The translations under genes were made by a program, and so were the position numbers. From Balneolaceae bacterium (lineage in GTDB: Bacteria > Bacteroidota > Rhodothermia > Balneolales > Balneolaceae): a stretch of DNA of 64,000 nt. The notes below the pieces were generated by a model. It was not told the origin of the DNA and searched no databases. It worked only from the letters and a program-made list of their open reading frames with translations. The stretch is from the NCBI GenBank assembly GCA_034521445.1, contig JAXHMM010000017.1, positions 1-64,000 of the forward strand. The letters are read 5' to 3'. Numbering within the stretch: position 1 is the stretch's first letter; every line of letters begins with the position of its first letter. Positions 1 to 64,000 of the stretch are shown piece after piece.

Positions 1-2852
1 TTCGTCCGGCGATCCGAACATGCGCTGATTCCAATTGCCAGGACCGCCGTTATCAGCACTGATTTCCAAAGTGCGTTCATGCGTAGCTCCGTTGATTTCG
101 AAGTTGAGGGTGTAGGTGCCGGGTCCGATGTAGGAATCTTCTCCGGTCATCAGGTCCCAGCTGTAGCGGTTGAAGCCGTAGTTGGCGGTGTCGGTGATTT
201 CGGCCACCGCGCTGCCTGTGCTGTCGGCTACGGTGATGGTAACCTGGTCGCCTTCGGCGCCCTCGTTGCCCACCCAGTACATCCATTCGGTGGAGGGCAT
301 CTCAGGAGGCTCATAGCCGACGTCCTGCTCGCCCCAGTCGCCGTCGTGCTCCACCGATTCGGGCTCGAAGACAAAGATCTCATCCTCGAGATGTTCGCTT
401 ACGGTATGAATGGGCTCCACGTCGGATACGTAGATGCTGCGTCCGTGGGTACCGACCACAAGGTCCAGGTCACGAGGGTGGACCAGCATGTCGTAGGAGG
501 CTGCGTCTGGGTATGCCGTTGAGCAGGTGCCACCGCTGTCCGTCGTCAAAGCTCACGAAGGTGCCGTGATCCTGTCCCGCGTAGAGAATGTCGGGCTTCT
601 CAGGGTCCTGCACGATAACGTTTACCACATCCTCGGGCAGGTTGCCGGAGATGTCGGTCCAGCTCTGCCCGTAGTCTTCGGTCTTGTAAAGGTAGGTGAC
701 GAACTCGTCGTAGCGGTAGCCGTTGAGGGAGACGTAGGCGGTGCCGGCATCGTGTTCGGAGGCGTGCACCTGGCTGACCCAGCGTCGCTGGGGCAGCTCG
801 TCCGATACCCGCTGCCAGCTCTCCCCGCCGTCGCGCGTCACATGCACCATGCCGTCGTCGCTGCCGGCCCAGATCACCTCGAAATTGACCGGCGATTCGG
901 AGATGGTGGTCAGGGTGGAGTAGGGCACGTTGCCGCTGGGCAGGTTGTGAGTAAGATCGGGACTGATGGTCTCCCAGTTGTTGCCCCGGTCGAAGGATCG
1001 GTTCACCTTCTGCGAGCCGAAGTAGATGATGTCAGGGTTGTGGTTGGACATCTCGATGGGAGTGTTCCAGTTGTAGCGGTAGCGGTCCTCGCCCAGTTCG
1101 TGGGAGGGGGTGATGCTGGCCGTCTGGCCGTCCTCCCCCTGCTCGAGGCGGTAGTAGTTGCCGAACTGGAAGCCGGTATAGATGCGGTCGGAGTTGCGGG
1201 GATCCACCGCCACGTGCATGCCGTCGCCTCCAAACAGGCTCTCCCAGTAGTCCTGGTCATCCGGCGATCCCTGGGAGGAGCCGTAGTAGACGCCGTTGTC
1301 CTGGAGTCCCCCGTAAATGTTGTAGGGCTCCTCCATGTCCACCTCCACCGAATAGAACTGTCCCACGGAGGAGGTGTTGTGGTGGATAAAGTTGATGCCG
1401 CCGTCGTGACTCTCGTAGAGTCCGCCGTCGTTGCCCAGGAACAGGTGCTCCGAATCGTTCGGATTGATCCACATGGCGTGATGGTCCACGTGCACCGGCT
1501 GATTCTCGGCAATCTCGAACCAGGTCTGTCCCCCGTCGGTCGATTTGAGAATGGGAACGCCCAGGATGTAGACCACGTCGGGATCGGAGGGGGAGACGCG
1601 GATCTCGCCGAAGTAGTAGCCGTAGGTGTTGATGATCCCGGGCAGATCGTAGTTCTGCGTCTTGCTCCACGACATGCCTCCGTCAGTGGACTTGTAGACT
1701 TCCGCGCCCGTGATTTCGGTGTCGAAAAGGGCCTCGTTGGCGTCGCCCAGGTAGTCGGAGAGGGCGCGGGGCTCGATACTCGCCGTTGCGTACATCTCCC
1801 TTTACCGTGCTCTGCGGTGTGCTTCTGGGGGAAGCCGTTGCGCCGAAGGTATCCATTGAGCTTTTCGTTGTCCAACGCCAGGAACTCCTCCTCGCTCATC
1901 TCCACAAAATCTTCCTGGTAGAGCTGATCATCGTTGCGGTCCTCCCTGGTGCGCGACTCCTTCTGGTTGTCCAGGAAGGCGTAGACGCATGTCGGGGTTG
2001 GATTGGCTCACGTCCAGCCCTATGCGTCCCACGTCGGCGTGGCTGGGAAAGCCCTCCATGGCGCGCTGCCAGCTCTCGCCCCCGTCGGTGGATTTCCAGA
2101 TGGCGGAACCTTCGCCGCCTTCCTGGAAGTTCCAGGCCTGGCGAAAGCGCTGCCAGGTAGAGGCCCAGAGGATGTCGGGATTCCCGGGGTGGCGAACCAG
2201 GTCGATGACCCCTGTGCTGTCGGCCGGCGTCAAGGTACGGTTCCAGGTCTCACCCCCGTCCGTGGTCTTGTAGACGCCGCGCACGTCGTTTATGGAGTAG
2301 AGGGGACCCTGGCTGGCCACCCAGGCGATGTCGGGATTATCAGGGTGCGTGATGATACGCCCGATGTGCTGTGAGCCGCGTAGGCCGGCGAACTCCCAGC
2401 TCTCTCCGCCGTCGCTGCTTTTGTAGACGCCCGTGCCGGCGTAGCTTGAGCGGCTGCTGTTGTTTTCGCCGGTACCTGCCCAGAGTATCTGCCCGTCGGC
2501 TTCCGAGATGGCGATATCGCCCATGGTGAGCGTGCCCTGGTGGTCAAAGATCGGGCTCATGGTATTGCCGCTGTTAGTCGATTCAAAGATCCCGCCCGAG
2601 GCGTAGGCCACGAAGATGGCGCGGATTGTCCACGTAGACGGCAATGTCGGTGACCCTGGCGCTCATGACCACGGTCCGATCGTTGCGTACGGGATATTCG
2701 CGGAAGATGGAATTGGCCCGCATGTCGTGGCGGTGTTCGATGGACTGGGCGCGTTCCTGGGACGTGGTGGCACGCACCTGTACGTCCTGGGCGGCGCCAT
2801 AGCCAAGCGGCAGGAAGAGCATCGAAAGAAGGAGAGAGGTAAAAATGCGCAT
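1..2852 (-). CDS. Secreted sortilin/VPS10-like Asp-box beta-propeller protein (C-terminus outside window; frameshifted)
   Basis: The chosen start at 2852 gives a clear signal peptide (MRIFTSLLLSMLFLPLGYGAA); a GTG lies further upstream at 2888. Downstream are about nine Asp-box (BNR) motifs such as KSSDGGESW, KTTDGGETW, KSTDGGMSW and VTRDGGESW, as in the exported sortilin/VPS10-like glycosyl-hydrolase-annotated proteins common in Bacteroidota and Rhodothermota. Near 400-490 the protein reads YDMLVHPRDLDLVVGTHGRSIYV, the usual end of the propeller, and a beta-rich domain follows into the window edge. The reading frame changes near 2630, 1990, 1795 and 495, with homologous sequence continuing in the new frame each time. 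That pattern fits single-base sequence errors better than decay. Substrate and function are unknown. Confidence 0.8.
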
Positions 2853-3016
2853 GGGATCTGCGTTGATTGCGATTTCAAGCGTCGACACTGCTAAAATATA
2901 AATCTGGGCGAAGGATCATAAGGATTTATCAATATTTCAAGAACCATTCGGCAGGGAGCCGGAATGCTTAATGGCGGGGCTGCACGGAATGTCCGGGGGC
3001 AATCCAGAGTTGTATT

Positions 3017-3081
3017 TTAGCCGTATTAAGGCTAACTTCAACTGCTGTAAAGTGAGCGCCGAGAGGTTCTCACTTTTTTTT
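3017..3081 (+). terminator. Leader hairpins with intrinsic terminator ahead of rimP-nusA-infB
   Basis: A small perfect hairpin (TTAGCC/GGCTAA, 3017-3035) is followed by an 8-bp hairpin (AAAGTGAG at 3049-3056, CTCACTTT at 3069-3076) running into eight T residues (3074-3081), just 22 bases before the rimP start. An intrinsic terminator in this position would act as an attenuator of the whole operon; NusA is known to autoregulate its own operon through leader termination in Escherichia coli. I saw nothing else definite in 2853-3016, which must hold the divergent promoters. Confidence 0.6.
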
Positions 3082-3102
3082 GTACCTGTAACCGGGAAAT
3101 AC

Positions 3103-3576
3103 GTGTCCAATAAAACCGTACAAACAATTTCGGAGCTTGCCGAGACGGTCCTGGCCGACTCGGAATTCTTCCTCGTAGATGTGGAGCTCAAGGGGGGCAA
3201 CACCCCTGTGCGTCTGGTCGGTACAGTGGACGCCGAGGAGAAAGGCGTGAATATGGATGAGTGCGCCAGGCTGAGCAATGAGCTCGGTTTTTTGCTGGAC
3301 GCCCAGCGATATTTTCGAGGCTGGTTACCGGCTCAACGTCTCCTCGCCGGGACTCAAGCCGACCGCTGTCCGACCGACGGCAGTACCCCAAAAACAAGGG
3401 GCGAAAGTCACGCGTCAGAGTTCCGTTCCGAGGAGGGCTCCTGCGCACGAGACGGCGGAAGGGCAGTCCCGAGCGAAATTTCCGACGACGCTATAAGCCT
3501 GGAAAAAGAGGAGGGAAACCGCTTGAAAATACCTTTCGAGCAGGTCGTCGAGACGAAAATAATTCCATCGATTTAG
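3103..3576 (+). CDS. rimP: Ribosome maturation factor RimP (frameshifted in this sequence)
   Basis: RimP assists late assembly of the 30S subunit. The chosen GTG start (3103) opens with SNKTVQTISELAETVLADSEFFLVDVE, typical of the RimP N-terminal domain, followed by GVNMDECARLSNELG. The continuation DIFEAGYRLNVSSPGL lies in another frame from about 3303, and SRPLSDRRQYPKNKGRK in a third from about 3358. The C-terminal end, DDAISLEKEEGNRLKIPFEQV, returns to the first frame. At least three single-base frame changes occur in about 157 codons. Position directly before nusA and infB is the near-universal order and confirms the assignment. Confidence 0.8.
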   Translation: MSNKTVQTISELAETVLADSEFFLVDVELKGGNTPVRLVGTVDAEEKGVNMDECARLSNELGFLLDAQRYFRGWLPAQRLLAGTQADRCPTDGSTPKTRGESHASEFRSEEGSCARDGGRAVPSEISDDAISLEKEEGNRLKIPFEQVVETKIIPSI

Positions 3577-3603
3577 ATTCAAAAAATCCAGAGGACCCAC
3601 GCA

Positions 3604-4865
3604 ATGTCAAACGATATTTCCAAGCAGATCATCCAGTCCTTCGCGGAGATTGCCAAGAACAAGGACATCAACAAGGACCTGCTGCTGTCGATTCTGGAGG
3701 ACGTGTTTCGCACCATGATCCAGAAGAAATACGGCTCGGACGACGCTTTTGAAGTGATTATTAACGCCGATCGCGGTGATATTCAGGTTCTGCACGTGCG
3801 AGAGGTTGTGCCCGAAGAGGAACTCACGGACAAAGTGTCCGAGATCACCGTGGAGGAAGCCCATAAGCACGACCCGGATCTGGAGCTGTACGACGAGTTC
3901 GCCCAGGAACTTTCCATCCAGGACTTCGGCCGGCGTGCCGTGATGATGGCGCGCCAGCAGCTGGCCCAGCGCATCCGTGAAATCGAGAAGGACAACATTT
4001 TCGAGGAATACTCCGACCGCGTGGGCGAGATCGTACTTGGAGACGTCTACCAGATCCGCAATCGTGAAATGCTGGTCAACCACAACGGCGTGGAGCTGGT
4101 GATGCCCAAGGGCGAACAAATTTACAAGGACCGTTACCGCAAGGGTGATACCATACGTGCCGTTGTCAAGGAAGTTAAACGCTACAACGGCAATCCCCTC
4201 AGTGATCGTCTCGCGCACCTCGTCGCTCTTCCTGGAGCGCCTCTTCGAGAACGAAATACCCTGAGGTCTACGACGGTATCATCGACCTGGTACGCATCGC
4301 CCGCGAGCCGGGCGACCGGTCCAAGGTGGCGGTGATGTCGCACGACGAACGTGTAGATCCCGTCGGGAGCTTTGCGTGGGCATGAAAGGCATTCGTATTC
4401 ACGCCATCGTACGGGAGCTGCAGAACGAAAACATCGACGTGATTCAACTGGACCGACGATAAGTTCGAGTTTATCAAACGGGCCCTGCAGCCGGCCAAGG
4501 TACTGAACGTTGAACTAAGTGAGGACGGCAAGCATGCGAAGGTGCTGGTGCCGGCGGACGAGGTCTCCAAAGCTATAGGAAAGGGCGGTGTAAACATCCG
4601 ACTGGCCTCTATGCTAACCGACTGTGAAATCGACGTCTACCGGGAGGTGGAGGAGGAGGACGACATTGATCTGAAAGAATTTGAAATCGATTTCGGTGAG
4701 GAGGTTATCGAAATCCTCCACGAGATCGGCTGTGACACCGCCCGCCAGGTGCTTGAACTTGATGAGGAAGAGATCGTCCGCCGTACCGAAGGAAGGATCA
4801 GCGAGGAGGAGGCCGAACGCATCCTCGATATCATCGCCTATGAGTTCGATGACGAGGATCGCTAG
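3604..4865 (+). CDS. nusA: Transcription termination/antitermination factor NusA (frameshifted in this sequence)
   Basis: NusA binds RNA polymerase and nascent RNA and controls pausing, termination and antitermination. The N-terminal domain (MSNDISKQIIQSFAEIAKNK onward) and S1 domain (VGEIVLGDVYQI) are in the first frame up to about 4200. The KH part (SRTSSLFLERLFENEIPEVYDG, then VGMKGIRIHAIVREL) and the second KH (AIGKGGVNIRLASMLT) continue in other frames after shifts near 4200, 4262, 4370 and 4450. The acidic C-terminal end includes a helix-hairpin-helix-like stretch (LHEIGCDTARQVLELDEEE). About 420 codons overall, a normal NusA length. An essential gene with four frame changes argues for sequence error. 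Confidence 0.85.
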
Positions 4866-4968
4866 AAACAAACTAAATTTGCCCTTATACCGCCGAACCT
4901 TATACCTTTCAAAGGATGGCCTATAGGATTAAATAGCAAGTAAACAGAGCGTTTCACGAACACCCTTT

Positions 4969-7772
4969 ATGCCGCAGAACGACAAGCCCCAAAAGTTATT
5001 CAAGGTCGCATCCGAGTTCAATGTGTCGACACAGTCCATTGTGGATGCACTTGCCGAAGAGGGCATTGAAATCGCCAACAAGCCCAACTCGAAGATCACC
5101 TCGGATATGTACGAGGTGCTGGAGGAGGAGTACGGTTCCGACAAGGAGAAGAGCCGTGAACATGAAAAGGCGAGAGAGCAGTACGAAAGCCGTCGTAATC
5201 AGATTCGTCAGAGCCGTAACGAAACCGTCTCCATCGATGATTTTCTGCAGCCGCAGGATGAAGAGGAGATGCCCCTCGAGCCACAGGACGGGGACGACGG
5301 CACCATTGCGGGCCTGAAACCACAAGTCGAAGAGTCGGAAAGTCCAAAAGTCGAAGAGTCGGAAAGTCAGGAAGTCGAAAAGTCGGAGGAAGTCGAGGAG
5401 TCCGAAGTCGAAGATCGTCGGAAAGTCCTGAAGTCGAGGAGTCGGACGAAGTCGAAGAGTCCGAAGTCGAGGAGTCGGAAAGTCAAAAAGTCGAAGAGTC
5501 TGAAAGTCAGGAAGTCGAGGAGTCGGACGAAGTCGAAAAGTCCGAAGTCGAGGAGTCGGACGAAGTCGAAGAGTCGGAAAGTCAGGAAGTCGAGGAGTCG
5601 GAGGAAGACGAGAAAGAGGATGACGGCATCGACGAGGAGATGGTCATCCGTGGCCGAGCCGGCAAGCTCAAGGGCACCAAGGTGCTTGGCAAGGTTGAGA
5701 TCGACGAGGAAAACAAGCAGATCAAGCGCCGCAAGAAGCGCAAGCGCAAGAAAGACCTTAAGGACTCCGACAGCGACAAGTCAAGCTCCTCCAAGACCAA
5801 GAAAAAGAAAAAACGCAAGAGCCGGGGCGGACCTGCCGAAGACGACGTCGAGGAGAAGCTCAAGGAGACTATGCACAAGATGCAGCAGTCCGAGACTGTG
5901 GGCTCCCGCCGGCAGAAACGCCGCCGACAGCGGCGTGAGGAGCGTGAAGAGGAGGAGCAGATGCAGGCCGAACTGGAAGAGTTCGAAGAGCAGATCCTCG
6001 AGGTTACCGAATTTATTACCGTGAGTGACTTGGCTGAGGAGCTTGGGGTGAAGGCCAATGAGGTGATTACGACCTGTATGAACCTGGGCATGATGGTCTC
6101 GATCAACCAGCGCCTGGACGCCAGCACTATTGAGTTGGTGGCTGAGGAGTTTGGTCGCGAGGTGGAATTCGTAGATGCCGATGAGGCCATCGAGGAGATC
6201 GAACTGGAGGAGGACGATCCCGAAGATCTTCAGCCGCGCGCGCCCATTATTACGGTAATGGGACACGTGGACCATGGGAAAACCTCCCTGCTGGACCATA
6301 TCCGTAAGACCCGTGTAGCTGCCGGCGAGGCGGGAGGCATTACCCAGCATGTGGGCGCCTACGAAATTATGACTGAAGACGGTCGCCACATTACCTTCCT
6401 GGATACCCCGGGCCACGAGGCCTTTACCGCCATGCGCTCGCGCGGCGCCCAAGCTACTGACATTGTGATCCTGGTGGTGGCTGCTGACGATGCGGTGATG
6501 CCTCAGACCATTGAGGCCATTAACCACGCCAAGGCCGCTGGCGTCTCTATTATCGTGGCCATCAACAAAATGGACCTGGAGGGTGCCAACCCCGACAAGA
6601 TCAAGAATCAACTCGCTGAACACGACGTAATCGTTGAGGAATACGGCGGCGAGAGCCAAAGCGCCGAAGTCTCCGCCAAGACCGGTGAGGGTATCGACGA
6701 TCTGCTTGAGAAAGTCCTCATCGAAGCCGATCTCATGGAATTGAAAGCCAACCCCGACCGCCGCGCCGACGGCGTGGTGCTGGAAGCCCGTGTGGACAAG
6801 GGCAAGGGTGTAGTGGCTAATATCCTGGTGCAGAATGGCACTCTGCACGTGGGCGATGCCTTTGTGGCGGGCTCATGCTTCGGTCGCGTACGTGCCATGG
6901 AAAATGAACATGGCACTCGCGTTGAGGAGGCCGGCCCCTCGACTCCCGTGCAACTTATGGGTCTTGACGACATTCCCCAGGCCGGCGACAAGCTGGTGGT
7001 GGCCGCCGATGAAAAATCCGCTAAGGAAGTGGCCAACCAGCGCTCGCAGATCCGCCGCGAACAGCAGCTTCGCCGCACCAAACATCTTACGCTGGACGAT
7101 CTCAGCCGACGCATGGCGCTGGGCGAGGTCTCCGAGCTCAACATCATCATCAAGGCCGACGTGGACGGCTCCATCGAGGCTCTTTCCGGGGCATTGCAGA
7201 AACTGAGCACTGACGAGGTCGGCGTGAACATCATTCACACCGGCGCGGGCGCTATCACCGAATCGGATGTGTTGCTTGCCTCCGCTTCCGAAGCCATCAT
7301 TATCGGCTTCCAGGTGCGGCCCTCGGCCAATGCGCGCCGCACCGCCGAAGAGGAGGAGATCGATGTCCGGCTCTTCAGCGTCATCTACGACGCAGTCGAC
7401 GAAGTGCGCGACGCCATGGAGGGCCTGCTCTCGCCGGAAATCAGCGAGAAACTGCTCGGAAACGCCGAAGTCCGCGAGATATTCAAGGTCTCCAAGGTGG
7501 GCACCATTGCAGGCTGCTACGTGACCGAAGGCAAGATTCATCGAAACAACCCCGTCCGCGTCGTGAGAGACGGAGTCGTCATTTACGACGGGGAAATCGA
7601 CTCCCTGAAGCGTTTCAAGGACGACGTCAAGGAGGTGCAGACCGGTTACGAATGCGGCATCAGCATCGTCAACTACAACGACATCAAAGTGGGCGACGTC
7701 ATCGAGAACTACACCATGGTCGAAGAGAAGCGCAGCCTGGAAGACGCCAAGAACCTGGAAGATATCGAATAG
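4969..7772 (+). CDS. infB: Translation initiation factor IF-2 (one frameshift in the repetitive linker)
   Basis: IF-2 is the GTPase that places initiator tRNA on the ribosome. The N-terminal IF2-N fold ([23 protein letters not shown]) is followed by a long acidic repeat linker (about residues 118-215), a lysine-rich stretch, a second IF2-N-like domain ([21 protein letters not shown]) and the G domain with [12 protein letters not shown] (G1), DTPGHEAF (G3) and NKMD (G4). The beta-barrel and C-terminal domains run to 7772. The frame changes by one missing base near 5418 inside the repeat; before it the linker reads VEESES, and after it the same chemistry resumes only in the shifted frame. About 934 residues. 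Confidence 0.9.
5323..5600 (+). repeat. Intragenic octamer tandem array (NNRRAGTC; antisense GACTYNNN) encoding the IF-2 acidic linker
   Basis: About 33 copies of AGTC recur with a dominant 8-base period (for example GTCGAAGA, GTCGGAAA, GTCAGGAA). Three octamers make 24 bases, which encode eight residues of the type VEESESQE. Read on the minus strand the unit is GACTTNNN or GACTCNNN, the same octamer seen in the arrays upstream of ribF and of the 58606 gene. The frame break near 5418 lies inside this array. Confidence 0.85.
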
Positions 7773-7776
7773 CGGC

Positions 7777-8187
7777 ATGAGTGTCCGAACCGAACGCCTG
7801 GGCGCAGTTATACAGCGCGACCTGGGAGAAATTATCCAGAAAAGTTACCAGCGGAGCGGTTCCTTTATCGCTGTTACGAAGGTGCGAGTCACCGACGACC
7901 TGCTCATCGCCAAGGTCTTTCTCAGTATCTTCGCGCCCGGAAAGGATGACGACGCCATCTTTAAGAATATGGAGGAGCACAACTCCGAAATACGTCATGA
8001 GTTGGCTTCCAGGATACGCCACCAGGTTCGACGCATTCCCGAGCTGCATTTCGTCAAAGACGAGACTGCCGAGTACGTGAACCGGATGGAAAACCTTTTC
8101 TCGGAAATTCGCAAGGAGCGGCAGCAGCGAGGCAAGGAATCCGGGGGAGAGGATTCGCCCGGGAGCGCCTCCGACCAGGAGGAATAG
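7777..8187 (+). CDS. rbfA: Ribosome-binding factor A
   Basis: RbfA is a small KH-like factor that matures the 5' end of 16S rRNA in the 30S subunit. The 136-residue product begins MSVRTERLGAVIQRDLGEII and contains VTKVRVTDDLLIAKVFLSIF and the conserved RIPELHFVKDET segment. An acidic tail (about the last 20 residues) follows the domain. It starts four bases after infB and lies 10 bases before truB, as expected for one operon. Confidence 0.92.
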   Translation: MSVRTERLGAVIQRDLGEIIQKSYQRSGSFIAVTKVRVTDDLLIAKVFLSIFAPGKDDDAIFKNMEEHNSEIRHELASRIRHQVRRIPELHFVKDETAEYVNRMENLFSEIRKERQQRGKESGGEDSPGSASDQEE

Positions 8188-8197
8188 ATATTCCCGC

Positions 8198-8937
8198 ATG
8201 GCCAAAGCCATCCCCCTTTCCGAACTTCCCGTCTTCAGCGCCCGCCGCCCGCCCGATCCCAACTTTCACTTCCAGGGCGGAGCCGCCTTCCTGGTAGACA
8301 AGCCAGCGGGCTGGTCCTCTTTTGAAGTGGTCAAGTTGCTGCGCCGTTGCCTGGATATGCGCAAGATCGGTCATGCGGGGACACTTGATCCCATGGCCAC
8401 CGGTCTACTGGTGCTCTGTTGCGGCCGCGGCACCAAATCCATCCAGCAAATTCAGGTCCTGGAGAAAGTCTACGTCGGGGAGGTGACCTTTGGGGCGGCT
8501 ACCGCCAGCTATGATGCGGAGACGGAGGTGACCGAAGAGGCGCCATGGCAGCACCTTACCGGGGAGCGTATTGCCGACAAGATGGAGGAAGCTTTCACCG
8601 GCGATATTATTCAGTATCCTCCCATGTACTCTGCAGTCAAGCACAAGGGACAACCCCTCTATAAGCTGGCGCGACAGGGCAAGGAGGTGGAGCGCAAGCC
8701 GCGCGTTGTAACCGTGCACGAGTTGCGACTGCTGGAATGCAGACTGCCGGTAATTAAGTTATATATAAGGTGCGGGAAGGGAACCTACGTACGTTCCATC
8801 GCCCACGACCTGGGTCGGGCCCTCGATCAGCGGCCCGTCTCGGCAGTCTGGTGCGCGAACGCATCGGGGAGTTCTCCAACGAAGACGCCCTCTCGGTGGC
8901 GCAGCTCCGCGACATCTTCGACGTAGAAGAAAAATAA
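8198..8937 (+). CDS. truB: tRNA pseudouridine(55) synthase TruB (one frameshift near the end)
   Basis: TruB makes pseudouridine 55 in the T-loop of tRNAs. The catalytic motif GHAGTLDPMATGLLVL is present with its Asp, as are the conserved DKPAGWSSFEVV start, QYPPMYSAVKHKGQPLYKLAR and GKGTYVRSIAHDLG. After about 8835 the normal ending (LGSLVRERIGEFSNEDALSVAQ) is found only one frame over and stops at 8937, so a base is missing in this sequence. About 246 residues; in operon with rbfA. Confidence 0.88.
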
Positions 8938-8942
8938 CGGCC

Positions 8943-8980
8943 GACTTCTAGACTTTCCGACTTTAAGACTTATCAGACTT
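8943..8980 (+). repeat. GACTTNNN octamer array (5 copies) in the ribF 5' leader
   Basis: Five GACTT units follow each other at spacings of 8, 8, 8 and 9 bases and end four bases before the ribF start codon. The array fills nearly the whole truB-ribF gap. The same unit occurs upstream of the 58606 gene and, in antisense orientation, inside infB. It therefore takes the place where a ribosome binding site would be expected. Confidence 0.8.
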
Positions 8981-8984
8981 AAAA

Positions 8985-9929
8985 ATGACTGAACTTGTAT
9001 ACCTGGACGACGTGGAAAGGGACCCAGACACCGTTCTGACGGTTGGCACTTTTGACGGGGTGCATGCAGGACACCGGGTGCTGATCGACACCGTGGTGGA
9101 AAAGACGAAGAAACACGGTGCGCGAAGCGTAATTGTCACCTTCGACCCTCATCCCCGCGAGATTATCAACCCCGGCGATGCCGGAATCAAACTGTTGACT
9201 TCACTCACCGATCGCCGGGAAATCCTGGAAGAGTTGGGGGTGGACTGCATGGTGGTCATACCCTTCGATCGCGACTTCTCTCTGCTCTCCTCCGAGGAGT
9301 TTATCGAGGATGTCATTCACCGGAAGATCGGGGTGAGCGAGTTTGTGATCGGCTATGACCACCACTTCGGGCGTGACCGCGAGGGAACGATTGAAACGGT
9401 GGAGAAACTGGGAAAGAAACTGGACTTCGAAACCTATGTGATTTCCAAGCAGGAGGTGGGCGAGCGCACCGTCAGCAGCACGGCGATCCGTCGGGCCCTC
9501 AGCGAGGTGGGAAATGTTCGCCAGGCAGCGAAATTCCTGCAGCGTCCCTACCGCCTCAACGGCATGGTGGTGCACGGCGACAAACGCGGCAAGGAAATCG
9601 GTTTTCCCACGGCCAACCTACTGCCGGAAGACCAGCGCAAGATAGTGCCACACGACGGGGTCTATGCCGTCAGGGTTCGGGTGGAGGGCGACTGGTACGG
9701 GGGTATGATGAATATCGGCGTACGTCCCACCTTTGAGGGACAGCAGCGTGTGCTGGAAGTCCACCTTTTTGACTTTGAGGAGGAGATCTACGGCAAGAGC
9801 ATACAGGTACGCTTCATCGAGCGCATCCGCGACGAGATGAAATTCGACGGGGTGGAGGAGCTGGTGGCCCGGCTGGAGTCCGACAGAGAAGACGCGCTCG
9901 CCATCCTCCACGAGGCGAAGCAGGATTGA
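8985..9929 (+). CDS. ribF: Bifunctional riboflavin kinase / FAD synthetase
   Basis: RibF phosphorylates riboflavin to FMN and adenylates it to FAD. The N-terminal nucleotidyltransferase domain shows [17 protein letters not shown] (HxGH-type site), [13 protein letters not shown] and [15 protein letters not shown]. The C-terminal kinase domain shows [11 protein letters not shown] and the [10 protein letters not shown] motif. At 314 residues it is full length and intact, unlike several neighbours. It sits between truB and rpsO, a common place for ribF. Its start codon directly follows a GACTTNNN array and no normal Shine-Dalgarno sequence is seen. Confidence 0.93.
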
Positions 9930-10023
9930 GTATAAATTGTATAATTACCCCATTTCGTTTATCTTTGGTGGCTGTAAACCACGAAGAAATGTACGTACCC
10001 GACGAAAGGACCAAAACATACAC

Positions 10024-10293
10024 ATGACGATTACCAAGGAACGCAAGGAAGAGATAATCGAGAAGTACGGTGGCTCCGCGGAGAACACCGGATCGACCGA
10101 AGCCCAGATCGCTATATTCACCGAACGTATCGCCGATCTCACCGAACACCTCAAGGACCATCCGCAGGATCACGCTTCGCGCCGGGGCCTGCTCAAAATG
10201 GTCGGGAAACGCCGGCGCCTGCTGAACTACCTGGCCAAGAATGATATCGAGGCCTACCGTTCGCTCATCAGCGACCTGGGTATTCGCAAGTAG
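10024..10293 (+). CDS. rpsO: 30S ribosomal protein S15
   Basis: S15 binds the central domain of 16S rRNA. The product is 89 residues starting [16 protein letters not shown], with the family signature [14 protein letters not shown] and [25 protein letters not shown]. The ATG at 10024 was chosen over an in-frame upstream ATG at 9937 because S15 proteins start here. The leader holds a small hairpin (GTGG at 9969-9972, CCAC at 9980-9983). S15 often represses its own mRNA through leader structures, but no mechanism can be assigned from this alone. It is followed by a terminator and then pnp. Confidence 0.95.
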
Positions 10294-10301
10294 CCCACAT
10301 G

Positions 10302-10330
10302 AAGGCACGTCTCAACGGCGTGCCTTTTTT
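10302..10330 (+). terminator. Intrinsic terminator after rpsO
   Basis: A 7-bp stem (AGGCACG at 10303-10309, CGTGCCT at 10319-10325) runs into six T residues. It separates rpsO from pnp, whose promoter must lie in 10331-10466. Confidence 0.8.
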
Positions 10331-10466
10331 CGTATCCGCACCGAACGGGGGATTTCCCGGCCCATCCGATTGATCCCCCTTATGATTGCCGGCAGCATAC
10401 TAGCCGACAGGGTGCGATCGGAAACCGATTCCTCATTTAACCGAACAGAAAAGAAGACCCATTACG

Positions 10467-12584
10467 ATGAAATCAGATTTCAGAACCTGTGAATTCGCTC
10501 CCGGAAAAACCATCTCCATTGAAACCGGACGCATCGCCAAGCAGGCCGACGGGGCCGTTGTGATCCGCATGGGTGACACCATGCTGCTCTGCACCGCAGT
10601 TTGCGAAAAAGATCCCAAGCCGGGCATGAACTTTTTCCCACTGACGGTAGACCTGCGTGAAAGTTTTTCCGCGGCCGGCAAATTTCCCGGCGGTTTCATC
10701 AAGCGTGAGGGACGCCCCTCCGACAAAGAGATTCTCTCCAGCAGGCTTATTGACCGTACACTGCGCCCCCTCTTTCCCGACGGATTCCGATGCGAGACAC
10801 AGGCCATCTGCGCCGTCCTTTCCTCTGACGGGGAGAACGACGGTGACGTGCTGGGAGGTGTGGGCGCCTCGGCAGCCATGCACCTCTCGGACGCCCCCTT
10901 TCAGGGTCCGACCGCCATGGTTCGCGTGGGACGCATAGAAGGGGAGTTCATTATCAATCCCACGGTCAGCGAGCTGAAAGAGAGTGATTTAGACCTGATC
11001 GTAAGCGGTACCGCCGAGAGCGTGATCATGATCGAGGGCGAGGCCGACGAAATTTCCGAGAAGGAGATGCTGGGAGCCATCAAGGCCGGCCACGAGGCCA
11101 TCCAGAAACTTTGTGCTTTCCAGGAAGAGCTTCGCGAGGAATTCGGCAAGGAGAAACGGGACTACGAACCTGATCCTGTAGACGAGACCCTCAAGCAGAA
11201 GGTTGAGGAAAACGCTCGTCCGAAGATCCGCGACGTGGTCACCACCGGACTCGGCAAAGAGGAATACTCCAAACGGCTCAAAGAGGCCAAGGAGTCCGTG
11301 GTCGAGGAGCTCACCGCCATCGAGGAATTCGAAGAGGAGGCTGACGCCATCAAGGAGTTCTGCAAGAACATCGAGAAAGAAGAGCTCCGAGCCTCATTCT
11401 CAACAAGAAAGAACGCATCGACGGGCGTGCACCGGAAGACATTCGTGATATCTGGACCGAAGTGGGTTACCTGGCCCGCACGCACGGTTCTGCCATCTTT
11501 ACCCGAGGTGAGACTCAGGCCCTTGTTTCTATCACCATGGGCACCAAGCAGGATGCACAGTCCATCGACACTCTGATGGTGGAGGAAGACAAACAGTTCT
11601 ACCTGCACTACAACTTCCCGCCTTACTGTGTGGGCGAGGCGCGCTTCCTGCGTGGTCCTGGTCGGCGTGAGATCGGCCACGGCCATCTGGCCGAACGCGC
11701 ACTCAAAAAACTGATGCCATCCTTCGAGGAATTCGGCTATGTAATCCGCGTCATTTCCGACATTACCGAATCGAACGGCTCGTCTTCCATGGCCTCCGTT
11801 TGCGGAGGCTCCATGGCCCTGATGAACGCCGGCGTGCCGCTGAAGAAGCCGGTGGCCGGAATCGCCATGGGCATGATCGTGGGCGAGGACGAATCTGTGG
11901 TACTGTCTGACATCCGCGGAGAGGAGGACTTCATGGGCGACATGGACTTCAAGACCGCCGGATCGGCCGACGGCATCACCGCATGCCAGATGGACATGAA
12001 GGTGCAGGGCATCTCTTTCGAGGTGCTTGAAAAGGCACTGGAACAGGCCCACCAGGGACGCATGCATATTCTCGGCAAGATGGCTGAAACCATATCGCAG
12101 CCGGCTGATGAGATTTCCCCCTACGCGCCGCAGTTCATCAATATGGAGATCGAAGCCGATGACATCGGCGCAGTGATCGGTCCGGGCGGCAAGGTCATCC
12201 AGACTCTGCAGAAGGAGACCGACACCGAGATCTGGGTCGAGGAGGACGAAGAGCGCCGCAAGGGCATGATCACCATCACGGCCGACAGTCTTGACAAAGC
12301 CGAGGAGGCCAAGAAACGGATCCAGGGTATCGTGGGTCACCTCGATGAGGGAGCCACCTACAAGGGCACCGTTAAGGCCATCAGAGGAATACGGCGCTTT
12401 CGTGGAGATCGTACCGGGCAAGGACGGACTGTTGCACGTCTCTGAGATCAATCACACACACGTGGACAACGTCAGCGATGTCCTTTCAGTAGGCGACGAG
12501 CTGGAAGTCAAACTCCTCAAGGTGGAGCACGGCGGTAAGCTGCGTCTCTCCCGCAAGGCCCTGATTCCCAAGGACGGCGAATAA
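10467..12584 (+). CDS. pnp: Polyribonucleotide nucleotidyltransferase (PNPase; two frameshifts in this sequence)
   Basis: PNPase degrades RNA 3' to 5' by phosphorolysis. The first RNase PH domain carries GKFPGGFIKREGRPSDKE. An all-helical linker follows, then the second RNase PH domain (RTHGSAIFTRGETQALVS, DITESNGSSSMASVCGG, VAGIAMGMI). Next come the KH domain (GAVIGPGGKVIQTLQKET) and the S1 domain (EYGAFVEIVPGKDGLLHVSEI). The frame changes near 11390 and near 12385, and the two shifts compensate, giving about 705 residues, the usual length. Homologous sequence is continuous across both breaks. Confidence 0.9.
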
Positions 12585-12607
12585 TTGCCGTCACCGCATT
12601 CTGTTCA

Positions 12608-12640
12608 GCGCCATCCTGGTATTGCCGGGGTGGCGTTTTT
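12608..12640 (+). terminator. Intrinsic terminator after pnp
   Basis: The stem CGCCATCC (12609-12616) pairs with GGGTGGCG-type sequence ending at 12635, with one wobble or bulge position, and is followed by five T residues. Confidence 0.65.
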
Positions 12641-12734
12641 CTATGCGGGACAGCCTGCATACCATAACCTTCTCCCGTGAGTTATGCCCGCGCGGCCTGA
12701 CACACATGCACATAAAAGATGTATCGATTCCATC

Positions 12735-13997
12735 ATGACCCCCAAACGATCCGCCGAGGAACTAGACTTTGTTGGCAAAACCACCCTGGAAAACGGACTC
12801 AAAGTGGTCACCGAACAGGTGCCCAGCATCAAGAGCGTCTCCGTCGGCATCTGGGTGAAGACCGGCAGCCGAAACGAGAGCGACCGGCGCGCGGGCATTA
12901 CCCACTTTCTGGAGCACATGCTTTTCAAGGGCACCGAGAGCCGCTCCTCCTACGACATCGCCATGAGCATGGAGTCGGTAGGGGGCTACCTGAATGCCTT
13001 CACTTCTTCCGAATACACCTGCTACTACTCCCGATGCCTCAACTCGCAGATGGAGCGGGCGCTGGACGTGCTTTCCGACATGGTGCTGCACCCGTCCTTC
13101 CCTGAGGAGGAGATCGCCAAGGAGAAGAAGGTGGTTATCGAGGAGATGAAAATGTACCGCGATTCTCCGGACGACTATCTCTTCGAGGAGTTCAGCAATG
13201 CCATGTTTAAGGGACATCCCCTGGGACGGCCCATCATCGGCTTCGAGGAGACGGTATCGGCCTTCAGCCGGCAGGACCTCTACGACTACATGGCCGAGCG
13301 CTACCGTCCAGACAACTTGATCGTGGCCGTCTCTGGCAACATGGAGCATGAACGGGTGGTGGAGCTGGTGGAAGGATATTTCGGTGACCTGGAGCGTGAA
13401 GCCACCGAGACGGAGAATCAGCCGCTTACCGGCTACGAACAGGACCGACTGCAGCTGACCAAGGACATCGAGCAGACCCATCTCATAATGGGACGACGCG
13501 GACTCAACTACGATCACGAGGACAAGTACAAGCTGCTGATGGCCAACACCATCCTGGGAGGGGGGATGAGCTCGCGGCTGCACCAGAACGTGCGCGAGAA
13601 ATACGGCTACTGCTACTCCATCACCACCTTTAACCAGTCCTACAGCGACTCGGGTCTGTTCGGGGTCTACGTTGGTACAGACCGTGACTACGTGGATCAT
13701 GTACGGGAGCTGATCGTTCGTGAGCTGGACCGCCTGCGAAGCGAAAAGGTGGGCGAGCAGGAGCTGGCCGAAGCCAAGGCCCAGCTCAAGGGCAAGCTTA
13801 TGCTCTCGCTGGAGAGCATGAGCAACCGCATGTCACGCCTGGCCAAGAGCGAGCTCTATTTCGAGCGTTTTGTGACCCTGGACGAGCTGGTGGAAAACAT
13901 TGACGGCGTGGATGCCGAAGGGCTGCGCAACTTTGCGGAGGACTTTTTCGATGCCGGCCGCTACTCCGAGGCCCAGCTGCTGCCGGACGGAAACTGA
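12735..13997 (+). CDS. M16 family zinc metallopeptidase (mitochondrial-processing-peptidase-like)
   Basis: The product is 420 residues from the ATG at 12735; an in-frame ATG at 12684 would add a 17-residue extension not typical of the family. The inverted zinc site HFLEH is at about residues 57-61, with the distal Glu in EEEIAKEKKVVIEEMKMY. The C-terminal half keeps the GLNY and LGGGMSSRLHQNVREKYGYCYSI segments that complete the active chamber. No signal peptide is seen, so it is probably cytoplasmic, like the PqqL/YmxG-type single-chain members often encoded after pnp. It probably has its own promoter after the pnp terminator. Confidence 0.9.
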   Translation: MTPKRSAEELDFVGKTTLENGLKVVTEQVPSIKSVSVGIWVKTGSRNESDRRAGITHFLEHMLFKGTESRSSYDIAMSMESVGGYLNAFTSSEYTCYYSRCLNSQMERALDVLSDMVLHPSFPEEEIAKEKKVVIEEMKMYRDSPDDYLFEEFSNAMFKGHPLGRPIIGFEETVSAFSRQDLYDYMAERYRPDNLIVAVSGNMEHERVVELVEGYFGDLEREATETENQPLTGYEQDRLQLTKDIEQTHLIMGRRGLNYDHEDKYKLLMANTILGGGMSSRLHQNVREKYGYCYSITTFNQSYSDSGLFGVYVGTDRDYVDHVRELIVRELDRLRSEKVGEQELAEAKAQLKGKLMLSLESMSNRMSRLAKSELYFERFVTLDELVENIDGVDAEGLRNFAEDFFDAGRYSEAQLLPDGN

Positions 13998-14022
13998 CGT
14001 ACGCTGCGAAAATCCTTCATTC

Positions 14023-15249
14023 TTACTCAATATGAATGCGGGTCACCCGAAGGACCGGAACATCGCCGGAGCGGTCGAAAAAGTAGAGTTGGTTCCGGTC
14101 GTCTATATGTTTCGGATGAAAGACCGTGTAGAATTCCTGTCTCATGGTGAAATCGTCGTCAATCTGCGAATACCCGACGTAGGCGCCCGTCTCGGCATCG
14201 AACAGTTCCAGGTAGTAGTCTGCATCGTTTCCTTCGGCCACTGTAACGAAATGAAAAAGCCACTCATCGTTGGCGAAAAGATGATTGCTTTGCAACAACA
14301 TCTGGTAGCGGTATGAACCTGCCGGATCCCCTCCACTGATCATACCATGCACCTTGCGCGCCATTTCAAAGAAATCTACATCCTGATCGAGCTGCCGGTA
14401 GGGTGTGGGGTTTGAAAAGCGGCTGTTGATCCCCTGAACGGTGGTCTGCAATTTGTCCTCAAGATAGGTATAGTTGATCATGAAAAGGGTTCCCTTGAAT
14501 ACCCGGTGGGTGAAGGCAAGCTGATTGCCGGGGAGACCTGCCATGTTATAGTGGTTTGGTGAACGGGCAATACGCCGTTCGATGAGCAGGTCGGGATCCC
14601 ACATCTTTTCATATATATCCAACACGCCGTGATACTGGGTGTCCAGATCCCGGGACATGAATTTAATGACCCTGTTGTCCATCTCTTCGACTCTGTCGGA
14701 ACCTACTTCTCCCCGGTAGTCTTTAGCTGTCACCGCCAGCGTTGAGTCGTCGATGGGGACGATATTGTGGCCGCCCGACCAGTCTGACTTGAAGCTGTGT
14801 GACCGGTGACTTTCTCCCAGTTCATAAAAATATGTGATGCGCTGGGACCGCGTGTCCAGTGCAATGAGTTCTCCGTCCTTCCCTATGGTCATCTCGTCCA
14901 TATCCAGGAACTCCCCGGGTCCCCGGCCCCGGCCACCAAACCGGGTGATAAAATTTCCCTCTGAATAGAAAACCCGGATGGACAGATCCTGGCCCGCCAG
15001 GTAGATGCGACCCACGGTGTCCGTGGTCACATGCAGTGGGTTGGCGATCATGTACTCCTCGGGGGCGTTCTCATCCTGGCCTATAACCATGACCTCTTGG
15101 AAGGATATCTCCAACTCCTGTGCGCCGGCTATCTGACCACCTACGAATAACCATGCCACAACAATCAGGCAGGCAAGACGAATTGAATATGCAAATAGGG
15201 CAGGGGACCACGGAGTAACTGTCGTAGGTAAAGGAGTGGATGTATTCAT
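14023..15249 (-). CDS. Exported 6-bladed beta-propeller protein
   Basis: The 408-residue product has an N-terminal hydrophobic segment (about residues 22-43) ending AGA, consistent with a signal peptide after an unusually long polar lead. The body carries propeller-type repeats (IYLAGQDLSIRVFYSEGNFITRFGGRGRGPGEFLDMDEM, split here as GRIYLAGQDLSIRVF and GNFITRFGGRGRGPGEF), the hallmark of the 6-bladed propeller / NHL-like proteins that Bacteroidota carry in many copies. The role is unknown; relatives are thought to be envelope proteins. It converges on the M16 peptidase, and no terminator is seen in the 25-base gap. Confidence 0.75.
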   Translation of the reverse strand: MNTSTPLPTTVTPWSPALFAYSIRLACLIVVAWLFVGGQIAGAQELEISFQEVMVIGQDENAPEEYMIANPLHVTTDTVGRIYLAGQDLSIRVFYSEGNFITRFGGRGRGPGEFLDMDEMTIGKDGELIALDTRSQRITYFYELGESHRSHSFKSDWSGGHNIVPIDDSTLAVTAKDYRGEVGSDRVEEMDNRVIKFMSRDLDTQYHGVLDIYEKMWDPDLLIERRIARSPNHYNMAGLPGNQLAFTHRVFKGTLFMINYTYLEDKLQTTVQGINSRFSNPTPYRQLDQDVDFFEMARKVHGMISGGDPAGSYRYQMLLQSNHLFANDEWLFHFVTVAEGNDADYYLELFDAETGAYVGYSQIDDDFTMRQEFYTVFHPKHIDDRNQLYFFDRSGDVPVLRVTRIHIE

Positions 15250-15380
15250 AATTCAAGGCCTTTTCCGTTGTTTACCCGTAACAAGAGCACGCAGTATGCG
15301 CTTGTATAGTTCTACTACTTATTTAACACTCTGTAAATTTGTAAGATTGGAGATCTTTGGCTTTTAGTTCAAATTGGGGG

Positions 15381-15409
15381 TTGACATCCAAGGCCGAACC
15401 GCTTAGATT
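15381..15409 (+). promoter_or_regulatory. Sigma70-like promoter of argFGH
   Basis: A perfect -35 hexamer TTGACA (15381-15386), a 17-base spacer and TAGATT (15404-15409) predict a start near 15416, about 20 bases before the leader peptide ATG. The rest of the gap 15250-15380 must hold the promoter of the divergent propeller gene; nothing else was recognised there. Confidence 0.75.
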
Positions 15410-15436
15410 TCTCGCATTTCCAAAAGACATCTGTTG

Positions 15437-15502
15437 ATGATAGAGCAAGTGCGCATAGCCTTAAACGAACGACGCCGCCGCCCGAAAGGGCGAAATACTT
15501 GA
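15437..15502 (+). CDS. Arginine-rich leader peptide of the argF attenuator
   Basis: This 21-codon frame begins ATG ATA GAG CAA and ends TGA. Six of 21 residues are Arg, and the core NERRRRPKGRNT has four consecutive Arg codons (CGA CGC CGC CGC, 15470-15481). It lies between a strong promoter and a terminator ahead of argF. Its codons overlap hairpin arms that decide termination, exactly as in the his and trp leader peptides of enterobacteria. An internal GTG at 15449 could serve as an alternative start. No strong ribosome binding site is visible, so actual translation is inferred. Confidence 0.75.
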   Translation: MIEQVRIALNERRRRPKGRNT

Positions 15503-15588
15503 TCTCTATCCATCATTAAGTATTCGCCCGCTCACTCTCACGATTGAGCGGGCTTTTTTTTGTAACTCACAAAACGTTTAAGGCTATG
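15454..15588 (+). promoter_or_regulatory. argF attenuator: competing pause, antiterminator and terminator hairpins plus start-codon clamp
   Basis: Four helices share sequence. Hairpin A: CGCCC (15479-15483) with GGGCG (15488-15492) across a GAAA loop. Helix B: GGGCGAAATACTT (15488-15500) with AAGTATTCGCCC (15518-15529), 12 pairs with one bulged A. Helix C: the terminator GCCCGCTC/GAGCGGGC. Helix D: CATAGCCTTAAACG (15454-15467) with its exact reverse complement at 15575-15588, which includes the argF ATG. A excludes B through 15488-15492, and B excludes C through 15526-15529. A ribosome stalled on the Arg codons would cover one arm of A and one of D, favouring B and an open start. A ribosome at the leader stop would cover one arm of B, favouring C. 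Confidence 0.8.
15526..15561 (+). terminator. Intrinsic terminator of the argF attenuator
   Basis: A perfect 8-bp GC-rich stem (15526-15533 with 15546-15553) is followed by eight T residues (15554-15561), 24 bases before the argF start codon. It lies between promoter and gene, so it can only make sense as a conditional terminator. Confidence 0.9.
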
Positions 15589-16587
15589 AACCATTTCCTT
15601 TCCATCGGCGGCAACGACCCGTCCTACATTCAGCATCTGCTGCGGCAAAGCCGGTACCTTCACACCAATCCCTCCATCAAAACCCTGGAGGGCAAGAATA
15701 TCCTCTTCTGCTTCGAGAAGCCCTCCTTGAGAACCAAGGTGGGAACCGAGGTGGCCATCAACGCCCTTGGCGGCGATGTGATCCACATCTCTCCGGAGGC
15801 CTTTCTGGGCGGCAAGGTGGTGCATCCCTCCGAGTTTGAATCCGACGTGCCCGAAGAGCGCGAGGCGCTCAAGGACACCGTGAAGAACGTATCGGAGTGG
15901 TGCGACGCCATCTTTGCCCGGGTCTACCGCCACCAGACACTCACCACGCTGGCCTCCTTTTCAGGTATCCCCATCATCAACGCCCTCTGCGACAAGCACC
16001 ATCCCATGCAGGCGCTGGCCGATCTTTACACTTTGCAGGAGAAGTTCGGAGAGGGACACCAGCTCACCGTGTCATTCGTGGGCGATGCCAACAATGTGGC
16101 CTTTTCGCTCATCGAGATCCTCCTGATGTCCGGCCATGAGATCCGCTTTGCAGGTCCCCGCGAGTACTACTGGGACAAGCAGCAGCTGCACCATTTTATC
16201 CAGCTGGCCAAGCGGCACCGGGGTACCTTCACCCACTCCACCGATCCTTTGAAGGCCGTCAGCGGCGCCGACGCCGTCTACACCGACGCCTTCGTCTCCA
16301 TGGGCGAGGAGAAGATCTACGACGAGAAGCTGGCCGCCTTCCGGAAATACCAGGTAAACGGCGAGCTCTTCGAAAAGGCGCCCTCCCATGCGGGCTTCAT
16401 GCACTGTCTGCCTGCCCACCGCGGGGTGGAGGTAACCGACGAGGTGCTCGACCACGAAAACTCCTGGATCTACGACCAGGCGTGCAACCGGATGGTGGTC
16501 TCCAAGGGGGTCTTCAGCACCCTGCTGACCGACAGCCAGGCTGCCTCCCCGGTAGCGTCGCGCCGTCAGCTGGCCGCCGAGGCCTGA
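15586..16587 (+). CDS. argF: Ornithine carbamoyltransferase
   Basis: This enzyme transfers carbamoyl phosphate to ornithine to form citrulline in arginine synthesis. The carbamoyl-phosphate loop is FEKPSLRTKVGTEVA (the usual STRTR written SLRTK), followed by HPMQALADL and HCLPAHRG, the ornithine-binding Cys loop. It lacks the features of the N-succinylornithine enzyme of Bacteroides, so the ordinary enzyme is favoured. The ATG at 15586 (333 residues) is chosen over an upstream in-frame ATG at 15544 because that one lies in the terminator stem. The start codon is the 3' arm of a 14-bp inverted repeat. It is first gene of argFGH. Confidence 0.92.
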   Translation: MNHFLSIGGNDPSYIQHLLRQSRYLHTNPSIKTLEGKNILFCFEKPSLRTKVGTEVAINALGGDVIHISPEAFLGGKVVHPSEFESDVPEEREALKDTVKNVSEWCDAIFARVYRHQTLTTLASFSGIPIINALCDKHHPMQALADLYTLQEKFGEGHQLTVSFVGDANNVAFSLIEILLMSGHEIRFAGPREYYWDKQQLHHFIQLAKRHRGTFTHSTDPLKAVSGADAVYTDAFVSMGEEKIYDEKLAAFRKYQVNGELFEKAPSHAGFMHCLPAHRGVEVTDEVLDHENSWIYDQACNRMVVSKGVFSTLLTDSQAASPVASRRQLAAEA

Positions 16588-16649
16588 GCACCGGGTGCCT
16601 CTTTCCGCACGAAACCTTTTTTATCTCCAATTTTCAAGAATACGTAACC

Positions 16650-17904
<1,255 letters not shown>

Positions 17905-17912
<8 letters not shown>

Positions 17913-19248
17913 ACTCTGGGAAAGCGAACACGGAAAGACGCAGAACGACAAGACAGGGAACCGAGCGGGACTTCGCCGCAAGGTGGAGGCCTTCACCGTG
18001 GGGGAGGACTATCTGCTGGACCGCAGGCTGCTTCCCTACGATCTCCGGGCCTCCAAAGTGCACGCGGAGGCGCTGGTGCACGCCGGCGTACTCGATGAGG
18101 AGGAGTGCGTCCGCCTGCAGGAGGCGCTCGACGAAATTCACGGCCTGTGGAAGGCGGGGGATTTCGAGATTCTTCCAGAGCAGGAGGATTGCCACACCGC
18201 CATCGAAGAGTTCCTGACCGACAAGCTGGGGGAGCTGGGACGAAAGATTCACGCCGGGCGCTCCCGCAACGACCAGGTGCTGGTGGCCATGCGCCTGCTG
18301 GAGAAGGACGGGCTCAAGCAGGTGGTCGGTGGCGTAAAGCTGCTGGCCGAGACGCTATTGGACCAGGCCAGGCGATACGACGGAGTGCCTATGCCGGGCT
18401 ACACTCACACCCGCAAGGCCATGCTCTCGTCCGTTCCGCTTTGGCTTGCCTCCCTGGCCGAGATGCTGATCATGGACCTGGAGGCGGTGCGCGGAGCATG
18501 GCGGCAGGCCGACCGCTGCCCCCTGGGTACGGCCGCCGGCTACGGCACGGCCTTCGACCTGCCCAGGGAGGAGACGGCCCGCAAGCTGGGCTTCTCGCGT
18601 CCCCTGGTGGCCTCCCTCGCCGCCCAGAACACCCGGGGGAGGGTGGACCTGCAGGTGGTGCAGGCGCTGGAGGCGGTGGGCTCCACGCTGGCCCTTTTCG
18701 CGGACGACCTGCTTGATTTTACGGCCTCTGAACGGGGATTCTTTGAGCTGGACGACGTCTTCTGCACCGGCTCCTCCATCATGCCGCAAAAGCGTAACAT
18801 CGACACTGCCGAGTTGATGCGCGCCCGTCATGCTGAGCTCGCGGGATCGGCGCAGGCCATCCGCATGAATATCAACGGCCTGGGATCCGGCTACCACCGC
18901 GACCTTCAGCTGGCCAAGGGTCATGTCATACGGTCGCTGGATACCATCCTGGAGATGCTGGAGATGGCCACCCTTTTGGCCGAAAGCCTGCGGCCGGTAG
19001 AGGAGAATCTGCGGGCGGCCTGTACGCCCGAGCTCTTCGCGGCCGACCGGGCTAACGAGCTGGTCAGAGAGGGGCTTTCCTTTCGGGATGCCTACCATCG
19101 TGTTAAAGAGGAGCTGGATAATTTGGAGGCGGACGACCCCGAGGCCAACCTGCGGTCCAAGACCCACCTGGGCGCCCCAGGTAACCCGGGTGTGGAGGAG
19201 CTGCGAGAGGAAGTGAGGGCTTTTCGGCTGGAACTAGACCGCGATTGA
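17905..19248 (+). CDS. argH: Argininosuccinate lyase
   Basis: ArgH cleaves argininosuccinate to arginine and fumarate. The 447-residue product carries KIHAGRSRNDQV, the active-site EDCHTAIE segment, the fumarase/aspartase superfamily signature GSSIMPQKRN near residue 290, and PGYTHTRKAML. It starts at the ATG at 17905, inside the end of argG, which indicates translational coupling. Together argFGH convert ornithine to arginine. Upstream steps (argB, C, D, J) are not in the window. Confidence 0.95.
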
Positions 19249-19274
19249 CGCGGCGCACAACGCCAATATGCCGG

Positions 19275-19299
19275 TCTCTTTTGCGCTGGAGAGATTTTT
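19275..19299 (+). terminator. Weak terminator-like hairpin after argH
   Basis: TCTCT (19275-19279) pairs with AGAGA (19290-19294) and is followed by five T residues. The stem is short, so readthrough into the three small membrane genes is possible. A near-perfect palindrome ATACTGGCAGTAT follows at about 19305-19318. Confidence 0.4.
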
Positions 19300-19365
19300 A
19301 ATTTATACTGGCAGTATCAAATTCTGCCGGTCCATGCCGGCCAGGCTATCATCAAGCATCGGGCC

Positions 19366-19658
19366 ATGAATGATACCGCAACAAATTCCGACGCCAATCG
19401 CACCCAGAAGATGCGGGAAAGGGGAGACGACCTGTACCACGTTGGACTTCTTTTCTGGTTTATTTCCGTACTGCTGGATCACCTTGAGGTTGATGCGCTG
19501 TGGACGGACGGGGCCATCGGCATCTCCTATCTGTGTGTTGTCGGGGGACTGACGGTCACCTTTATATACAATGAGAAGGGCGGCTGGAAACGGAAGCTGA
19601 ACGGTTTTTTCTGCTCTTTCTGCTTGCCGTGACGGTATGGCTGCTCTTCACCTTTTAA
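19366..19658 (+). CDS. Small membrane protein 1 of a tandem triplet (frameshift at a T run)
   Basis: I do not recognise a named family. The protein has an amphipathic start, two hydrophobic segments (VGLLFWFISVLLDHL and GISYLCVVGGLTVTFIY) and the motif EKGGWKRKLNG. As read, it stops early at 19632. In the next frame after the T run near 19609 a third transmembrane helix continues (FFLLFLLAVTVWLLFTF) to a stop at 19658. The third triplet member has the same layout (EKGTWKRRWGAGFFVVLILL), so a missing or extra T is likely. Located directly after argH. Confidence 0.6.
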
Positions 19659-19669
19659 AAACCAGCGAC

Positions 19670-19951
19670 ATGTCTGAAACAAATAACTCCAGCTCTGCCC
19701 GTCGCATGATCGTGGACATAGCCCATGAAACAGCCAGGTTCGGGCTTGTGCTTTTGATACTTTCGCTGCTGCTGATTCGCCTGGACCGCGGTGTGCTGGC
19801 CCTGGAAGTTACCGCAATGATCCTCATTCTGGGGCCACATATTGCCATACTGATCTACAGCCATAAAAAAAGCGAGCGTCATTCCGCCATGCGCATCCTG
19901 GGACTTGTCGTATTACTTCTGGTTATTGCGGCGATAATGTGGTACCTGTGA
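19670..19951 (+). CDS. Small membrane protein 2 of a tandem triplet
   Basis: A 93-residue protein from the ATG at 19670 (MSETNNSS), with three hydrophobic segments: FGLVLLILSLLLIRL, VTAMILILGPHIAILIYSH and LGLVVLLLVIAAIMWYL. The order soluble start, three helices, and a charged loop before the last helix matches its two neighbours, so the three are probably paralogues. Its stop overlaps the start of the next gene (TGATG at 19949-19953). Function is unknown. Confidence 0.6.
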   Translation: MSETNNSSSARRMIVDIAHETARFGLVLLILSLLLIRLDRGVLALEVTAMILILGPHIAILIYSHKKSERHSAMRILGLVVLLLVIAAIMWYL

Positions 19952-20238
19952 TGCATACGGAAGATACATCCAGGGACCAGAGCATGCTGAATAGGGCTGA
20001 CCGTATGTCTATGCCCATCATTGTTTTATTCATTATTTCTGAAATCATGCACTACCTCGGCTGGCCCTACTGGAAGCCGATGGTGCTGACAGCACTGACC
20101 CTTGCCACCCTGCAGTCCGCCATGCTCATTCATTACGCGGAAAAGGGCACATGGAAACGACGTTGGGGAGCAGGCTTCTTTGTGGTACTGATCCTGCTGG
20201 CCGTTTTCCTGTTTCTCGGATCACAAGGCTGGTTGTAG
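19951..20238 (+). CDS. Small membrane protein 3 of a tandem triplet
   Basis: A 95-residue protein from the ATG at 19951, which overlaps the preceding stop codon and suggests translational coupling. Hydrophobic segments are MPIIVLFIISEIMHYLGW, LTALTLATLQSAMLIHY and FFVVLILLAVFLFLGSQGWL, with the motif EKGTWKRRWGAG before the last, as in the first protein of the triplet. No catalytic motif is visible and no function is assigned. It is the last gene before the A+T-richer copper island. Confidence 0.6.
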   Translation: MHTEDTSRDQSMLNRADRMSMPIIVLFIISEIMHYLGWPYWKPMVLTALTLATLQSAMLIHYAEKGTWKRRWGAGFFVVLILLAVFLFLGSQGWL

Positions 20239-20408
20239 GTATTTCATAATAATTAGATTTCAGAGTAAGTGCAGATGTTCAAAAATATTCGAATGTGTCA
20301 GTTGTATTTTCTCTCACTTTGCAAGAAATCTTTGGCTGTTTCACCGCTTCGGATATGAACCGAGTGGGTTACCGGAAATGAACCTTAAATCATCGGGGGT
20401 ATGCTATT

Positions 20409-20439
20409 AAAAAAGTCCTGCATCTGGGATGCAGGACTT
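20409..20439 (-). terminator. Intrinsic terminator of the copA-copB-mgtC operon
   Basis: A perfect 11-bp stem (AAGTCCTGCAT at 20413-20423, ATGCAGGACTT at 20429-20439) runs into six T residues on the minus strand (20414-20409). It lies 45 bases after the last gene of the operon. The rest of the gap 20239-20483 holds only a lone CTTAAA half-site near 20384 and no gene I can see. Confidence 0.8.
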
Positions 20440-20483
20440 GGGTGTCCCGGGTGTGTGGAGACGATGATTGTAATTGTTATCCG

Positions 20484-21755
20484 TCAAAGAAAGGGTAACA
20501 TACTGGCAATTCCGGCGACAGAGATTAGAAGTACTGCCCATATAAGAGGCTTGCTCTTCTTAAAGCCGACCCAGAAGACGAAAAGTCCCGCCTTTACCAG
20601 GGTATTCGAAATAACAGAAAGGATAATTCCCAATGTGACAACCTTTTCGCTCGTTCCATTTAAAGCCATGCGAGACAGCGATAGTGTAATCGCATCCACA
20701 TCCATCAGTCCTGAAATTAGAGCAAGCAGATAGATACCCTGATCGCCGTACCACTGTTCCAGCGCGGTGGCAAGCAGCATGATGACTCCCAACAGTATGC
20801 CGAATTGTAGCGCAGTAAAAAAATTAAGCGGATTCTTAAGCTCTATGGTGGGCTTGTCAGATAAAATATTGCTATGCCTTTTCCAAAGCCATATTCCCCC
20901 GCCTGCTGTTAAAACCAGCATAACAACCAAGGGTATCCACAGGGGATGCAGTAAGCTGGAATTGACGATCACTACTTCGATTGCTACCCGAACGAACATG
21001 ATGGAAGAGGCAACAAGTACGCCGGCAATAAAAATATGGCTGCCTATTTTTTTTTGTTGACGAGAAAACTGTGCCAGGCTTAAGGTAACGGCTGTAGAAG
21101 AGGCAATTCCGCCAGTAACTGATGTGAGAAGCGTACCCAATCGTTCTCCCTTGTATTTGATGAAAATGTAGCCGATGAACGACAATCCCGATATAAGCAC
21201 GACCATCCACCAAATCCAGTAGGGATTGAGTGCATCCCAGGGTCCATATCCCTGATTGGGCAGCAAGGGCAGCAAAACGACCGAAATAATCAAAAGCTTA
21301 AGTCCGGCATAAATTTCCTTGACTTCGATCATTCGCAGCCATCGGTGTAAAATGGGCTTCAAATTCAGAATCACCATTACCACAACCGCTATTCCCAAGA
21401 CCAAAAAATGATATCCAAGGGTTGCCCAAGCACCTAAACCAAAAGTAAGCAAAAGCGCCACTTCGGTGGTTATGCCGAGATCTTTTTCCTCCTTAGTTTT
21501 ATATTCGATGATATAGGAAGTGACAACGAGGGCACCAAGGGAAAGTATTACGGCGGCTAATACCCATTCGTTCATTTGGTTCGATAATTCAGCCCAGATC
21601 CCCCCCAGCAATCCTACGAGGCTGAATGTTCGAATTCCCGCAATACGATCGCCCTCATCGTGTTCGCGTCCGCTCCAACCACGTTCTATACCAATGAGTA
21701 CCCCAACACCAAGAGCTGCAAGCAGATTCCAGATTATTTGCAGCTGAATATCCAT
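20484..21755 (-). CDS. MgtC/SapB family inner-membrane protein with DUF4010-type C-terminus
   Basis: The N-terminal half has the MgtC signature: LLAALGVGVLIGIERGW, then GIRTFSLVGLLGG and the second helix pair. The C-terminal half adds several more helices (VTGGIASSTAVTLSLAQFSR, LISGLMDVDAITLSLSRMA). At 423 residues with roughly a dozen membrane segments it is the long DUF4010 form, not the short magnesium-virulence MgtC. Family function is unproven; divalent-cation transport or homeostasis is a fair guess. It is third in the copA operon and ends at a strong terminator. Confidence 0.8.
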   Translation of the reverse strand: MDIQLQIIWNLLAALGVGVLIGIERGWSGREHDEGDRIAGIRTFSLVGLLGGIWAELSNQMNEWVLAAVILSLGALVVTSYIIEYKTKEEKDLGITTEVALLLTFGLGAWATLGYHFLVLGIAVVVMVILNLKPILHRWLRMIEVKEIYAGLKLLIISVVLLPLLPNQGYGPWDALNPYWIWWMVVLISGLSFIGYIFIKYKGERLGTLLTSVTGGIASSTAVTLSLAQFSRQQKKIGSHIFIAGVLVASSIMFVRVAIEVVIVNSSLLHPLWIPLVVMLVLTAGGGIWLWKRHSNILSDKPTIELKNPLNFFTALQFGILLGVIMLLATALEQWYGDQGIYLLALISGLMDVDAITLSLSRMALNGTSEKVVTLGIILSVISNTLVKAGLFVFWVGFKKSKPLIWAVLLISVAGIASMLPFL

Positions 21756-21840
21756 TATTTTGTTTTACGATCCGCTTGTGGTATCACTCTGAAGGCACCC
21801 ATAACCTAATAACCAATCTGACAATCACCTAATAGCTAAA

Positions 21841-22596
21841 TCAGAACCAGAGGCGAAGGCCGCCTACTGCGCTGAATGAACTGACGTGCCCGCCATCAGC
21901 CCGGGTCATATCGGCGGTTTTGCCCAGCTTACGTTCCCAGTTAATGCCGATGTAGGGAGCAAATTCTCGTGCGAACTCATAACGCAGCCGGAAGCCTAGT
22001 CCGATATCATTGAACCCGGATCCAATGCCCCACTCCGGAATATCCTGCAGAGCGATGCTGGTTTCGAATATGGGCTGGCCAATGAGCCGCTGGGTAAGCA
22101 GCAGGTCGTATTCTGCTTCCAACGAGACGGAAATATCACCATCCTCACTTACAAACATGCCGCCATCGATGTGAAAAAAGTAGGGCGCCATCCCTTGCAG
22201 GCCCAGAACTGCAAAGCCACGAGATTTATTAGCTCCGCCCTCATAAGCCAGGTCATACCGAATGCCGGCCTGAACATCGAAATACGGGCCAATGGCTCGA
22301 CTGTACAATCCCTGGAACTCCATTTCGGCTTCGCTCTCCGTGGTTACCGCTTCGCCGTGAGACTTGAACCAGAACTTGTTCAGATCCTTGCCCACATAGC
22401 CTTGCACCTCCCACATTAATGGATTCGCGCCACTGACGCTTCGGTATTCCAGTTTTTCGGCAATCAGGTAGACGTAGGTTTTGTCGTCCATCATCAGGTC
22501 GTTGCTGAACTCCGGTGCCTTCTGTGCAAATGTAGAAGTGCCCGTGACTGCAATAAAAAGAACACTGATAAGGAATGCCGATACGTGTTTAATCAT
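21841..22596 (-). CDS. copB: Copper resistance outer-membrane protein B (CopB/PcoB family)
   Basis: A signal peptide (MIKHVSAFLISVLFIAVTGTSTFAQ) precedes an alternating beta-strand protein of the PcoB/CopB type. Typical elements are YLIAEKLEYRS, VQGYVGKDLNKFWFKSHGEA, YSRAIGPYFDVQAGIRYD and GLGFRLRYEFAREFAPYIGINWERKLG, ending in RLWF with a terminal aromatic as in outer-membrane barrels. The Met/His-rich N-terminal extension of proteobacterial CopB is absent (251 residues). It lies directly after copA, the standard pairing for periplasmic copper oxidation and sequestration. Confidence 0.88.
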   Translation of the reverse strand: MIKHVSAFLISVLFIAVTGTSTFAQKAPEFSNDLMMDDKTYVYLIAEKLEYRSVSGANPLMWEVQGYVGKDLNKFWFKSHGEAVTTESEAEMEFQGLYSRAIGPYFDVQAGIRYDLAYEGGANKSRGFAVLGLQGMAPYFFHIDGGMFVSEDGDISVSLEAEYDLLLTQRLIGQPIFETSIALQDIPEWGIGSGFNDIGLGFRLRYEFAREFAPYIGINWERKLGKTADMTRADGGHVSSFSAVGGLRLWF

Positions 22597-22657
22597 GGTT
22601 AGGGTATTGCAATTTTAGAGATCATACAGATTTCGGTCTAACGTTCGTCGGCCGCTA

Positions 22658-24472
22658 TTACGAATAGTCCTGTCCATAAATGCTGCCGTCTTCGTCGGCC
22701 ACCTGCACTACGCGGAACATGCCCCGTTCCATGTGATAGAGGATGTGGCAGTGGAATGCCCAACGCCCTTTGTCGCGGGGCGTAATGAGAGCCGAAATGC
22801 GCTGAGCCGGTTGCACCAGCAGGGTATGCTGTCGGGGATTGTACTGCCCGTTACCGTTTTCCATCTCCATCCACATACCGTGCAGGTGAATGGGGTGTTC
22901 CATCATCGTATCGTTGACCAGTATCAGCCGCAAGCGTTCGTTATGTTTGAACTCGATGGGCCCATCCACCTGGTGAAATTGCTTGCCGTCGAACGACCAC
23001 ATGTAGCGTTCCATGTTGCCGGTCAGGTGCAGTTCCACCTCACGCTGGGCATCGCGGGTGTCTCTGTTGGGCCGAAGGCTCTTCAGATCTTTATAAACCA
23101 GCACCCGGCGACCGTCATTACCCAGTCCGATACCGGGTTCATCGAGGCGGTCAAACTGGTTTTGGGCAACGGCAGCCGCGCCTGGTCCGTGCTTGTCGGG
23201 TCCATGCTTTACGGGCAATTTGGAGTCATTGGACATCTCCATGTCGCCATGATCCATGTCTCCGTGATTCATATCACCATGGTCCATTCCTTCCATGTCG
23301 TCGCCTTCCATATCCATACCGCCCATGGACATCATCATGCCCATGTCTCTCATGCTGCGCTTGGGTCGCGGACGCAGGTCAGGCACCGGAGCTTCCATCC
23401 CTTCACGGGGTGCAAGCGTGCCGCGGGCATAGCCGCTGCGGTCCAGCGATTCGGCAAAAATAGTGAACGGTTTTTCCTCTCTGGGTTCCACGACTACATC
23501 GTAGGTTTCGGCGATGCCGATGCGAAATTCATCAATGGGGACCGGCTCTACGTTTTGTCCATCGGCTGCAACCACGTTCATCCGGAGTCCGGGAATGCGA
23601 ACGTCAAATGCTGTGGTGCCGGCCGAGGCATTGATAAATCTCAGCCGCACTTTTTCACCTTTCTTAAACAGGGCATTCCAGTTGGAGTCGGGCCCGCGGC
23701 CGTTCATCAGGTACGTATAGGTGGCACCCGTCACATCCAGCAGGTCGGTGGCACTCATTCTCATCTTGCCAAAAGACAGATAATCCTTGATCGTATCGCC
23801 CAGTCCGTTCTGTTTGGTATCTTTAATAAATTCGCCAAGGTCTCGTTTCTGGTAGTTGTAATAACCTTCCATTTTTACACTGTTTCCCAGCACTTTATAG
23901 GGATCCTCAAACGTCCAGTCCGATAGTACGACAGGATAATCTCGGTCATATTCGACCGGATCTTCATCTGCCGGGTCGATAATCATGGGACCGTAATGAC
24001 CGAGCTGCTCCTGCAACCCTGAGTGACTGTGATACCAGTAGGTGCCGTTTTGCCGCACCGGGTACCGGTATTCAAAGGTTTCGCCGGGGGCAATGCCGTC
24101 AAAACTTACGCCGGGCACTCCGTCCATCTGGAAGGGGAGTAGAATGCCATGCCAGTGAATGGAGGTTGCTTCATCCAATTCATTGGTGACTCGCAGCAAT
24201 ACGTCCTGTCCCTCTTTCAGTCGAATGAGAGGGCCGGGCACCGTTCCATTAATTCCTATGGCTTCTCCTTGCTTTCCATCGACTTTGTGGGGCATTTTGT
24301 CAATGGTAAGATCAATAACGTTATCAGGTCCTTCGGGTGTTAGGATCTCTCGATTTCCAAATCCTGCAAAAGCGTAGGTGGGCAGCACGGAACTGATACC
24401 TGCCATGGCAGCCATTGAAGCGGTATATTGCAGAAATCGACGGCGTGTCATGCTGTTATGGTCTCCACTCAT
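22658..24472 (-). CDS. copA: Periplasmic multicopper oxidase CopA
   Basis: CopA oxidises Cu(I) in the periplasm. The twin-arginine signal TRRRFLQYTASMAAMAG directs folded export. The four copper-ligand motifs of multicopper oxidases are present in order: IHWHG, YWYHSHSGLQEQ, HPIHLHGMWME and HCHILYHMERGMF, the last with the type-1 copper Cys-His and axial Met region. Between them lies a Met/His/Asp-rich stretch (about residues 375-420, MGMMMSMGGMDMEGDDMEG and repeated MDHGDMNHGDM), typical of copper-binding CopA. At 604 residues it is full length. A direct-repeat operator lies 75 bases upstream. Confidence 0.95.
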   Translation of the reverse strand: MSGDHNSMTRRRFLQYTASMAAMAGISSVLPTYAFAGFGNREILTPEGPDNVIDLTIDKMPHKVDGKQGEAIGINGTVPGPLIRLKEGQDVLLRVTNELDEATSIHWHGILLPFQMDGVPGVSFDGIAPGETFEYRYPVRQNGTYWYHSHSGLQEQLGHYGPMIIDPADEDPVEYDRDYPVVLSDWTFEDPYKVLGNSVKMEGYYNYQKRDLGEFIKDTKQNGLGDTIKDYLSFGKMRMSATDLLDVTGATYTYLMNGRGPDSNWNALFKKGEKVRLRFINASAGTTAFDVRIPGLRMNVVAADGQNVEPVPIDEFRIGIAETYDVVVEPREEKPFTIFAESLDRSGYARGTLAPREGMEAPVPDLRPRPKRSMRDMGMMMSMGGMDMEGDDMEGMDHGDMNHGDMDHGDMEMSNDSKLPVKHGPDKHGPGAAAVAQNQFDRLDEPGIGLGNDGRRVLVYKDLKSLRPNRDTRDAQREVELHLTGNMERYMWSFDGKQFHQVDGPIEFKHNERLRLILVNDTMMEHPIHLHGMWMEMENGNGQYNPRQHTLLVQPAQRISALITPRDKGRWAFHCHILYHMERGMFRVVQVADEDGSIYGQDYS

Positions 24473-24546
24473 AGCTGGTTTTTCGTCCTCTTTTTACCGT
24501 TTTAAAAATTTGATTTCAGCATAGAACCGGAATATAACGGGTGAAC

Positions 24547-24563
24547 CTTAAATCAAGCTTAAA
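24547..24563 (-). promoter_or_regulatory. Predicted CopR operator (direct repeat) in the copA promoter
   Basis: On the minus strand the site reads TTTAAGCTTGATTTAAG: two TTTAAG units 11 bases apart. A TATATT hexamer follows 10 bases later, so the repeat sits over the -35 region, the standard place for an OmpR-family activator. It lies in the divergent gap between copA and the copR-type regulator and could serve both. Identical repeats occur at 28540 and 30700. Confidence 0.7.
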
Positions 24564-24625
24564 ACATTATTGCTGAGCTTCTTTTATCTTGAGGTCATCG
24601 TTCTAACAATCGAAAAGTCAGCGGT

Positions 24626-25345
24626 ATGTGGATATTATTGGTAGAGGATGAAAAACAGCTTGCCGGTAACCTCAAGCGTGGATTGGTAGAGGAGGGTCAC
24701 GTTGTTGAAGTCATCCACGATGGAGAAGAAGCCGAGCTCCAGGGGATGGTCAGCGATTATGATGTTGTTATTCTTGACTGGCGCCTGCCTAACCGGGATG
24801 GCAAGCAAATCCTGCAGTATTGGCGAAAAGAGGGGCGGGACTTCCCTGTCCTGATGCTAACCGCGCTGGGCGATCTGGATCACAAGGTTTCGGGGCTGGA
24901 TGCGGGCGCCGATGACTATATGAGCAAGCCTTTCTCCTTTGAAGAATTGCTGGCGCGGGTGCGTGCCCTGGGCAGACGAAAGTCCGAAATTAATGATACC
25001 GAAACGGTTTCGGCCGGACCCATTGAACTGGATAGCCGTAAGCACAAGCTTGATATATGTGGCGTAGAGCGGACGCTTCGTCCCAAGGAGTTTGCTCTGC
25101 TTGAGCTGCTGCTAAAAGAACCGGAAGCGGTTTTTTCGAAAACACAAATCGCCGAACGAGTTTGGGGTTCGGCCTATCACGTGAGCGATAATACCATTGA
25201 AGCCACGATTTCTACGCTCCGCCAAAAAATGGGGGAATCGCTGGAGGAATGTGAGGAGGTTTCATGGGATAGTTCCAATAGTATCATTGAAACCATTCGG
25301 GGCGCCGGATACCGACTTAATAGTGAGTTGATTAACAAAGAATGA
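24626..25345 (+). CDS. OmpR-family response regulator (CopR/CusR type)
   Basis: A receiver domain (VEDEKQL start, phospho-acceptor Asp51 in VVILDWRLP, Lys in DYMSKPFSFEELLARV) is followed by a winged-helix output domain (LRPKEFALLELLLKEPEAVFSKTQI, and the recognition-helix region VSDNTIEATISTLRQKMG). At 239 residues it is complete. It overlaps its sensor kinase gene by ATGA and is divergent from copA. I infer that it binds the TTTAAG-N5-TTTAAG repeats at three copper promoters; the sequence shows the sites but not the binding. Confidence 0.9.
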   Translation: MWILLVEDEKQLAGNLKRGLVEEGHVVEVIHDGEEAELQGMVSDYDVVILDWRLPNRDGKQILQYWRKEGRDFPVLMLTALGDLDHKVSGLDAGADDYMSKPFSFEELLARVRALGRRKSEINDTETVSAGPIELDSRKHKLDICGVERTLRPKEFALLELLLKEPEAVFSKTQIAERVWGSAYHVSDNTIEATISTLRQKMGESLEECEEVSWDSSNSIIETIRGAGYRLNSELINKE

Positions 25346-26790
25346 GCAGGATTGGGAGTAGCATAACGAGCTTTTTTGATCGCCTGTCCATCTCCAAAAA
25401 ACTGGCGTTCTGGTATGGGCTGAGTCTCTTCGTGATGCTTAGCCTGTTCGGGTATTTTTTATATGAATCATTTCATCAGTCCATTCATCACAACTACGAT
25501 CGCCATCTTCGGTTTGAGGCTGAGCAGTTGCTCCCCCATATCGATACCAGCGGAGATACGCTTTCCATTGATCTTTCGGGATACAGTCGCAATGCAGCAC
25601 TTGAAAGTGGGGTAGAATATGGAACCTATGTGCGGCTATACAATCCCAAAGGAAAACTTATTTATGAGAGTCCAAACTTTACCGATGTTGATCAGCCGTT
25701 GGAAACAGAGATCCCTAATGAAACGTCAGAGATTTCCTTCAGCAGCCAGTGGCAAGATATGCCGGCCCGAACGCTTTTCTATCCCATTACAGATAACGAA
25801 GGGGACTTTTGTGGATGGCTGGAAGTAACCGGATTTGAGTGGACACTGCACGAAGAGGTAAACCGGTTCCGGCGATATCTGTTGGTTCTTATTGCAATAA
25901 GTGTCGCTTTTTCGATCCTTGGAGGTTATTGGCTCTCACACAGGGCACTCTCACCGATCGCCTCGATTATCGATGCAGCCAAATCCATAACGGCCACCGA
26001 TTTGGATAAGCGCATACCCGTAAACTACCAGGTGCGAGATGAGCTTACGGACCTGGCGGAAACGTTCAATATGATGTTAAACCGCCTGCAAAGAGGTTTC
26101 GAGCGCGAAAAGCGTTTTACCTCAGACGCGGCCCACGAGCTGATGACCCCGCTCTCGTCCCTGCAAAGCGACGCGGAGATTATACTTCGCAAGCCGCGCT
26201 CAAAAGAAGAGTATAGGGAAACCATCCAGCGGATGTTAACAGAAACCCGCCGCATGAGCGAGATGGTGCACCTGCTGCTGCAGTTGTCAAGAGTGGAGTC
26301 GGTACATCGTTCGGAACCGGAGATCGTGAATATCAGCCGCATTACTGAAGTAGTGGCCGGTAAGTATCAACAGATGGCTGAAGAAAAGGAGATTACCTTT
26401 AATGTAAATATCGACAAAGATCTACAGGTTCGGGCCCACGGAGCTTATATAGAGGAGATCATAAACAATTTGCTGGAAAATGCATTGAAATATACCCCTG
26501 ATGGTGGCCATGTAGACCTGCAGCTACAACGATCCAGCGGCAAAGCAGTAATTCATCTACGTGATACGGGCATTGGATTCGACCAGGAAACCCAAAAGCA
26601 TTTATTTGAACGATTCTATAGGGCTAACCGACAAGATGTCCAGGAAAGTCCGGGCAGTGGATTGGGATTACCTCTCGTCAAGGCTATTGTCGAGTTGTAC
26701 GGCGGAAAAATACGAGCGTATAGTGATGGGCCGGGAGAGGGCAGTACGTTTGTCCTAGAGCTGCCATTGCCGGAAGAGGAGGAAGCCTAA
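25342..26790 (+). CDS. Membrane sensor histidine kinase (CopS/CusS type)
   Basis: Two membrane segments (near residues 20-40 and 170-192) flank a periplasmic sensor domain. A HAMP linker (residues about 193-245), the phospho-acceptor His box FTSDAAHELMTPLSSLQSDAE (His near 266) and an ATPase domain with NNLLENALKYT, RDTGIGFD, FERFYRA and GSGLGLPLVKAIVE follow. The layout matches heavy-metal sensor kinases of the CusS family. Copper is the likely signal because of the neighbours. Its last four bases overlap the end of the convergent methyltransferase gene. Confidence 0.9.
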   Translation: MSRIGSSITSFFDRLSISKKLAFWYGLSLFVMLSLFGYFLYESFHQSIHHNYDRHLRFEAEQLLPHIDTSGDTLSIDLSGYSRNAALESGVEYGTYVRLYNPKGKLIYESPNFTDVDQPLETEIPNETSEISFSSQWQDMPARTLFYPITDNEGDFCGWLEVTGFEWTLHEEVNRFRRYLLVLIAISVAFSILGGYWLSHRALSPIASIIDAAKSITATDLDKRIPVNYQVRDELTDLAETFNMMLNRLQRGFEREKRFTSDAAHELMTPLSSLQSDAEIILRKPRSKEEYRETIQRMLTETRRMSEMVHLLLQLSRVESVHRSEPEIVNISRITEVVAGKYQQMAEEKEITFNVNIDKDLQVRAHGAYIEEIINNLLENALKYTPDGGHVDLQLQRSSGKAVIHLRDTGIGFDQETQKHLFERFYRANRQDVQESPGSGLGLPLVKAIVELYGGKIRAYSDGPGEGSTFVLELPLPEEEEA

Positions 26791-27416
26791 CGTGGTTTAA
26801 CGCCTTCAATTTTTTTAACAATGCCTCCTTTCGTTAGATCCCGGACCTGTTGTAGTTGCCATCCTGCTTTTTCTACGTTCGTTACGGTCTCCCGGGCAAT
26901 ATGTACGCCACTCAGGTAATGGAACGGGGCGTCAAGCCGATCCATCACCGAGGCCAGGGTCGACCAGTCGGCCCTCATGTGTTCCAGCAAATGAAGCCGA
27001 CCGCCGGGGCGGGTTACACGCAACGCTTCCCGGAGGCCCAACACCGGATCAGGTACCGAGCAAAACACGAATGTAGCGACAACCGCATCAAACGAATTGT
27101 CGAGGAAATCCATCTGCTGGGCGTCCATCTCTTTGAGAGTTGCGTTGCTTTTTTGATGTTTTGTCAACAACTGCTTCGCCCGCTGCAACATTTTGGGGGA
27201 CAAATCAATAGCCGTCAGATCAATATCATCAGGGTAGTATGGGATATTCTTGCCCGTTCCAACTCCAATCTCCAATACTTTTAGGCCTTCGACTTGTTGC
27301 CAAAGATCACTGCGCCAGTTTTGGAACAACAGCTTTTCTACCGGCCACTCCATAAGATTATATAGTGGAGCTATAAGATCATAGCGACTTTGGGTATGTG
27401 AGGTGTCTTTATTCAT
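26787..27416 (-). CDS. Class I SAM-dependent methyltransferase (UbiE/Methyltransf_11 type)
   Basis: The SAM-binding motif I VLEIGVGTGKNIPYYP, motif II region DIDLTAIDLSPKMLQRAK, motif III DNSFDAVVATFVFCSVPDP and post-motif LRVTRPGGRLHLLEHM are all intact in 209 residues. Such methyltransferases often accompany copper or arsenic resistance genes in Bacteroidota, but the substrate is not known. It ends the operon that begins with the Met-rich protein and is convergent with the sensor kinase. Confidence 0.82.
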   Translation of the reverse strand: MNKDTSHTQSRYDLIAPLYNLMEWPVEKLLFQNWRSDLWQQVEGLKVLEIGVGTGKNIPYYPDDIDLTAIDLSPKMLQRAKQLLTKHQKSNATLKEMDAQQMDFLDNSFDAVVATFVFCSVPDPVLGLREALRVTRPGGRLHLLEHMRADWSTLASVMDRLDAPFHYLSGVHIARETVTNVEKAGWQLQQVRDLTKGGIVKKIEGVKPR

Positions 27417-27519
27417 TTACCACGTTAATCGCTGATAACTCATCTTCCATACGTGTAAAAGCGATTCGCGTTGAAGTGCCGAACGCTTCGAGAATTTCTT
27501 CTTTACCTGCTTCATAGTT
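27409..27519 (-). other. Short unexplained reading frame before the methyltransferase
   Basis: The 114 bases between the second SHOCT gene and the methyltransferase hold two short readings on the minus strand. One, without a start codon, is an acidic C-terminus-like string (KEEILEAFGTSTRIAFTR and onward) whose stop overlaps the methyltransferase ATG. The other, from an ATG at 27515, is a 33-residue basic peptide ending directly before that ATG. It could be a remnant of a lost gene or a small coupled frame; I cannot decide. Confidence 0.25.
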
Positions 27520-27532
27520 TTAGGAAAAAAGA

Positions 27533-27748
27533 CTAATTACTTCGCTTTAGGATCTTTTCCCGTTCCTCGAATTCCTCACGTTCAATTTCACCACGGGCGA
27601 ACCTTTTCTTTAATATATCCATGGCATCCTCTTCCAGTTCTGTTCTGGGGCGGTAGGGGATAATATTGAAAACCACCAGCAGGATGATGGCGATAATAAT
27701 GAGCCACCAGATCCAGTGCATGCCTATAAAATGATGGTCAAAAAACAT
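27533..27748 (-). CDS. Small SHOCT-domain membrane protein 2
   Basis: A 71-residue protein from the ATG at 27748 has one transmembrane helix (IWWLIIIAIILLVVFNII) followed by a short C-terminal SHOCT-type helix pair: EEDAMDILKKRFARGEIEREEFEEREKIL. SHOCT segments are linkers or oligomerisation elements on many membrane proteins. The His-rich start (FFDHHFIGMHW) could contact metal. It is paired with another SHOCT protein in a copper operon. Confidence 0.75.
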   Translation of the reverse strand: MFFDHHFIGMHWIWWLIIIAIILLVVFNIIPYRPRTELEEDAMDILKKRFARGEIEREEFEEREKILKRSN

Positions 27749-27767
27749 AATCCTGATATTATAATTA

Positions 27768-27983
27768 TCAGTTGTTGGATAGTGAGCGTTTGAGTCGGTT
27801 AAACTCTTCTTTCGATATCTCACCGGAATGTAAACGTCTCCGGTGAACTTCGACGGCTGCATTTCTGATTTCAAGCCGGTGCTTTCCGCGTAGGGCCAGA
27901 TACCAGATCATAGAAAAGACCCCGGCCAACAGAATCCAAAGCACCGGGGCCCAATAGGTGTTCATGGCGTTTAGCCAGTCCAT
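27768..27983 (-). CDS. Small SHOCT-domain membrane protein 1
   Basis: A 71-residue protein with one membrane helix (WAPVLWILLAGVFSMIWYLAL) and a C-terminal SHOCT motif (RRRLHSGEISKEEFNRLKRSL). It starts two bases after the stop of the Met-rich gene, so the two are translationally linked. It resembles its downstream neighbour in size and layout and may be its paralogue or partner. No enzymatic motif is visible. Confidence 0.78.
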   Translation of the reverse strand: MDWLNAMNTYWAPVLWILLAGVFSMIWYLALRGKHRLEIRNAAVEVHRRRLHSGEISKEEFNRLKRSLSNN

Positions 27984-27985
27984 GT

Positions 27986-28468
27986 TTAGTTGTGATGTTG
28001 TTGATGGTTACTGCCGTTCATGCCCTCTTTTTTGTTCATCATTCCCTGGCCATCCATCATGTTACCCTGCATCATCTGCATACACATCATCTGCATTTTC
28101 ATCATGGATGAATCGCCCATCATGTTCATCATTTTAGAGTGATCCATATCACCATCCATCATGGATTGCATTATTTTCATATGCTTTTGCATGCGCTCCT
28201 TCATCTGAGGATTATCCATCATCTTCTGCATGTTGCCCATTACCATGGTGCTGTCCATGTTCATCGAGCCCATCATATGTTGCATCATTTGCTGACGCAT
28301 TTGAGGATTCTGGGCCATATGTTCCATCATCATAGCACGCATGGTGGAGTCCTGCATCATTTCCATCATCTGTTGTTTTTTTTGTGTCATGTCTCCCTGC
28401 GTCTGCTGGGCCAGTCCCATCGTTGTAAAGAGCAGCATGAAGGATAGAATCATAGTTAAGCGTTTCAT
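27986..28468 (-). CDS. Methionine-rich periplasmic protein, probable copper binder
   Basis: From the ATG at 28468 the protein has a signal peptide (MKRLTMILSFMLLFTTMGLAQ) and then about 140 residues in which roughly a third are Met, in patterns such as QQMMEMMQDSTM, MMQHMMGSMNMD and KMQMMCMQMMQGNMM, ending NHQQHHN. Met clusters bind Cu(I) in the periplasm (as in CusF, PcoE and CopA tails), so a copper or silver sponge is likely. It matches no named family I recognise. The predicted CopR operator lies about 72 bases upstream, and it leads the operon with two SHOCT genes and a methyltransferase. Confidence 0.8.
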   Translation of the reverse strand: MKRLTMILSFMLLFTTMGLAQQTQGDMTQKKQQMMEMMQDSTMRAMMMEHMAQNPQMRQQMMQHMMGSMNMDSTMVMGNMQKMMDNPQMKERMQKHMKIMQSMMDGDMDHSKMMNMMGDSSMMKMQMMCMQMMQGNMMDGQGMMNKKEGMNGSNHQQHHN

Positions 28469-28539
28469 AGTGGTCACCTTTTTATCTGATTTTATGTTCA
28501 ACAGTTTTTTATGCTCTACGGTAACATACAACAAGCTCC

Positions 28540-28556
28540 CTTAAAGCAACCTTAAA
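28540..28556 (-). promoter_or_regulatory. Predicted CopR operator in the Met-rich protein promoter
   Basis: On the minus strand the site reads TTTAAGGTTGCTTTAAG, two TTTAAG units 11 bases apart, with TATGTT 12 bases after it. Geometry matches the sites at 24547 and 30700, and all three point toward their genes in the same orientation. Confidence 0.7.
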
Positions 28557-28602
28557 GTGCACACGAATTATTAGTGAGCTGCCGCTTTCTCTTTACCGCT
28601 GG

Positions 28603-30648
28603 TTAACGTTCTATTTTCAGGAAACGCGCATTGATAGCCACGATTACGGTACTGAGAGACATTAACACGGCACCGAGGGCGGGGCTCAGAATAATTCCAT
28701 AGGTATATAAAACACCTGCAGCTAGTGGTATGGCAAATGCGTTGTAGCCGGTAGCCCACCACAAGTTCTGAACCATTTTCTTGTAGGTCGCTTTGGCAAG
28801 TGCGATTAATGACGCGACATCCCTGGGATTGCTTTGGGTCAGGATGATATCACCTGTTTCTACAGCCACATCAGAACCCGCGCCAATAGCAATACCCACA
28901 TCGGCCTGCGCCAGCGCGGGGGCGTCGTTCACACCGTCACCGGTCATGGCTACTTTGAGCCCGCGCTGTTGCACTTCTTTTATTTTAGCGGCTTTTTCTT
29001 CGGGCAGGACTTCTGCAAAGAAATCATCCAATCCCAGTTCGTTGGCCACATAAGCAGCTGTTTGTTGGTTATCACCGGTAAGCATGATACACTGGATACC
29101 CATTTCGTGGAGGCTTTGAATGGCTTCTCTTGAATCTTCACGGATACTATCACCCAGGGCAATGGCTCCCTGCAATTGATCGTCAATCAGTACAAAGACC
29201 ACCGTTTTACCCTGCCCGGAAAGCTGCTCGTACTGATCTGTCGGAAGGTCAATGTTATTTTCACGCAGGTAGCCGGGGCTTACCACCTTGACCTGTTTGC
29301 CATCTACGCGCCCTTCAATACCTTTTCCCGTGATGGAGTTGAACGCTTCTACTTTCATCAACCCGTCTGTGGCTTTCACGATGCCCCGGGCAATGGGATG
29401 TTCTGAATTTTGCTCCAGAGAACCGGCCAGTTTCAGCAATTGGTCTTTATCCTCGAAGCCATTAAATGTCAGGACATCTGTTACGCCAAATTCGCCGTGG
29501 GTCAGTGTACCTGTTTTATCAAAAACAATGGCTCCGAGATTGCGGGCTTCCTCAAAAGCGGTACGGTTGCGGATAAGAAATCCATTTTGGGCAGCCAGGC
29601 TGGTAGATACGGCCACGACCAACGGAACAGCCAGTCCCAGCGCATGCGGACAGGCGATCACCATTACCGTAACGGTGCGTTCCAGGGCAAATACAAAATC
29701 TTCGGTGCTAAAGAAGGTCCATGCAAAAAAGGTGAGGGTACCGGCGCCCAAAGCAATGATTGTCAGCCAGAAAGCAGCCCGGTTGGCCAAATCCTGGGTT
29801 CGGGACTTGCTCTCCTGGGCCTGTCGCACGAGGTTGATCACCTGTGAGAGGAAGGAATCTTCTCCGGTTCGGTTTACTTCGATAGTCAGTGAGCCCTGCC
29901 CATTTAAGGATCCGCCGATTACTTCATCGCCTTGTTTTTTTGATACGGGCTTGGATTCGCCGGTCATTAAAGATTTATTGACCGAACTCTTTCCATCTAC
30001 AACCACTCCATCTGCTGGAACCTTTTCTCCGGGCTTTACCAGCACGTTATATCCCTCCATGAGCTCTTCAAGCGGGACATCTTTGGTGGACCCATCCTCT
30101 TGCAGAACGTGCGCTTCCGAAGGCATCAGCTTGGCCAGCTCTTCCAGGGCACGGGAGGCGCTCATCACCGATTTCATCTCGATGTAATGGCCGATCAACA
30201 TAATGACAACCAGGGTAGCCAGCTCCCAGAAGAAGACCTGTCCCTCCACGGCAAAGACGACCAGCGTGCTGTATACGTAGGCGGCCGTAATGGCAACACC
30301 GATAAGGGTCATCATTCCCGGCTGGCGTTCTTTAAGCTCCACGTAGAGCCCCTTCAAAAATGGCCAACCGCCATAAAAGAAGACGACACTTGAAAGCACA
30401 AACGAGATATACGTATCACCTGAAAACCGAAGGGCATCCCCCAACCCCAGGAAATCCTGGATCATGTGAGAAAGAATCAGGATAGGAATGGTCAGGGCAA
30501 TGGATATCCAAAACCGATTCAGGAAATCCTCGGCCATGTGGGCATGATGTCCGGCATGCCCGCCGGAATGTTCATGGCCCGCCTGGTCGTGTTGCCCCTG
30601 ATTGTGATGCGCGTGACCGTGTTCGTGGAGTGCTTCTCTCTGAGTCAT
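28603..30648 (-). CDS. copB: Copper-translocating P1B-type ATPase, CopB type (CPH motif)
   Basis: This inner-membrane pump uses ATP to export copper (or silver). It lacks an HMA domain and instead has a His-rich N-terminus (HEHGHAHHNQGQHDQAGHEH). The metal-site motif in the sixth helix is CPHALG, the mark of the P1B-3/CopB group. The catalytic Asp lies in VFDKTGTLTHG, with TGES, GDGVNDAPAL and an intact HP locus (NSEHPIARGI). At 681 residues it is complete. The symbol copB is shared by convention with the unrelated outer-membrane protein at 21841. It has its own operator at 30700. Confidence 0.93.
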   Translation of the reverse strand: MTQREALHEHGHAHHNQGQHDQAGHEHSGGHAGHHAHMAEDFLNRFWISIALTIPILILSHMIQDFLGLGDALRFSGDTYISFVLSSVVFFYGGWPFLKGLYVELKERQPGMMTLIGVAITAAYVYSTLVVFAVEGQVFFWELATLVVIMLIGHYIEMKSVMSASRALEELAKLMPSEAHVLQEDGSTKDVPLEELMEGYNVLVKPGEKVPADGVVVDGKSSVNKSLMTGESKPVSKKQGDEVIGGSLNGQGSLTIEVNRTGEDSFLSQVINLVRQAQESKSRTQDLANRAAFWLTIIALGAGTLTFFAWTFFSTEDFVFALERTVTVMVIACPHALGLAVPLVVAVSTSLAAQNGFLIRNRTAFEEARNLGAIVFDKTGTLTHGEFGVTDVLTFNGFEDKDQLLKLAGSLEQNSEHPIARGIVKATDGLMKVEAFNSITGKGIEGRVDGKQVKVVSPGYLRENNIDLPTDQYEQLSGQGKTVVFVLIDDQLQGAIALGDSIREDSREAIQSLHEMGIQCIMLTGDNQQTAAYVANELGLDDFFAEVLPEEKAAKIKEVQQRGLKVAMTGDGVNDAPALAQADVGIAIGAGSDVAVETGDIILTQSNPRDVASLIALAKATYKKMVQNLWWATGYNAFAIPLAAGVLYTYGIILSPALGAVLMSLSTVIVAINARFLKIER

Positions 30649-30699
30649 GACAATAACCTCATTTTATTTATTCACCACCATCATAATACGAGTAAATGG

Positions 30700-30716
30700 C
30701 TTAAATTAAGCTTAAA
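30700..30716 (-). promoter_or_regulatory. Predicted CopR operator in the copper ATPase promoter
   Basis: On the minus strand the site reads TTTAAGCTTAATTTAAG, two TTTAAG units 11 bases apart, and TATTAT follows 11 bases later. It lies 52 bases upstream of the ATPase start. Confidence 0.7.
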
Positions 30717-30839
30717 GAGATCGGGTTATGCGCGTATTATTCCGGGTTCACGGCTTTTCATGTGAGGGCAGAACGGTTCCGATGTGTCTGCGAGGGTTGC
30801 TTCCATCCGACCTCGTTCATAAACAAGGCAATACACTAT

Positions 30840-31072
30840 ATGGATATACTCAGCCTGTACGGCGAATCGGCCAAGACGGCCCTGGGATTTTTCTGGGTTG
30901 GCAATTCCTGGCCGCGTTGATGGTGTGGCTGCACAAACGCTACCTGCAGTCGCACGAGGTGAAGATGATGAAGATGGAGGGGGGAGGCTTTGTCAAGAAG
31001 ATTTCCGTGTTTTTGTTTGTCACCGTTCTTACAGGAGGGGTGCTGGTTTATGTGTATTTTTCTCTTCTTTAA
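30840..31072 (+). pseudogene. Broken small membrane gene, possibly a permease remnant
   Basis: A reading from the ATG at 30840 begins MDILSLYGESAKTALGFFW, resembling the start of UPF0718-type permeases, but stops at 30920. In the adjacent frame from about 30893 a membrane-protein end continues: FLAALMVWLHKRYLQSHEV, then FVKKISVFLFVTVLTGG and a final hydrophobic helix to 31072. A single-base shift would join them into about 77 residues, far shorter than a permease, so an internal deletion is likely. It sits at the right edge of the A+T-rich island. Identity is uncertain. Confidence 0.35.
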
Positions 31073-31093
31073 TTTCAAATAATATGGATTGAC

Positions 31094-32173
31094 ATGGAAT
31101 TGATACCGGAATGGGCCCCCAATATTCACCCGATGCTCGTGCATTTCCCCATTGCCGTGCTTCTTCTGGCGGTGGTGGCGGACCTGCTGAGTTTCTTCCT
31201 GCCGGACCGTTGGTGGGACCCCGTCAAGACCACCGTGCTGTACACCGTCGGTGCCGTCAGCGGCATCATAACCTATTATACCGGCACCCTGGCAGCCCAC
31301 AGCGTCTTCCTTCCGGCTGGCGCCCAGTCGGTGCTCACCGAGCACGCGGACTGGGCATGGTGGACCGTCTGGTTTTTCGGGCTCTATGCGCTGCTGCGCA
31401 TCGGCCTGCACGGGTATCGCAGGTTCGACGGAAAGCCTGTGCGTATTATGCTCTTTTTGCTTGCCCTCCCCGGCGTGTTCATGCTGTATGAGACGGGTGA
31501 TCACGGTGCGAAGATGGTCTTCGGTTACGGTGCCGGTACCGGCTCGCTGCTCGAGCAGGAAACGGGGCGCGAGGCCGCAACGACCGACAGTCTGACGATC
31601 GCGGGAGCATCCACGTTCACGCTCTCGGAAAACGGGGGGTGGTCCTGGGAGATCGGTCCCAATGGCGTAAGCACTCTGCTGAACCGGTTCCGATGGCTGC
31701 AGGGAGGGGCGGATGACCTGCGGCCGGCCGTGGTGAGCAACGGGGACAACCACCTCCTTCGGCTCGATCCCACGTCGTCCCCTGTATTCTTTGTCACCCG
31801 CGACTCCGTGCAGGACGTCCAGGTGGACTACTGGCTCGATTTCTCCGGGTTTGATGGGCAGATTTCGCTGGTCACCCACGTGAGGGACGCCGGAAATTAC
31901 GATTTTGTCACCCTTGACACGGACGGCACCATCTCACAGGGACGCGTAAGCGACGGCAGCAGGGAGGTATTAGCCGAAGAGTCGTATGACGCATCGGGCA
32001 TGCTTTTCATTCGGACCGTGGGCAACGGCACCCATTTCAGGGGATACATCGACCGCGAGATGGTGGTGCACGGGCACGGCGACGCTCCGGAAACGGGCAG
32101 CGTGGGCATGCGGCTGGACGGCCGGGGGACGGTCCTGTTGGACCGAATCATCGTAACAGCTCTTGACGGATAG
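31094..32173 (+). CDS. DUF2231 membrane protein with a C-terminal LamG-like domain
   Basis: The N-terminal half has the DUF2231 signature NIHPMLVHFPIAVLLLAVVAD and four hydrophobic helices to about residue 145. The exported C-terminal half (about 170-359) is beta-rich, with patterns such as VDYWLDFSGFDGQISLVTHV and GSVGMRLDGRGTVLLDRIIV, like concanavalin/LamG-fold domains. DUF2231 proteins often accompany metal or cytochrome gene clusters, with no proven role. It begins a second metal cluster with the two genes downstream. Confidence 0.75.
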   Translation: MELIPEWAPNIHPMLVHFPIAVLLLAVVADLLSFFLPDRWWDPVKTTVLYTVGAVSGIITYYTGTLAAHSVFLPAGAQSVLTEHADWAWWTVWFFGLYALLRIGLHGYRRFDGKPVRIMLFLLALPGVFMLYETGDHGAKMVFGYGAGTGSLLEQETGREAATTDSLTIAGASTFTLSENGGWSWEIGPNGVSTLLNRFRWLQGGADDLRPAVVSNGDNHLLRLDPTSSPVFFVTRDSVQDVQVDYWLDFSGFDGQISLVTHVRDAGNYDFVTLDTDGTISQGRVSDGSREVLAEESYDASGMLFIRTVGNGTHFRGYIDREMVVHGHGDAPETGSVGMRLDGRGTVLLDRIIVTALDG

Positions 32174-32213
32174 GTCCTGAAGGGCAATAGTGTCACTGCA
32201 AAAACCTGAGATC

Positions 32214-32432
32214 ATGAATTCTTCCAAGGATATTAAGTCTGTCTCTGTTATCACCTGTCCCGAATGCGGGCATACCTCACGTGAGGAAATGCCCTCCGAC
32301 AGCTGCAGGTATTTTTGGGAGTGCCCGGGCTGCGGAGAGCTGCTGAAGCCGAGGGAGGGAGACTGCTGCGTGTTCTGTTCCTTCGGCGACACCCCTTGTC
32401 CTCCCGTGCAGAAGGACGGTTCCTGCTGCTGA
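32214..32432 (+). CDS. Small Cys-rich GDCC protein
   Basis: The 72-residue product from the ATG at 32214 has two metal-binding Cys pairs (ITCPECGHTS and WECPGCGELL) and then the conserved block GDCCVFCSFGDTPCPP, ending in GSCC. Proteins with this GDCCV(F/Y)CS(F/Y)G block occur beside heavy-metal transport genes in many phyla, but their activity is unknown to me. A zinc-ribbon fold for the first part is likely. It sits between the DUF2231 gene and a P1B ATPase. Confidence 0.72.
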   Translation: MNSSKDIKSVSVITCPECGHTSREEMPSDSCRYFWECPGCGELLKPREGDCCVFCSFGDTPCPPVQKDGSCC

Positions 32433-32472
32433 ACGGTATGGCGTTGGCAGGGGATTTCCGTATTTTTATGCC

Positions 32473-34578
32473 ATGAGCAAGAAGGAGACCCATCTTACCG
32501 TCAAAGGCATGGACTGCGCCGGCTGCGCCCGGAACGTCAAGCAGGCCCTGGAGGGAATGGAAGGCGTATCGTCGGCCGACGTATACCTCTCGTCCGAGAA
32601 GGCGCGCATTGTCCATGGACCGGAACGTCCGACCCTCGACGAATTCCGGAAGGCCGTGGAGGCCATTGGCTACCGCATCCCGGGGGAGGAAGACCCGGGT
32701 GGAGAGCAGGCCCCGTCCGTGCAGGACTATGCCCGCAAATCCTTCCGGCTCTTCGGGCTGGTTTTCGGCGCCATCCTGCTCATCGCGGTGGCGGGCGAAT
32801 GGCTGGGCCTTTTTGATGCGCTGACCGCCCGGGTGCCTTTCTGGGCGGGGACCGCCGCGGTGGCCGCCATCGGCTGGCCCGTCTTTCGCCAGGTGGCCGT
32901 GGCGGCGGCCAGGGGCATGGTCACCCCCCACGCGCTCATGGCCCTGGGGGCCGTGACGGCGCTGATAGCGGGCCAGTGGGTGACGGCGGCCATTGTCGTC
33001 TTCTTCATGCGCACCGGCGACTTTATCGAGGGCTACACCACTGACAAGGCACGCGATTCGGTGCGCTCGCTTACCGAACTGGCCCCGCAGACCGCCACCC
33101 TGGTGCGCGGGGAAAGGGAAGAGGAGGTCCCCATTTCAGAGGTGAACCCCGGTGATCATATCCTGGTACGCCCGGGCGGGAGGATACCCGTGGACGGCAC
33201 GGTGCTGGAAGGTCATGCGACCGTGGATCAGTCTCCTATCACGGGAGAATCCATGCCGGTGGAAGTTACCGAGGGTACGGGGGTCTACGCGTCCACCATC
33301 GCGCAAGGCGGACGCCTGCTGCTGCGGGCCGACGCCGTTGGCAGGGACACCACCTTTGGAAAGGTCATCGCCATGGTGGAGGAGGCCGAGGCCCACAAGG
33401 GGGAGGTACAGCGATTTGCGGACCGGTTCTCGGCCTGGTATCTGCCGGTGGTGGCCGGCATCGCCCTGCTGACCTATGTCCTCAGCGGCAATGTCATGTC
33501 CACAGTGGCGGTCATGGTGGTGGCCTGCGCCTGCGCCTTCGCCCTGGCCACGCCGGTGGCCCTGCTGGCGACGGTAGGGTCCAACGCCCGTCGGGGTGTG
33601 ATGATCAAGGGAGGCAAGTACATCGAGGCCCTGGCGCGGGCGGATGTGCTGCTCATCGACAAGACCGGTACTCTCACGTTCGGCAGGCCCGAGATTTCTG
33701 AAATTGTGCCGCTCAACGGCTGCACGGAGGGTGAGTTGCTGGCCGCAGCGGCCAGCGCCGAACAGTTTTCCGAGCACCCCCTCGGCAGGGCGGTCACCGA
33801 AGCTGCAAAGCAGCGATTCCTCACCCTGAAGAAGCCCGACCGCTTCGAAGAGCTGACGGGCAACGGGGTGAAGGCGGAGATCGAAGGGCAGGCGGTGGTG
33901 GTGGGAAACGAACGGCTGGTCGATGCCGGTGCGGTGGATGCGCAGGCACGGGACAGGATAGCCGCCATGAAGAAGCGCGGCCGGACCGTCATCACCGTCC
34001 AGCGGAATGGCAAACTCATCGGACTGTTAGCGGCCGGGGACCGCGAGCGGGAGGAGGTGGGAGAGGCGCTGTCCCGGCTTGGCGCACAGGGTTTGCGCCG
34101 TGTGGAGCTGCTGACGGGCGACAACACCGAATCGGCGCGGGACCTGGCCGAAAAACTGGGCATAGATTACCGGGCGGAACTCCTGCCGGAAGAGAAGATC
34201 GAAATCGTCCGACGCTACCAGGAGGAGGGACACACGGTAGTGATGGTTGGGGACGGGGTGAACGACGCACCGGCGCTTGCGCAGGCCGATGTGGGCATCG
34301 CCATGGGCACCACGGGAACCGACGTGGCCATCGAGACCGCCGACATCACGCTCATGCGGGACGACTGGAACCTGGTGCCGGAACTGCTCCATTCGGCGCG
34401 CCGCACCATGAGGGTCATCAAGGGCAATTTCGCCTTCACCACGCTCTACAACCTGGCGGGCATCTCGCTGGCCGCCTTCGGCTTCCTGCCGCCCGTACTG
34501 GCCGCCGCGGCGCAGTCCGTCCCGGACGTGGGCATCATGCTCAACTCCTCGCGGCTGCTGCGTTCCGGCGACGAGTGA
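32473..34578 (+). CDS. Heavy-metal P1B-type ATPase with CAC in place of CPC
   Basis: An N-terminal HMA domain (GMDCAGCARN, Cys15 and Cys18) is followed by the usual helices, TGES, the phosphorylated Asp in LIDKTGTLTFG, the HP locus (SEHPLGRAV) and GDGVNDAPALAQ. At 701 residues it is complete. The sixth-helix metal site, normally CPC, reads ACACAFALATP here, so the invariant proline is alanine; the DNA is unambiguous (TGC GCC TGC). This could change metal selectivity or mark a minor subfamily. The substrate cannot be named from sequence. Confidence 0.88.
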   Translation: MSKKETHLTVKGMDCAGCARNVKQALEGMEGVSSADVYLSSEKARIVHGPERPTLDEFRKAVEAIGYRIPGEEDPGGEQAPSVQDYARKSFRLFGLVFGAILLIAVAGEWLGLFDALTARVPFWAGTAAVAAIGWPVFRQVAVAAARGMVTPHALMALGAVTALIAGQWVTAAIVVFFMRTGDFIEGYTTDKARDSVRSLTELAPQTATLVRGEREEEVPISEVNPGDHILVRPGGRIPVDGTVLEGHATVDQSPITGESMPVEVTEGTGVYASTIAQGGRLLLRADAVGRDTTFGKVIAMVEEAEAHKGEVQRFADRFSAWYLPVVAGIALLTYVLSGNVMSTVAVMVVACACAFALATPVALLATVGSNARRGVMIKGGKYIEALARADVLLIDKTGTLTFGRPEISEIVPLNGCTEGELLAAAASAEQFSEHPLGRAVTEAAKQRFLTLKKPDRFEELTGNGVKAEIEGQAVVVGNERLVDAGAVDAQARDRIAAMKKRGRTVITVQRNGKLIGLLAAGDREREEVGEALSRLGAQGLRRVELLTGDNTESARDLAEKLGIDYRAELLPEEKIEIVRRYQEEGHTVVMVGDGVNDAPALAQADVGIAMGTTGTDVAIETADITLMRDDWNLVPELLHSARRTMRVIKGNFAFTTLYNLAGISLAAFGFLPPVLAAAAQSVPDVGIMLNSSRLLRSGDE

Positions 34579-34690
34579 CGGGTCCAACGCACCGCCGCAG
34601 GGGCTTCTCGGGAATTGATTGGCGCGCCAATAACCGCTATTCTTCCGTAGTTTAAAAACAGGCCGAAACGAAGACTAGAACGCTTTTCGC

Positions 34691-36187
34691 ATGATCTATA
34701 TTCGCAACCTCGCCGAGCACGAAGACCGGGACGTGACGCTCAAGGGCTGGGTCTACAACTACCGCACCAGCAAAAACCTCTATTTTCTTGAACTGCGCGA
34801 CGGTTCGGGCATCTGCCAGTGCGTCGTTTCGAAGGAGGAGGTGGACGGGGAGACCTGGGAGGCAGCCGAATCCCTTCGCCAGGAGAGCTCCCTGGAGGTG
34901 ACCGGCACGGTGGTGGCCGACGAACGCAGCCCGGGCGGCTACGAGCTGCAGGTTTCCGGCATCAGGGTGCTGCAGGTGGCCGAAGACTATCCCATTACGC
35001 CCAAGGAGCACGGGGTGGAGTTCCTGATGGAGCACCGCCACCTCTGGCTGCGGAGCCAGCGGCAATGGGCGGCCATGCGCGTGCGCAACGAGATTATCTA
35101 CAGTATTCATACCTTTTTCCAGGAGCGGGGCTTTATCCAGATGGATGCCCCCATCTTTACCGGCAATGCCGCCGAGGGCACCACCACGCTATTCGAGACG
35201 GAGTACTTCGAAGAGAAGGCTTACCTCACCCAGTCGGGCCAGCTCTACGGGGAGGCCATGGCTATGGCACATGGACTCATCTACACCTTCGGGCCTACCT
35301 TCCGCGCCGAAAAGAGCAAGACCAGGCGCCACCTCACCGAATTCTGGATGATCGAGCCGGAAATGGCCTTCTACGACCTGGACATGAACATGGACCTGGC
35401 CGAGGAGTTCCTCCAGTTTATTGTGGGACGCGTGCTGGACCGCTGCGAAAAAGAACTTGAAGAGCTGGAGCGGGACACCGACGCCCTCCGCAAGACGGTA
35501 AACAGCGACTTCCCGCGCATCTCCTACACCGAGGCCGTAGAGACCCTCAAGAGCGAGGAGACCGCCGAAATGCTCGACCAGATGAAGGAGGACCGCCTGG
35601 CCGAGCGCGACGAGTTGGATCAGGAGCGCAAGGAGATCGAGGCTGAGAGGGGACAGGCCAAGAAATGGCGCAAGACCCAGATCGACCAGCGCATCAAGGA
35701 GATATCCGGGCGGGTGGACCAGATCGAGGAGGACCTGCGCAACATCCCCGTCTGGAAGGAGTCGGCCCTGAATTTCGAGTGGGGTTCCGACTTCGGCGGC
35801 AGCGACGAGACCATCCTTACCATGAACTACCAGACGCCCATCATCGTCCACCGCTACCCGGCCGAGGTGAAGGCCTTCTATATGAAACGAGACCCGGAAG
35901 ACGAGAAACTGGCCCTGGCGGTGGACGTGCTGGCGCCGGAAGGCTACGGGGAGATCGTCGGGGGCAGCGAGCGGGAGGACGACCTGGAGACCATTCAAAA
36001 ACGCATCGGCGAACACGGGCTCCCCGAGGAGGTCTTCGAGTGGTATCTCGACCTGCGGCGCTACGGCAGCGTGCCGCACTCCGGCTTCGGGTTGGGACTC
36101 GAGCGGACCGTGGCGTGGCTCTGTGGACTCGATCACGTGCGCGAAACCATTCCCTTCCCGCGCATGATGGGACGCCTGCACCCGTAA
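34691..36187 (+). CDS. asnS: Asparaginyl-tRNA synthetase with a coiled-coil insertion
   Basis: AsnRS charges tRNA-Asn. The N-terminal OB fold ([26 protein letters not shown]) precedes the class II core: motif 2 in [27 protein letters not shown] and motif 3 in [16 protein letters not shown]. Between them, at about residues 290-355, a charged helical stretch ([18 protein letters not shown] and [17 protein letters not shown]) has heptad character and is not part of a normal AsnRS, which explains the 498-residue length. It follows a 112-base gap after the ATPase with no clear terminator; holA follows by one base. Confidence 0.9.
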
Positions 36188-36188
36188 A

Positions 36189-37253
36189 ATGGCCAAGAAA
36201 ACCAGCATAGAACATTTCGGGGAGGCCCGCAAGGAGCTGGCCTCCGGCTCCCCCAAGCCCATCTGCGTATTCTGCGGGGAGGAGGAGTTCTTCCTGGACC
36301 GCCTTCAGCAGGCCGTGGAGGAGATCATGCCCGCCGAGCACCGCGATTTCAACTTCGACCTGCTCTACGGGCGGGAGGTCACCCCCGAAAAACTACTCTC
36401 CATCATTCGCAGCTACCCCATGATGGCCGAGCGCCGCATCGTGGTGCTGCGCGATTTCCAAAGCCTGGGCGATCCTACGGCGGAGGAGAGCGACTACGGC
36501 GGATCGATCAACGACCTGCTGCCCTACGTTGAGCAGCCCAATCCCACTACGCTGCTGGTCGTTATCGACACCAAAAAGCCCTCGGGTAACACCAAAATTG
36601 GCAAGGCCCTTCAGAAGCATCAAAACACCAGCTTCTACGAGTTCAAGGAGGTGCCCGACTACCGCCTACCCGACTGGATCATGCAATGGACCCGTTCCGA
36701 GCATGGTAAGGAGATCGGTCCCGCCGCCGCCCGGATGCTGGCCCAGTACGTGGGGAGCAACCTCCAGCTGCTGTCCACAGAAATAGATAAAGTGTGTACT
36801 TTTGTAGACACTTCCGATACCATCGACGAGAGCCATATAAAAAAAGTAATCGGTCTCTATCGCGAATATTCGGTGTTTGAGCTGAAAGACGCCCTTGTTG
36901 AGCGGAACCTGGACAAAACGCTGTTCATCGCGGAACAGATGTTGCAGGTATCAAAAGCAGACACGGGAGAAGTCATTCGTACCGTGGGGTTCTTTTACAA
37001 CATGTTCTCAAACATCTGGCAGATACGCCGCCTCGCTGCCGCCGGCAACAACAAGAAGCAGGTGCAGCAGGAAATGGGTATCGGCAACAGCTGGTACTTC
37101 AACAAGCTGTGGGAGGATGCCTCCCACTTCAGGCTCGGCGAGATGCCCGGCGTGTTTGAGGCGCTTCTGGACGCGGATAGAGCCGCGAAAGGCATGTCGA
37201 CGATGGACCCTTCCACGATTCTTCTCTTGATGATCAAGCGGATCATCAACTGA
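36189..37253 (+). CDS. holA: DNA polymerase III subunit delta
   Basis: The delta subunit opens the sliding clamp in the clamp-loader complex. The 354-residue product fits the HolA family: CVFCGEEEFFLDRLQQAVEEIMP near the start, NFDLLYGREVTPEKLLSIIRSYPMMAERRIVVLRDF, then LLVVIDTKKPSG and the helical lid and collar (LSTEIDKVCTFV, SVFELKDALVERNLDKTLFI). It begins one base after asnS and so is probably cotranscribed with it. Confidence 0.9.
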   Translation: MAKKTSIEHFGEARKELASGSPKPICVFCGEEEFFLDRLQQAVEEIMPAEHRDFNFDLLYGREVTPEKLLSIIRSYPMMAERRIVVLRDFQSLGDPTAEESDYGGSINDLLPYVEQPNPTTLLVVIDTKKPSGNTKIGKALQKHQNTSFYEFKEVPDYRLPDWIMQWTRSEHGKEIGPAAARMLAQYVGSNLQLLSTEIDKVCTFVDTSDTIDESHIKKVIGLYREYSVFELKDALVERNLDKTLFIAEQMLQVSKADTGEVIRTVGFFYNMFSNIWQIRRLAAAGNNKKQVQQEMGIGNSWYFNKLWEDASHFRLGEMPGVFEALLDADRAAKGMSTMDPSTILLLMIKRIIN

Positions 37254-37334
37254 TGCTTCCGATCCCCTAAAGCCGGGTCGGACCGGCTGAGTTGGTGATG
37301 CGCCTAGCAAACGCCAACTCAATCGGGACCTATC

Positions 37335-37928
37335 ATGGAAGCTCTAAGCACCGCACGCGTCAAGGATCTGTCCGACGAAGATCTGATGGAACATTTCCAG
37401 TCGGGCTACGAAAAAGCCTTTGACGAACTGGTTCATCGCTACAAGGACCGCCTCCACAATTTCCTGTTCCGGTACACTCACAACCACCAGGATTGCGAGG
37501 ACCTGGTGCAGGAGACATTCCTGAGGGTCTACCGCAGCAAGCACTCCTACGAGCGCATCGCACGCTTCTCCACCTGGATGTACACCATTGCGCTCAACCT
37601 GGCGCGGAGTCTGTACAAAAAGAAAAAACGCATGACCATGGTCACCATCCATGAAAATCCCAGCGATCCCGAGGACCGTCCCATGAAGCTGGAGGACAGC
37701 GACATCCTGCCTGATCAGCAGCTGCAGGAAAAAATGTCCATTGACATGCTTGAAAAGGCGCTTATGGAGCTGAACGAGGACTTCCGCGAGGTGGTGGTCC
37801 TGCGTGATATCCAGCAGCTGGCCTACGACGAGATCGCCGAGATCACCGACACGCCCATGGGCACGGTCAAGTCCCGCATCAACCGCGGAAGGGTCCACCT
37901 CCAGGAGATCCTGCAGAACTACGTATAA
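37335..37928 (+). CDS. ECF-type RNA polymerase sigma factor (RpoE-like)
   Basis: Sigma region 2 is clear (FDELVHRYKDRLHNFLFRYT, then DCEDLVQETFLRVYRSKHSY) and region 4 is clear (LMELNEDFREVVVLRDIQQLAYDEIAEI, TPMGTVKSRINRGRVHLQEIL). At 197 residues it fits the RpoE-like group. The gap before it holds two hairpins (GCCGG/CCGGC near 37272 and GAGTTGG/CCAACTC near 37297-37324) without T runs. The next gene may encode its regulator, as is usual for ECF sigma factors. Confidence 0.9.
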   Translation: MEALSTARVKDLSDEDLMEHFQSGYEKAFDELVHRYKDRLHNFLFRYTHNHQDCEDLVQETFLRVYRSKHSYERIARFSTWMYTIALNLARSLYKKKKRMTMVTIHENPSDPEDRPMKLEDSDILPDQQLQEKMSIDMLEKALMELNEDFREVVVLRDIQQLAYDEIAEITDTPMGTVKSRINRGRVHLQEILQNYV

Positions 37929-37965
37929 ATGCGGGGAACATAGCGTTTCGTATCTGGTATATATG

Positions 37966-37980
37966 CTCCTAATAAGGAGG
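37966..37980 (+). promoter_or_regulatory. Hairpin enclosing a strong Shine-Dalgarno sequence
   Basis: CTCCT (37966-37970) pairs with AGGAG (37975-37979) across an AATA loop and so hides AAGGAGG, the best ribosome binding site in this part of the window. The nearest ATG (38000) is 19 bases downstream, unusually far; an ATA codon in the same frame lies seven bases away. Translation of the small gene downstream may be conditional. Confidence 0.4.
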
Positions 37981-37999
37981 ATAATTAATACGATTTGCT

Positions 38000-38263
38000 A
38001 TGGAGCTCGTACAACAACAGGGAATACCCGGTGATCTGGACGAATATATCTGCGGCTTTATCGACCGGACACTCTCGCAGGACCAGCTAATGATTCTGTC
38101 AGGCTACCTGGACAAAAACCCCGAGGCAGGCGCCTACTTTGAAAAGGCGGTGAAGGCCAGCAGACTGCTGCGCGGCTTGCCGGACCGGGACGCCTCGCCC
38201 GTCCTGGAGCACAGGCTCGCTCTGAGTCTTTCCGAGGAAAAGGTCAGGCGGCTGAGCGGCTGA
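38000..38263 (+). CDS. Small protein after the ECF sigma factor, possible anti-sigma partner
   Basis: An 87-residue soluble, mostly helical protein (DLDEYICGFIDRTLSQDQL, then KASRLLRGLPDRDASP). It resembles the cytoplasmic anti-sigma region in position and length but lacks the HxxxCxxC zinc motif and has no membrane helix. I do not recognise a family. Only its place directly behind the ECF sigma gene suggests a regulatory role. Confidence 0.5.
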   Translation: MELVQQQGIPGDLDEYICGFIDRTLSQDQLMILSGYLDKNPEAGAYFEKAVKASRLLRGLPDRDASPVLEHRLALSLSEEKVRRLSG

Positions 38264-38299
38264 CTTCCGCCGGAGCCCAAGCCGAGTCGGGCGGACTTT

Positions 38300-40285
38300 T
38301 CAGTAGGCCAGCAGTTCGTCCAGTACACCGCGCATGCGGCTGCTGGCCAGGTAACCCTCTTCAAGCGCGGGACTGAAGGGCACCGGCATGTCGAGGGAGG
38401 AGCAGCGCATCACCGGCGCGTCCAGCTCCCGGAAATGGGCTTCGGTAATGCGGGCCGAGAGCTCGCTCATGGGTCCAAGCGTCACCGACGGCTCCTGCAG
38501 CAGCATTACACGGTTGGTTTTGGTCACCGAGGCAGCCACCGTCTCCATATCCAGCGGGGCCAGGCAGCGCAGATCCACAATTTCGAGTTCCACACCTTCT
38601 TTCCCTTTCTCTTCGGCCAGTTCCAGCGCCCAGTGTACGCCCAGTCCGTAGGTGACGATGGTGGCGTGTTCTCCTTCGCGCGCCACGCGCGCATGTCCCA
38701 GCGGTTCAAGCACACAGCGGTCCGGTGTCACGGCCCGTATGCTGCGGTAAAGCCTTTTGTGCTCGAAGTAGAGCACCGGGTTGGGATCATGGAGGGCACT
38801 GTAGAGAAGATTCTGGGCGTCCTCCGGGCTGGAGGGAACGACAATCTTCAGGCCCGGGTGCTGCATGAACCAGCCCTCGGGCGATTGCGAGTGGAAGGGT
38901 CCCGCACCCACGCCGCCCCCGTGAGGGGCCCTAATGGTAATATTCAGGGGTGGGGTCCAGCGGTAGTGCGACTTGGATATGTTGTTGACAAGCTGATTGA
39001 AACTGCATGAGATAAAGTCGGCGAACTGCATCTCCACCACGGGTTTAAAGCCGTCAAGGGCAAGCCCGACAGCCGCACCCAGCGCACCCGCCTCGATGAT
39101 GGGCGTGTTGCGCACGCGTTCGGGCCCAAACTGCTCGAGGAAGCCTTCGGTGACCTTGAAGACCCCGCCGTAGTCCGCGATATCCTGTCCCAGGATCAGG
39201 CGTTCCTCGTCCTCTTCAAAGGCCTGCCGCAGGGCAAACTGAATGGCATCCACAAAGCGCTTCTCGGAGGTGGAAACGTCGGGCGGGACTTCCGTCGCGG
39301 GGGGTGTCCAGGACGCCCAGACCGAGCCGGTTTCCCGCTCTTCATCGAATTGTGGTTCCGGCGCCTCCAGCGCCTGCTCCAGGGCGGGGGTGAAGCGCGC
39401 TTCGGTCTCCCCGCGGAGCTCCTCCAGCTGTTCCTCGCCGGTCACGCCCTCCTCGATCAGCCAGCGGCGCATGCGGTCTACCGGGTCCTTTTCGCTCCAC
39501 TCCTCGAAGAGCTCGTCGGGAACGTAGAAGGTGCCTGAGGCCTCCTCGTGGCCCCGCATGCGGAAGGTTTCGGCCTCGATGAGCACCGGTTTGCCCTCCA
39601 GGGCCAGTCTGCGTGCGCTGGACACGGCCTCACTTACCTCGAAAACATCGTTGCCGTCAATGAACATGCCCTCCAGCCCGTATCCCTCCGCCCGGTCCAC
39701 CAGCCGCTCGCATGCGTACTGCTGGTGGGTAGGGGTGGAGAGGCCGTAGCCGTTGTTTTCGATCATGAAGATCACCGGCAGCTTCCAGACGCCCGCCAGG
39801 TTGAGCGCCTCGTGGAACTCCCCCTCGCTGGTGGCGCCGTCTCCGCAGAAACTGCAGGCCACCCGGTCGGAGCCGCGCATCCGGGCTGCCAGGGCCAGAC
39901 CGTCAGCCACGGGCATGGTGGCCGCCAGGTGGGATATCATGCCCACGATGTTGTGCTCCAGGGTGCCGAAGTGGAAGGATCGGTCCCTTCCCCCGGTAAA
40001 ACCATCCGCTTTGCCCAGCAACTGGCAAAAAAGGGTATACAGGTCCACGCCGCGCGTGGTGAAAACGCCCAAGTTGCGGTGCATGGGCAAAATATAGTCA
40101 TCGGCGGGAAGGCTGCTTGCCACACCCACCGCTATAGCCTCCTGGCCCATGCCGGAAAACCACTTGGAGATGCGGTTCTGGCGCAGCAGTTTGAGCATGC
40201 GCTCCTCGATGAGACGAGGCAGCAGAAGGTCGCGGTAGAGCTGGAGGGATTTTTCCCCGGAAATATTTTTTGAGGGTGCGATCAT
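38300..40285 (-). CDS. Fused E1 alpha-beta 2-oxoacid dehydrogenase (branched-chain type)
   Basis: This 661-residue protein joins the E1 alpha and beta parts of a thiamine-diphosphate dehydrogenase that feeds an E2 lipoyl core. The alpha half shows GMGQEAIAVGVASSL and the ThDP motif GDGATSEGEFHEALNLAG ending in ENN (about residues 168-200). The beta half, from about residue 335, shows LGQDIADYGGVFKVTEGF, NTPIIEAGALGAAVGLAL and RAPHGGGVGAGPFHSQSPE. The fused form is common in Bacteroidota and relatives and is usually annotated as 2-oxoisovalerate dehydrogenase; pyruvate specificity cannot be excluded. The E2 and E3 genes are not in the window. Confidence 0.88.
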   Translation of the reverse strand: MIAPSKNISGEKSLQLYRDLLLPRLIEERMLKLLRQNRISKWFSGMGQEAIAVGVASSLPADDYILPMHRNLGVFTTRGVDLYTLFCQLLGKADGFTGGRDRSFHFGTLEHNIVGMISHLAATMPVADGLALAARMRGSDRVACSFCGDGATSEGEFHEALNLAGVWKLPVIFMIENNGYGLSTPTHQQYACERLVDRAEGYGLEGMFIDGNDVFEVSEAVSSARRLALEGKPVLIEAETFRMRGHEEASGTFYVPDELFEEWSEKDPVDRMRRWLIEEGVTGEEQLEELRGETEARFTPALEQALEAPEPQFDEERETGSVWASWTPPATEVPPDVSTSEKRFVDAIQFALRQAFEEDEERLILGQDIADYGGVFKVTEGFLEQFGPERVRNTPIIEAGALGAAVGLALDGFKPVVEMQFADFISCSFNQLVNNISKSHYRWTPPLNITIRAPHGGGVGAGPFHSQSPEGWFMQHPGLKIVVPSSPEDAQNLLYSALHDPNPVLYFEHKRLYRSIRAVTPDRCVLEPLGHARVAREGEHATIVTYGLGVHWALELAEEKGKEGVELEIVDLRCLAPLDMETVAASVTKTNRVMLLQEPSVTLGPMSELSARITEAHFRELDAPVMRCSSLDMPVPFSPALEEGYLASSRMRGVLDELLAY

Positions 40286-40479
40286 TAACTATTCTTGAAA
40301 ATTGTGTAAATTATTTGCCTGAGACACCGGTTTCGGGCGTTGTATGAGAAGAATAAAATCTCTTTTTTGCAACTTACCAAAGCCCGAGGACCGATTCCGG
40401 GAACCAAAGCGTTTTTTTATGCATTGCAGCACCTAGCCCCTTTACATAACACAAGGCGTAGCGTATTCGACCCTTGCCC

Positions 40480-40536
40480 AATGCGACGTCAACATCCGCG
40501 GTCCGACCGGTCCACGGGGTTTTCAGTCGCATTTTT
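40480..40536 (+). terminator. Terminator-like hairpin in the speD leader (possible attenuator)
   Basis: AATGCGAC (40480-40487) pairs perfectly with GTCGCATT (40526-40533) and is followed by five T residues; a smaller GC-rich hairpin (CGGT/ACCG) lies in the loop. CGTATT upstream (about 40462-40467) could compete for the same arm through one wobble pair. It stands 45 bases before speD. No known riboswitch was recognised in the 296-base gap 40286-40581. Confidence 0.45.
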
Positions 40537-40581
40537 CGTTTGGGAACGTTGCGTTTAATCCTTTCAATTATTCAGAGATAG

Positions 40582-40986
40582 ATGGATGCACTCGGTCGCC
40601 AGATCCTGGTGGAATTTTACGATTGCGAATCGGAGAAAATCAACGACGTCTCCTTTATCGAATCGGCCTTCCTGGAGGCCACCCGCGCTTCCATGGCCAC
40701 CATCATTTCGCACAACTTTCACAAATTCAGTCCCCACGGCGTGAGCGGCGTGGTAGTCATCGCCGAGTCGCACGTCACCATCCACAGCTGGCCGGAGTAC
40801 AATTACGCGGCGGTGGATATATTTACCTGTGGGGATACCATCGATCCCTGGATCATACAGGAGCATCTGAAGGAGGCCTTCCAGTCCAAAAACATCTCCA
40901 GTATGGAGATGAAGCGCGGACTCTTTAAAGTGCCGCCGGGCGAGCGACTGCTCTTCAAGCCGCAGCAGTCGGCCTCCCGGAATTAA
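40582..40986 (+). CDS. speD: S-adenosylmethionine decarboxylase proenzyme (bacterial class 1B)
   Basis: SpeD makes decarboxylated SAM, the aminopropyl donor for spermidine. It self-cleaves at a Glu-Ser bond to form a pyruvoyl group; here the bond is Glu62-Ser63 in AESHVTIHSWPE, with the processing His68 and catalytic Cys83 (FTCGD) all in place. At 134 residues it is the short, form-B type seen in Thermotoga and Bacillus. It leads a run with arginine decarboxylase and speE. Confidence 0.93.
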   Translation: MDALGRQILVEFYDCESEKINDVSFIESAFLEATRASMATIISHNFHKFSPHGVSGVVVIAESHVTIHSWPEYNYAAVDIFTCGDTIDPWIIQEHLKEAFQSKNISSMEMKRGLFKVPPGERLLFKPQQSASRN

Positions 40987-41035
40987 GGCTTCGCCGCACC
41001 TACCTCTTCATCACCCGAAAAGACCGCTATTGTCC

Positions 41036-41527
41036 ATGTCCGATTTCAAGATGGTACGCACGCCCAACGTCTTCTGCCTCGTCCGCGGGGCTTCGGAGGG
41101 ACACACCCGCCTGAACGCCTTTGACAACGCCCTGTTGAATGCCGGGGTGGGAGACACCAACTTGATGCGCATGAGCAGCATCCTGCCTCCTGGGGCCACA
41201 CAGCGTGACATCCAACAGGTTAACCTGCCCAAAGGGGGACTGATCCCGCTGGCCTACGCCACCATCGACTCCACCACGCCCGGGCGCTTCATCTCTTCGG
41301 CCGTGGCCGTGGGCATCCCGGAAAACCCTGAGGAGGCGGGGGTGATCATGGAGTTCGAGGATCACAGCAAGCTGGACAACGTGGAGTCGATCGTCCGCCA
41401 GATGGTGGTGGACGCCTTCGAATTTCGCAACCGCAAGCTCAGGGAAATCCGCTCTATCGGCATCGAGCACCAGGTGCAGACCTGCGGCTCCACCTTCGCC
41501 GCCGCGGTGCTCTGGTACGAGGATTGA
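41036..41527 (+). CDS. Pyruvoyl-dependent arginine decarboxylase
   Basis: This family converts arginine to agmatine using a pyruvoyl group made by self-cleavage. The site is visible in NLMRMSSILPPG, with cleavage expected between the paired serines near residues 47-48. Other family marks are GHTRLNAFDNALLNAGVG, GGLIPLAYATI and the ending CGSTFAAAVLWYED. The ATG at 41036 gives 163 residues; an in-frame TTG lies at 41030. It lies between speD and speE, consistent with polyamine synthesis from arginine. Confidence 0.88.
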   Translation: MSDFKMVRTPNVFCLVRGASEGHTRLNAFDNALLNAGVGDTNLMRMSSILPPGATQRDIQQVNLPKGGLIPLAYATIDSTTPGRFISSAVAVGIPENPEEAGVIMEFEDHSKLDNVESIVRQMVVDAFEFRNRKLREIRSIGIEHQVQTCGSTFAAAVLWYED

Positions 41528-41529
41528 TC

Positions 41530-42381
41530 ATGCCACTTTCCTACGACGAATTCTACCACAAGCGAACCGGGCTCACCGTGGGTGTGGAGCGCCTGCTCTT
41601 TTCCGAGGAGTCGGAGTACCAGCTCGTGGAGGTCTACGAAACCGACACCTGGGACAACCTGATGACCATCGACGGCATGGTCATGCTCAGCGAAAAGGAC
41701 GAGTTCGTCTATCATGAGATGCTGGCCCACCCGGCCCTTTTTGCCCATCCCGACCCGAAGCGTGTACTTATTATAGGCGGGGGCGACGGAGGGACGGCCC
41801 GCGAGGTGATGCGCCACGGGTCCGTGGAGACGGTGGACATGGTGGAGATCGACGAGACGGTGGTACGCGCCTCCCGGGAGCACCTGCCGGAGGTGGGCGA
41901 CTGGGAGAACCCGAAACTGAATGTTCTGTACGAAGACGGCATCCGGTTCGTACAGCAGATAGACGAGCCCTACGACGTGATCATCATCGACGGCTCCGAT
42001 CCTGTGGGACCGGCAGAGGGGCTTTTTGAGAAAGATTTTATGGAGGCCTGTTATGGGGGGCTGACCGCCGACGGCGTGCTGACCGCCCAGACCGAGAGCC
42101 CCTGGGTGGCCGACTACCATCCCAGCATGAAGAAGGTTTTCGGGGCGCTGGACGAGCTCTATGAGCATGCCCGCATGTACCTGGCCTGGATCCCACTCTA
42201 CCCGGCCGGCATGTGGTCCTTTGCTTTCGCCTCCAAGGGGATAGATCCGCTGGGCGATGAGGTGGCCGGCAGGGTGGAGGCGGGTCTGGAGCGCTTTGGA
42301 GACCGCCTCCGCTACTACAACCCTCAAGTGCATGCCGGCTGTTTTGCCCTTCCCAACTTTGTACAGGAGATTATCGACTGA
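41530..42381 (+). CDS. speE: Spermidine synthase (aminopropyltransferase)
   Basis: SpeE transfers an aminopropyl group from decarboxylated SAM to a diamine. The 283-residue product shows LMTIDGMVMLSEKDEFVYHEMLAH, the nucleotide-binding VLIIGGGDGGTAREV, VEIDETVV and the catalytic Asp in IIIDGSDPVGPAEGLF. The ATG at 41530 is preferred over a TTG at 41524. It starts two bases after the arginine decarboxylase stop. Since the operon makes agmatine and no ureohydrolase is seen here, agmatine as the acceptor is also possible. Confidence 0.92.
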   Translation: MPLSYDEFYHKRTGLTVGVERLLFSEESEYQLVEVYETDTWDNLMTIDGMVMLSEKDEFVYHEMLAHPALFAHPDPKRVLIIGGGDGGTAREVMRHGSVETVDMVEIDETVVRASREHLPEVGDWENPKLNVLYEDGIRFVQQIDEPYDVIIIDGSDPVGPAEGLFEKDFMEACYGGLTADGVLTAQTESPWVADYHPSMKKVFGALDELYEHARMYLAWIPLYPAGMWSFAFASKGIDPLGDEVAGRVEAGLERFGDRLRYYNPQVHAGCFALPNFVQEIID

Positions 42382-42383
42382 AT

Positions 42384-44378
42384 ATGATCACCGCCGTCAC
42401 CCTTCCCTTCCTGAATGAGCTGGTGGCTCTCTTTGCCATCAGCGTGGGCATCGCCTACGTCTGCTACCGCTTCAAACTGGTGCCCATCGTGGGCTTTCTC
42501 ATCGCGGGGGTCGTCATCGGTCCCCATGCGCTGGGACTGGTGAGCGATCAGGCGCTGGTGGATATGCTGGCGGAGGTGGGCGTGATCCTGCTGCTCTTTA
42601 CCATCGGCGTGGAATTCAGCCTGGAGACCCTCGTGCGCATACGGAACGCCATCCTTATCGGCGGGGGACTGCAGGTAACCATTACCACGGCCGCCGTGGC
42701 GGGCATCGCCGCCGCTTTCGGGGTGGGATGGAACAGCGCCATCTATACCGGTTTTCTGGTGGCTCTCAGCTCCACGGCCATCATTCTGGGACTGCTTAAC
42801 GAGCGGCACGAGACCGAAACGCCCGCAGGGCAGCTCTCCCTGGCTGTACTCATTTTTCAGGACCTCTCCATCATTCTCATGGTGCTGCTGGTGCCCATGC
42901 TGGCCGGCAGCGGCGGAAGCCTGGGTAACGTGGCCCTGGCCCTTGGCAAGGCGGCCGCGCTCATCACTGCGGTGATCCTGCTGGCCCGCAAGCTGGTGCC
43001 CTGGCTGCTTGAAAAGATTGCCGCCACACGCCGCCAGGAGCTCTTCCTGCTGACAGTGATGGCCATCTGCTTCGGCACGGCCGCCCTCACCAGCATGGTG
43101 GGTGTGAGCCTGGCACTGGGCGCCTTCCTGGCCGGCCTGGTAGTCAGCGAGTCCTACTACAGCGATCAGGCCCTCAGTGAAATTCTGCCCCTGCGCACCG
43201 TCTTCACGGCGGTCTTCTTTGTGTCGGTGGGCATGCTGCTCGATGTACAAGTGCTGCTGGAACACCCTCTGCTCATCGCGGGCATCTCGGCCGGTGTGGT
43301 GCTGCTGAAGACAATCATCTCCACCGGCAGCCTGATGACCCTGGGCTACCCCGTACGCATCGGCATCGGCTCTGCGCTGGTGCTGGCCCAGATCGGGGAG
43401 TTCTCCTTCGTCCTGGAGCGGGCCGGGCGCGCCGCGGGACTCTATCCGGCGGGAATGGGACTGGAGGGCTCGCAGATTTTCATCGCCGTTTCGGTGCTGC
43501 TGATGATCCTGACGCCCTTCATGGTGCAGGCCAGCCCGGGAGCCGCGCGCATGCTCTCGGATATCTGGCCTTTCGGCCACCCGGACGGGGGACTGCAGCA
43601 GGAAGGCAAAGGGGAGGGGCTCTGCGACCATGTGATCATTGTGGGCTATGGACCCGCCGGACGCCGACTGGTGCAGGTGCTCCGTGAGAGCGGCATTCCC
43701 TTTGTGGTGGTGGAGATGAACCCCGATTCCATACGTGAAATGAAGGCCGAGGGCACACCGGTGGTTTACGGCGATGCCTCCCGGCAGTTCATCCTGGAGG
43801 AGGCGGGTATCATGGAGGCCAAAATGCTGGTGGTGGCCATCAACGACCCCGACGCCACCCCGCGCATCGTCAAGTTGGCCCGCCACCGAAATCCACTCCT
43901 GCAAATCGTCACCCGCACCCGCTACCTCGGCAGCGTGGGACGCCTGGAGGAGGCGGGCAGCGATATCGTGGTCTCGGAGGAGATGGAGACCTCCGTTCGC
44001 ATTTTTTCCCATGTGCTCTCCGCCTACATGGTGGCCAGGGATGAGATCGAGCAGATTCTGCACAACCTGCGCGACGACGACTACAAGGTGCTCCGTGGCA
44101 GTATACAGGAGGCGCATCTCATGGTGCTGAAGGGCCTGGACGAGGAGGGCCTCCACACCCGTGCGCTGGTGGTGCGCGAGGGCATGCCGGCCGCCGGCAT
44201 GACCCTCGAGGAGATGGAGCTGCGCCGCAAATACAACCTGACCGTGCTCACCATCCGCCGCGACGACAAGACCATTGGAAGTCCCTCGGCGAACGAACGC
44301 CTGCAGCCCGGCGACCGACTGGTGGTCATCGGTGAAGCAGCCGATTTCGCCCGCTCCACCGAACTCTTCCGCATTTGA
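42384..44378 (+). CDS. CPA2-family monovalent cation:proton antiporter (KefB-like) with RCK domains
   Basis: An antiporter domain of about 12 helices (to residue about 390) carries the family segments GFLIAGVVIGPHALGL, GVILLLFTIGVEFS and SLAVLIFQDLSIILMVLL. It is followed by a cytoplasmic TrkA-N/RCK domain (HVIIVGYGPAGRRLVQVL, then VVVEMNPDSI, Rossmann type) and a TrkA-C domain (about residues 575-660). At 664 residues this is the KefB/YbaL architecture, gated by nucleotide or glutathione-type ligands. It starts two bases after speE; pairing with polyamine genes may be only positional. Confidence 0.9.
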   Translation: MITAVTLPFLNELVALFAISVGIAYVCYRFKLVPIVGFLIAGVVIGPHALGLVSDQALVDMLAEVGVILLLFTIGVEFSLETLVRIRNAILIGGGLQVTITTAAVAGIAAAFGVGWNSAIYTGFLVALSSTAIILGLLNERHETETPAGQLSLAVLIFQDLSIILMVLLVPMLAGSGGSLGNVALALGKAAALITAVILLARKLVPWLLEKIAATRRQELFLLTVMAICFGTAALTSMVGVSLALGAFLAGLVVSESYYSDQALSEILPLRTVFTAVFFVSVGMLLDVQVLLEHPLLIAGISAGVVLLKTIISTGSLMTLGYPVRIGIGSALVLAQIGEFSFVLERAGRAAGLYPAGMGLEGSQIFIAVSVLLMILTPFMVQASPGAARMLSDIWPFGHPDGGLQQEGKGEGLCDHVIIVGYGPAGRRLVQVLRESGIPFVVVEMNPDSIREMKAEGTPVVYGDASRQFILEEAGIMEAKMLVVAINDPDATPRIVKLARHRNPLLQIVTRTRYLGSVGRLEEAGSDIVVSEEMETSVRIFSHVLSAYMVARDEIEQILHNLRDDDYKVLRGSIQEAHLMVLKGLDEEGLHTRALVVREGMPAAGMTLEEMELRRKYNLTVLTIRRDDKTIGSPSANERLQPGDRLVVIGEAADFARSTELFRI

Positions 44379-44403
44379 TTCCCGGCAGCGCCCCGGCAAG
44401 GCC

Positions 44404-44423
44404 GGCAGACCGTCTGCCTTTCT
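44404..44423 (+). terminator. Short terminator-like hairpin before recC
   Basis: GGCAGA (44404-44409) and TCTGCC (44413-44418) form a 6-bp stem with a three-base loop followed by TTTCT. The T run is poor, so the call is weak. It would separate the antiporter operon from recCBD. Confidence 0.35.
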
Positions 44424-44485
44424 GAACTCTTCCGGCTATCTGCTATATTCCCACGAAACGGTATTTCAATTTCCACCCGTCACGG

Positions 44486-47400
44486 ATGCTGCGCATTTTC
44501 ACAAGTCACAAGCTGGAGCGCCTGGCCGACCGCCTGGTGGAGGAGCGTGGTGAACGCCTGCCGGCGGATCCTCTCGATCCGGAACGCTACGTGGTGCAAA
44601 ACCACGGGGTGGCGCGGTGGCTGACTCTCAGGCTGGGCGCCGCGGAGGGTATCGCCGCCAACCTATCCTTTGAGTTCCCCGCCGAAAGAACCTGGGCCAC
44701 CGCCCGCATTCTCTACCCGGGTCTTCCCCGGGTGCTGCCCTCTGACAAGGGACCCATGGCCTGGGAGATCTTCCGGGTGCTGCAGTCGGAGGACCGCGAC
44801 ATCCTCCGTCCGTTGCAGAGTTACGTGGAGGCGGGCGGGGAGGAAGGACGCGAGCTGCGCCGCTGGAAGCTGGCCCGCAAGATCGCCGACGTATTCGACC
44901 AGTACCTGGTGTACCGCCCCGACTGGATGCTGGCCTGGGAGGAGGGGGAGCGGGTGACGGGACATCGTGACGAGGCGTGGCAGGCCTGGCTTTGGCAGGC
45001 GATGGTCGGGCATTGGAGGGAGAGGTACGGAGACCATCCCTGGCTGCACCGTGCGCGTCTTCACCGGCACCTGGAGGAGGCGGTTACGGGAGGCAACCTG
45101 CGGGAAGGGGATCTGCCGGGTGGCATATCCATATTCGGCGTAACGTCCATGCCACCGCCCGTGGCGCGCCTGCTGGTGCGATGCGCCGGGATCACCGATG
45201 TCACCTTCTACCAGTGCCTTACGGCGGACCAGGGCTCCGGGGAGCCGCTTGCAAGCTCCTGGGGCGCGTCGGGCCTGGCTTTCTACGAGGAGCTGATGCG
45301 CCTGGCCGGCAAGCACCGTCCCGGTGCCGAGGTACGTTCCCTGGATTCCGGCGCCGCGGCGGAGGAAGAACAATATGCCTACGGGGAACATAACCTGCTG
45401 GGCGCCCTGCAGCGCAGCCTTCGCGGACAGCCGCCCGCCGCGCCGGAAGAGGAAGAGGCGCAGTGGGACAACACCCTGCAGGTGCACTCCTGCCACAGCG
45501 CCCTCCGTGAGGTGCAGGTACTGCACGACCGCATCCTGGAGATGCTGGATGCCAACCCCGGACTTGGACCCGGAGACATCCTCGTGGTGAATCCCGAGAT
45601 GGAGCGCTACGCCCCCCTTATCGATTCGGTCTTCGGGGTCACCGAGGAGCACCTGCCCCGCATTCCCTACCGCGTGGTGGACGGGCGCTCCTCCACGGCG
45701 CCCGTGGAGCAGGCGTTACTGGCCCTGCTCGACCTGGCCTCCAGCCGTTTCAAGGCGAGCGACGTGCTCGACTTCCTGGAGCTGGACCCGGTGCGCGGCA
45801 AGCTGGACCTCTCCGACGATGAGCTGGACCGCATCGAGCGGTGGACCGATGACAACAGGGTGCGCTGGGGCATTGACGAGACCTTCAAGAGGGAACTGGA
45901 CCTGCCCGCCTCCCCCGGAAACACCTGGCGTGCGGGCCTCTCGCGCATGCTGCTGGGCTACGCCATGGAACCTTCCGAGGACGAGCTGTTCGAAGGCATG
46001 GTACCCTACGGAAAGGTGAGCGGGACGGAGGAGGCGGTCATGATGGGCGAGCTCTCCCGGTGGCTCTCACGGCTTTTCGAGCTGCACCGCTTCGTCAGCA
46101 GTTCCCACAGCCTGGACGAATGGGCAAAGCGGCTGCGAGGGGAGCTGCACCGGTTTCTGGATAGCAGTGACCCCCACACCCGCGACTGGTTCCGCGTGGC
46201 GGGCGTGCTGGACCGCCTGACCGAACAGGGAGACGTCTCAGGCTTCGACCGCCCCGTGGCCTTCGAGCCGGTGGCCGACTGGCTCGGGGGGGAGCTGCAA
46301 ACCGCCTCCTTCGGGGGCAATCCCACCGGGGGCGTCACCTTCAGCTCCATGATCTCCCTGCGCAACATACCCTACAGGGTCATCTGCCTGACCGGCCTGA
46401 GCGACGGCGCCTACCCGCGCGCCCAGCCCTCGCCGGCCTTCGACCTGACCCGGTCGGAGCCCCGTGCAGGCGACCGGTCCAGGCTGGAGGAAGACCGCCA
46501 GGTGATGCTGGAGGCTCTCAACTCCGCCCGGCAGAACCCTCTACATCAGCTATGTGGGACAGAGCAACCGCCAGGAGGCCGATTTCCCGCCCTCCGTGGT
46601 GGTGAGCGAGCTGCTGGATCGTGCGGGTAGCCTGTGTGGCATGGACTACGAAGCGGCCGAGAAGCGGGTTATCCGCCATCCCCTGCAACCCTTCGGTACC
46701 GCCCATTTCAGGTTGGAGGAAGGCGGGCCGGACTCCCCGCTGTTCAGCTACTCCCGCCAATGGCGCGAGATTGCGGCCAGGGTGGGGAGGGAAGGCGAGG
46801 AGGAGCGGCCGCTCTTCACGGAGGCGCTCCCGCCGCCGGAGGAGTCCGGGGAGCCGCTTTTGCTCGCCTCCCTGGTGGATTTTGTCCGGCATCCCTCGCG
46901 GCACCTGCTGCGCCGCAGGCTGGGACTCTGGCTGGATGAGCATCGACGGGAAGAGGATGACAGGGAACCATTTGAGCTGGGTTACCTTGAGCGTTTTCTC
47001 ATTGGGCAGGATCTGCTGGACCGCGAGATCGTAGGGGAGGAGACCGCCGGCCGTTACGCCTGGTACCGGGCCGCCGACCGCCTCCCCGGGGGCTGGCCCG
47101 GAAGAGAGGCCTTTCACCAGCTTCGCGGTAATGTCGAGGAATTTGCCCGTTCGGTGGCGCCCCACCTTGACTCGGAGTCCCTGGAGCCCCGCCCGGTGGA
47201 GGTGGAAACGGAGCGCGGGACGGTTCGCGGCACGCTGGACCGTCTCTACGGCGAGGGACAGATCTTCTACCGTTTCGGAAGCCGCAAGGCCGGGGACCTT
47301 GCCGAGCTTTGGGTCCGACACCTGATGCTGCCCTTTGCCGGGGAGCTCCCCTCGCGCGTGAGCCGCATGTTCAACCGTGACTCCGACGGGCAGACCGAAG

Positions 47401-47737
47401 GGTGCCTGCTGCGGGAGCTGTCCCCCGGGGAGGCAGCCGCGCAGCTGGGAGCGCTGCTGGACTGGTACCGGGAAGGACTGCGCCTCCCCCAGCCCTTCTT
47501 CCCGGAGAGCTCCCTGGCCTATGCCGAGAAGATGCGGTCGGGCGGGAGCCGGAGGCTGCGCGCAAGTCGGCGGAAAAAGAGTGGAGGGACGAATACAACC
47601 CCTACCCGCTGGAGGGTGACGACGCCTACAACCGGCGGCTCTGGCAGCATACCGAACCCTGGCGTTCAGAGGCCTTCGCCGGGCGGGCCATGGCGTTCTG
47701 GGGACCGGTGCTGGACCTGATGGAGGAGGAGTTGTGA
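44486..47737 (+). CDS. recC: Exodeoxyribonuclease V gamma subunit RecC (two frameshifts in this sequence)
   Basis: RecC recognises Chi and holds the RecBCD complex together. The start MLRIFTSHKLERLADRLVEE and the segments YVVQNHGVARWLTLRLGAAEGIAAN (split as VVQNHGVARWLTLRL), FSSMISLRNIPYRVICLTGLSDGAYPR and LLASLVDFVRHPSRHLLRRRLG are typical. The frame changes near 46540 (continuing as TLYISYVGQSNRQEADFPPS) and near 47560 (ending EWRDEYNPYPLEGDDAYNR); the two shifts compensate to about 1083 residues, the usual length. Its stop overlaps the recB GTG. Confidence 0.88.
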
Positions 47738-50700
47738 GACAGCTTGAACCCTTTGACATACCGCTCACAGGCGTGCAGGTGGTGGAGGCCAGCGCAGGCA
47801 CCGGCAAGACCTACAGCATCACCTCCCTCTATGTGCGTGCCCTCATCGACCGTGAGCTCACCGTGGAGGAGGTTCTGGTGGTGACCTACACCAAGGCGGC
47901 CACCAAGGAGCTTCGCGACCGTATACTGCGACGCATTCGCGTTTCGGCGGCGGCGCTGCGCGGCGGCGAGACGGGGGAGGACGCCTTCCTGCAGCAGCTT
48001 GTGGCCCATGTCGACGGACCCGAAAAGGCCGCCGAGCGGCTGGAGCGCGCCCTGCACGACTTCGACCGATCGGCCATCCACACCATCCACGGATTCTGCA
48101 ACCAGGTGCTCCAGGAGCAGGCTTTTGAGAGCGGGGCGCCTTTCGACGCCGAACAGGTGGAGGATGAGTCGGAGATCATCGGGGAGGTGCTCGACGACTT
48201 CTGGCGACGCTGGCTGGGCGAGGTGGAGGAGGAGCCCTGGAAGGAGCCGCTGCTGCGAAGCCTGTCGGAGCGGAATGTGGGTCCCGATCGGCTGGCCCGG
48301 GAGCTCGGACCGCACACCGGAAAGCCCTACCTGGAGCTTCGTCCCCGCGACCCGCAGCCTCCTGACCGGGAAACCGTGGAGGCCCTACAGGAAGCCCACG
48401 AGGAGATGCGGCGACTCTGGGAGCGCGAGCGCGAGGAAATTAGGACCCGACTTCTGGAAGGAAAGGTCAAGCGCTACACCGAGAGCTACGTTTCCGACCG
48501 GATGCTGGAGATGGACCGGCACCTGGCCTCGAATGTGGCTACCATCTACCCCTACGACAAGATGGCCCGTTTTTCTCGTGACTACCTGGCTTCCAAGCTT
48601 AAGAAAGGAGCCGATGCGCCGCCGGAACATCCCTTTTTCGAGGCGGTGGACCGCTACCTGGCCCGGGCGGAGGAACTGCAGGAGCTGCCCGTCTGGTTCC
48701 GCCGCCGCGCCTTCGATTTCCTCACTGAGCGACTGGAAGCCCGCAAGGAAGAGCTGCAGGTCTACTCCTACGACGACATGCTGGTGAAGGTGCGCGATGC
48801 CCTGGCAGGTGCCGGTTCGCTGGCCCGCTCGCTGCGCGGCCGCTACCCGCTGGCGCTGGTGGATGAGTTCCAGGACACCGACCCCGTGCAGTACGACATC
48901 TTTCCATCGACTCTACGGGCAGGAGGATACGGCAGGCGGGAAGAAGGGGCGGGAGTCGGGCCTTTTTATGATCGGCGATCCCAAGCAGTCCATCTACTCC
49001 TTTCGCGGGGCGGATATCCACGCCTACCTGGATGCCCGGCGGCGGGTGCCGGGAGATCGGGCCTGGGGACTCAACTACAACTACCGCGCGGTGCCGGAGC
49101 TTATAGCTGCCGTAAATCGCTTTTTCGGCCGCCATCCCAATCCCTTTCTGCTGGAGGGCATCTCCTTCTCGCCGGCCGAGCCGGGCAGGGAACCGGAGGC
49201 CTATGCACGTTTCAGCAGCGGAGGGGAAACGCCCGCCCCCTGCCAGTTCCGCCTTCCCCCGGTGGAGGAGGAGATCAACACCGGCGACGCCGAAGGGCGC
49301 GCCGCCGCCGACGCGGCCTCAGAGATTGCCCGCCTGCTGGAGGATCCAGATACGCAGATCGGGAAGGAGTCCTCCGTGCGGAGCACATCGCCGTGCTGGT
49401 GCGCAAGCACAAGCAGGCGGAGACCATGGCGAAGGCGCTGCGGGCGTGGGACATCAACAGTGTGCAGGTGAGCAAGGAGAGCGTTTTCGCCACTCCGGAA
49501 GCAGCCGACCTGCAGCAGGTGTTGAGCGCGGTGGCTCATCCTGCCAACGACGCCCTGGTGAGGGCGGCCCTGGCCACCCCGCTTTTCGGGCACGACGCGG
49601 CCGACCTGCTGACGCTGCGCCAGGATGAGGAGGCGTGGACCGAAGAGCTGGCGAGGTTCCGCCGCTGGAACGAGGTATGGGACGCCCACGGCTTCAGCTT
49701 TCTGTTTCAGTCCCTGCTCCTGGAAGGCGGGGCCGCCCGCAGTCTCATGCGCGGGAAGCGGGGCGAGCGTCGGGTTACCAACCTGGTGCACCTGGGCGAA
49801 CTTCTCCAGGAGCGGGAGGGGCGGAGCGGAAGGGGACACCGGAGCCTGCTCAAGTGGATCGCCCGCAAGAGGGCGGAGGTGAATCGCGAGACCGAGGAGG
49901 AGCAGCTCCGCCTGGAGAGCGACCAGGACCTGGTGCGCATCGTGACCATGCACCGCAGCAAAGGCCTGGAATACCCGGTGGTATTCTGTCCCTTCCTCTG
50001 GAACGGGGAGAGCTTCAACGAACGCGGGGGACCCCTGCGCTACCACGACGGGGAGGACGCCTCCCGGTCGGTGCTGGACCTGCGTGGCAAAAGAGACCCG
50101 GAGCGGGGCAGGCTTCGCTTCCTGCAGGCACGCGAGGAGCTGGCCGAGAGCCTGCGCCTGGCCTATGTGGCGATGACCCGCGCCAGCCATCGCTGCTGCC
50201 TGACCTGGATCGCAGCGGGCTATCCCCATTTCTCCGCTCTCGGCTACCTGCTGCACGAGGAGGAGACCGTCCTGGAGGCCCTGGGCCGCAAGGTAGGCGA
50301 CGAAAAGAGCAACGCCCCGGAGCTTGACTCCTTTCCCGCCGCCCTCCGGGAGCTGGCGGAGCGGCATCCGGACCTGATCGAATGCGTGCATCCCGAACCG
50401 GCCACCCCGCGTCCGGCCGACCTTGGGAAGGGCCGGGGGGAGCTGCGTCCGGCGCGCAGCTTCGACTCCGACCCGCCCCGGGAGTCCTACCGCATATCCA
50501 GTTTCTCCTCGCTGACAGGCGCCCTGCACGGGGAGGAGGAGTGGCCGGGCCTGGAACCTCTTTTTCAGGAGCCGCTGCCGGACGAAGATCCCGAGGATGA
50601 GACGGTATATTCCTTTCCGCGGGGACCACGGCCGGGTACCTGCCTGCACAACATCTTCGAGAAACTGCTGCAGCGAAGCGGGGGAGGCTACCCGGGCGAC

Positions 50701-51342
50701 CTCCACGAGACGGTGAGGCGGGAACTTCAGGCCTACGGCATCGCCTCCCGCTGGGAGGCCACCGCCCGCGGCATGGTCCGCACTGTCATGGAGAAGGAGC
50801 TTAGCTCACCGGACGGCGCCGGTCAGGAGCAGACGCCCCTGGTCCTGGCGAAGGCCGGTGCGCGAGACCGCATTCCCGAAATGGAGTTTCACTTCGACAC
50901 GCCCGCCGTGGAGGGCCGCAGGCTGCTGGCCCGGGTGCGAGGCACCGGTGAGGAAAGCCTGCCGCCGCTGCAGGCCGTTTTTCCGGGCTTTATGAAGGGA
51001 TTCATCGACCTGACCGTTCGACACGAGGGACGCTTTTACCTGGTCGACTACAAGTCCAACCACCTGGGAGACGCCCCGGAGGATTACCGCAGGGCATCCC
51101 TGGGCGAGGAGATTCTATCGGCCCACTACGACCTTCAGTATCATCTCTATACGGTGGCCCTGCACCGCTACCTGGGCCGGCGGCTGCCGGACTACAACTA
51201 CGAGCATCACTTCGGGGGCGTCTGGTATCTCTTTCTGCGCGGCATCCGGCCCGAAGGGGAGGAGGGACTCTGGTTTGACCGTCCGGCCGTACAGACCGTA
51301 AAGGATCTGGACCGCATGCTGGGAGGTGGACGCCATGAGTGA
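47734..51342 (+). CDS. recB: Exodeoxyribonuclease V beta subunit RecB (open frame hides a compensated double frameshift)
   Basis: RecB is the 3'-5' helicase and nuclease of RecBCD. A GTG start overlaps the recC stop. Walker A is EASAGTGKTYSITSLY, motif II LALVDEFQDTDPVQYDIF, and the nuclease end has DLTVRHEGRFYLVDYKSNHLG. Although 1202 codons stay open, about residues 392-546 (48905-49370) are an Arg/Gly-rich out-of-frame reading. The true protein there is in the next frame (GLFMIGDPKQSIYSFRGAD, WGLNYNYRAVPELI), then the first frame returns at EHIAVLVRKHKQAETMAKAL. Two opposite single-base errors explain this; the stated length is still right. Confidence 0.9.
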   Translation: MRQLEPFDIPLTGVQVVEASAGTGKTYSITSLYVRALIDRELTVEEVLVVTYTKAATKELRDRILRRIRVSAAALRGGETGEDAFLQQLVAHVDGPEKAAERLERALHDFDRSAIHTIHGFCNQVLQEQAFESGAPFDAEQVEDESEIIGEVLDDFWRRWLGEVEEEPWKEPLLRSLSERNVGPDRLARELGPHTGKPYLELRPRDPQPPDRETVEALQEAHEEMRRLWEREREEIRTRLLEGKVKRYTESYVSDRMLEMDRHLASNVATIYPYDKMARFSRDYLASKLKKGADAPPEHPFFEAVDRYLARAEELQELPVWFRRRAFDFLTERLEARKEELQVYSYDDMLVKVRDALAGAGSLARSLRGRYPLALVDEFQDTDPVQYDIFPSTLRAGGYGRREEGAGVGPFYDRRSQAVHLLLSRGGYPRLPGCPAAGAGRSGLGTQLQLPRGAGAYSCRKSLFRPPSQSLSAGGHLLLAGRAGQGTGGLCTFQQRRGNARPLPVPPSPGGGGDQHRRRRRARRRRRGLRDCPPAGGSRYADREGVLRAEHIAVLVRKHKQAETMAKALRAWDINSVQVSKESVFATPEAADLQQVLSAVAHPANDALVRAALATPLFGHDAADLLTLRQDEEAWTEELARFRRWNEVWDAHGFSFLFQSLLLEGGAARSLMRGKRGERRVTNLVHLGELLQEREGRSGRGHRSLLKWIARKRAEVNRETEEEQLRLESDQDLVRIVTMHRSKGLEYPVVFCPFLWNGESFNERGGPLRYHDGEDASRSVLDLRGKRDPERGRLRFLQAREELAESLRLAYVAMTRASHRCCLTWIAAGYPHFSALGYLLHEEETVLEALGRKVGDEKSNAPELDSFPAALRELAERHPDLIECVHPEPATPRPADLGKGRGELRPARSFDSDPPRESYRISSFSSLTGALHGEEEWPGLEPLFQEPLPDEDPEDETVYSFPRGPRPGTCLHNIFEKLLQRSGGGYPGDLHETVRRELQAYGIASRWEATARGMVRTVMEKELSSPDGAGQEQTPLVLAKAGARDRIPEMEFHFDTPAVEGRRLLARVRGTGEESLPPLQAVFPGFMKGFIDLTVRHEGRFYLVDYKSNHLGDAPEDYRRASLGEEILSAHYDLQYHLYTVALHRYLGRRLPDYNYEHHFGGVWYLFLRGIRPEGEEGLWFDRPAVQTVKDLDRMLGGGRHE

Positions 51343-53191
51343 CCGGCAACCGGCATACCGCCTGGAACCTCCCCGGGGCGAACTGCGCGCGGTGGACCTG
51401 GAGCTGGCGCGTTTCCTGGATGCGCAGCTCTCGGTGGGTTCCGAGCTGCTCTACAGAACCGCCTGCCTGCTGAGCTGGTCCTACCGCCAGGGCGACGTCT
51501 GCCTGGAGCTGGAGGAGTGGGCGGGGCGGCCCCTCGACCCCGTCCGTGAGGAGGGGGAGGAGGCTGCGCCGGACGATTTCCGCTTTCCTCCCCTGGAGCC
51601 GTGGCTGGAAACCCTGCGGGCGAGTCCCTTGACCGGCGGCCCCGGCGACTACCGGCCCCTGGTGCTGGACGGAGGGCGCCTCTACCTTCACCGCCTCCAC
51701 CGGCAGGAGCGCAGCCTGGCCCGGCATATACGGGAGCGGTGCAGGAGGGCCGGGGATGTGGACCTGGAGCTGCTGAGGGAGGGACTGGTCCGGCTGTTCC
51801 CTCCTCCGGCCGAAGAGCCCGACTGGCAGCGGGTGGGCGCCGCACTGGGCGTGCTGAACCGCCTGACGGTCATATCCGGGGGACCCGGAACGGGGAAGAC
51901 GGCTACCGTGGTGCGCCTGATGGCCCTGCTTCTGGAACAGGCGCAGGCCCGCGGGGAGCCTGTTCAGATTGCGCTGGCAGCCCCCACAGGCAAGGCGGCG
52001 GCCCGCCTCAAGGAATCCGTGCGGGCCTCCCGCGGTGAACTGGACTGCAGTGAGGAGGTGCGCGGGCGCCTGCCCGACGACGCCGCCACCCTCCACCGCC
52101 TGCTGGGCGCCCGAATGGGCGGCACGCGCTGGATCCACGGGCCGGAAAATCCACTTGCGGCGGACGCTGTTATTGTGGACGAGGCCTCCATGGTGGACCA
52201 GGCCCTGATGAACCGCCTGCTGGAAGCTCTCGCCCCGCGCACCCGGCTGATTCTGCTCGGTGACAAGGACCAGCTCGCCTCGGTGGAGGCAGGTTCGGTG
52301 CTGGGTGATATCTGCGGTTCGGGCCCCGTCTCCTTTACCGAAGAGATGGCGGGAAGGCTCGGCCGATGTGGGTTGGATTTGCCCGGTGGACGGATCACCG
52401 GGGATGAGCGCGCCCTGGATGACCATGTGGTGCTCCTGGAGCGTAATTACCGCTTCGGCAGGGAGAGCGGCATAGCGGCCCTCGCCGCATGCGTGAACCG
52501 GGGAGAGGGCGAAGGCGCCCTCGAGCTGCTGGCGTCGGGCAGGTACGGCGACCTGGAACGGACGAGCTATCCCGACGCCGGGACCTACCGCGACGAGCTG
52601 GAACGCTGGACGTTCGCCTACCTGGACCGTGTGGGCGAGGGGGCGGACCCCGGGGAGGCCTTCCGCGCCTACCGTTCCCGCAGCCTGCTCACGCCCCACC
52701 GGGGCGGTCCACTCGGCGTGGAGGAGATCAACCGTACGGTGGAACGCATCCTGTCCCGGAGGGGACGCATCAGTCGTTACAGCCGGTGGTACACCGGCAA
52801 ACCCGTCATGATAACTCGCAACGACCGCCTGCTGGGTCTCTATAACGGCGACCTGGGCATCTGTCTGCCCGGCGGTGAGGGCGAGATGAGGGTCTGGTTC
52901 GAAAGGGAGGAGGGGTGGCAATCCTTTGCCCCGGCGCGCCTGAGCCACTGGGAGGCGGCCTGGGCCACAACGGTCCATAAAAGCCAGGGGTCGGAGTACG
53001 AACGTGTGGTTCTGATGCTTCCCTCGCCCGTCTCCCGCGTCATGAGCCGCGAGCTGGTCTATACAGCCGTCACCCGTGCCCGCAGTGCGGTTATTCTGCG
53101 CGGGGAGGGCCATGTGCTGAAGGAAGCCGTTTCGCGCACCGTTGAACGCCGCTCGGGCCTGCGGGACCTTCTTCATTCCAAACGCCCCTGA
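51335..53191 (+). CDS. recD: Exodeoxyribonuclease V alpha subunit RecD
   Basis: RecD is the fast 5'-3' helicase of RecBCD. Superfamily 1 motifs are intact: VISGGPGTGKTATVVRLMALL, ALAAPTGKAAARLKESV, VIVDEASMVDQALM, ILLGDKDQLASVEAG and ATTVHKSQGSEYERVVL, with the usual VYTAVTRARSAV end. The ATG at 51335 has a good GGAGG eight bases upstream and lies inside the end of recB; a GTG at 51326 is less likely. It gives 618 residues. recC, recB and recD overlap one another and form one operon. Confidence 0.93.
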   Translation: MSDRQPAYRLEPPRGELRAVDLELARFLDAQLSVGSELLYRTACLLSWSYRQGDVCLELEEWAGRPLDPVREEGEEAAPDDFRFPPLEPWLETLRASPLTGGPGDYRPLVLDGGRLYLHRLHRQERSLARHIRERCRRAGDVDLELLREGLVRLFPPPAEEPDWQRVGAALGVLNRLTVISGGPGTGKTATVVRLMALLLEQAQARGEPVQIALAAPTGKAAARLKESVRASRGELDCSEEVRGRLPDDAATLHRLLGARMGGTRWIHGPENPLAADAVIVDEASMVDQALMNRLLEALAPRTRLILLGDKDQLASVEAGSVLGDICGSGPVSFTEEMAGRLGRCGLDLPGGRITGDERALDDHVVLLERNYRFGRESGIAALAACVNRGEGEGALELLASGRYGDLERTSYPDAGTYRDELERWTFAYLDRVGEGADPGEAFRAYRSRSLLTPHRGGPLGVEEINRTVERILSRRGRISRYSRWYTGKPVMITRNDRLLGLYNGDLGICLPGGEGEMRVWFEREEGWQSFAPARLSHWEAAWATTVHKSQGSEYERVVLMLPSPVSRVMSRELVYTAVTRARSAVILRGEGHVLKEAVSRTVERRSGLRDLLHSKRP

Positions 53192-53234
53192 CCAATCTTG
53201 GCAACTGACGCAGTTTAATTACGAGGACTAACAC

Positions 53235-53270
53235 AAAAGGGCCGCCCGGCAAGTCGCTGGGCGGCCCTTT
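53235..53270. terminator. Bidirectional terminator between recD and the FKBP gene
   Basis: A perfect 12-bp stem, AAAGGGCCGCCC (53236-53247) with GGGCGGCCCTTT (53259-53270), has A residues before and T residues at its end, so it can stop transcripts from both convergent genes. It lies 44 bases after recD and 22 bases after the end of the FKBP gene. Confidence 0.75.
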
Positions 53271-53292
53271 CCAATGGGATGAGGGGACGGAA

Positions 53293-54033
53293 TCAGTTGC
53301 CGTCGCGCTCGTGGACTTCAAGAAGTTCCACTTCAAAAATGAGGGTTTCGCTGGGACCGATCTGCTGTCCGGCTCCCTGGGCACCGTAGGCAAGTTCGGG
53401 CGGGATGACGAAACGGTACTGCGCACCCTCCTGCATCAGGGCAATGCCTTCCTGCCAGCCCTGGATCAGGCCTTCAAGCAGAAAACCTTGGGGCTGGCCC
53501 CGCTCGCGGGAGCTGTCGAACACCGTGCCGTCGATGGTGGTGCCCTCGTAGTGCACAACCACCGAGTCGCCTACGGAAGGCGATGCGCCACTGCCCTCCT
53601 CCAGGACCTCGTACTGCAGGCCGCTATCGGTAACGGTTACGGCCTCGTTCTGCGCATTCTCGTCGCGGTACTGCTGGCCCTCTTCCATGTTCTGCTGGCC
53701 TTCCTGCTGGCGCTGCTGCTGGGCGCGCTGCTGCGCCTGCATCTGGTACTCCGTGAGCAGCTGTTGCATCTGGGCATTGCTGAGTCGGTTTTCAGCCTCC
53801 CCCATGGCGTCGTTGAAACCGGCCATGAACTGCTGGGCCTTAAGGTCGTTCATGCCCGAAGAGCTCATCTGCTGACCGACGTTGTAGCCGAAGCCGTAGC
53901 TGACGGAATCGATGTTGCTTTCCAGACTGGCCGATCCTCCTGCCCCGGCACCGCCGGAACTGCACGCCATAAAAAGGAAAAAGGGGAGTCCCAGAACCAG
54001 GCTGAGAAGGGTATATCGTTTCGGTGTCATCAT
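53293..54033 (-). CDS. FKBP-type peptidyl-prolyl isomerase, lipoprotein (FkpA/Mip-like)
   Basis: A lipoprotein signal ends in LFMACSS (lipobox Cys). A helical dimerisation region follows (VSYGFGYNVGQQMSSSGMNDLKAQQF, split as VSYGFGYNVGQQMSSSGM), then a Gln-rich linker (about residues 90-120) and an FKBP domain with VVVHYEGTTIDGTVFDSS, VIPPELAYGAQGAG and LIFEVELLEV. At 246 residues it is the FkpA/Mip architecture, an envelope chaperone that speeds proline isomerisation in exported proteins. Confidence 0.92.
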   Translation of the reverse strand: MMTPKRYTLLSLVLGLPFFLFMACSSGGAGAGGSASLESNIDSVSYGFGYNVGQQMSSSGMNDLKAQQFMAGFNDAMGEAENRLSNAQMQQLLTEYQMQAQQRAQQQRQQEGQQNMEEGQQYRDENAQNEAVTVTDSGLQYEVLEEGSGASPSVGDSVVVHYEGTTIDGTVFDSSRERGQPQGFLLEGLIQGWQEGIALMQEGAQYRFVIPPELAYGAQGAGQQIGPSETLIFEVELLEVHERDGN

Positions 54034-54206
54034 AAAGTCTTGGTTGCGATTGGGTTGCAGATTAATGAGACTGGAAAGTATCCATTTTTCACAGGTTTAA
54101 AAAATGACCCGCGTGCGCATCCCTTCGATCGATTTATAATCGTATCTTAGCTGAATCTGTCCTATATTTGTACCCTTTGTAATTTTGAATCAAACACCCA
54201 GCCATC

Positions 54207-55988
54207 TTGAGTTTCGAGAAGTTTAACCTGAGCCCTGAGCTCGGGATGGGCCTTTCCGACCTGAAGTTTGAAGAACCCACTCCCATACAGGACGAGTGCA
54301 TCCCGCTGATTCTTGAGGGACATGACGTGATCGGCGCCGCGCAGACAGGCACCGGTAAGACGGGCGCTTTCGTGATTCCCGTCATCCAGAAAATCATGGA
54401 GGACCCCGGCGACTACCACCAGGCCCTGATGCTGTCGCCCACCCGCGAGCTCGCCCAGCAGATTGACGAACAGATCTTCGCCCTGGGTTACCATACCCCC
54501 ATTACTTCCGCCACCATTATCGGGGGCAGTGACTTTGCCGCCCAGGCGCGTTCCATCCGGGCCAACGTAGACATTATCGTGGCCACGCCCGGGCGGCTGC
54601 TCGACCAGATGAATGTCACGGGCATCGATTTCAGCAAGCTGAAGTACCTGGTGCTGGACGAGGCTGACCGCATGCTCGATATGGGTTTTATTCCCGATGT
54701 CACCAGTATCGTACAGAGCCTGCCGAAGGAGCGGCAGACCATGCTGTTCTCGGCCACTATGTCCGGTGAGGTGATGAAGGTGGTCGATCGCGTCATGAAA
54801 CCCAACCCCAAGAAGGTGGAGTTCGAGATCTCCAAGCCGGTCGATTCGGTGGACCAGCGCGCCTACTTCGTGCACCCCAAGGAGAAGCTGAAGCTCATCG
54901 ATCACATCTTCGATACGCTGGAATGGGAGACCTGCATCATTTTTGTAGCAACACGAAAAGGCACCGACGAGCTGCAGCGCACTCTCAAGAAGAGGGACAT
55001 TCCCGCCATTAGCATACACGGCGACCGCAGCCAGGAGGAGCGAAACGAAGCGCTACGGGCTTTTAAAAACAAAAAATATCCGGTCATCGTGGCCACCGAC
55101 GTGCTCTCGCGCGGTATCGACATCGACAATGTGTCGATAATCATCAACTACGATGTGCCCAACACCACCGACGACTACATCCACCGCGTGGGCCGCACCG
55201 GACGATACGACAAGACGGGCACGGCCGTCACCTTCGTGACCAACCGCGACAAGAAGTACTTCAGTGACATCCGCAGTGTGGTGGGTGATCAGCTGACCAT
55301 CTACGAAGACGCCCAAAAAGCCATGGACGAGGAGAAGAGTGCCACTTCCGGGGCGAAAGGCGGAAGCGGGGACGCCCGGGGCAAGGAATCCGGCAAGGAT
55401 GACTCCGGACGCAAGGAATCGTCCGGAAAAAAGGAGGACGAGCGCGAGCCCATTCCCACGGACGAGCAGGGCCGGGCCATCATCGACCGCAGCAAGCTTC
55501 CCGAACGACCCTCGCCCTCCGGCGGCAAGGATAGCGAGAAGGACGGCGACAAGAAAGAATCTGATTCGAAGGATGCAGACAATCAGAAGAGCCGGCAGGA
55601 GGAAACGCAGGAACAGGAAACTAAGAAGCAGGAAACTAAGAAGAAGGAGCCCAAGCGGCAGGAAGAGGAGCAGAAGAAGCCCGAGAAGAAGCTAAATAAG
55701 CAGGAGAAAAAGGAGGAACCCAGTGACGAGGATAGTAAATCGTCCTCGAGGGACGGTGGCCGTCAGAAAAAGGAATCCGGACGGAAGGGTCGCTCCCGCG
55801 GAAGCAACGGGGAAACCACGGCCGGTACACAAGGCTCGCGCCGTGAAAACGGGGGACGCGGCAATCTGCCTGATCACATGCAGCCGGAAATCGTGGAGAA
55901 GGCGGTGAGCCGCAACAAACGGGCACGCAAACCCGCCAAAGGCATTTGGGGAATTATCAAAAGCTTCATTCCGAAAATCACGAGCTGA
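54207..55988 (+). CDS. DEAD-box ATP-dependent RNA helicase (RhlE-like) with long charged tail
   Basis: The protein starts at a TTG (54207) with SFEKFNLSPELGMGLSDLKFEEPTPIQ, the exact start expected for RhlE-type helicases; no ATG fits. Motifs are complete: AAQTGTGKTGAFV, SPTRELAQQI, LDEADRMLDMGF, FSATM, VATDVLSRGIDIDNVS and HRVGRTGRYDKTG. From about residue 375 a tail of some 200 residues rich in Lys, Glu, Ser and Arg (for example KKQETKKKEPKRQEEEQKK) is disordered and probably binds RNA. A possible -7 element TATATTTG lies near 54163, of the TAnnTTTG type used by Bacteroidota. The gap 54034-54206 shows nothing else. Confidence 0.93.
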   Translation: MSFEKFNLSPELGMGLSDLKFEEPTPIQDECIPLILEGHDVIGAAQTGTGKTGAFVIPVIQKIMEDPGDYHQALMLSPTRELAQQIDEQIFALGYHTPITSATIIGGSDFAAQARSIRANVDIIVATPGRLLDQMNVTGIDFSKLKYLVLDEADRMLDMGFIPDVTSIVQSLPKERQTMLFSATMSGEVMKVVDRVMKPNPKKVEFEISKPVDSVDQRAYFVHPKEKLKLIDHIFDTLEWETCIIFVATRKGTDELQRTLKKRDIPAISIHGDRSQEERNEALRAFKNKKYPVIVATDVLSRGIDIDNVSIIINYDVPNTTDDYIHRVGRTGRYDKTGTAVTFVTNRDKKYFSDIRSVVGDQLTIYEDAQKAMDEEKSATSGAKGGSGDARGKESGKDDSGRKESSGKKEDEREPIPTDEQGRAIIDRSKLPERPSPSGGKDSEKDGDKKESDSKDADNQKSRQEETQEQETKKQETKKKEPKRQEEEQKKPEKKLNKQEKKEEPSDEDSKSSSRDGGRQKKESGRKGRSRGSNGETTAGTQGSRRENGGRGNLPDHMQPEIVEKAVSRNKRARKPAKGIWGIIKSFIPKITS

Positions 55989-55996
55989 CCGGCGAA

Positions 55997-56776
55997 ATGG
56001 GCGACGGACTCAAATCGGTCGTCATATGGATGGGAGTGGGCCTGCTGGTACTGCTGTGGCTGCCCATGATGGGAGTACGGCGGCTGGCCGACCGCGATCC
56101 TGCACGCTACGGTACCGGGCGTCTCTTCCGCAGACTGGGACTGGCCATCTCCCGACTGAATCCCTACTGGAATATCTCCATCAGCGGTCACCGTCAGATT
56201 GACGATCGGCGCCCCTATGTGATGGTCTGCAACCACCTCTCCCAGGCAGACATCCCGCTTATTTCCAACCTGCCGTGGGAGATGAAATGGATTGCCAAGA
56301 AAGAGCTTTTCTCCTTTCCCTTTGTGGGCTGGATGATGCGGCTTGCGGGCGACATTCCCGTGAACCGCTCCGCCCTAAATCGAAAGTCGGCTACCCTCTC
56401 CCGCGCCGAAGAAACGCTGAAACAGCGCTGTTCGGTGATTTTTTTCCCGGAAGGCACCCGCTCCCGCAACGGGCGGATGAACCGCTTCACCACCGGGGCT
56501 TTCGAGCTGGCCATACGGCAGCAGGTGCCCGTGCTGCCCATGGTCATCGACGGCACCCAGAACTGCCTCCCCAAGAACAGCTGGAAATTCGGCAGCGCCC
56601 GAAACATACGTCTTCAGATCCTGGAACCGGTATCCACAGAGGGACTTTCATCTTCACAGAATGAGATTATGGAACTTCGCAACCGGGTACGGGACCGCAT
56701 CCGTGACCGCCTGGCCTCACTGCGGGAAGAGGAACCGCACAGGGTGGACAACACGCTCAAGGAAGGTTCTTCATGA
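55997..56776 (+). CDS. plsC: 1-acyl-sn-glycerol-3-phosphate acyltransferase (PlsC type)
   Basis: PlsC adds the second acyl chain in phosphatidic acid synthesis. The HX4D catalytic motif is CNHLSQAD, and the later conserved blocks are GDIPVNRSALNRKS and VIFFPEGTRSRNGRMNRF. An N-terminal membrane helix (VVIWMGVGLLVLLWLPMMG) anchors it. The ATG at 55997 (259 residues) is chosen because the longer frame runs into the helicase gene. Its last 20 bases overlap the convergent lipoprotein gene. Confidence 0.9.
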   Translation: MGDGLKSVVIWMGVGLLVLLWLPMMGVRRLADRDPARYGTGRLFRRLGLAISRLNPYWNISISGHRQIDDRRPYVMVCNHLSQADIPLISNLPWEMKWIAKKELFSFPFVGWMMRLAGDIPVNRSALNRKSATLSRAEETLKQRCSVIFFPEGTRSRNGRMNRFTTGAFELAIRQQVPVLPMVIDGTQNCLPKNSWKFGSARNIRLQILEPVSTEGLSSSQNEIMELRNRVRDRIRDRLASLREEEPHRVDNTLKEGSS

Positions 56777-57998
56777 CGGCGGTCCGTATCTTCGGGCGTT
56801 CTCCCTGCAGATCGGTCCAGGCAAAAAGGAGCTGACCGTCCGCGTTTGCCATTTTGGGAAAACCGCTGCCGCGGGAGGGTGACATGGCGGCAACCTCCTG
56901 CGCTGTTCCCGGTCTGTCATCCCCGGCAAACACCTCCCGCACCATAAACGCGGCCTCCTCCCCGCTGGAACCCTCCATCCAGCTTACGTAAAGCCTGTCG
57001 CCCGAAATGGCCGCATCCACCCGCCCCAGCGGAGCGCCCAGGTCTACCGTCACCGGTTCTCCGAAACTCATGCCCCCGTCGTCGGACCGCGAGGCCTTTA
57101 CACGCGGCGTACCACCGGCCTCGGTATACCATGCCAGCAGTACCGTGGAATCTGAGGAAGCCAGGGCGGGTCCGTTGACCGGGCAGGCCGAAATATTCCA
57201 GCCGTCCTGGTGAACGCTCACCGGTTCGCTCCATGCGCCGTCGCGGTAGCGTGCCACCGAGATGTCGCGAATCTCATCTTCGGTCCGGTCGCGCCATGCC
57301 GCCACGGCGCCGCCGGGCACCGCCGCCAGGGCGGTATTGCAGCAGTCGCATATGGCAGGATCCACCAGCCGCCGGTTGCGGACGCCGTCGCCGTCCACTT
57401 CAGCCGAACGCAGGGTCATGGCTTGGCCCAGATCGAAGTAGGAGTCGGGTCCCCGGTCCGCCGTACGGCGCCCGTCCAGCCAGAGGGCCAGCATGGAGCC
57501 GTCCTGACGGGGCAGGAGGGAGACAAAACCATGTTCGGTTGCCGTGCTGTCGTCGTGCAGGGTAAAGGGATCGTCCCAGTCGCCGTTGCCGCGAAGACTC
57601 ATGCGCACCTCGTAGGTGAAGCCCGGTGAAGGGATCTCGCGAAGCCAGTGCGCGGCCAGCAGTGCGCCGTTTACGCCTGTTACCGAAGGGATGTCCGCCC
57701 AGTTCACGATCCAGTCGTTCCCGGAGGCCACGGTCTGTGAGGCGCCCCAGCTATTTTCCTCCCAGCGGGCGTAGCGAAGGTGTGCTTGTCCGTCGCCGGC
57801 GCTGTCGGCGTTTTCCTCCACCCAGCTCAGCCAGACCCCGCCATCCGGCCCGGCCTGCAGATTGGGAACGCGTGCGGAGGCCTCTCCGGAAGGGGCGTCC
57901 ACCGCTTCGGGGGCGTTGGTTTCAGGCGAACTACAGCCCGCCATCAGCAGAACGGCGGCAAGCAGGGTGGAAAGGAGTGCAGAGACCGGGGCTTTCAT
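56757..57998 (-). CDS. Sialidase/BNR-like lipoprotein
   Basis: From the ATG at 57998 the product is 413 residues, with a lipoprotein signal ending LLMAGCSSPE. The rest is a propeller-like series with Asp-box relatives (SRSDDGGMSFGEPVTV, VARYRDGAWSEPV, LRYARWEENSWGAS) and repeated GGVWLSWVEEN-type strands; the CDCCNTALAAVPGG segment is conserved in related BNR proteins. It lacks a recognisable sialidase active-site Arg triad, so enzymatic function is not claimed. Probably a surface or periplasmic propeller. Confidence 0.72.
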   Translation of the reverse strand: MKAPVSALLSTLLAAVLLMAGCSSPETNAPEAVDAPSGEASARVPNLQAGPDGGVWLSWVEENADSAGDGQAHLRYARWEENSWGASQTVASGNDWIVNWADIPSVTGVNGALLAAHWLREIPSPGFTYEVRMSLRGNGDWDDPFTLHDDSTATEHGFVSLLPRQDGSMLALWLDGRRTADRGPDSYFDLGQAMTLRSAEVDGDGVRNRRLVDPAICDCCNTALAAVPGGAVAAWRDRTEDEIRDISVARYRDGAWSEPVSVHQDGWNISACPVNGPALASSDSTVLLAWYTEAGGTPRVKASRSDDGGMSFGEPVTVDLGAPLGRVDAAISGDRLYVSWMEGSSGEEAAFMVREVFAGDDRPGTAQEVAAMSPSRGSGFPKMANADGQLLFAWTDLQGERPKIRTAVMKNLP

Positions 57999-58058
57999 CA
58001 CAGGAAAAGTATGTCGTTATTGGTGGGTAAACATCCTTCGTATAGAAACACATTTGTT

Positions 58059-58508
58059 ATGGAAAAACAAGTACTCACCAAGCTCTTCGAACGCGACCTG
58101 GACCGGCTGATCACCGAGATGGAACAGGTGCCCGAAGAGTTGATGTGGAAGGCTCCTCCCGGGGTGACCAACTCCTGTGGGGTGCTGGCACAGCACCTGG
58201 TCGGCAACCTGCGTCATTTCATCGGCGCACACCTGGGCGGCACGGACTATCAGAGGGACCGCGAGCGCGAGTTTACGAACACAGGCGTACCGGCCGCCTC
58301 TCTTATACGTGAGGTGCGCGAGCTGAAGGATGCGCTCTTTCACATCCTTAATGACCTGGACCAGGGGGTGTGGGAGGGCGACTACCCGGAGGGGACGCCC
58401 CTGGAAGGGAGCACCCGTCAGGTGCTGGTCCACCTCTACGGGCACCTGAATTACCACCTGGGACAGCTTAACTACCTGCGGCGGATGCTGGACGAAAAAG
58501 AGGGCTGA
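58059..58508 (+). CDS. DinB-family protein (DUF1572-like)
   Basis: A 149-residue four-helix protein with the pattern of the DinB/YfiT metal-binding fold: WKAPPGVTNSCGVLAQHLVGNLRHFIGAHLGG, split here as NSCGVLAQHLVGNLRHFIG, and the final HLYGHLNYHLGQLNYLRR. Three conserved His (in AQHLVGN and in YGHLNYHLG) form the expected metal site. Many such proteins are thiol-dependent transferases or of unknown use. The ATG at 58059 is chosen; upstream codons are antisense to the neighbouring lipoprotein. Confidence 0.85.
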   Translation: MEKQVLTKLFERDLDRLITEMEQVPEELMWKAPPGVTNSCGVLAQHLVGNLRHFIGAHLGGTDYQRDREREFTNTGVPAASLIREVRELKDALFHILNDLDQGVWEGDYPEGTPLEGSTRQVLVHLYGHLNYHLGQLNYLRRMLDEKEG

Positions 58509-58536
58509 CAATCTGCCCGCCAAGCCCTACCTTCCC

Positions 58537-58599
58537 GACTTCCCGACTTCCCGACTTCCCGACTTATTAGACTTCAAGACTTTTAGACTTTAAAGACTT
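58537..58599 (+). repeat. GACTTNNN octamer array (8 copies) before the 58606 gene
   Basis: Eight GACTT units at spacings of 8, 8, 8, 9, 8, 8 and 9 bases fill the gap and end six bases before the ATG. The first three are identical (GACTTCCC). The same unit precedes ribF at 8943 and lies in antisense inside infB. Confidence 0.85.
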
Positions 58600-58605
58600 A
58601 GTAGT

Positions 58606-59100
58606 ATGAAAGACAACGACTTTCTAAAACCCGGAGACACCGTCAGCCACAGCAACAAGCAGCTCATGGAGTCCCCGGAAATCGAAGCCATCGCCAAACG
58701 CGTCATCGACAGGGAGGACATGGATTTCGGTCCGGCTGAGATCGGCTACTTCCTGGTCTATCCCAACCTCTCCAAATACCGCGCCGCCAAATGCGTGAAG
58801 GCCTCCCGCGAGGTGAAATACTACTCCGGCAACGACTATCTTATCGAGATTTCGGGCGAGATGTGGGACATGCTGGACGAAAATACGCGCGAAATGGTGC
58901 TTTTCCACCAGCTGCTGCACGTGGAGCCGGTCTACAAGGCCAAGAACCAGGAGTGGAAAATGAAGATCCGCAAGCCGGACTTCAAGGACTTCTACGAGAT
59001 CAACGACAAGTACGGCAACGAGTGGTACAAGACGGTGCAGGCCACGGTCTCCTCCCTGTACGACCTCGACCCGCGCCGCGAGAGCAAGGTGTCGCTCTGA
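58606..59100 (+). CDS. Putative phage-metallopeptidase-like domain protein
   Basis: The 164-residue soluble protein has MDFGPAEIGYFLVYPNLSKYRAAKC and a helix with MVLFHQLLHVEP, an HxxxH arrangement like the HELLH site of SprT-like and putative phage metallopeptidase domains. The first Glu of HExxH is Gln here, so activity is doubtful. The C-terminal part (KIRKPDFKDFYEINDKYG) is typical of the group. No signal peptide. Function unknown. Confidence 0.6.
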   Translation: MKDNDFLKPGDTVSHSNKQLMESPEIEAIAKRVIDREDMDFGPAEIGYFLVYPNLSKYRAAKCVKASREVKYYSGNDYLIEISGEMWDMLDENTREMVLFHQLLHVEPVYKAKNQEWKMKIRKPDFKDFYEINDKYGNEWYKTVQATVSSLYDLDPRRESKVSL

Positions 59101-59283
59101 CTACTCCTCCTCTTCCTCGAAGAATTTCATCTCCAGGGATTCCATCCGGCGCTCCATACGGTCGAGCTTGTAGAGGATAAGGGCGTGGGTTCGGGCCGCA
59201 TCGATACCCACCGGGCTGTCGTCGCTGCGGATCTGTTCCAGGATTTCCCGGAGTTCTTCGTCGGGTATGTCGAGGGAGTTCAT
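59101..59283 (-). CDS. Small hypothetical acidic helical protein
   Basis: A 60-residue protein from the ATG at 59283 (MNSLDIPDEELREILEQIR) with heptad-like helices (LYKLDRMERRMESLEMKFF) and a poly-Glu end. An alternative TTG start at 59322 would extend it by 13 residues into the preceding gene. It follows the SUI1 gene closely and is probably cotranscribed. No family recognised. Confidence 0.55.
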   Translation of the reverse strand: MNSLDIPDEELREILEQIRSDDSPVGIDAARTHALILYKLDRMERRMESLEMKFFEEEEE

Positions 59284-59290
59284 GGTGCCG

Positions 59291-59518
59291 TCAGCCTTGT
59301 ACGTTGAATCCTTCTTTTTCAAGAAATGTCGTGACCTTGTCGATCTGGTTGCCCTGGATCTCGATGGTTTTGGCGTAGCTGGTGCCGCCCGCCCCGCAGT
59401 GTTTCTTCAACTTCTTCTCCAGCTTCTCGATGACTTGGGGATTATGCTGGATGTTGGAGATGACGGTCACCTCTTTTCCGCGTCGTCCGCTTCGGTCCAG
59501 TTTTACAGTTACAGCCAT
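59291..59518 (-). CDS. SUI1/eIF1-like translation factor (YciH type)
   Basis: The 75-residue product is a minimal SUI1 domain: TVKLDRSGRRGKEVTVISNI, then KLKKHCGAGGTSYAKTIEIQG, the conserved core of YciH/eIF1 proteins. Bacterial YciH can influence start-codon fidelity in vitro; its role in cells is poorly known. It is shorter than Escherichia coli YciH because the N-terminal extension is absent. Confidence 0.85.
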   Translation of the reverse strand: MAVTVKLDRSGRRGKEVTVISNIQHNPQVIEKLEKKLKKHCGAGGTSYAKTIEIQGNQIDKVTTFLEKEGFNVQG

Positions 59519-59561
59519 GGGGGAGGGGATCAGAGTTGAAAATTACGGTTGGTGGTCCGGC

Positions 59562-60167
59562 CTAATAATTCTCGGCGGTGTCGGCATAGGCGTCGGGGCG
59601 CTTGGAACGCAGCTCGAAACCGTGCAGGGTATAGTTCCTGAGATGCCACAGAAAGCGCTTGACCGGCGAGTCTGGCAGGGTGAAACGCACGATGGATCCC
59701 GCTGCGCGGCGGATGGTCTTGTCGGCCGCCGAAAACTCGGAGATATCCACCACCACGGGGCCCTTGTGTTCCTTCGCCTTTTGCAGGAAATAACGCTCCT
59801 GGGGGGAGGCGTATTTGACCTTCGAGTGGGTGTAGCCGGTGTAGACCCCGCAGAGCTGATCGCCGTTCCTGAAATAGAGGAGGGCGCCGGTGTTGCGGTG
59901 CTGTTCGAAGATACGGTCGAGGGCCTCATAGGTTTCCGATTCGGAACGGGAAACCAACTCCTCGAAGTCCACCGTCTCCACACTCTTGCCGGCAGCCCGG
60001 CCCAGTTCCTCAAGGGCGCGCTTCTTGTCGGGCTGATAGAGTCCCAGAAAGAGGCTCAGGTGTGATTCGTCGTCCGGCAGGGCCGAGAGATGTTCGGCCA
60101 ACTCGCCGAAACCGGCTCCCTGGAAGGTGATGTTTTTGAAGGTGTCTTCGGGCGTCGCAAGGTCCAT
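59562..60167 (-). CDS. Uncharacterised 201-residue protein
   Basis: The ATG at 60167 (MDLATPEDTFKNITFQGAG) is preferred because the longer frame adds low-complexity codons. The protein is soluble, with mixed helix and strand, containing FEELVSRSESETYEALDRIFEQH and GPVVVDISEFSAADKTIRRAAGS. I see no known catalytic motif and do not recognise a family. It is in the same direction as the SUI1 gene and 43 bases before it. Confidence 0.6.
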   Translation of the reverse strand: MDLATPEDTFKNITFQGAGFGELAEHLSALPDDESHLSLFLGLYQPDKKRALEELGRAAGKSVETVDFEELVSRSESETYEALDRIFEQHRNTGALLYFRNGDQLCGVYTGYTHSKVKYASPQERYFLQKAKEHKGPVVVDISEFSAADKTIRRAAGSIVRFTLPDSPVKRFLWHLRNYTLHGFELRSKRPDAYADTAENY

Positions 60168-60378
60168 GTGGCGCTGGGTTATGGATGGCTTCGGTTCATC
60201 ATTGCCCCGGCATTTCGGCCGGGAGGGGGCGGGGGCTCCCGTTCGGGGCGCACCAAATATAACAAAAAGTGGCCATACCATGTGAAAAATGAATGCCCCG
60301 TGCGTATGTTAGAGGCGGAATGATTTTAAAGCGGTACAGACCCGATTTGCACCGCAGCCGTAATCTCGAATCCCGTCC

Positions 60379-62130
60379 ATGAACCTTGAAGGGCTTACAT
60401 CGTGGCTGAGCCGGAATCTCACCATACTTCGGTGGGTGGGGGAATATTCGCCCGCCCATCTCCGGGGTGACCTGGCAGCCGGCCTTTCGGTGGGAGTCAT
60501 ACTCATTCCCCAGTCCATGGCCTACGCCGTGCTGGCGGGCGTGCCGCCCGTCTACGGCCTCTACGCTTCGGTGATTCCCCTGATGGTCTATCCGCTCTTC
60601 GGCACCTCCCGCCACCTGGCCGTGGGCGTGGTGGCCATCGACATGCTGGTGGTGGCGGCGGGCGTGTCTGCGCTGGCGCCCGCCTCCCCGCAGAGCTACA
60701 TCGCCCTCGCGGTGCTGCTCAGCTTCATGGCGGGACTGATCCAGGTCGCCATGTCGGCCGCACGCCTGGGTTTTATCGTCAACCTCCTCTCCAAGCCGGT
60801 GGTACTGGGATTTACGGCCGCCGCCCCGCTCATCATTGCCGTGAGTCAGCTGGGCAACCTGCTGGGCATGGAGATCGACGCGGCCGCCCACATCTTTGTG
60901 ATGGCGGGCGACCTTCTGCGCTCACCGGGAGAGGCGCACATGCTGACAGCCGTCATAGGACTGGGCTCTATCGTTCTCATCGTGCTGCTGAACCGGCTGC
61001 TGCGCGTATCCTGGGAACCCCTGATCATCGTGGCCGGCGGGGCGTTGGCGGTATGGGGGCTGGATCTGCACGGTGAGGGTGTGGCCGTGGTGGGAGCGGT
61101 GGAGGGCGGCCTGCCGAGGGCAGGTCTCCCCTCGGCGGGACTCGAGGAGATGCGCCGCCTGCTGCCCACGGCCATCACCCTGGCCCTGGTGCAGTTCATG
61201 AACGTCACCTCGCTGGGACGGACTTTCGCTTCCAGGCACCGCTACAGCCTGCGTCCCAACAGCGAGCTTTTCGCCATCGGAGCGGCCAACCTGGCGGCCG
61301 GTATCTTCCGGGGGCTGCCGGTCTCGGCGAGCTTTTCCCGCTCGGCCATCAACGAGCAGTCGGGCGCCCGGACGCCCCTGTCAAATGTCTTTTCGGCCCT
61401 TCTGGTGGTGCTGGCCCTCCTGCTGCTCACCCCGCTGCTCTATTACATACCCATGGCCGCCCTCGCCGCCGTGATCATCACGGCGGCCCTGGGTCTTATC
61501 GACGTGGGCGAGCTCCGCCAGCTCTTCTACACCAAGGAGCGTGACGGCTACATCGCCCTGTTTACCTTTGCGACCACCCTGCTGGTGGGCATACAGGAGG
61601 GCATCCTGCTGGGCGTGAGCGCCTCCCTGGTGGCCGTGCTGGTCCGGGCCAGCCGCCCCAACGTGGCGGTGCTGGGACACATCGAGGGCTCGCGCTTCTT
61701 CCGCGACGTGCAGCGCCACCCGGAGGCCGTGCAGGTGGAGGGCATACTGGTGCTGCGGGTGGACGCCTCCTTCTCCTTCAACAACGCCGAGTTCTTCAAG
61801 GAGCACATTCTCAGCGAAAGCGAGCGCAGGGGACGTCCGGTGCAGGCGGTGGTCATTGACGGTATAAGCATCAATGACATGGACTCCACCGCCGTGGAGG
61901 CCCTGGAGCTGGTGGTGGACGAACTGGGAGACCACGGTATCGAACTGCACTTCGCTGGACTGAAGGGGGCCATTCGCGATGTGCTGCTGCGAAGCGGACT
62001 GGCGCGCAGGCTGGGAGGCACCCATTTCCATATCACGCCCGACCGGGCGGTGCGCTACATCCTGCAGAAAGTCCGGCGAAAGGACCCCGCCGACGGGCGA
62101 CTGGAGTGGTACCTGGGCAGGGTGGACTGA
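60379..62130 (+). CDS. SulP-family anion transporter with STAS domain
   Basis: SulP proteins carry sulfate, bicarbonate or other anions. The family start is clear (LAAGLSVGVILIPQSMAYAVLAGVPPVYGLYAS, split as GVILIPQSMAYAVLAG and PPVYGLYASVIPLMVY). The membrane core of about 14 helices reaches residue about 425, with LFAIGAANLAAGIFRGLPVSASFSRSAIN typical of the family. A cytoplasmic STAS domain follows (VEGILVLRVDASFSFNN, VVIDGISINDMDSTAVEAL). At 583 residues it is full length. The substrate cannot be told from sequence. Confidence 0.92.
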   Translation: MNLEGLTSWLSRNLTILRWVGEYSPAHLRGDLAAGLSVGVILIPQSMAYAVLAGVPPVYGLYASVIPLMVYPLFGTSRHLAVGVVAIDMLVVAAGVSALAPASPQSYIALAVLLSFMAGLIQVAMSAARLGFIVNLLSKPVVLGFTAAAPLIIAVSQLGNLLGMEIDAAAHIFVMAGDLLRSPGEAHMLTAVIGLGSIVLIVLLNRLLRVSWEPLIIVAGGALAVWGLDLHGEGVAVVGAVEGGLPRAGLPSAGLEEMRRLLPTAITLALVQFMNVTSLGRTFASRHRYSLRPNSELFAIGAANLAAGIFRGLPVSASFSRSAINEQSGARTPLSNVFSALLVVLALLLLTPLLYYIPMAALAAVIITAALGLIDVGELRQLFYTKERDGYIALFTFATTLLVGIQEGILLGVSASLVAVLVRASRPNVAVLGHIEGSRFFRDVQRHPEAVQVEGILVLRVDASFSFNNAEFFKEHILSESERRGRPVQAVVIDGISINDMDSTAVEALELVVDELGDHGIELHFAGLKGAIRDVLLRSGLARRLGGTHFHITPDRAVRYILQKVRRKDPADGRLEWYLGRVD

Positions 62131-62169
62131 TGCCGGGTAAACCGGGCGTGTCGGAGAATGAGCGAAACT

Positions 62170-63261
62170 TCAGCCTCCCCGTAAGTGGTCGACAGCCGAA
62201 CCCTGGGGGGTGAGATAGCCTCCCATCAGGTCGGCCGTCAAGCAGGAATGCACCGGAAGCACGCCCAGCAGGTCGCCGGGGCGCACCGAGTCGAAGACCT
62301 CCCTGCTGAGCGAGAGCAGTCCGTGTTCCTGGGAGAGGCGGCTTACGCTGCATCCCTCCAGGCTGGCGGACCAGCCGTCCTCGTCAAAGCGCACCACCTT
62401 GCCGTAATGCACGCCCCCGTTCTCCTCCAGGCGATCCTTGGAGAGATGCACGGCGCCCCCGTGCACCGTCACCTCCAGGCGCTGCGGGTGGCGGGCCACC
62501 ACGGGACAGGCCAATGCGCAGGCGATCTGCTGCTCCCGGCAAGCGCCGATCTGCTCCTGCATGAGGTCGTAGAAGACAAAATTGCCCGGGCTCCACTCCT
62601 CAATGCCCTCGAAATCCTCTCCGACGCTGCAGCAGGGCGTATCGCCCATGCGTATGACCGCCTCCCCGGCGGTCAGCTCATCGCGCAGGCTCCTCAGGCG
62701 CCCGGCACAGCTCCGGTTGATCTCCCGTATCTCTTCGGCTGAGCGGGCCGCGTAGGAGTGCCCAGGGTGGGAGTAGAAGCCGCGGAAGTGCAGGCGGTCC
62801 GCCGCAACCAGCCGGTCCAGCACCTCGCCAGCCTTTTCGGTATTATCCCAGGGGATGCCCGTGCGCCCGGACCCGCTGTCCACCTCCAGCCAGACGCCCA
62901 GATCTGTGTTCATTTCCCGCTGCAGGACCGACAAGGCGTCGGGGTCGCTCAGAAGCACCGACAGCGAAAGCCGGGAGGCCAGCCCGTTCAGGCGCTCCAT
63001 CTCCCGCAGGTTGACGGGGAAAGCGATGGTGATCTCCTCCCAGCCCGCTTCAGCGAAATACGCGGCCATGTCCACCGACGAGACGGTGATCTCCTCCACA
63101 CCCTCGGCGCGCATCCATCGGCCTATTTCGGCCGACTGATGGGTCTTCATGTGGGGACAAAGGCGCGCGCCGAAGCTGCGGGCGCGTTCGGCCATGCCTG
63201 CGATGTTGGCGCGGCAGCGTTCAGGATCCAGAATTAAAGCGGGAGAACGTACAAAGTCCAT
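62170..63261 (-). CDS. D-threonine aldolase / D-serine dehydratase-like PLP enzyme
   Basis: The alanine-racemase-type TIM barrel carries the PLP Lys in CPHMKTHQSAEIG (Lys39), and the C-terminal domain has the metal-binding His-Cys pair in PVHSCLTADLMGGY, which defines the D-threonine aldolase / D-serine dehydratase group. The product is 363 residues from the ATG at 63261. That ATG overlaps the stop of the upstream dipeptidase gene (TAATG), so the two are translationally coupled and may work together in D-amino-acid peptide breakdown. Confidence 0.85.
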   Translation of the reverse strand: MDFVRSPALILDPERCRANIAGMAERARSFGARLCPHMKTHQSAEIGRWMRAEGVEEITVSSVDMAAYFAEAGWEEITIAFPVNLREMERLNGLASRLSLSVLLSDPDALSVLQREMNTDLGVWLEVDSGSGRTGIPWDNTEKAGEVLDRLVAADRLHFRGFYSHPGHSYAARSAEEIREINRSCAGRLRSLRDELTAGEAVIRMGDTPCCSVGEDFEGIEEWSPGNFVFYDLMQEQIGACREQQIACALACPVVARHPQRLEVTVHGGAVHLSKDRLEENGGVHYGKVVRFDEDGWSASLEGCSVSRLSQEHGLLSLSREVFDSVRPGDLLGVLPVHSCLTADLMGGYLTPQGSAVDHLRGG

Positions 63262-64000
63262 TACATGGATGACTGCATCTCCTCTGCAGTCTGGATGACC
63301 TGCTCCCAGACGCGGAAGACGTTGCCGGAGCATATTTTTTCGATTTCCTCCTCGGTGTAGCCGCGCTCCAGCAGTTCGGCGATCAGGTTGGGAAGTCCGG
63401 CCGGCGACTTGAGACCCTCCGGAAGGGTGTTGCCCACCCCGTCCCAGTCCGAACCGAGTCCCACATAGTCAACGCCTGCCAGCTCCACCACGTGGTCGAT
63501 GTGATTGGCCACCATCTCCACGTCGCTGAACTGGTAGTTCTCGTTGTAGTACTGCTGGGCCCACTGGCGCCCCTCATCGCTGGAGCGGTCGAGTCCCATA
63601 GCCTCCAGGGAGTCGGAGATGGCTTGCTGCACGCGGTCGCCGCTGTTGGCGGACGCGCTGTCCAGGAAGGCGGAACCGAAGTTGATCATGATCACACCGC
63701 CGTTTTCGGGCAGGTGCGCGATGAGCGAGTCACCCATGTTACGCTCAAAGCCCGGGGTGAAGTGGCGGGCGGAGGAGTGGGAGGCGATCACGGGGGCCTC
63801 GGTTACCTCCATGACGTCCCAGAAGGTTTCGTCGGTGATGTGGGAGACGTCCACCATGATGCCCAGTCGGTTCATTTCACGCACCACCTCGCGGCCGTAG
63901 TCGCTCAGCCCGTCGTGGGTGTCCTCGGAATCGTCGTAGGAGGAGTCGCCGATCAGGTTGTCCTCTCCGTGCGTAAGGGTGATGTAGCGGATGCCGCGAT
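63261..64000 (-). CDS. Membrane dipeptidase, peptidase family M19 (N-terminus outside window)
   Basis: Only the C-terminal part is present. It shows RGIRYITLTHGEDNLIGDSS, the zinc-ligand region VDVSHITDETFWDV, VIASHSSARHFTPGFERNM with its conserved His residues, and the end YVGLGSDWDGVG with ELLERGYTEEEIEKICSGNVFRV, all diagnostic of renal-dipeptidase-type M19 enzymes. These cleave dipeptides, including those with a C-terminal D-residue, which suits its coupling to a D-amino-acid enzyme downstream. Confidence 0.9.
   Translation of the reverse strand, partial: RGIRYITLTHGEDNLIGDSSYDDSEDTHDGLSDYGREVVREMNRLGIMVDVSHITDETFWDVMEVTEAPVIASHSSARHFTPGFERNMGDSLIAHLPENGGVIMINFGSAFLDSASANSGDRVQQAISDSLEAMGLDRSSDEGRQWAQQYYNENYQFSDVEMVANHIDHVVELAGVDYVGLGSDWDGVGNTLPEGLKSPAGLPNLIAELLERGYTEEEIEKICSGNVFRVWEQVIQTAEEMQSSM

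Follow-up and report, generated by a model that had tools for sequence, protein, structure and literature searches.

Arginine synthesis is a textbook case of repressor control (ArgR/AhrC), and the trp and his attenuators follow the same logic as that proposed here for an arginine leader. In other bacteria the ArgR/AhrC repressor has the same target genes and the same signal, but it is a protein and it is absent from the genome studied here. The leader is located in a 64,000-nt stretch (positions 1 to 64,000 of contig JAXHMM010000017.1, assembly GCA_034521445.1, a Balneolaceae bacterium), and this whole stretch is referred to as the window. The trp, his, leu, thr, phe and ilv attenuators of Proteobacteria and Actinobacteria (PMC1262725 and general knowledge) share with the window leader a run of codons for the end product, the same order of protecting hairpin (a candidate in the window), antiterminator and terminator, and a stop codon placed inside the antiterminator. 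The window leader differs from them in the amino acid, which is arginine, in its occurrence in the class Rhodothermia, and in having no sequence relation to any of them.

With respect to arginine, a survey of Actinobacteria did not find any arginine operon under the control of RNA elements, and the only RNA-level arginine control given for other bacteria was by T-boxes (PMC1262725). The arginine T-boxes (PMC1262725) resemble the window leader in that a terminator/antiterminator switch upstream of arginine genes senses the charging of tRNA-Arg, but the T-box RNA binds the tRNA directly and no leader peptide is needed. A search of Rfam, T-box included, gave no match at gathering score, and the best weak hits (anti-hemB with 23.2 bits and PyrR with 21.3 bits) were far below the cut-offs. 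In the Salmonella speF leader, ribosome pausing at consecutive Arg codons of orf34 senses arginine and alters the RNA structure (PMC6386406). Pausing at Arg codons and an inhibitory structure that hides the downstream ribosome-binding site are features of orf34 that are inferred for the window leader as well, but orf34 controls ornithine decarboxylase (polyamines), acts through Rho-dependent termination and RNase G and has two consecutive Arg codons only, whereas the window leader has an intrinsic terminator and argFGH downstream.

According to the part of PMC4997734 that cites it, carA of Pseudomonas aeruginosa has a leader peptide, with attenuation tied to pyrimidines and arginine control exerted at the level of transcription; as far as this citation goes, carA is similar to the window locus in having a leader peptide before an arginine/pyrimidine gene and a proposed attenuation, and the window genome differs in being without ArgR. 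A flavobacterial transcriptome paper (PMC9723704), the main text of which names no arginine operons, gives hints that operons for amino acids are attenuated by leader peptides encoded 5' of them; its supplements are not covered here and an earlier mention is not excluded. The reading of the DNA from sequence alone that preceded this work (below, the sequence-only reading) had suggested that leader-peptide attenuation of arginine genes may be undescribed, and we found no description of such attenuation of arginine biosynthesis in the open-access literature searched. The proposed mechanism is classical ribosome-mediated attenuation and the novelty lies in the arginine, the breadth and the link to the absence of ArgR.

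Layout of the leader upstream of argFGH

By sequence reading, an arginine operon leader is located directly 5' of argF-argG-argH in the window. The features of the leader and the operon are:

15381..15409, + strand: promoter-like site TTGACA-N17-TAGATT (sequence)
15437..15502, + strand: leader peptide frame MIEQVRIALNERRRRPKGRNT*, 21 codons; an Arg-run frame is present in all 32 leaders read
15439..15445, + strand: candidate protecting helix P1, 5' strand GATAGAG, 7 bp, partner CTCTATC
15454..15467, + strand: leader strand of the 14-bp leader:argF-start helix (duplex test)
15470..15481, + strand: putative regulatory Arg codons CGA CGC CGC CGC; in folding, the antiterminator is formed with a masked ribosome placed at any of codons one to three of the run
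15479..15492, + strand: hairpin A, CGCCC-GAAA-GGGCG (folding; helix kept in alignment A1)
15488..15503, + strand: antiterminator helix B, 5' strand, includes the leader stop codon (duplex energy, covariation)
15504..15510, + strand: candidate protecting helix P1, 3' strand CTCTATC (same duplex test as the 5' strand)
15515..15529, + strand: antiterminator helix B, 3' strand; the four bases at its 3' end also make up the base of the terminator 5' arm
15526..15561, + strand: intrinsic terminator C, 9 bp stem followed by T8, -20.1 kcal/mol, compensatory changes in relatives
15575..15588, + strand: argF-start strand of the 14-bp helix, includes the ATG (duplex and accessibility)
15586..16587, + strand: argF, ornithine carbamoyltransferase (TIGR00658, 288.1 bits, cut-off 280.85), start ATG at 15586-15588
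16650..17912, + strand: argG, argininosuccinate synthase (TIGR00032 and NF001770, both above cut-off)
17827..19248, + strand: argH, argininosuccinate lyase (TIGR00838, 282.9 bits, cut-off 279.5); the true start may be 3' of 17827

The promoter-like site, the 21-codon frame, the run of four Arg codons, hairpin A and the terminator were all found at the positions given by the sequence-only reading. Its helix B is real and excludes the base of the terminator, given that 15526-15529 are common to helix B and the terminator 5' arm, but the 12 bp assigned to it were too few, as the two strands (15488-15503 with 15515-15529) can form some 15 bp, interrupted by a single bulged A. Two elements had been left out, namely the leader:argF-start helix of the window and the conserved candidate protecting helix P1.

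The boxes of the promoter-like site (TTGACA at 15381-15386 and TAGATT at 15404-15409, spacer 17 nt) are a match that, taken alone, is at chance level (1 found versus 0.8 in shuffles), and a TTG-N18..22-TAnnTT element was present 5' of the leader in 10/32 leaders as compared to 7% of shuffles. The helix B duplex in the window had an energy of -20.3 kcal/mol versus -10.5 for shuffles, with 0/500 shuffles as good, and folding of the whole 152-nt leader gave -59.6 kcal/mol (z = -7.6 versus shuffles). The terminator consists of a 5' arm at 15526-15534, a 3' arm at 15545-15553 and eight T at 15554-15561; it was absent from the list of the pattern scanner (loop limit 8 nt) and its energy was obtained from direct hairpin folding. 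The gene 5' of the leader is divergent and the terminator is therefore not part of that gene.

An assignment of the window argF to the N-acetylornithine type was ruled out by the family search, which identified an ornithine carbamoyltransferase (TIGR00658). The argFGH region is present on two contigs of the assembly (window 14086-18084 and L001, G000 C2) that are 99.9% identical over 4 kb, and the two copies differ at the T run of the terminator (8 and 9, respectively). On a contig labelled Uhrbacteria (MAG, L039) argG is followed by an argF that is 57% identical to the window argF, without a leader, and gene transfer or a binning error are possible explanations.

Conservation of argF leaders in relatives

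The search for argF in 196 relatives plus 129 genomes of the order resulted in 37 genomes with this argF type. The 32 leaders with enough upstream DNA, window included and two of them nearly identical, were read, and three other fetched loci in which the contig or stretch stops inside the leader were left out. In all 32 leaders a frame of 19-36 codons with an Arg run is followed by a terminator and then by argF. Relatives lacking the Arg run would have refuted the sequence-only reading and none was found among the genomes that carry this argF and whose DNA reaches far enough 5' of it. The arginines are kept while the codons vary (e.g. CGC CGT CGC CGC; CGG CGG CGG CGG; CGA CGC CGC CGC). The leader peptide of the core group is M...LRRRRPxGV*, and in distant families the Arg run and the layout are kept with other codons (CGG CGG CGG CGG; CGC CGC CGC TGT CGT).

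The leaders were aligned, as had been proposed, for covarying helices, and the alternative helices were kept with compensatory changes. The helix B duplex was better than in shuffles, with a mean z of -1.7 over the 32 leaders, and in the distant leaders L003-L006 and L032-L034 it was no better than shuffles. In the alignment 87% of the helix B pairs were kept versus 35-53% when the strands were slid, and 11 cells were changed on both sides. The terminator, too, was conserved in all relatives read with this argF and carried compensatory changes. Helix P1 joins leader codons 2-8 to the bases after the stop codon, and an unpicked duplex test, which replaced hand-picked registers, gave a mean z of -2.1; the P1 duplex was significant (p≤0.05) in most core relatives and had p = 0.67 in the window (7 bp). 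The relatives are not independent samples. The parts of the leader, their conservation and their covariation are established on the evidence of sequence and comparison.

A covariance model built from 24 leaders recovered the same leader set across the class plus one relic. This relic Arg leader, MKFYGNILLMHTRRRRCLLGM (L077, G049 C17:50681-50786, E = 1.6e-11), is located 340 nt before a TonB-dependent-receptor-like gene in a genome where neither argF nor argG was found.

Predicted response to the position of the ribosome

Each leader was folded as transcribed to the terminator loop, with a 30-nt ribosome footprint masked. The median probability of the antiterminator was 0.98 with the ribosome at Arg1-3 and 0.44 with the ribosome at Arg4, and it was as low as 0.01 when the stop codon was occupied; without a ribosome it was 0.22. 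In a codon-by-codon scan the drop fell between codons -6 and -4, counted relative to the stop, which is the end of the Arg run. The switch that had been predicted for masked-ribosome folding was in this way seen in silico, in RNA before the 3' arm of the terminator. Equilibrium folding of the complete leader failed to display it, and the switch is visible only before the terminator 3' arm exists. In most leaders, and also in that of the window, the terminator prevails over the antiterminator at equilibrium wherever the ribosome is placed (terminator near 1 in nearly all states), and because the terminator wins, the switch must be kinetic or operate via lost basal pairs. Unlike in most relatives, the antiterminator of the window is favoured also without any ribosome (0.93-0.99), and basal termination of an untranslated leader is therefore not predicted in the window. 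The shuffle control on antiterminator probability (0.64 versus 0.90) was weak because GGGC:GCCC survives shuffling and, given that this control was uninformative, duplex energies and covariation were used.

Of the criteria for an attenuator, a frame with cognate codons, an intrinsic terminator and an overlapping antiterminator are present, and a structure that depends on the position of the ribosome is seen in silico only. The conserved leaders, the compensatory changes and the masked folding support the arginine-attenuation interpretation of the sequence-only reading, and we consider it very probable that the window leader controls argFGH by ribosome-mediated attenuation of transcription, with charged tRNA-Arg as the signal that is sensed; the arginine response itself is inferred. 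When arginine is plentiful, the leading ribosome would pass the Arg codons, reach the stop at 15500 and cover the 5' strand of helix B, which would allow the terminator at 15526-15561 to form before argF. In a shortage of charged tRNA-Arg, the ribosome would wait at the first to third Arg codon and block hairpin A, which when left uncovered by the ribosome would sequester the 5' strand of helix B; with hairpin A blocked, helix B would pair and deprive the terminator stem of its base, and transcription would continue into argFGH. Translation of the frame, stalling and termination are, like the arginine response, inferences made without expression, Term-seq or Ribo-seq data.

The window leader may also act on translation. 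The segment CATAGCCTTAAACG (leader codons 6-11, 15454-15467) is complementary to CGTTTAAGGCTATG (15575-15588) at all 14 bases, and the duplex of the two had an energy of -22.3 kcal/mol versus -6.8 for shuffles (0/300 as good). In readthrough RNA of the window the mean open probability of the argF start region was 0.16 without a ribosome or with a ribosome at the stop codon and 0.44-0.47 with a ribosome at Arg1-3, because the ribosome stalled there covers the leader strand. In the nearest relative, L002, the helix is partly kept (-14.4 kcal/mol, p = 0.003) and the accessibility of the start region showed little change with ribosome position; in the other relatives the duplex test did not detect the helix. 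These results, from the window and, partly, from one relative, suggest that the 14-bp helix is a second, translational lock on argF, which is likewise an inference. In the window lineage, the argF start may be held in a helix with codons 6-11 and would be freed by a ribosome at the Arg run, while at plentiful arginine the helix would shut argF translation in those transcripts that leak through the terminator.

The 14-bp helix between leader codons and argF start, the change in start accessibility between these ribosome positions and a comparable co-varying helix between leader and pre-start region in sister genera without a clear U-tract terminator could all be accommodated if the main effect of the leader were on translation or on the stability of the mRNA, as with orf34 of Salmonella speF, so that a stall at the Arg codons remodels the argF start and the hairpin before the T8 is of minor importance. 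We regard this as unlikely, given that a U-tract terminator with compensatory changes is found in all relatives with this argF, most of which are without the start-codon helix.

In core relatives (e.g. L008, L009, L022 and L024) another long-range helix was observed, in which the segment before the 3' strand of helix B pairs with a site about 60 nt upstream of argF and thereby spans the terminator. As first spotted by eye, this helix failed a whole-UTR shuffle test (2/32). In a hand-fixed register 6/7 pairs were changed on both sides, and with the site confined to -80..-45 of argF, 23/20000 permutations were as good. The terminator-spanning helix is likely in core relatives and is not present in the window, and it can form only in readthrough RNA.

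The C-terminal part of the leader peptide is strongly basic and conserved (LRRRRPxGV in the core group), which would fit an arrest by the nascent poly-Arg peptide, the ligand being arginine or a compound related to it (cf. the fungal arginine attenuator peptide and SpeFL) instead of tRNA starvation. Several observations make such an arrest very improbable: the Arg run is free both synonymously and in position, the flanking residues are lost in distant relatives, the codons are located where a tRNA-dependent pause favours readthrough, and an arrest at high arginine would be in the wrong direction for a biosynthetic operon. Attenuation of transcription in response to charged tRNA-Arg remains our preferred reading.

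Arg leaders and absence of ArgR in the class

The DNA-binding domain of ArgR was not found in any of the genomes of the order that were searched, while ArgR-bearing control genomes were detected. The C-terminal domain was found in one of 240 sampled genomes of the class and was absent from 239, among them the window genome, with positive controls; the absence of ArgR is likewise a result of sequence comparison. In the only genome with ArgR (L124, G201 C181) an argR-like gene is located directly upstream of argG and there is no Arg leader at that place, an apparent swap of the RNA switch for a repressor.

The DNA upstream of argG was read in 60 further genomes, 31 of which had a terminator just before argG (L107-L147). 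At 29/31 of these terminator-bearing loci there was a frame that has four or more Arg within ten residues and stops 50-90 nt 5' of the T run. The best Arg count in 10 residues was on average 5.4 versus 1.3 in shuffles, with other residues at 1.9 or less. In most families of the class these argG-type leaders are followed by strong terminators, located some 50 nt 5' of argG, and their sequences have no relation to the window leader. Their antiterminators were not resolved by the crude measure used (0.64 stalled versus 0.50 at the stop codon), and in some families, such as f13, no Arg leader was found with this argG-upstream scan. That the window leader is merely an unregulated constitutive terminator or processing hairpin next to a chance GC-rich frame is hardly credible, even if CGC repeats are common in GC-rich DNA and the promoter match does not exceed chance: every relative retains the arginines while the codons vary, and in the argG leaders of the class Arg is the sole residue of 20 to show enrichment.

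In genera of the window family without this argF the operon opens with an acetyltransferase-like gene followed by argG, and an Arg leader is present upstream (L150-L161; e.g. MQNTLAHRIDFIPVRPIPRRR*). No clear U-tract terminator was found in these leaders, and their co-varying helix joins leader codons 6-10 with the pre-start region (4/20000 permutations as good). Taken together, we are inclined to conclude, with some reservation, that the class Rhodothermia (GTDB; Balneolota and Rhodothermota) has abandoned ArgR and regulates arginine synthesis by poly-Arg leaders, which are placed before operons of at least three types (argFGH, argG-first and acetyltransferase-argG-first) and have two read-outs, terminator switching and leader helices that lock the start region, both of which are found in the one 150-nt leader of the window.

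Some further leaders were observed. At L070, L071, L073, L074 and L080 a leader with two Arg runs (RRRRFRRR) precedes an argG operon, and the carbamoyltransferase of the L070 operon is of the N-acetylornithine type, unlike the window argF. In another family of the order (L075 and L076) a Trp leader-like frame (TGG TGG TGG TCA ATT CGC TAA) with a terminator is located upstream of a trpE-like gene. A Val/Leu/Ile-rich leader-like frame (M-A/S-VVALVIATMI*) is located before a terminator at L078 and L085, a layout that would suit an attenuator for branched-chain amino acids; the downstream genes are unidentified.

Most of the class seems to run arginine synthesis by translation-coupled attenuation, with ArgR absent, and the single genome with ArgR beside argG is without the leader; this distribution is a clean natural experiment on the replacement between a transcription factor and an RNA switch. 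The possible double lock of the window, with a terminator and a start-codon helix both governed by one ribosome, would be a compact design. For these little-studied phyla the leader would be a readable sensor of arginine starvation, and attenuation would imply a close coupling of transcription and translation in them.
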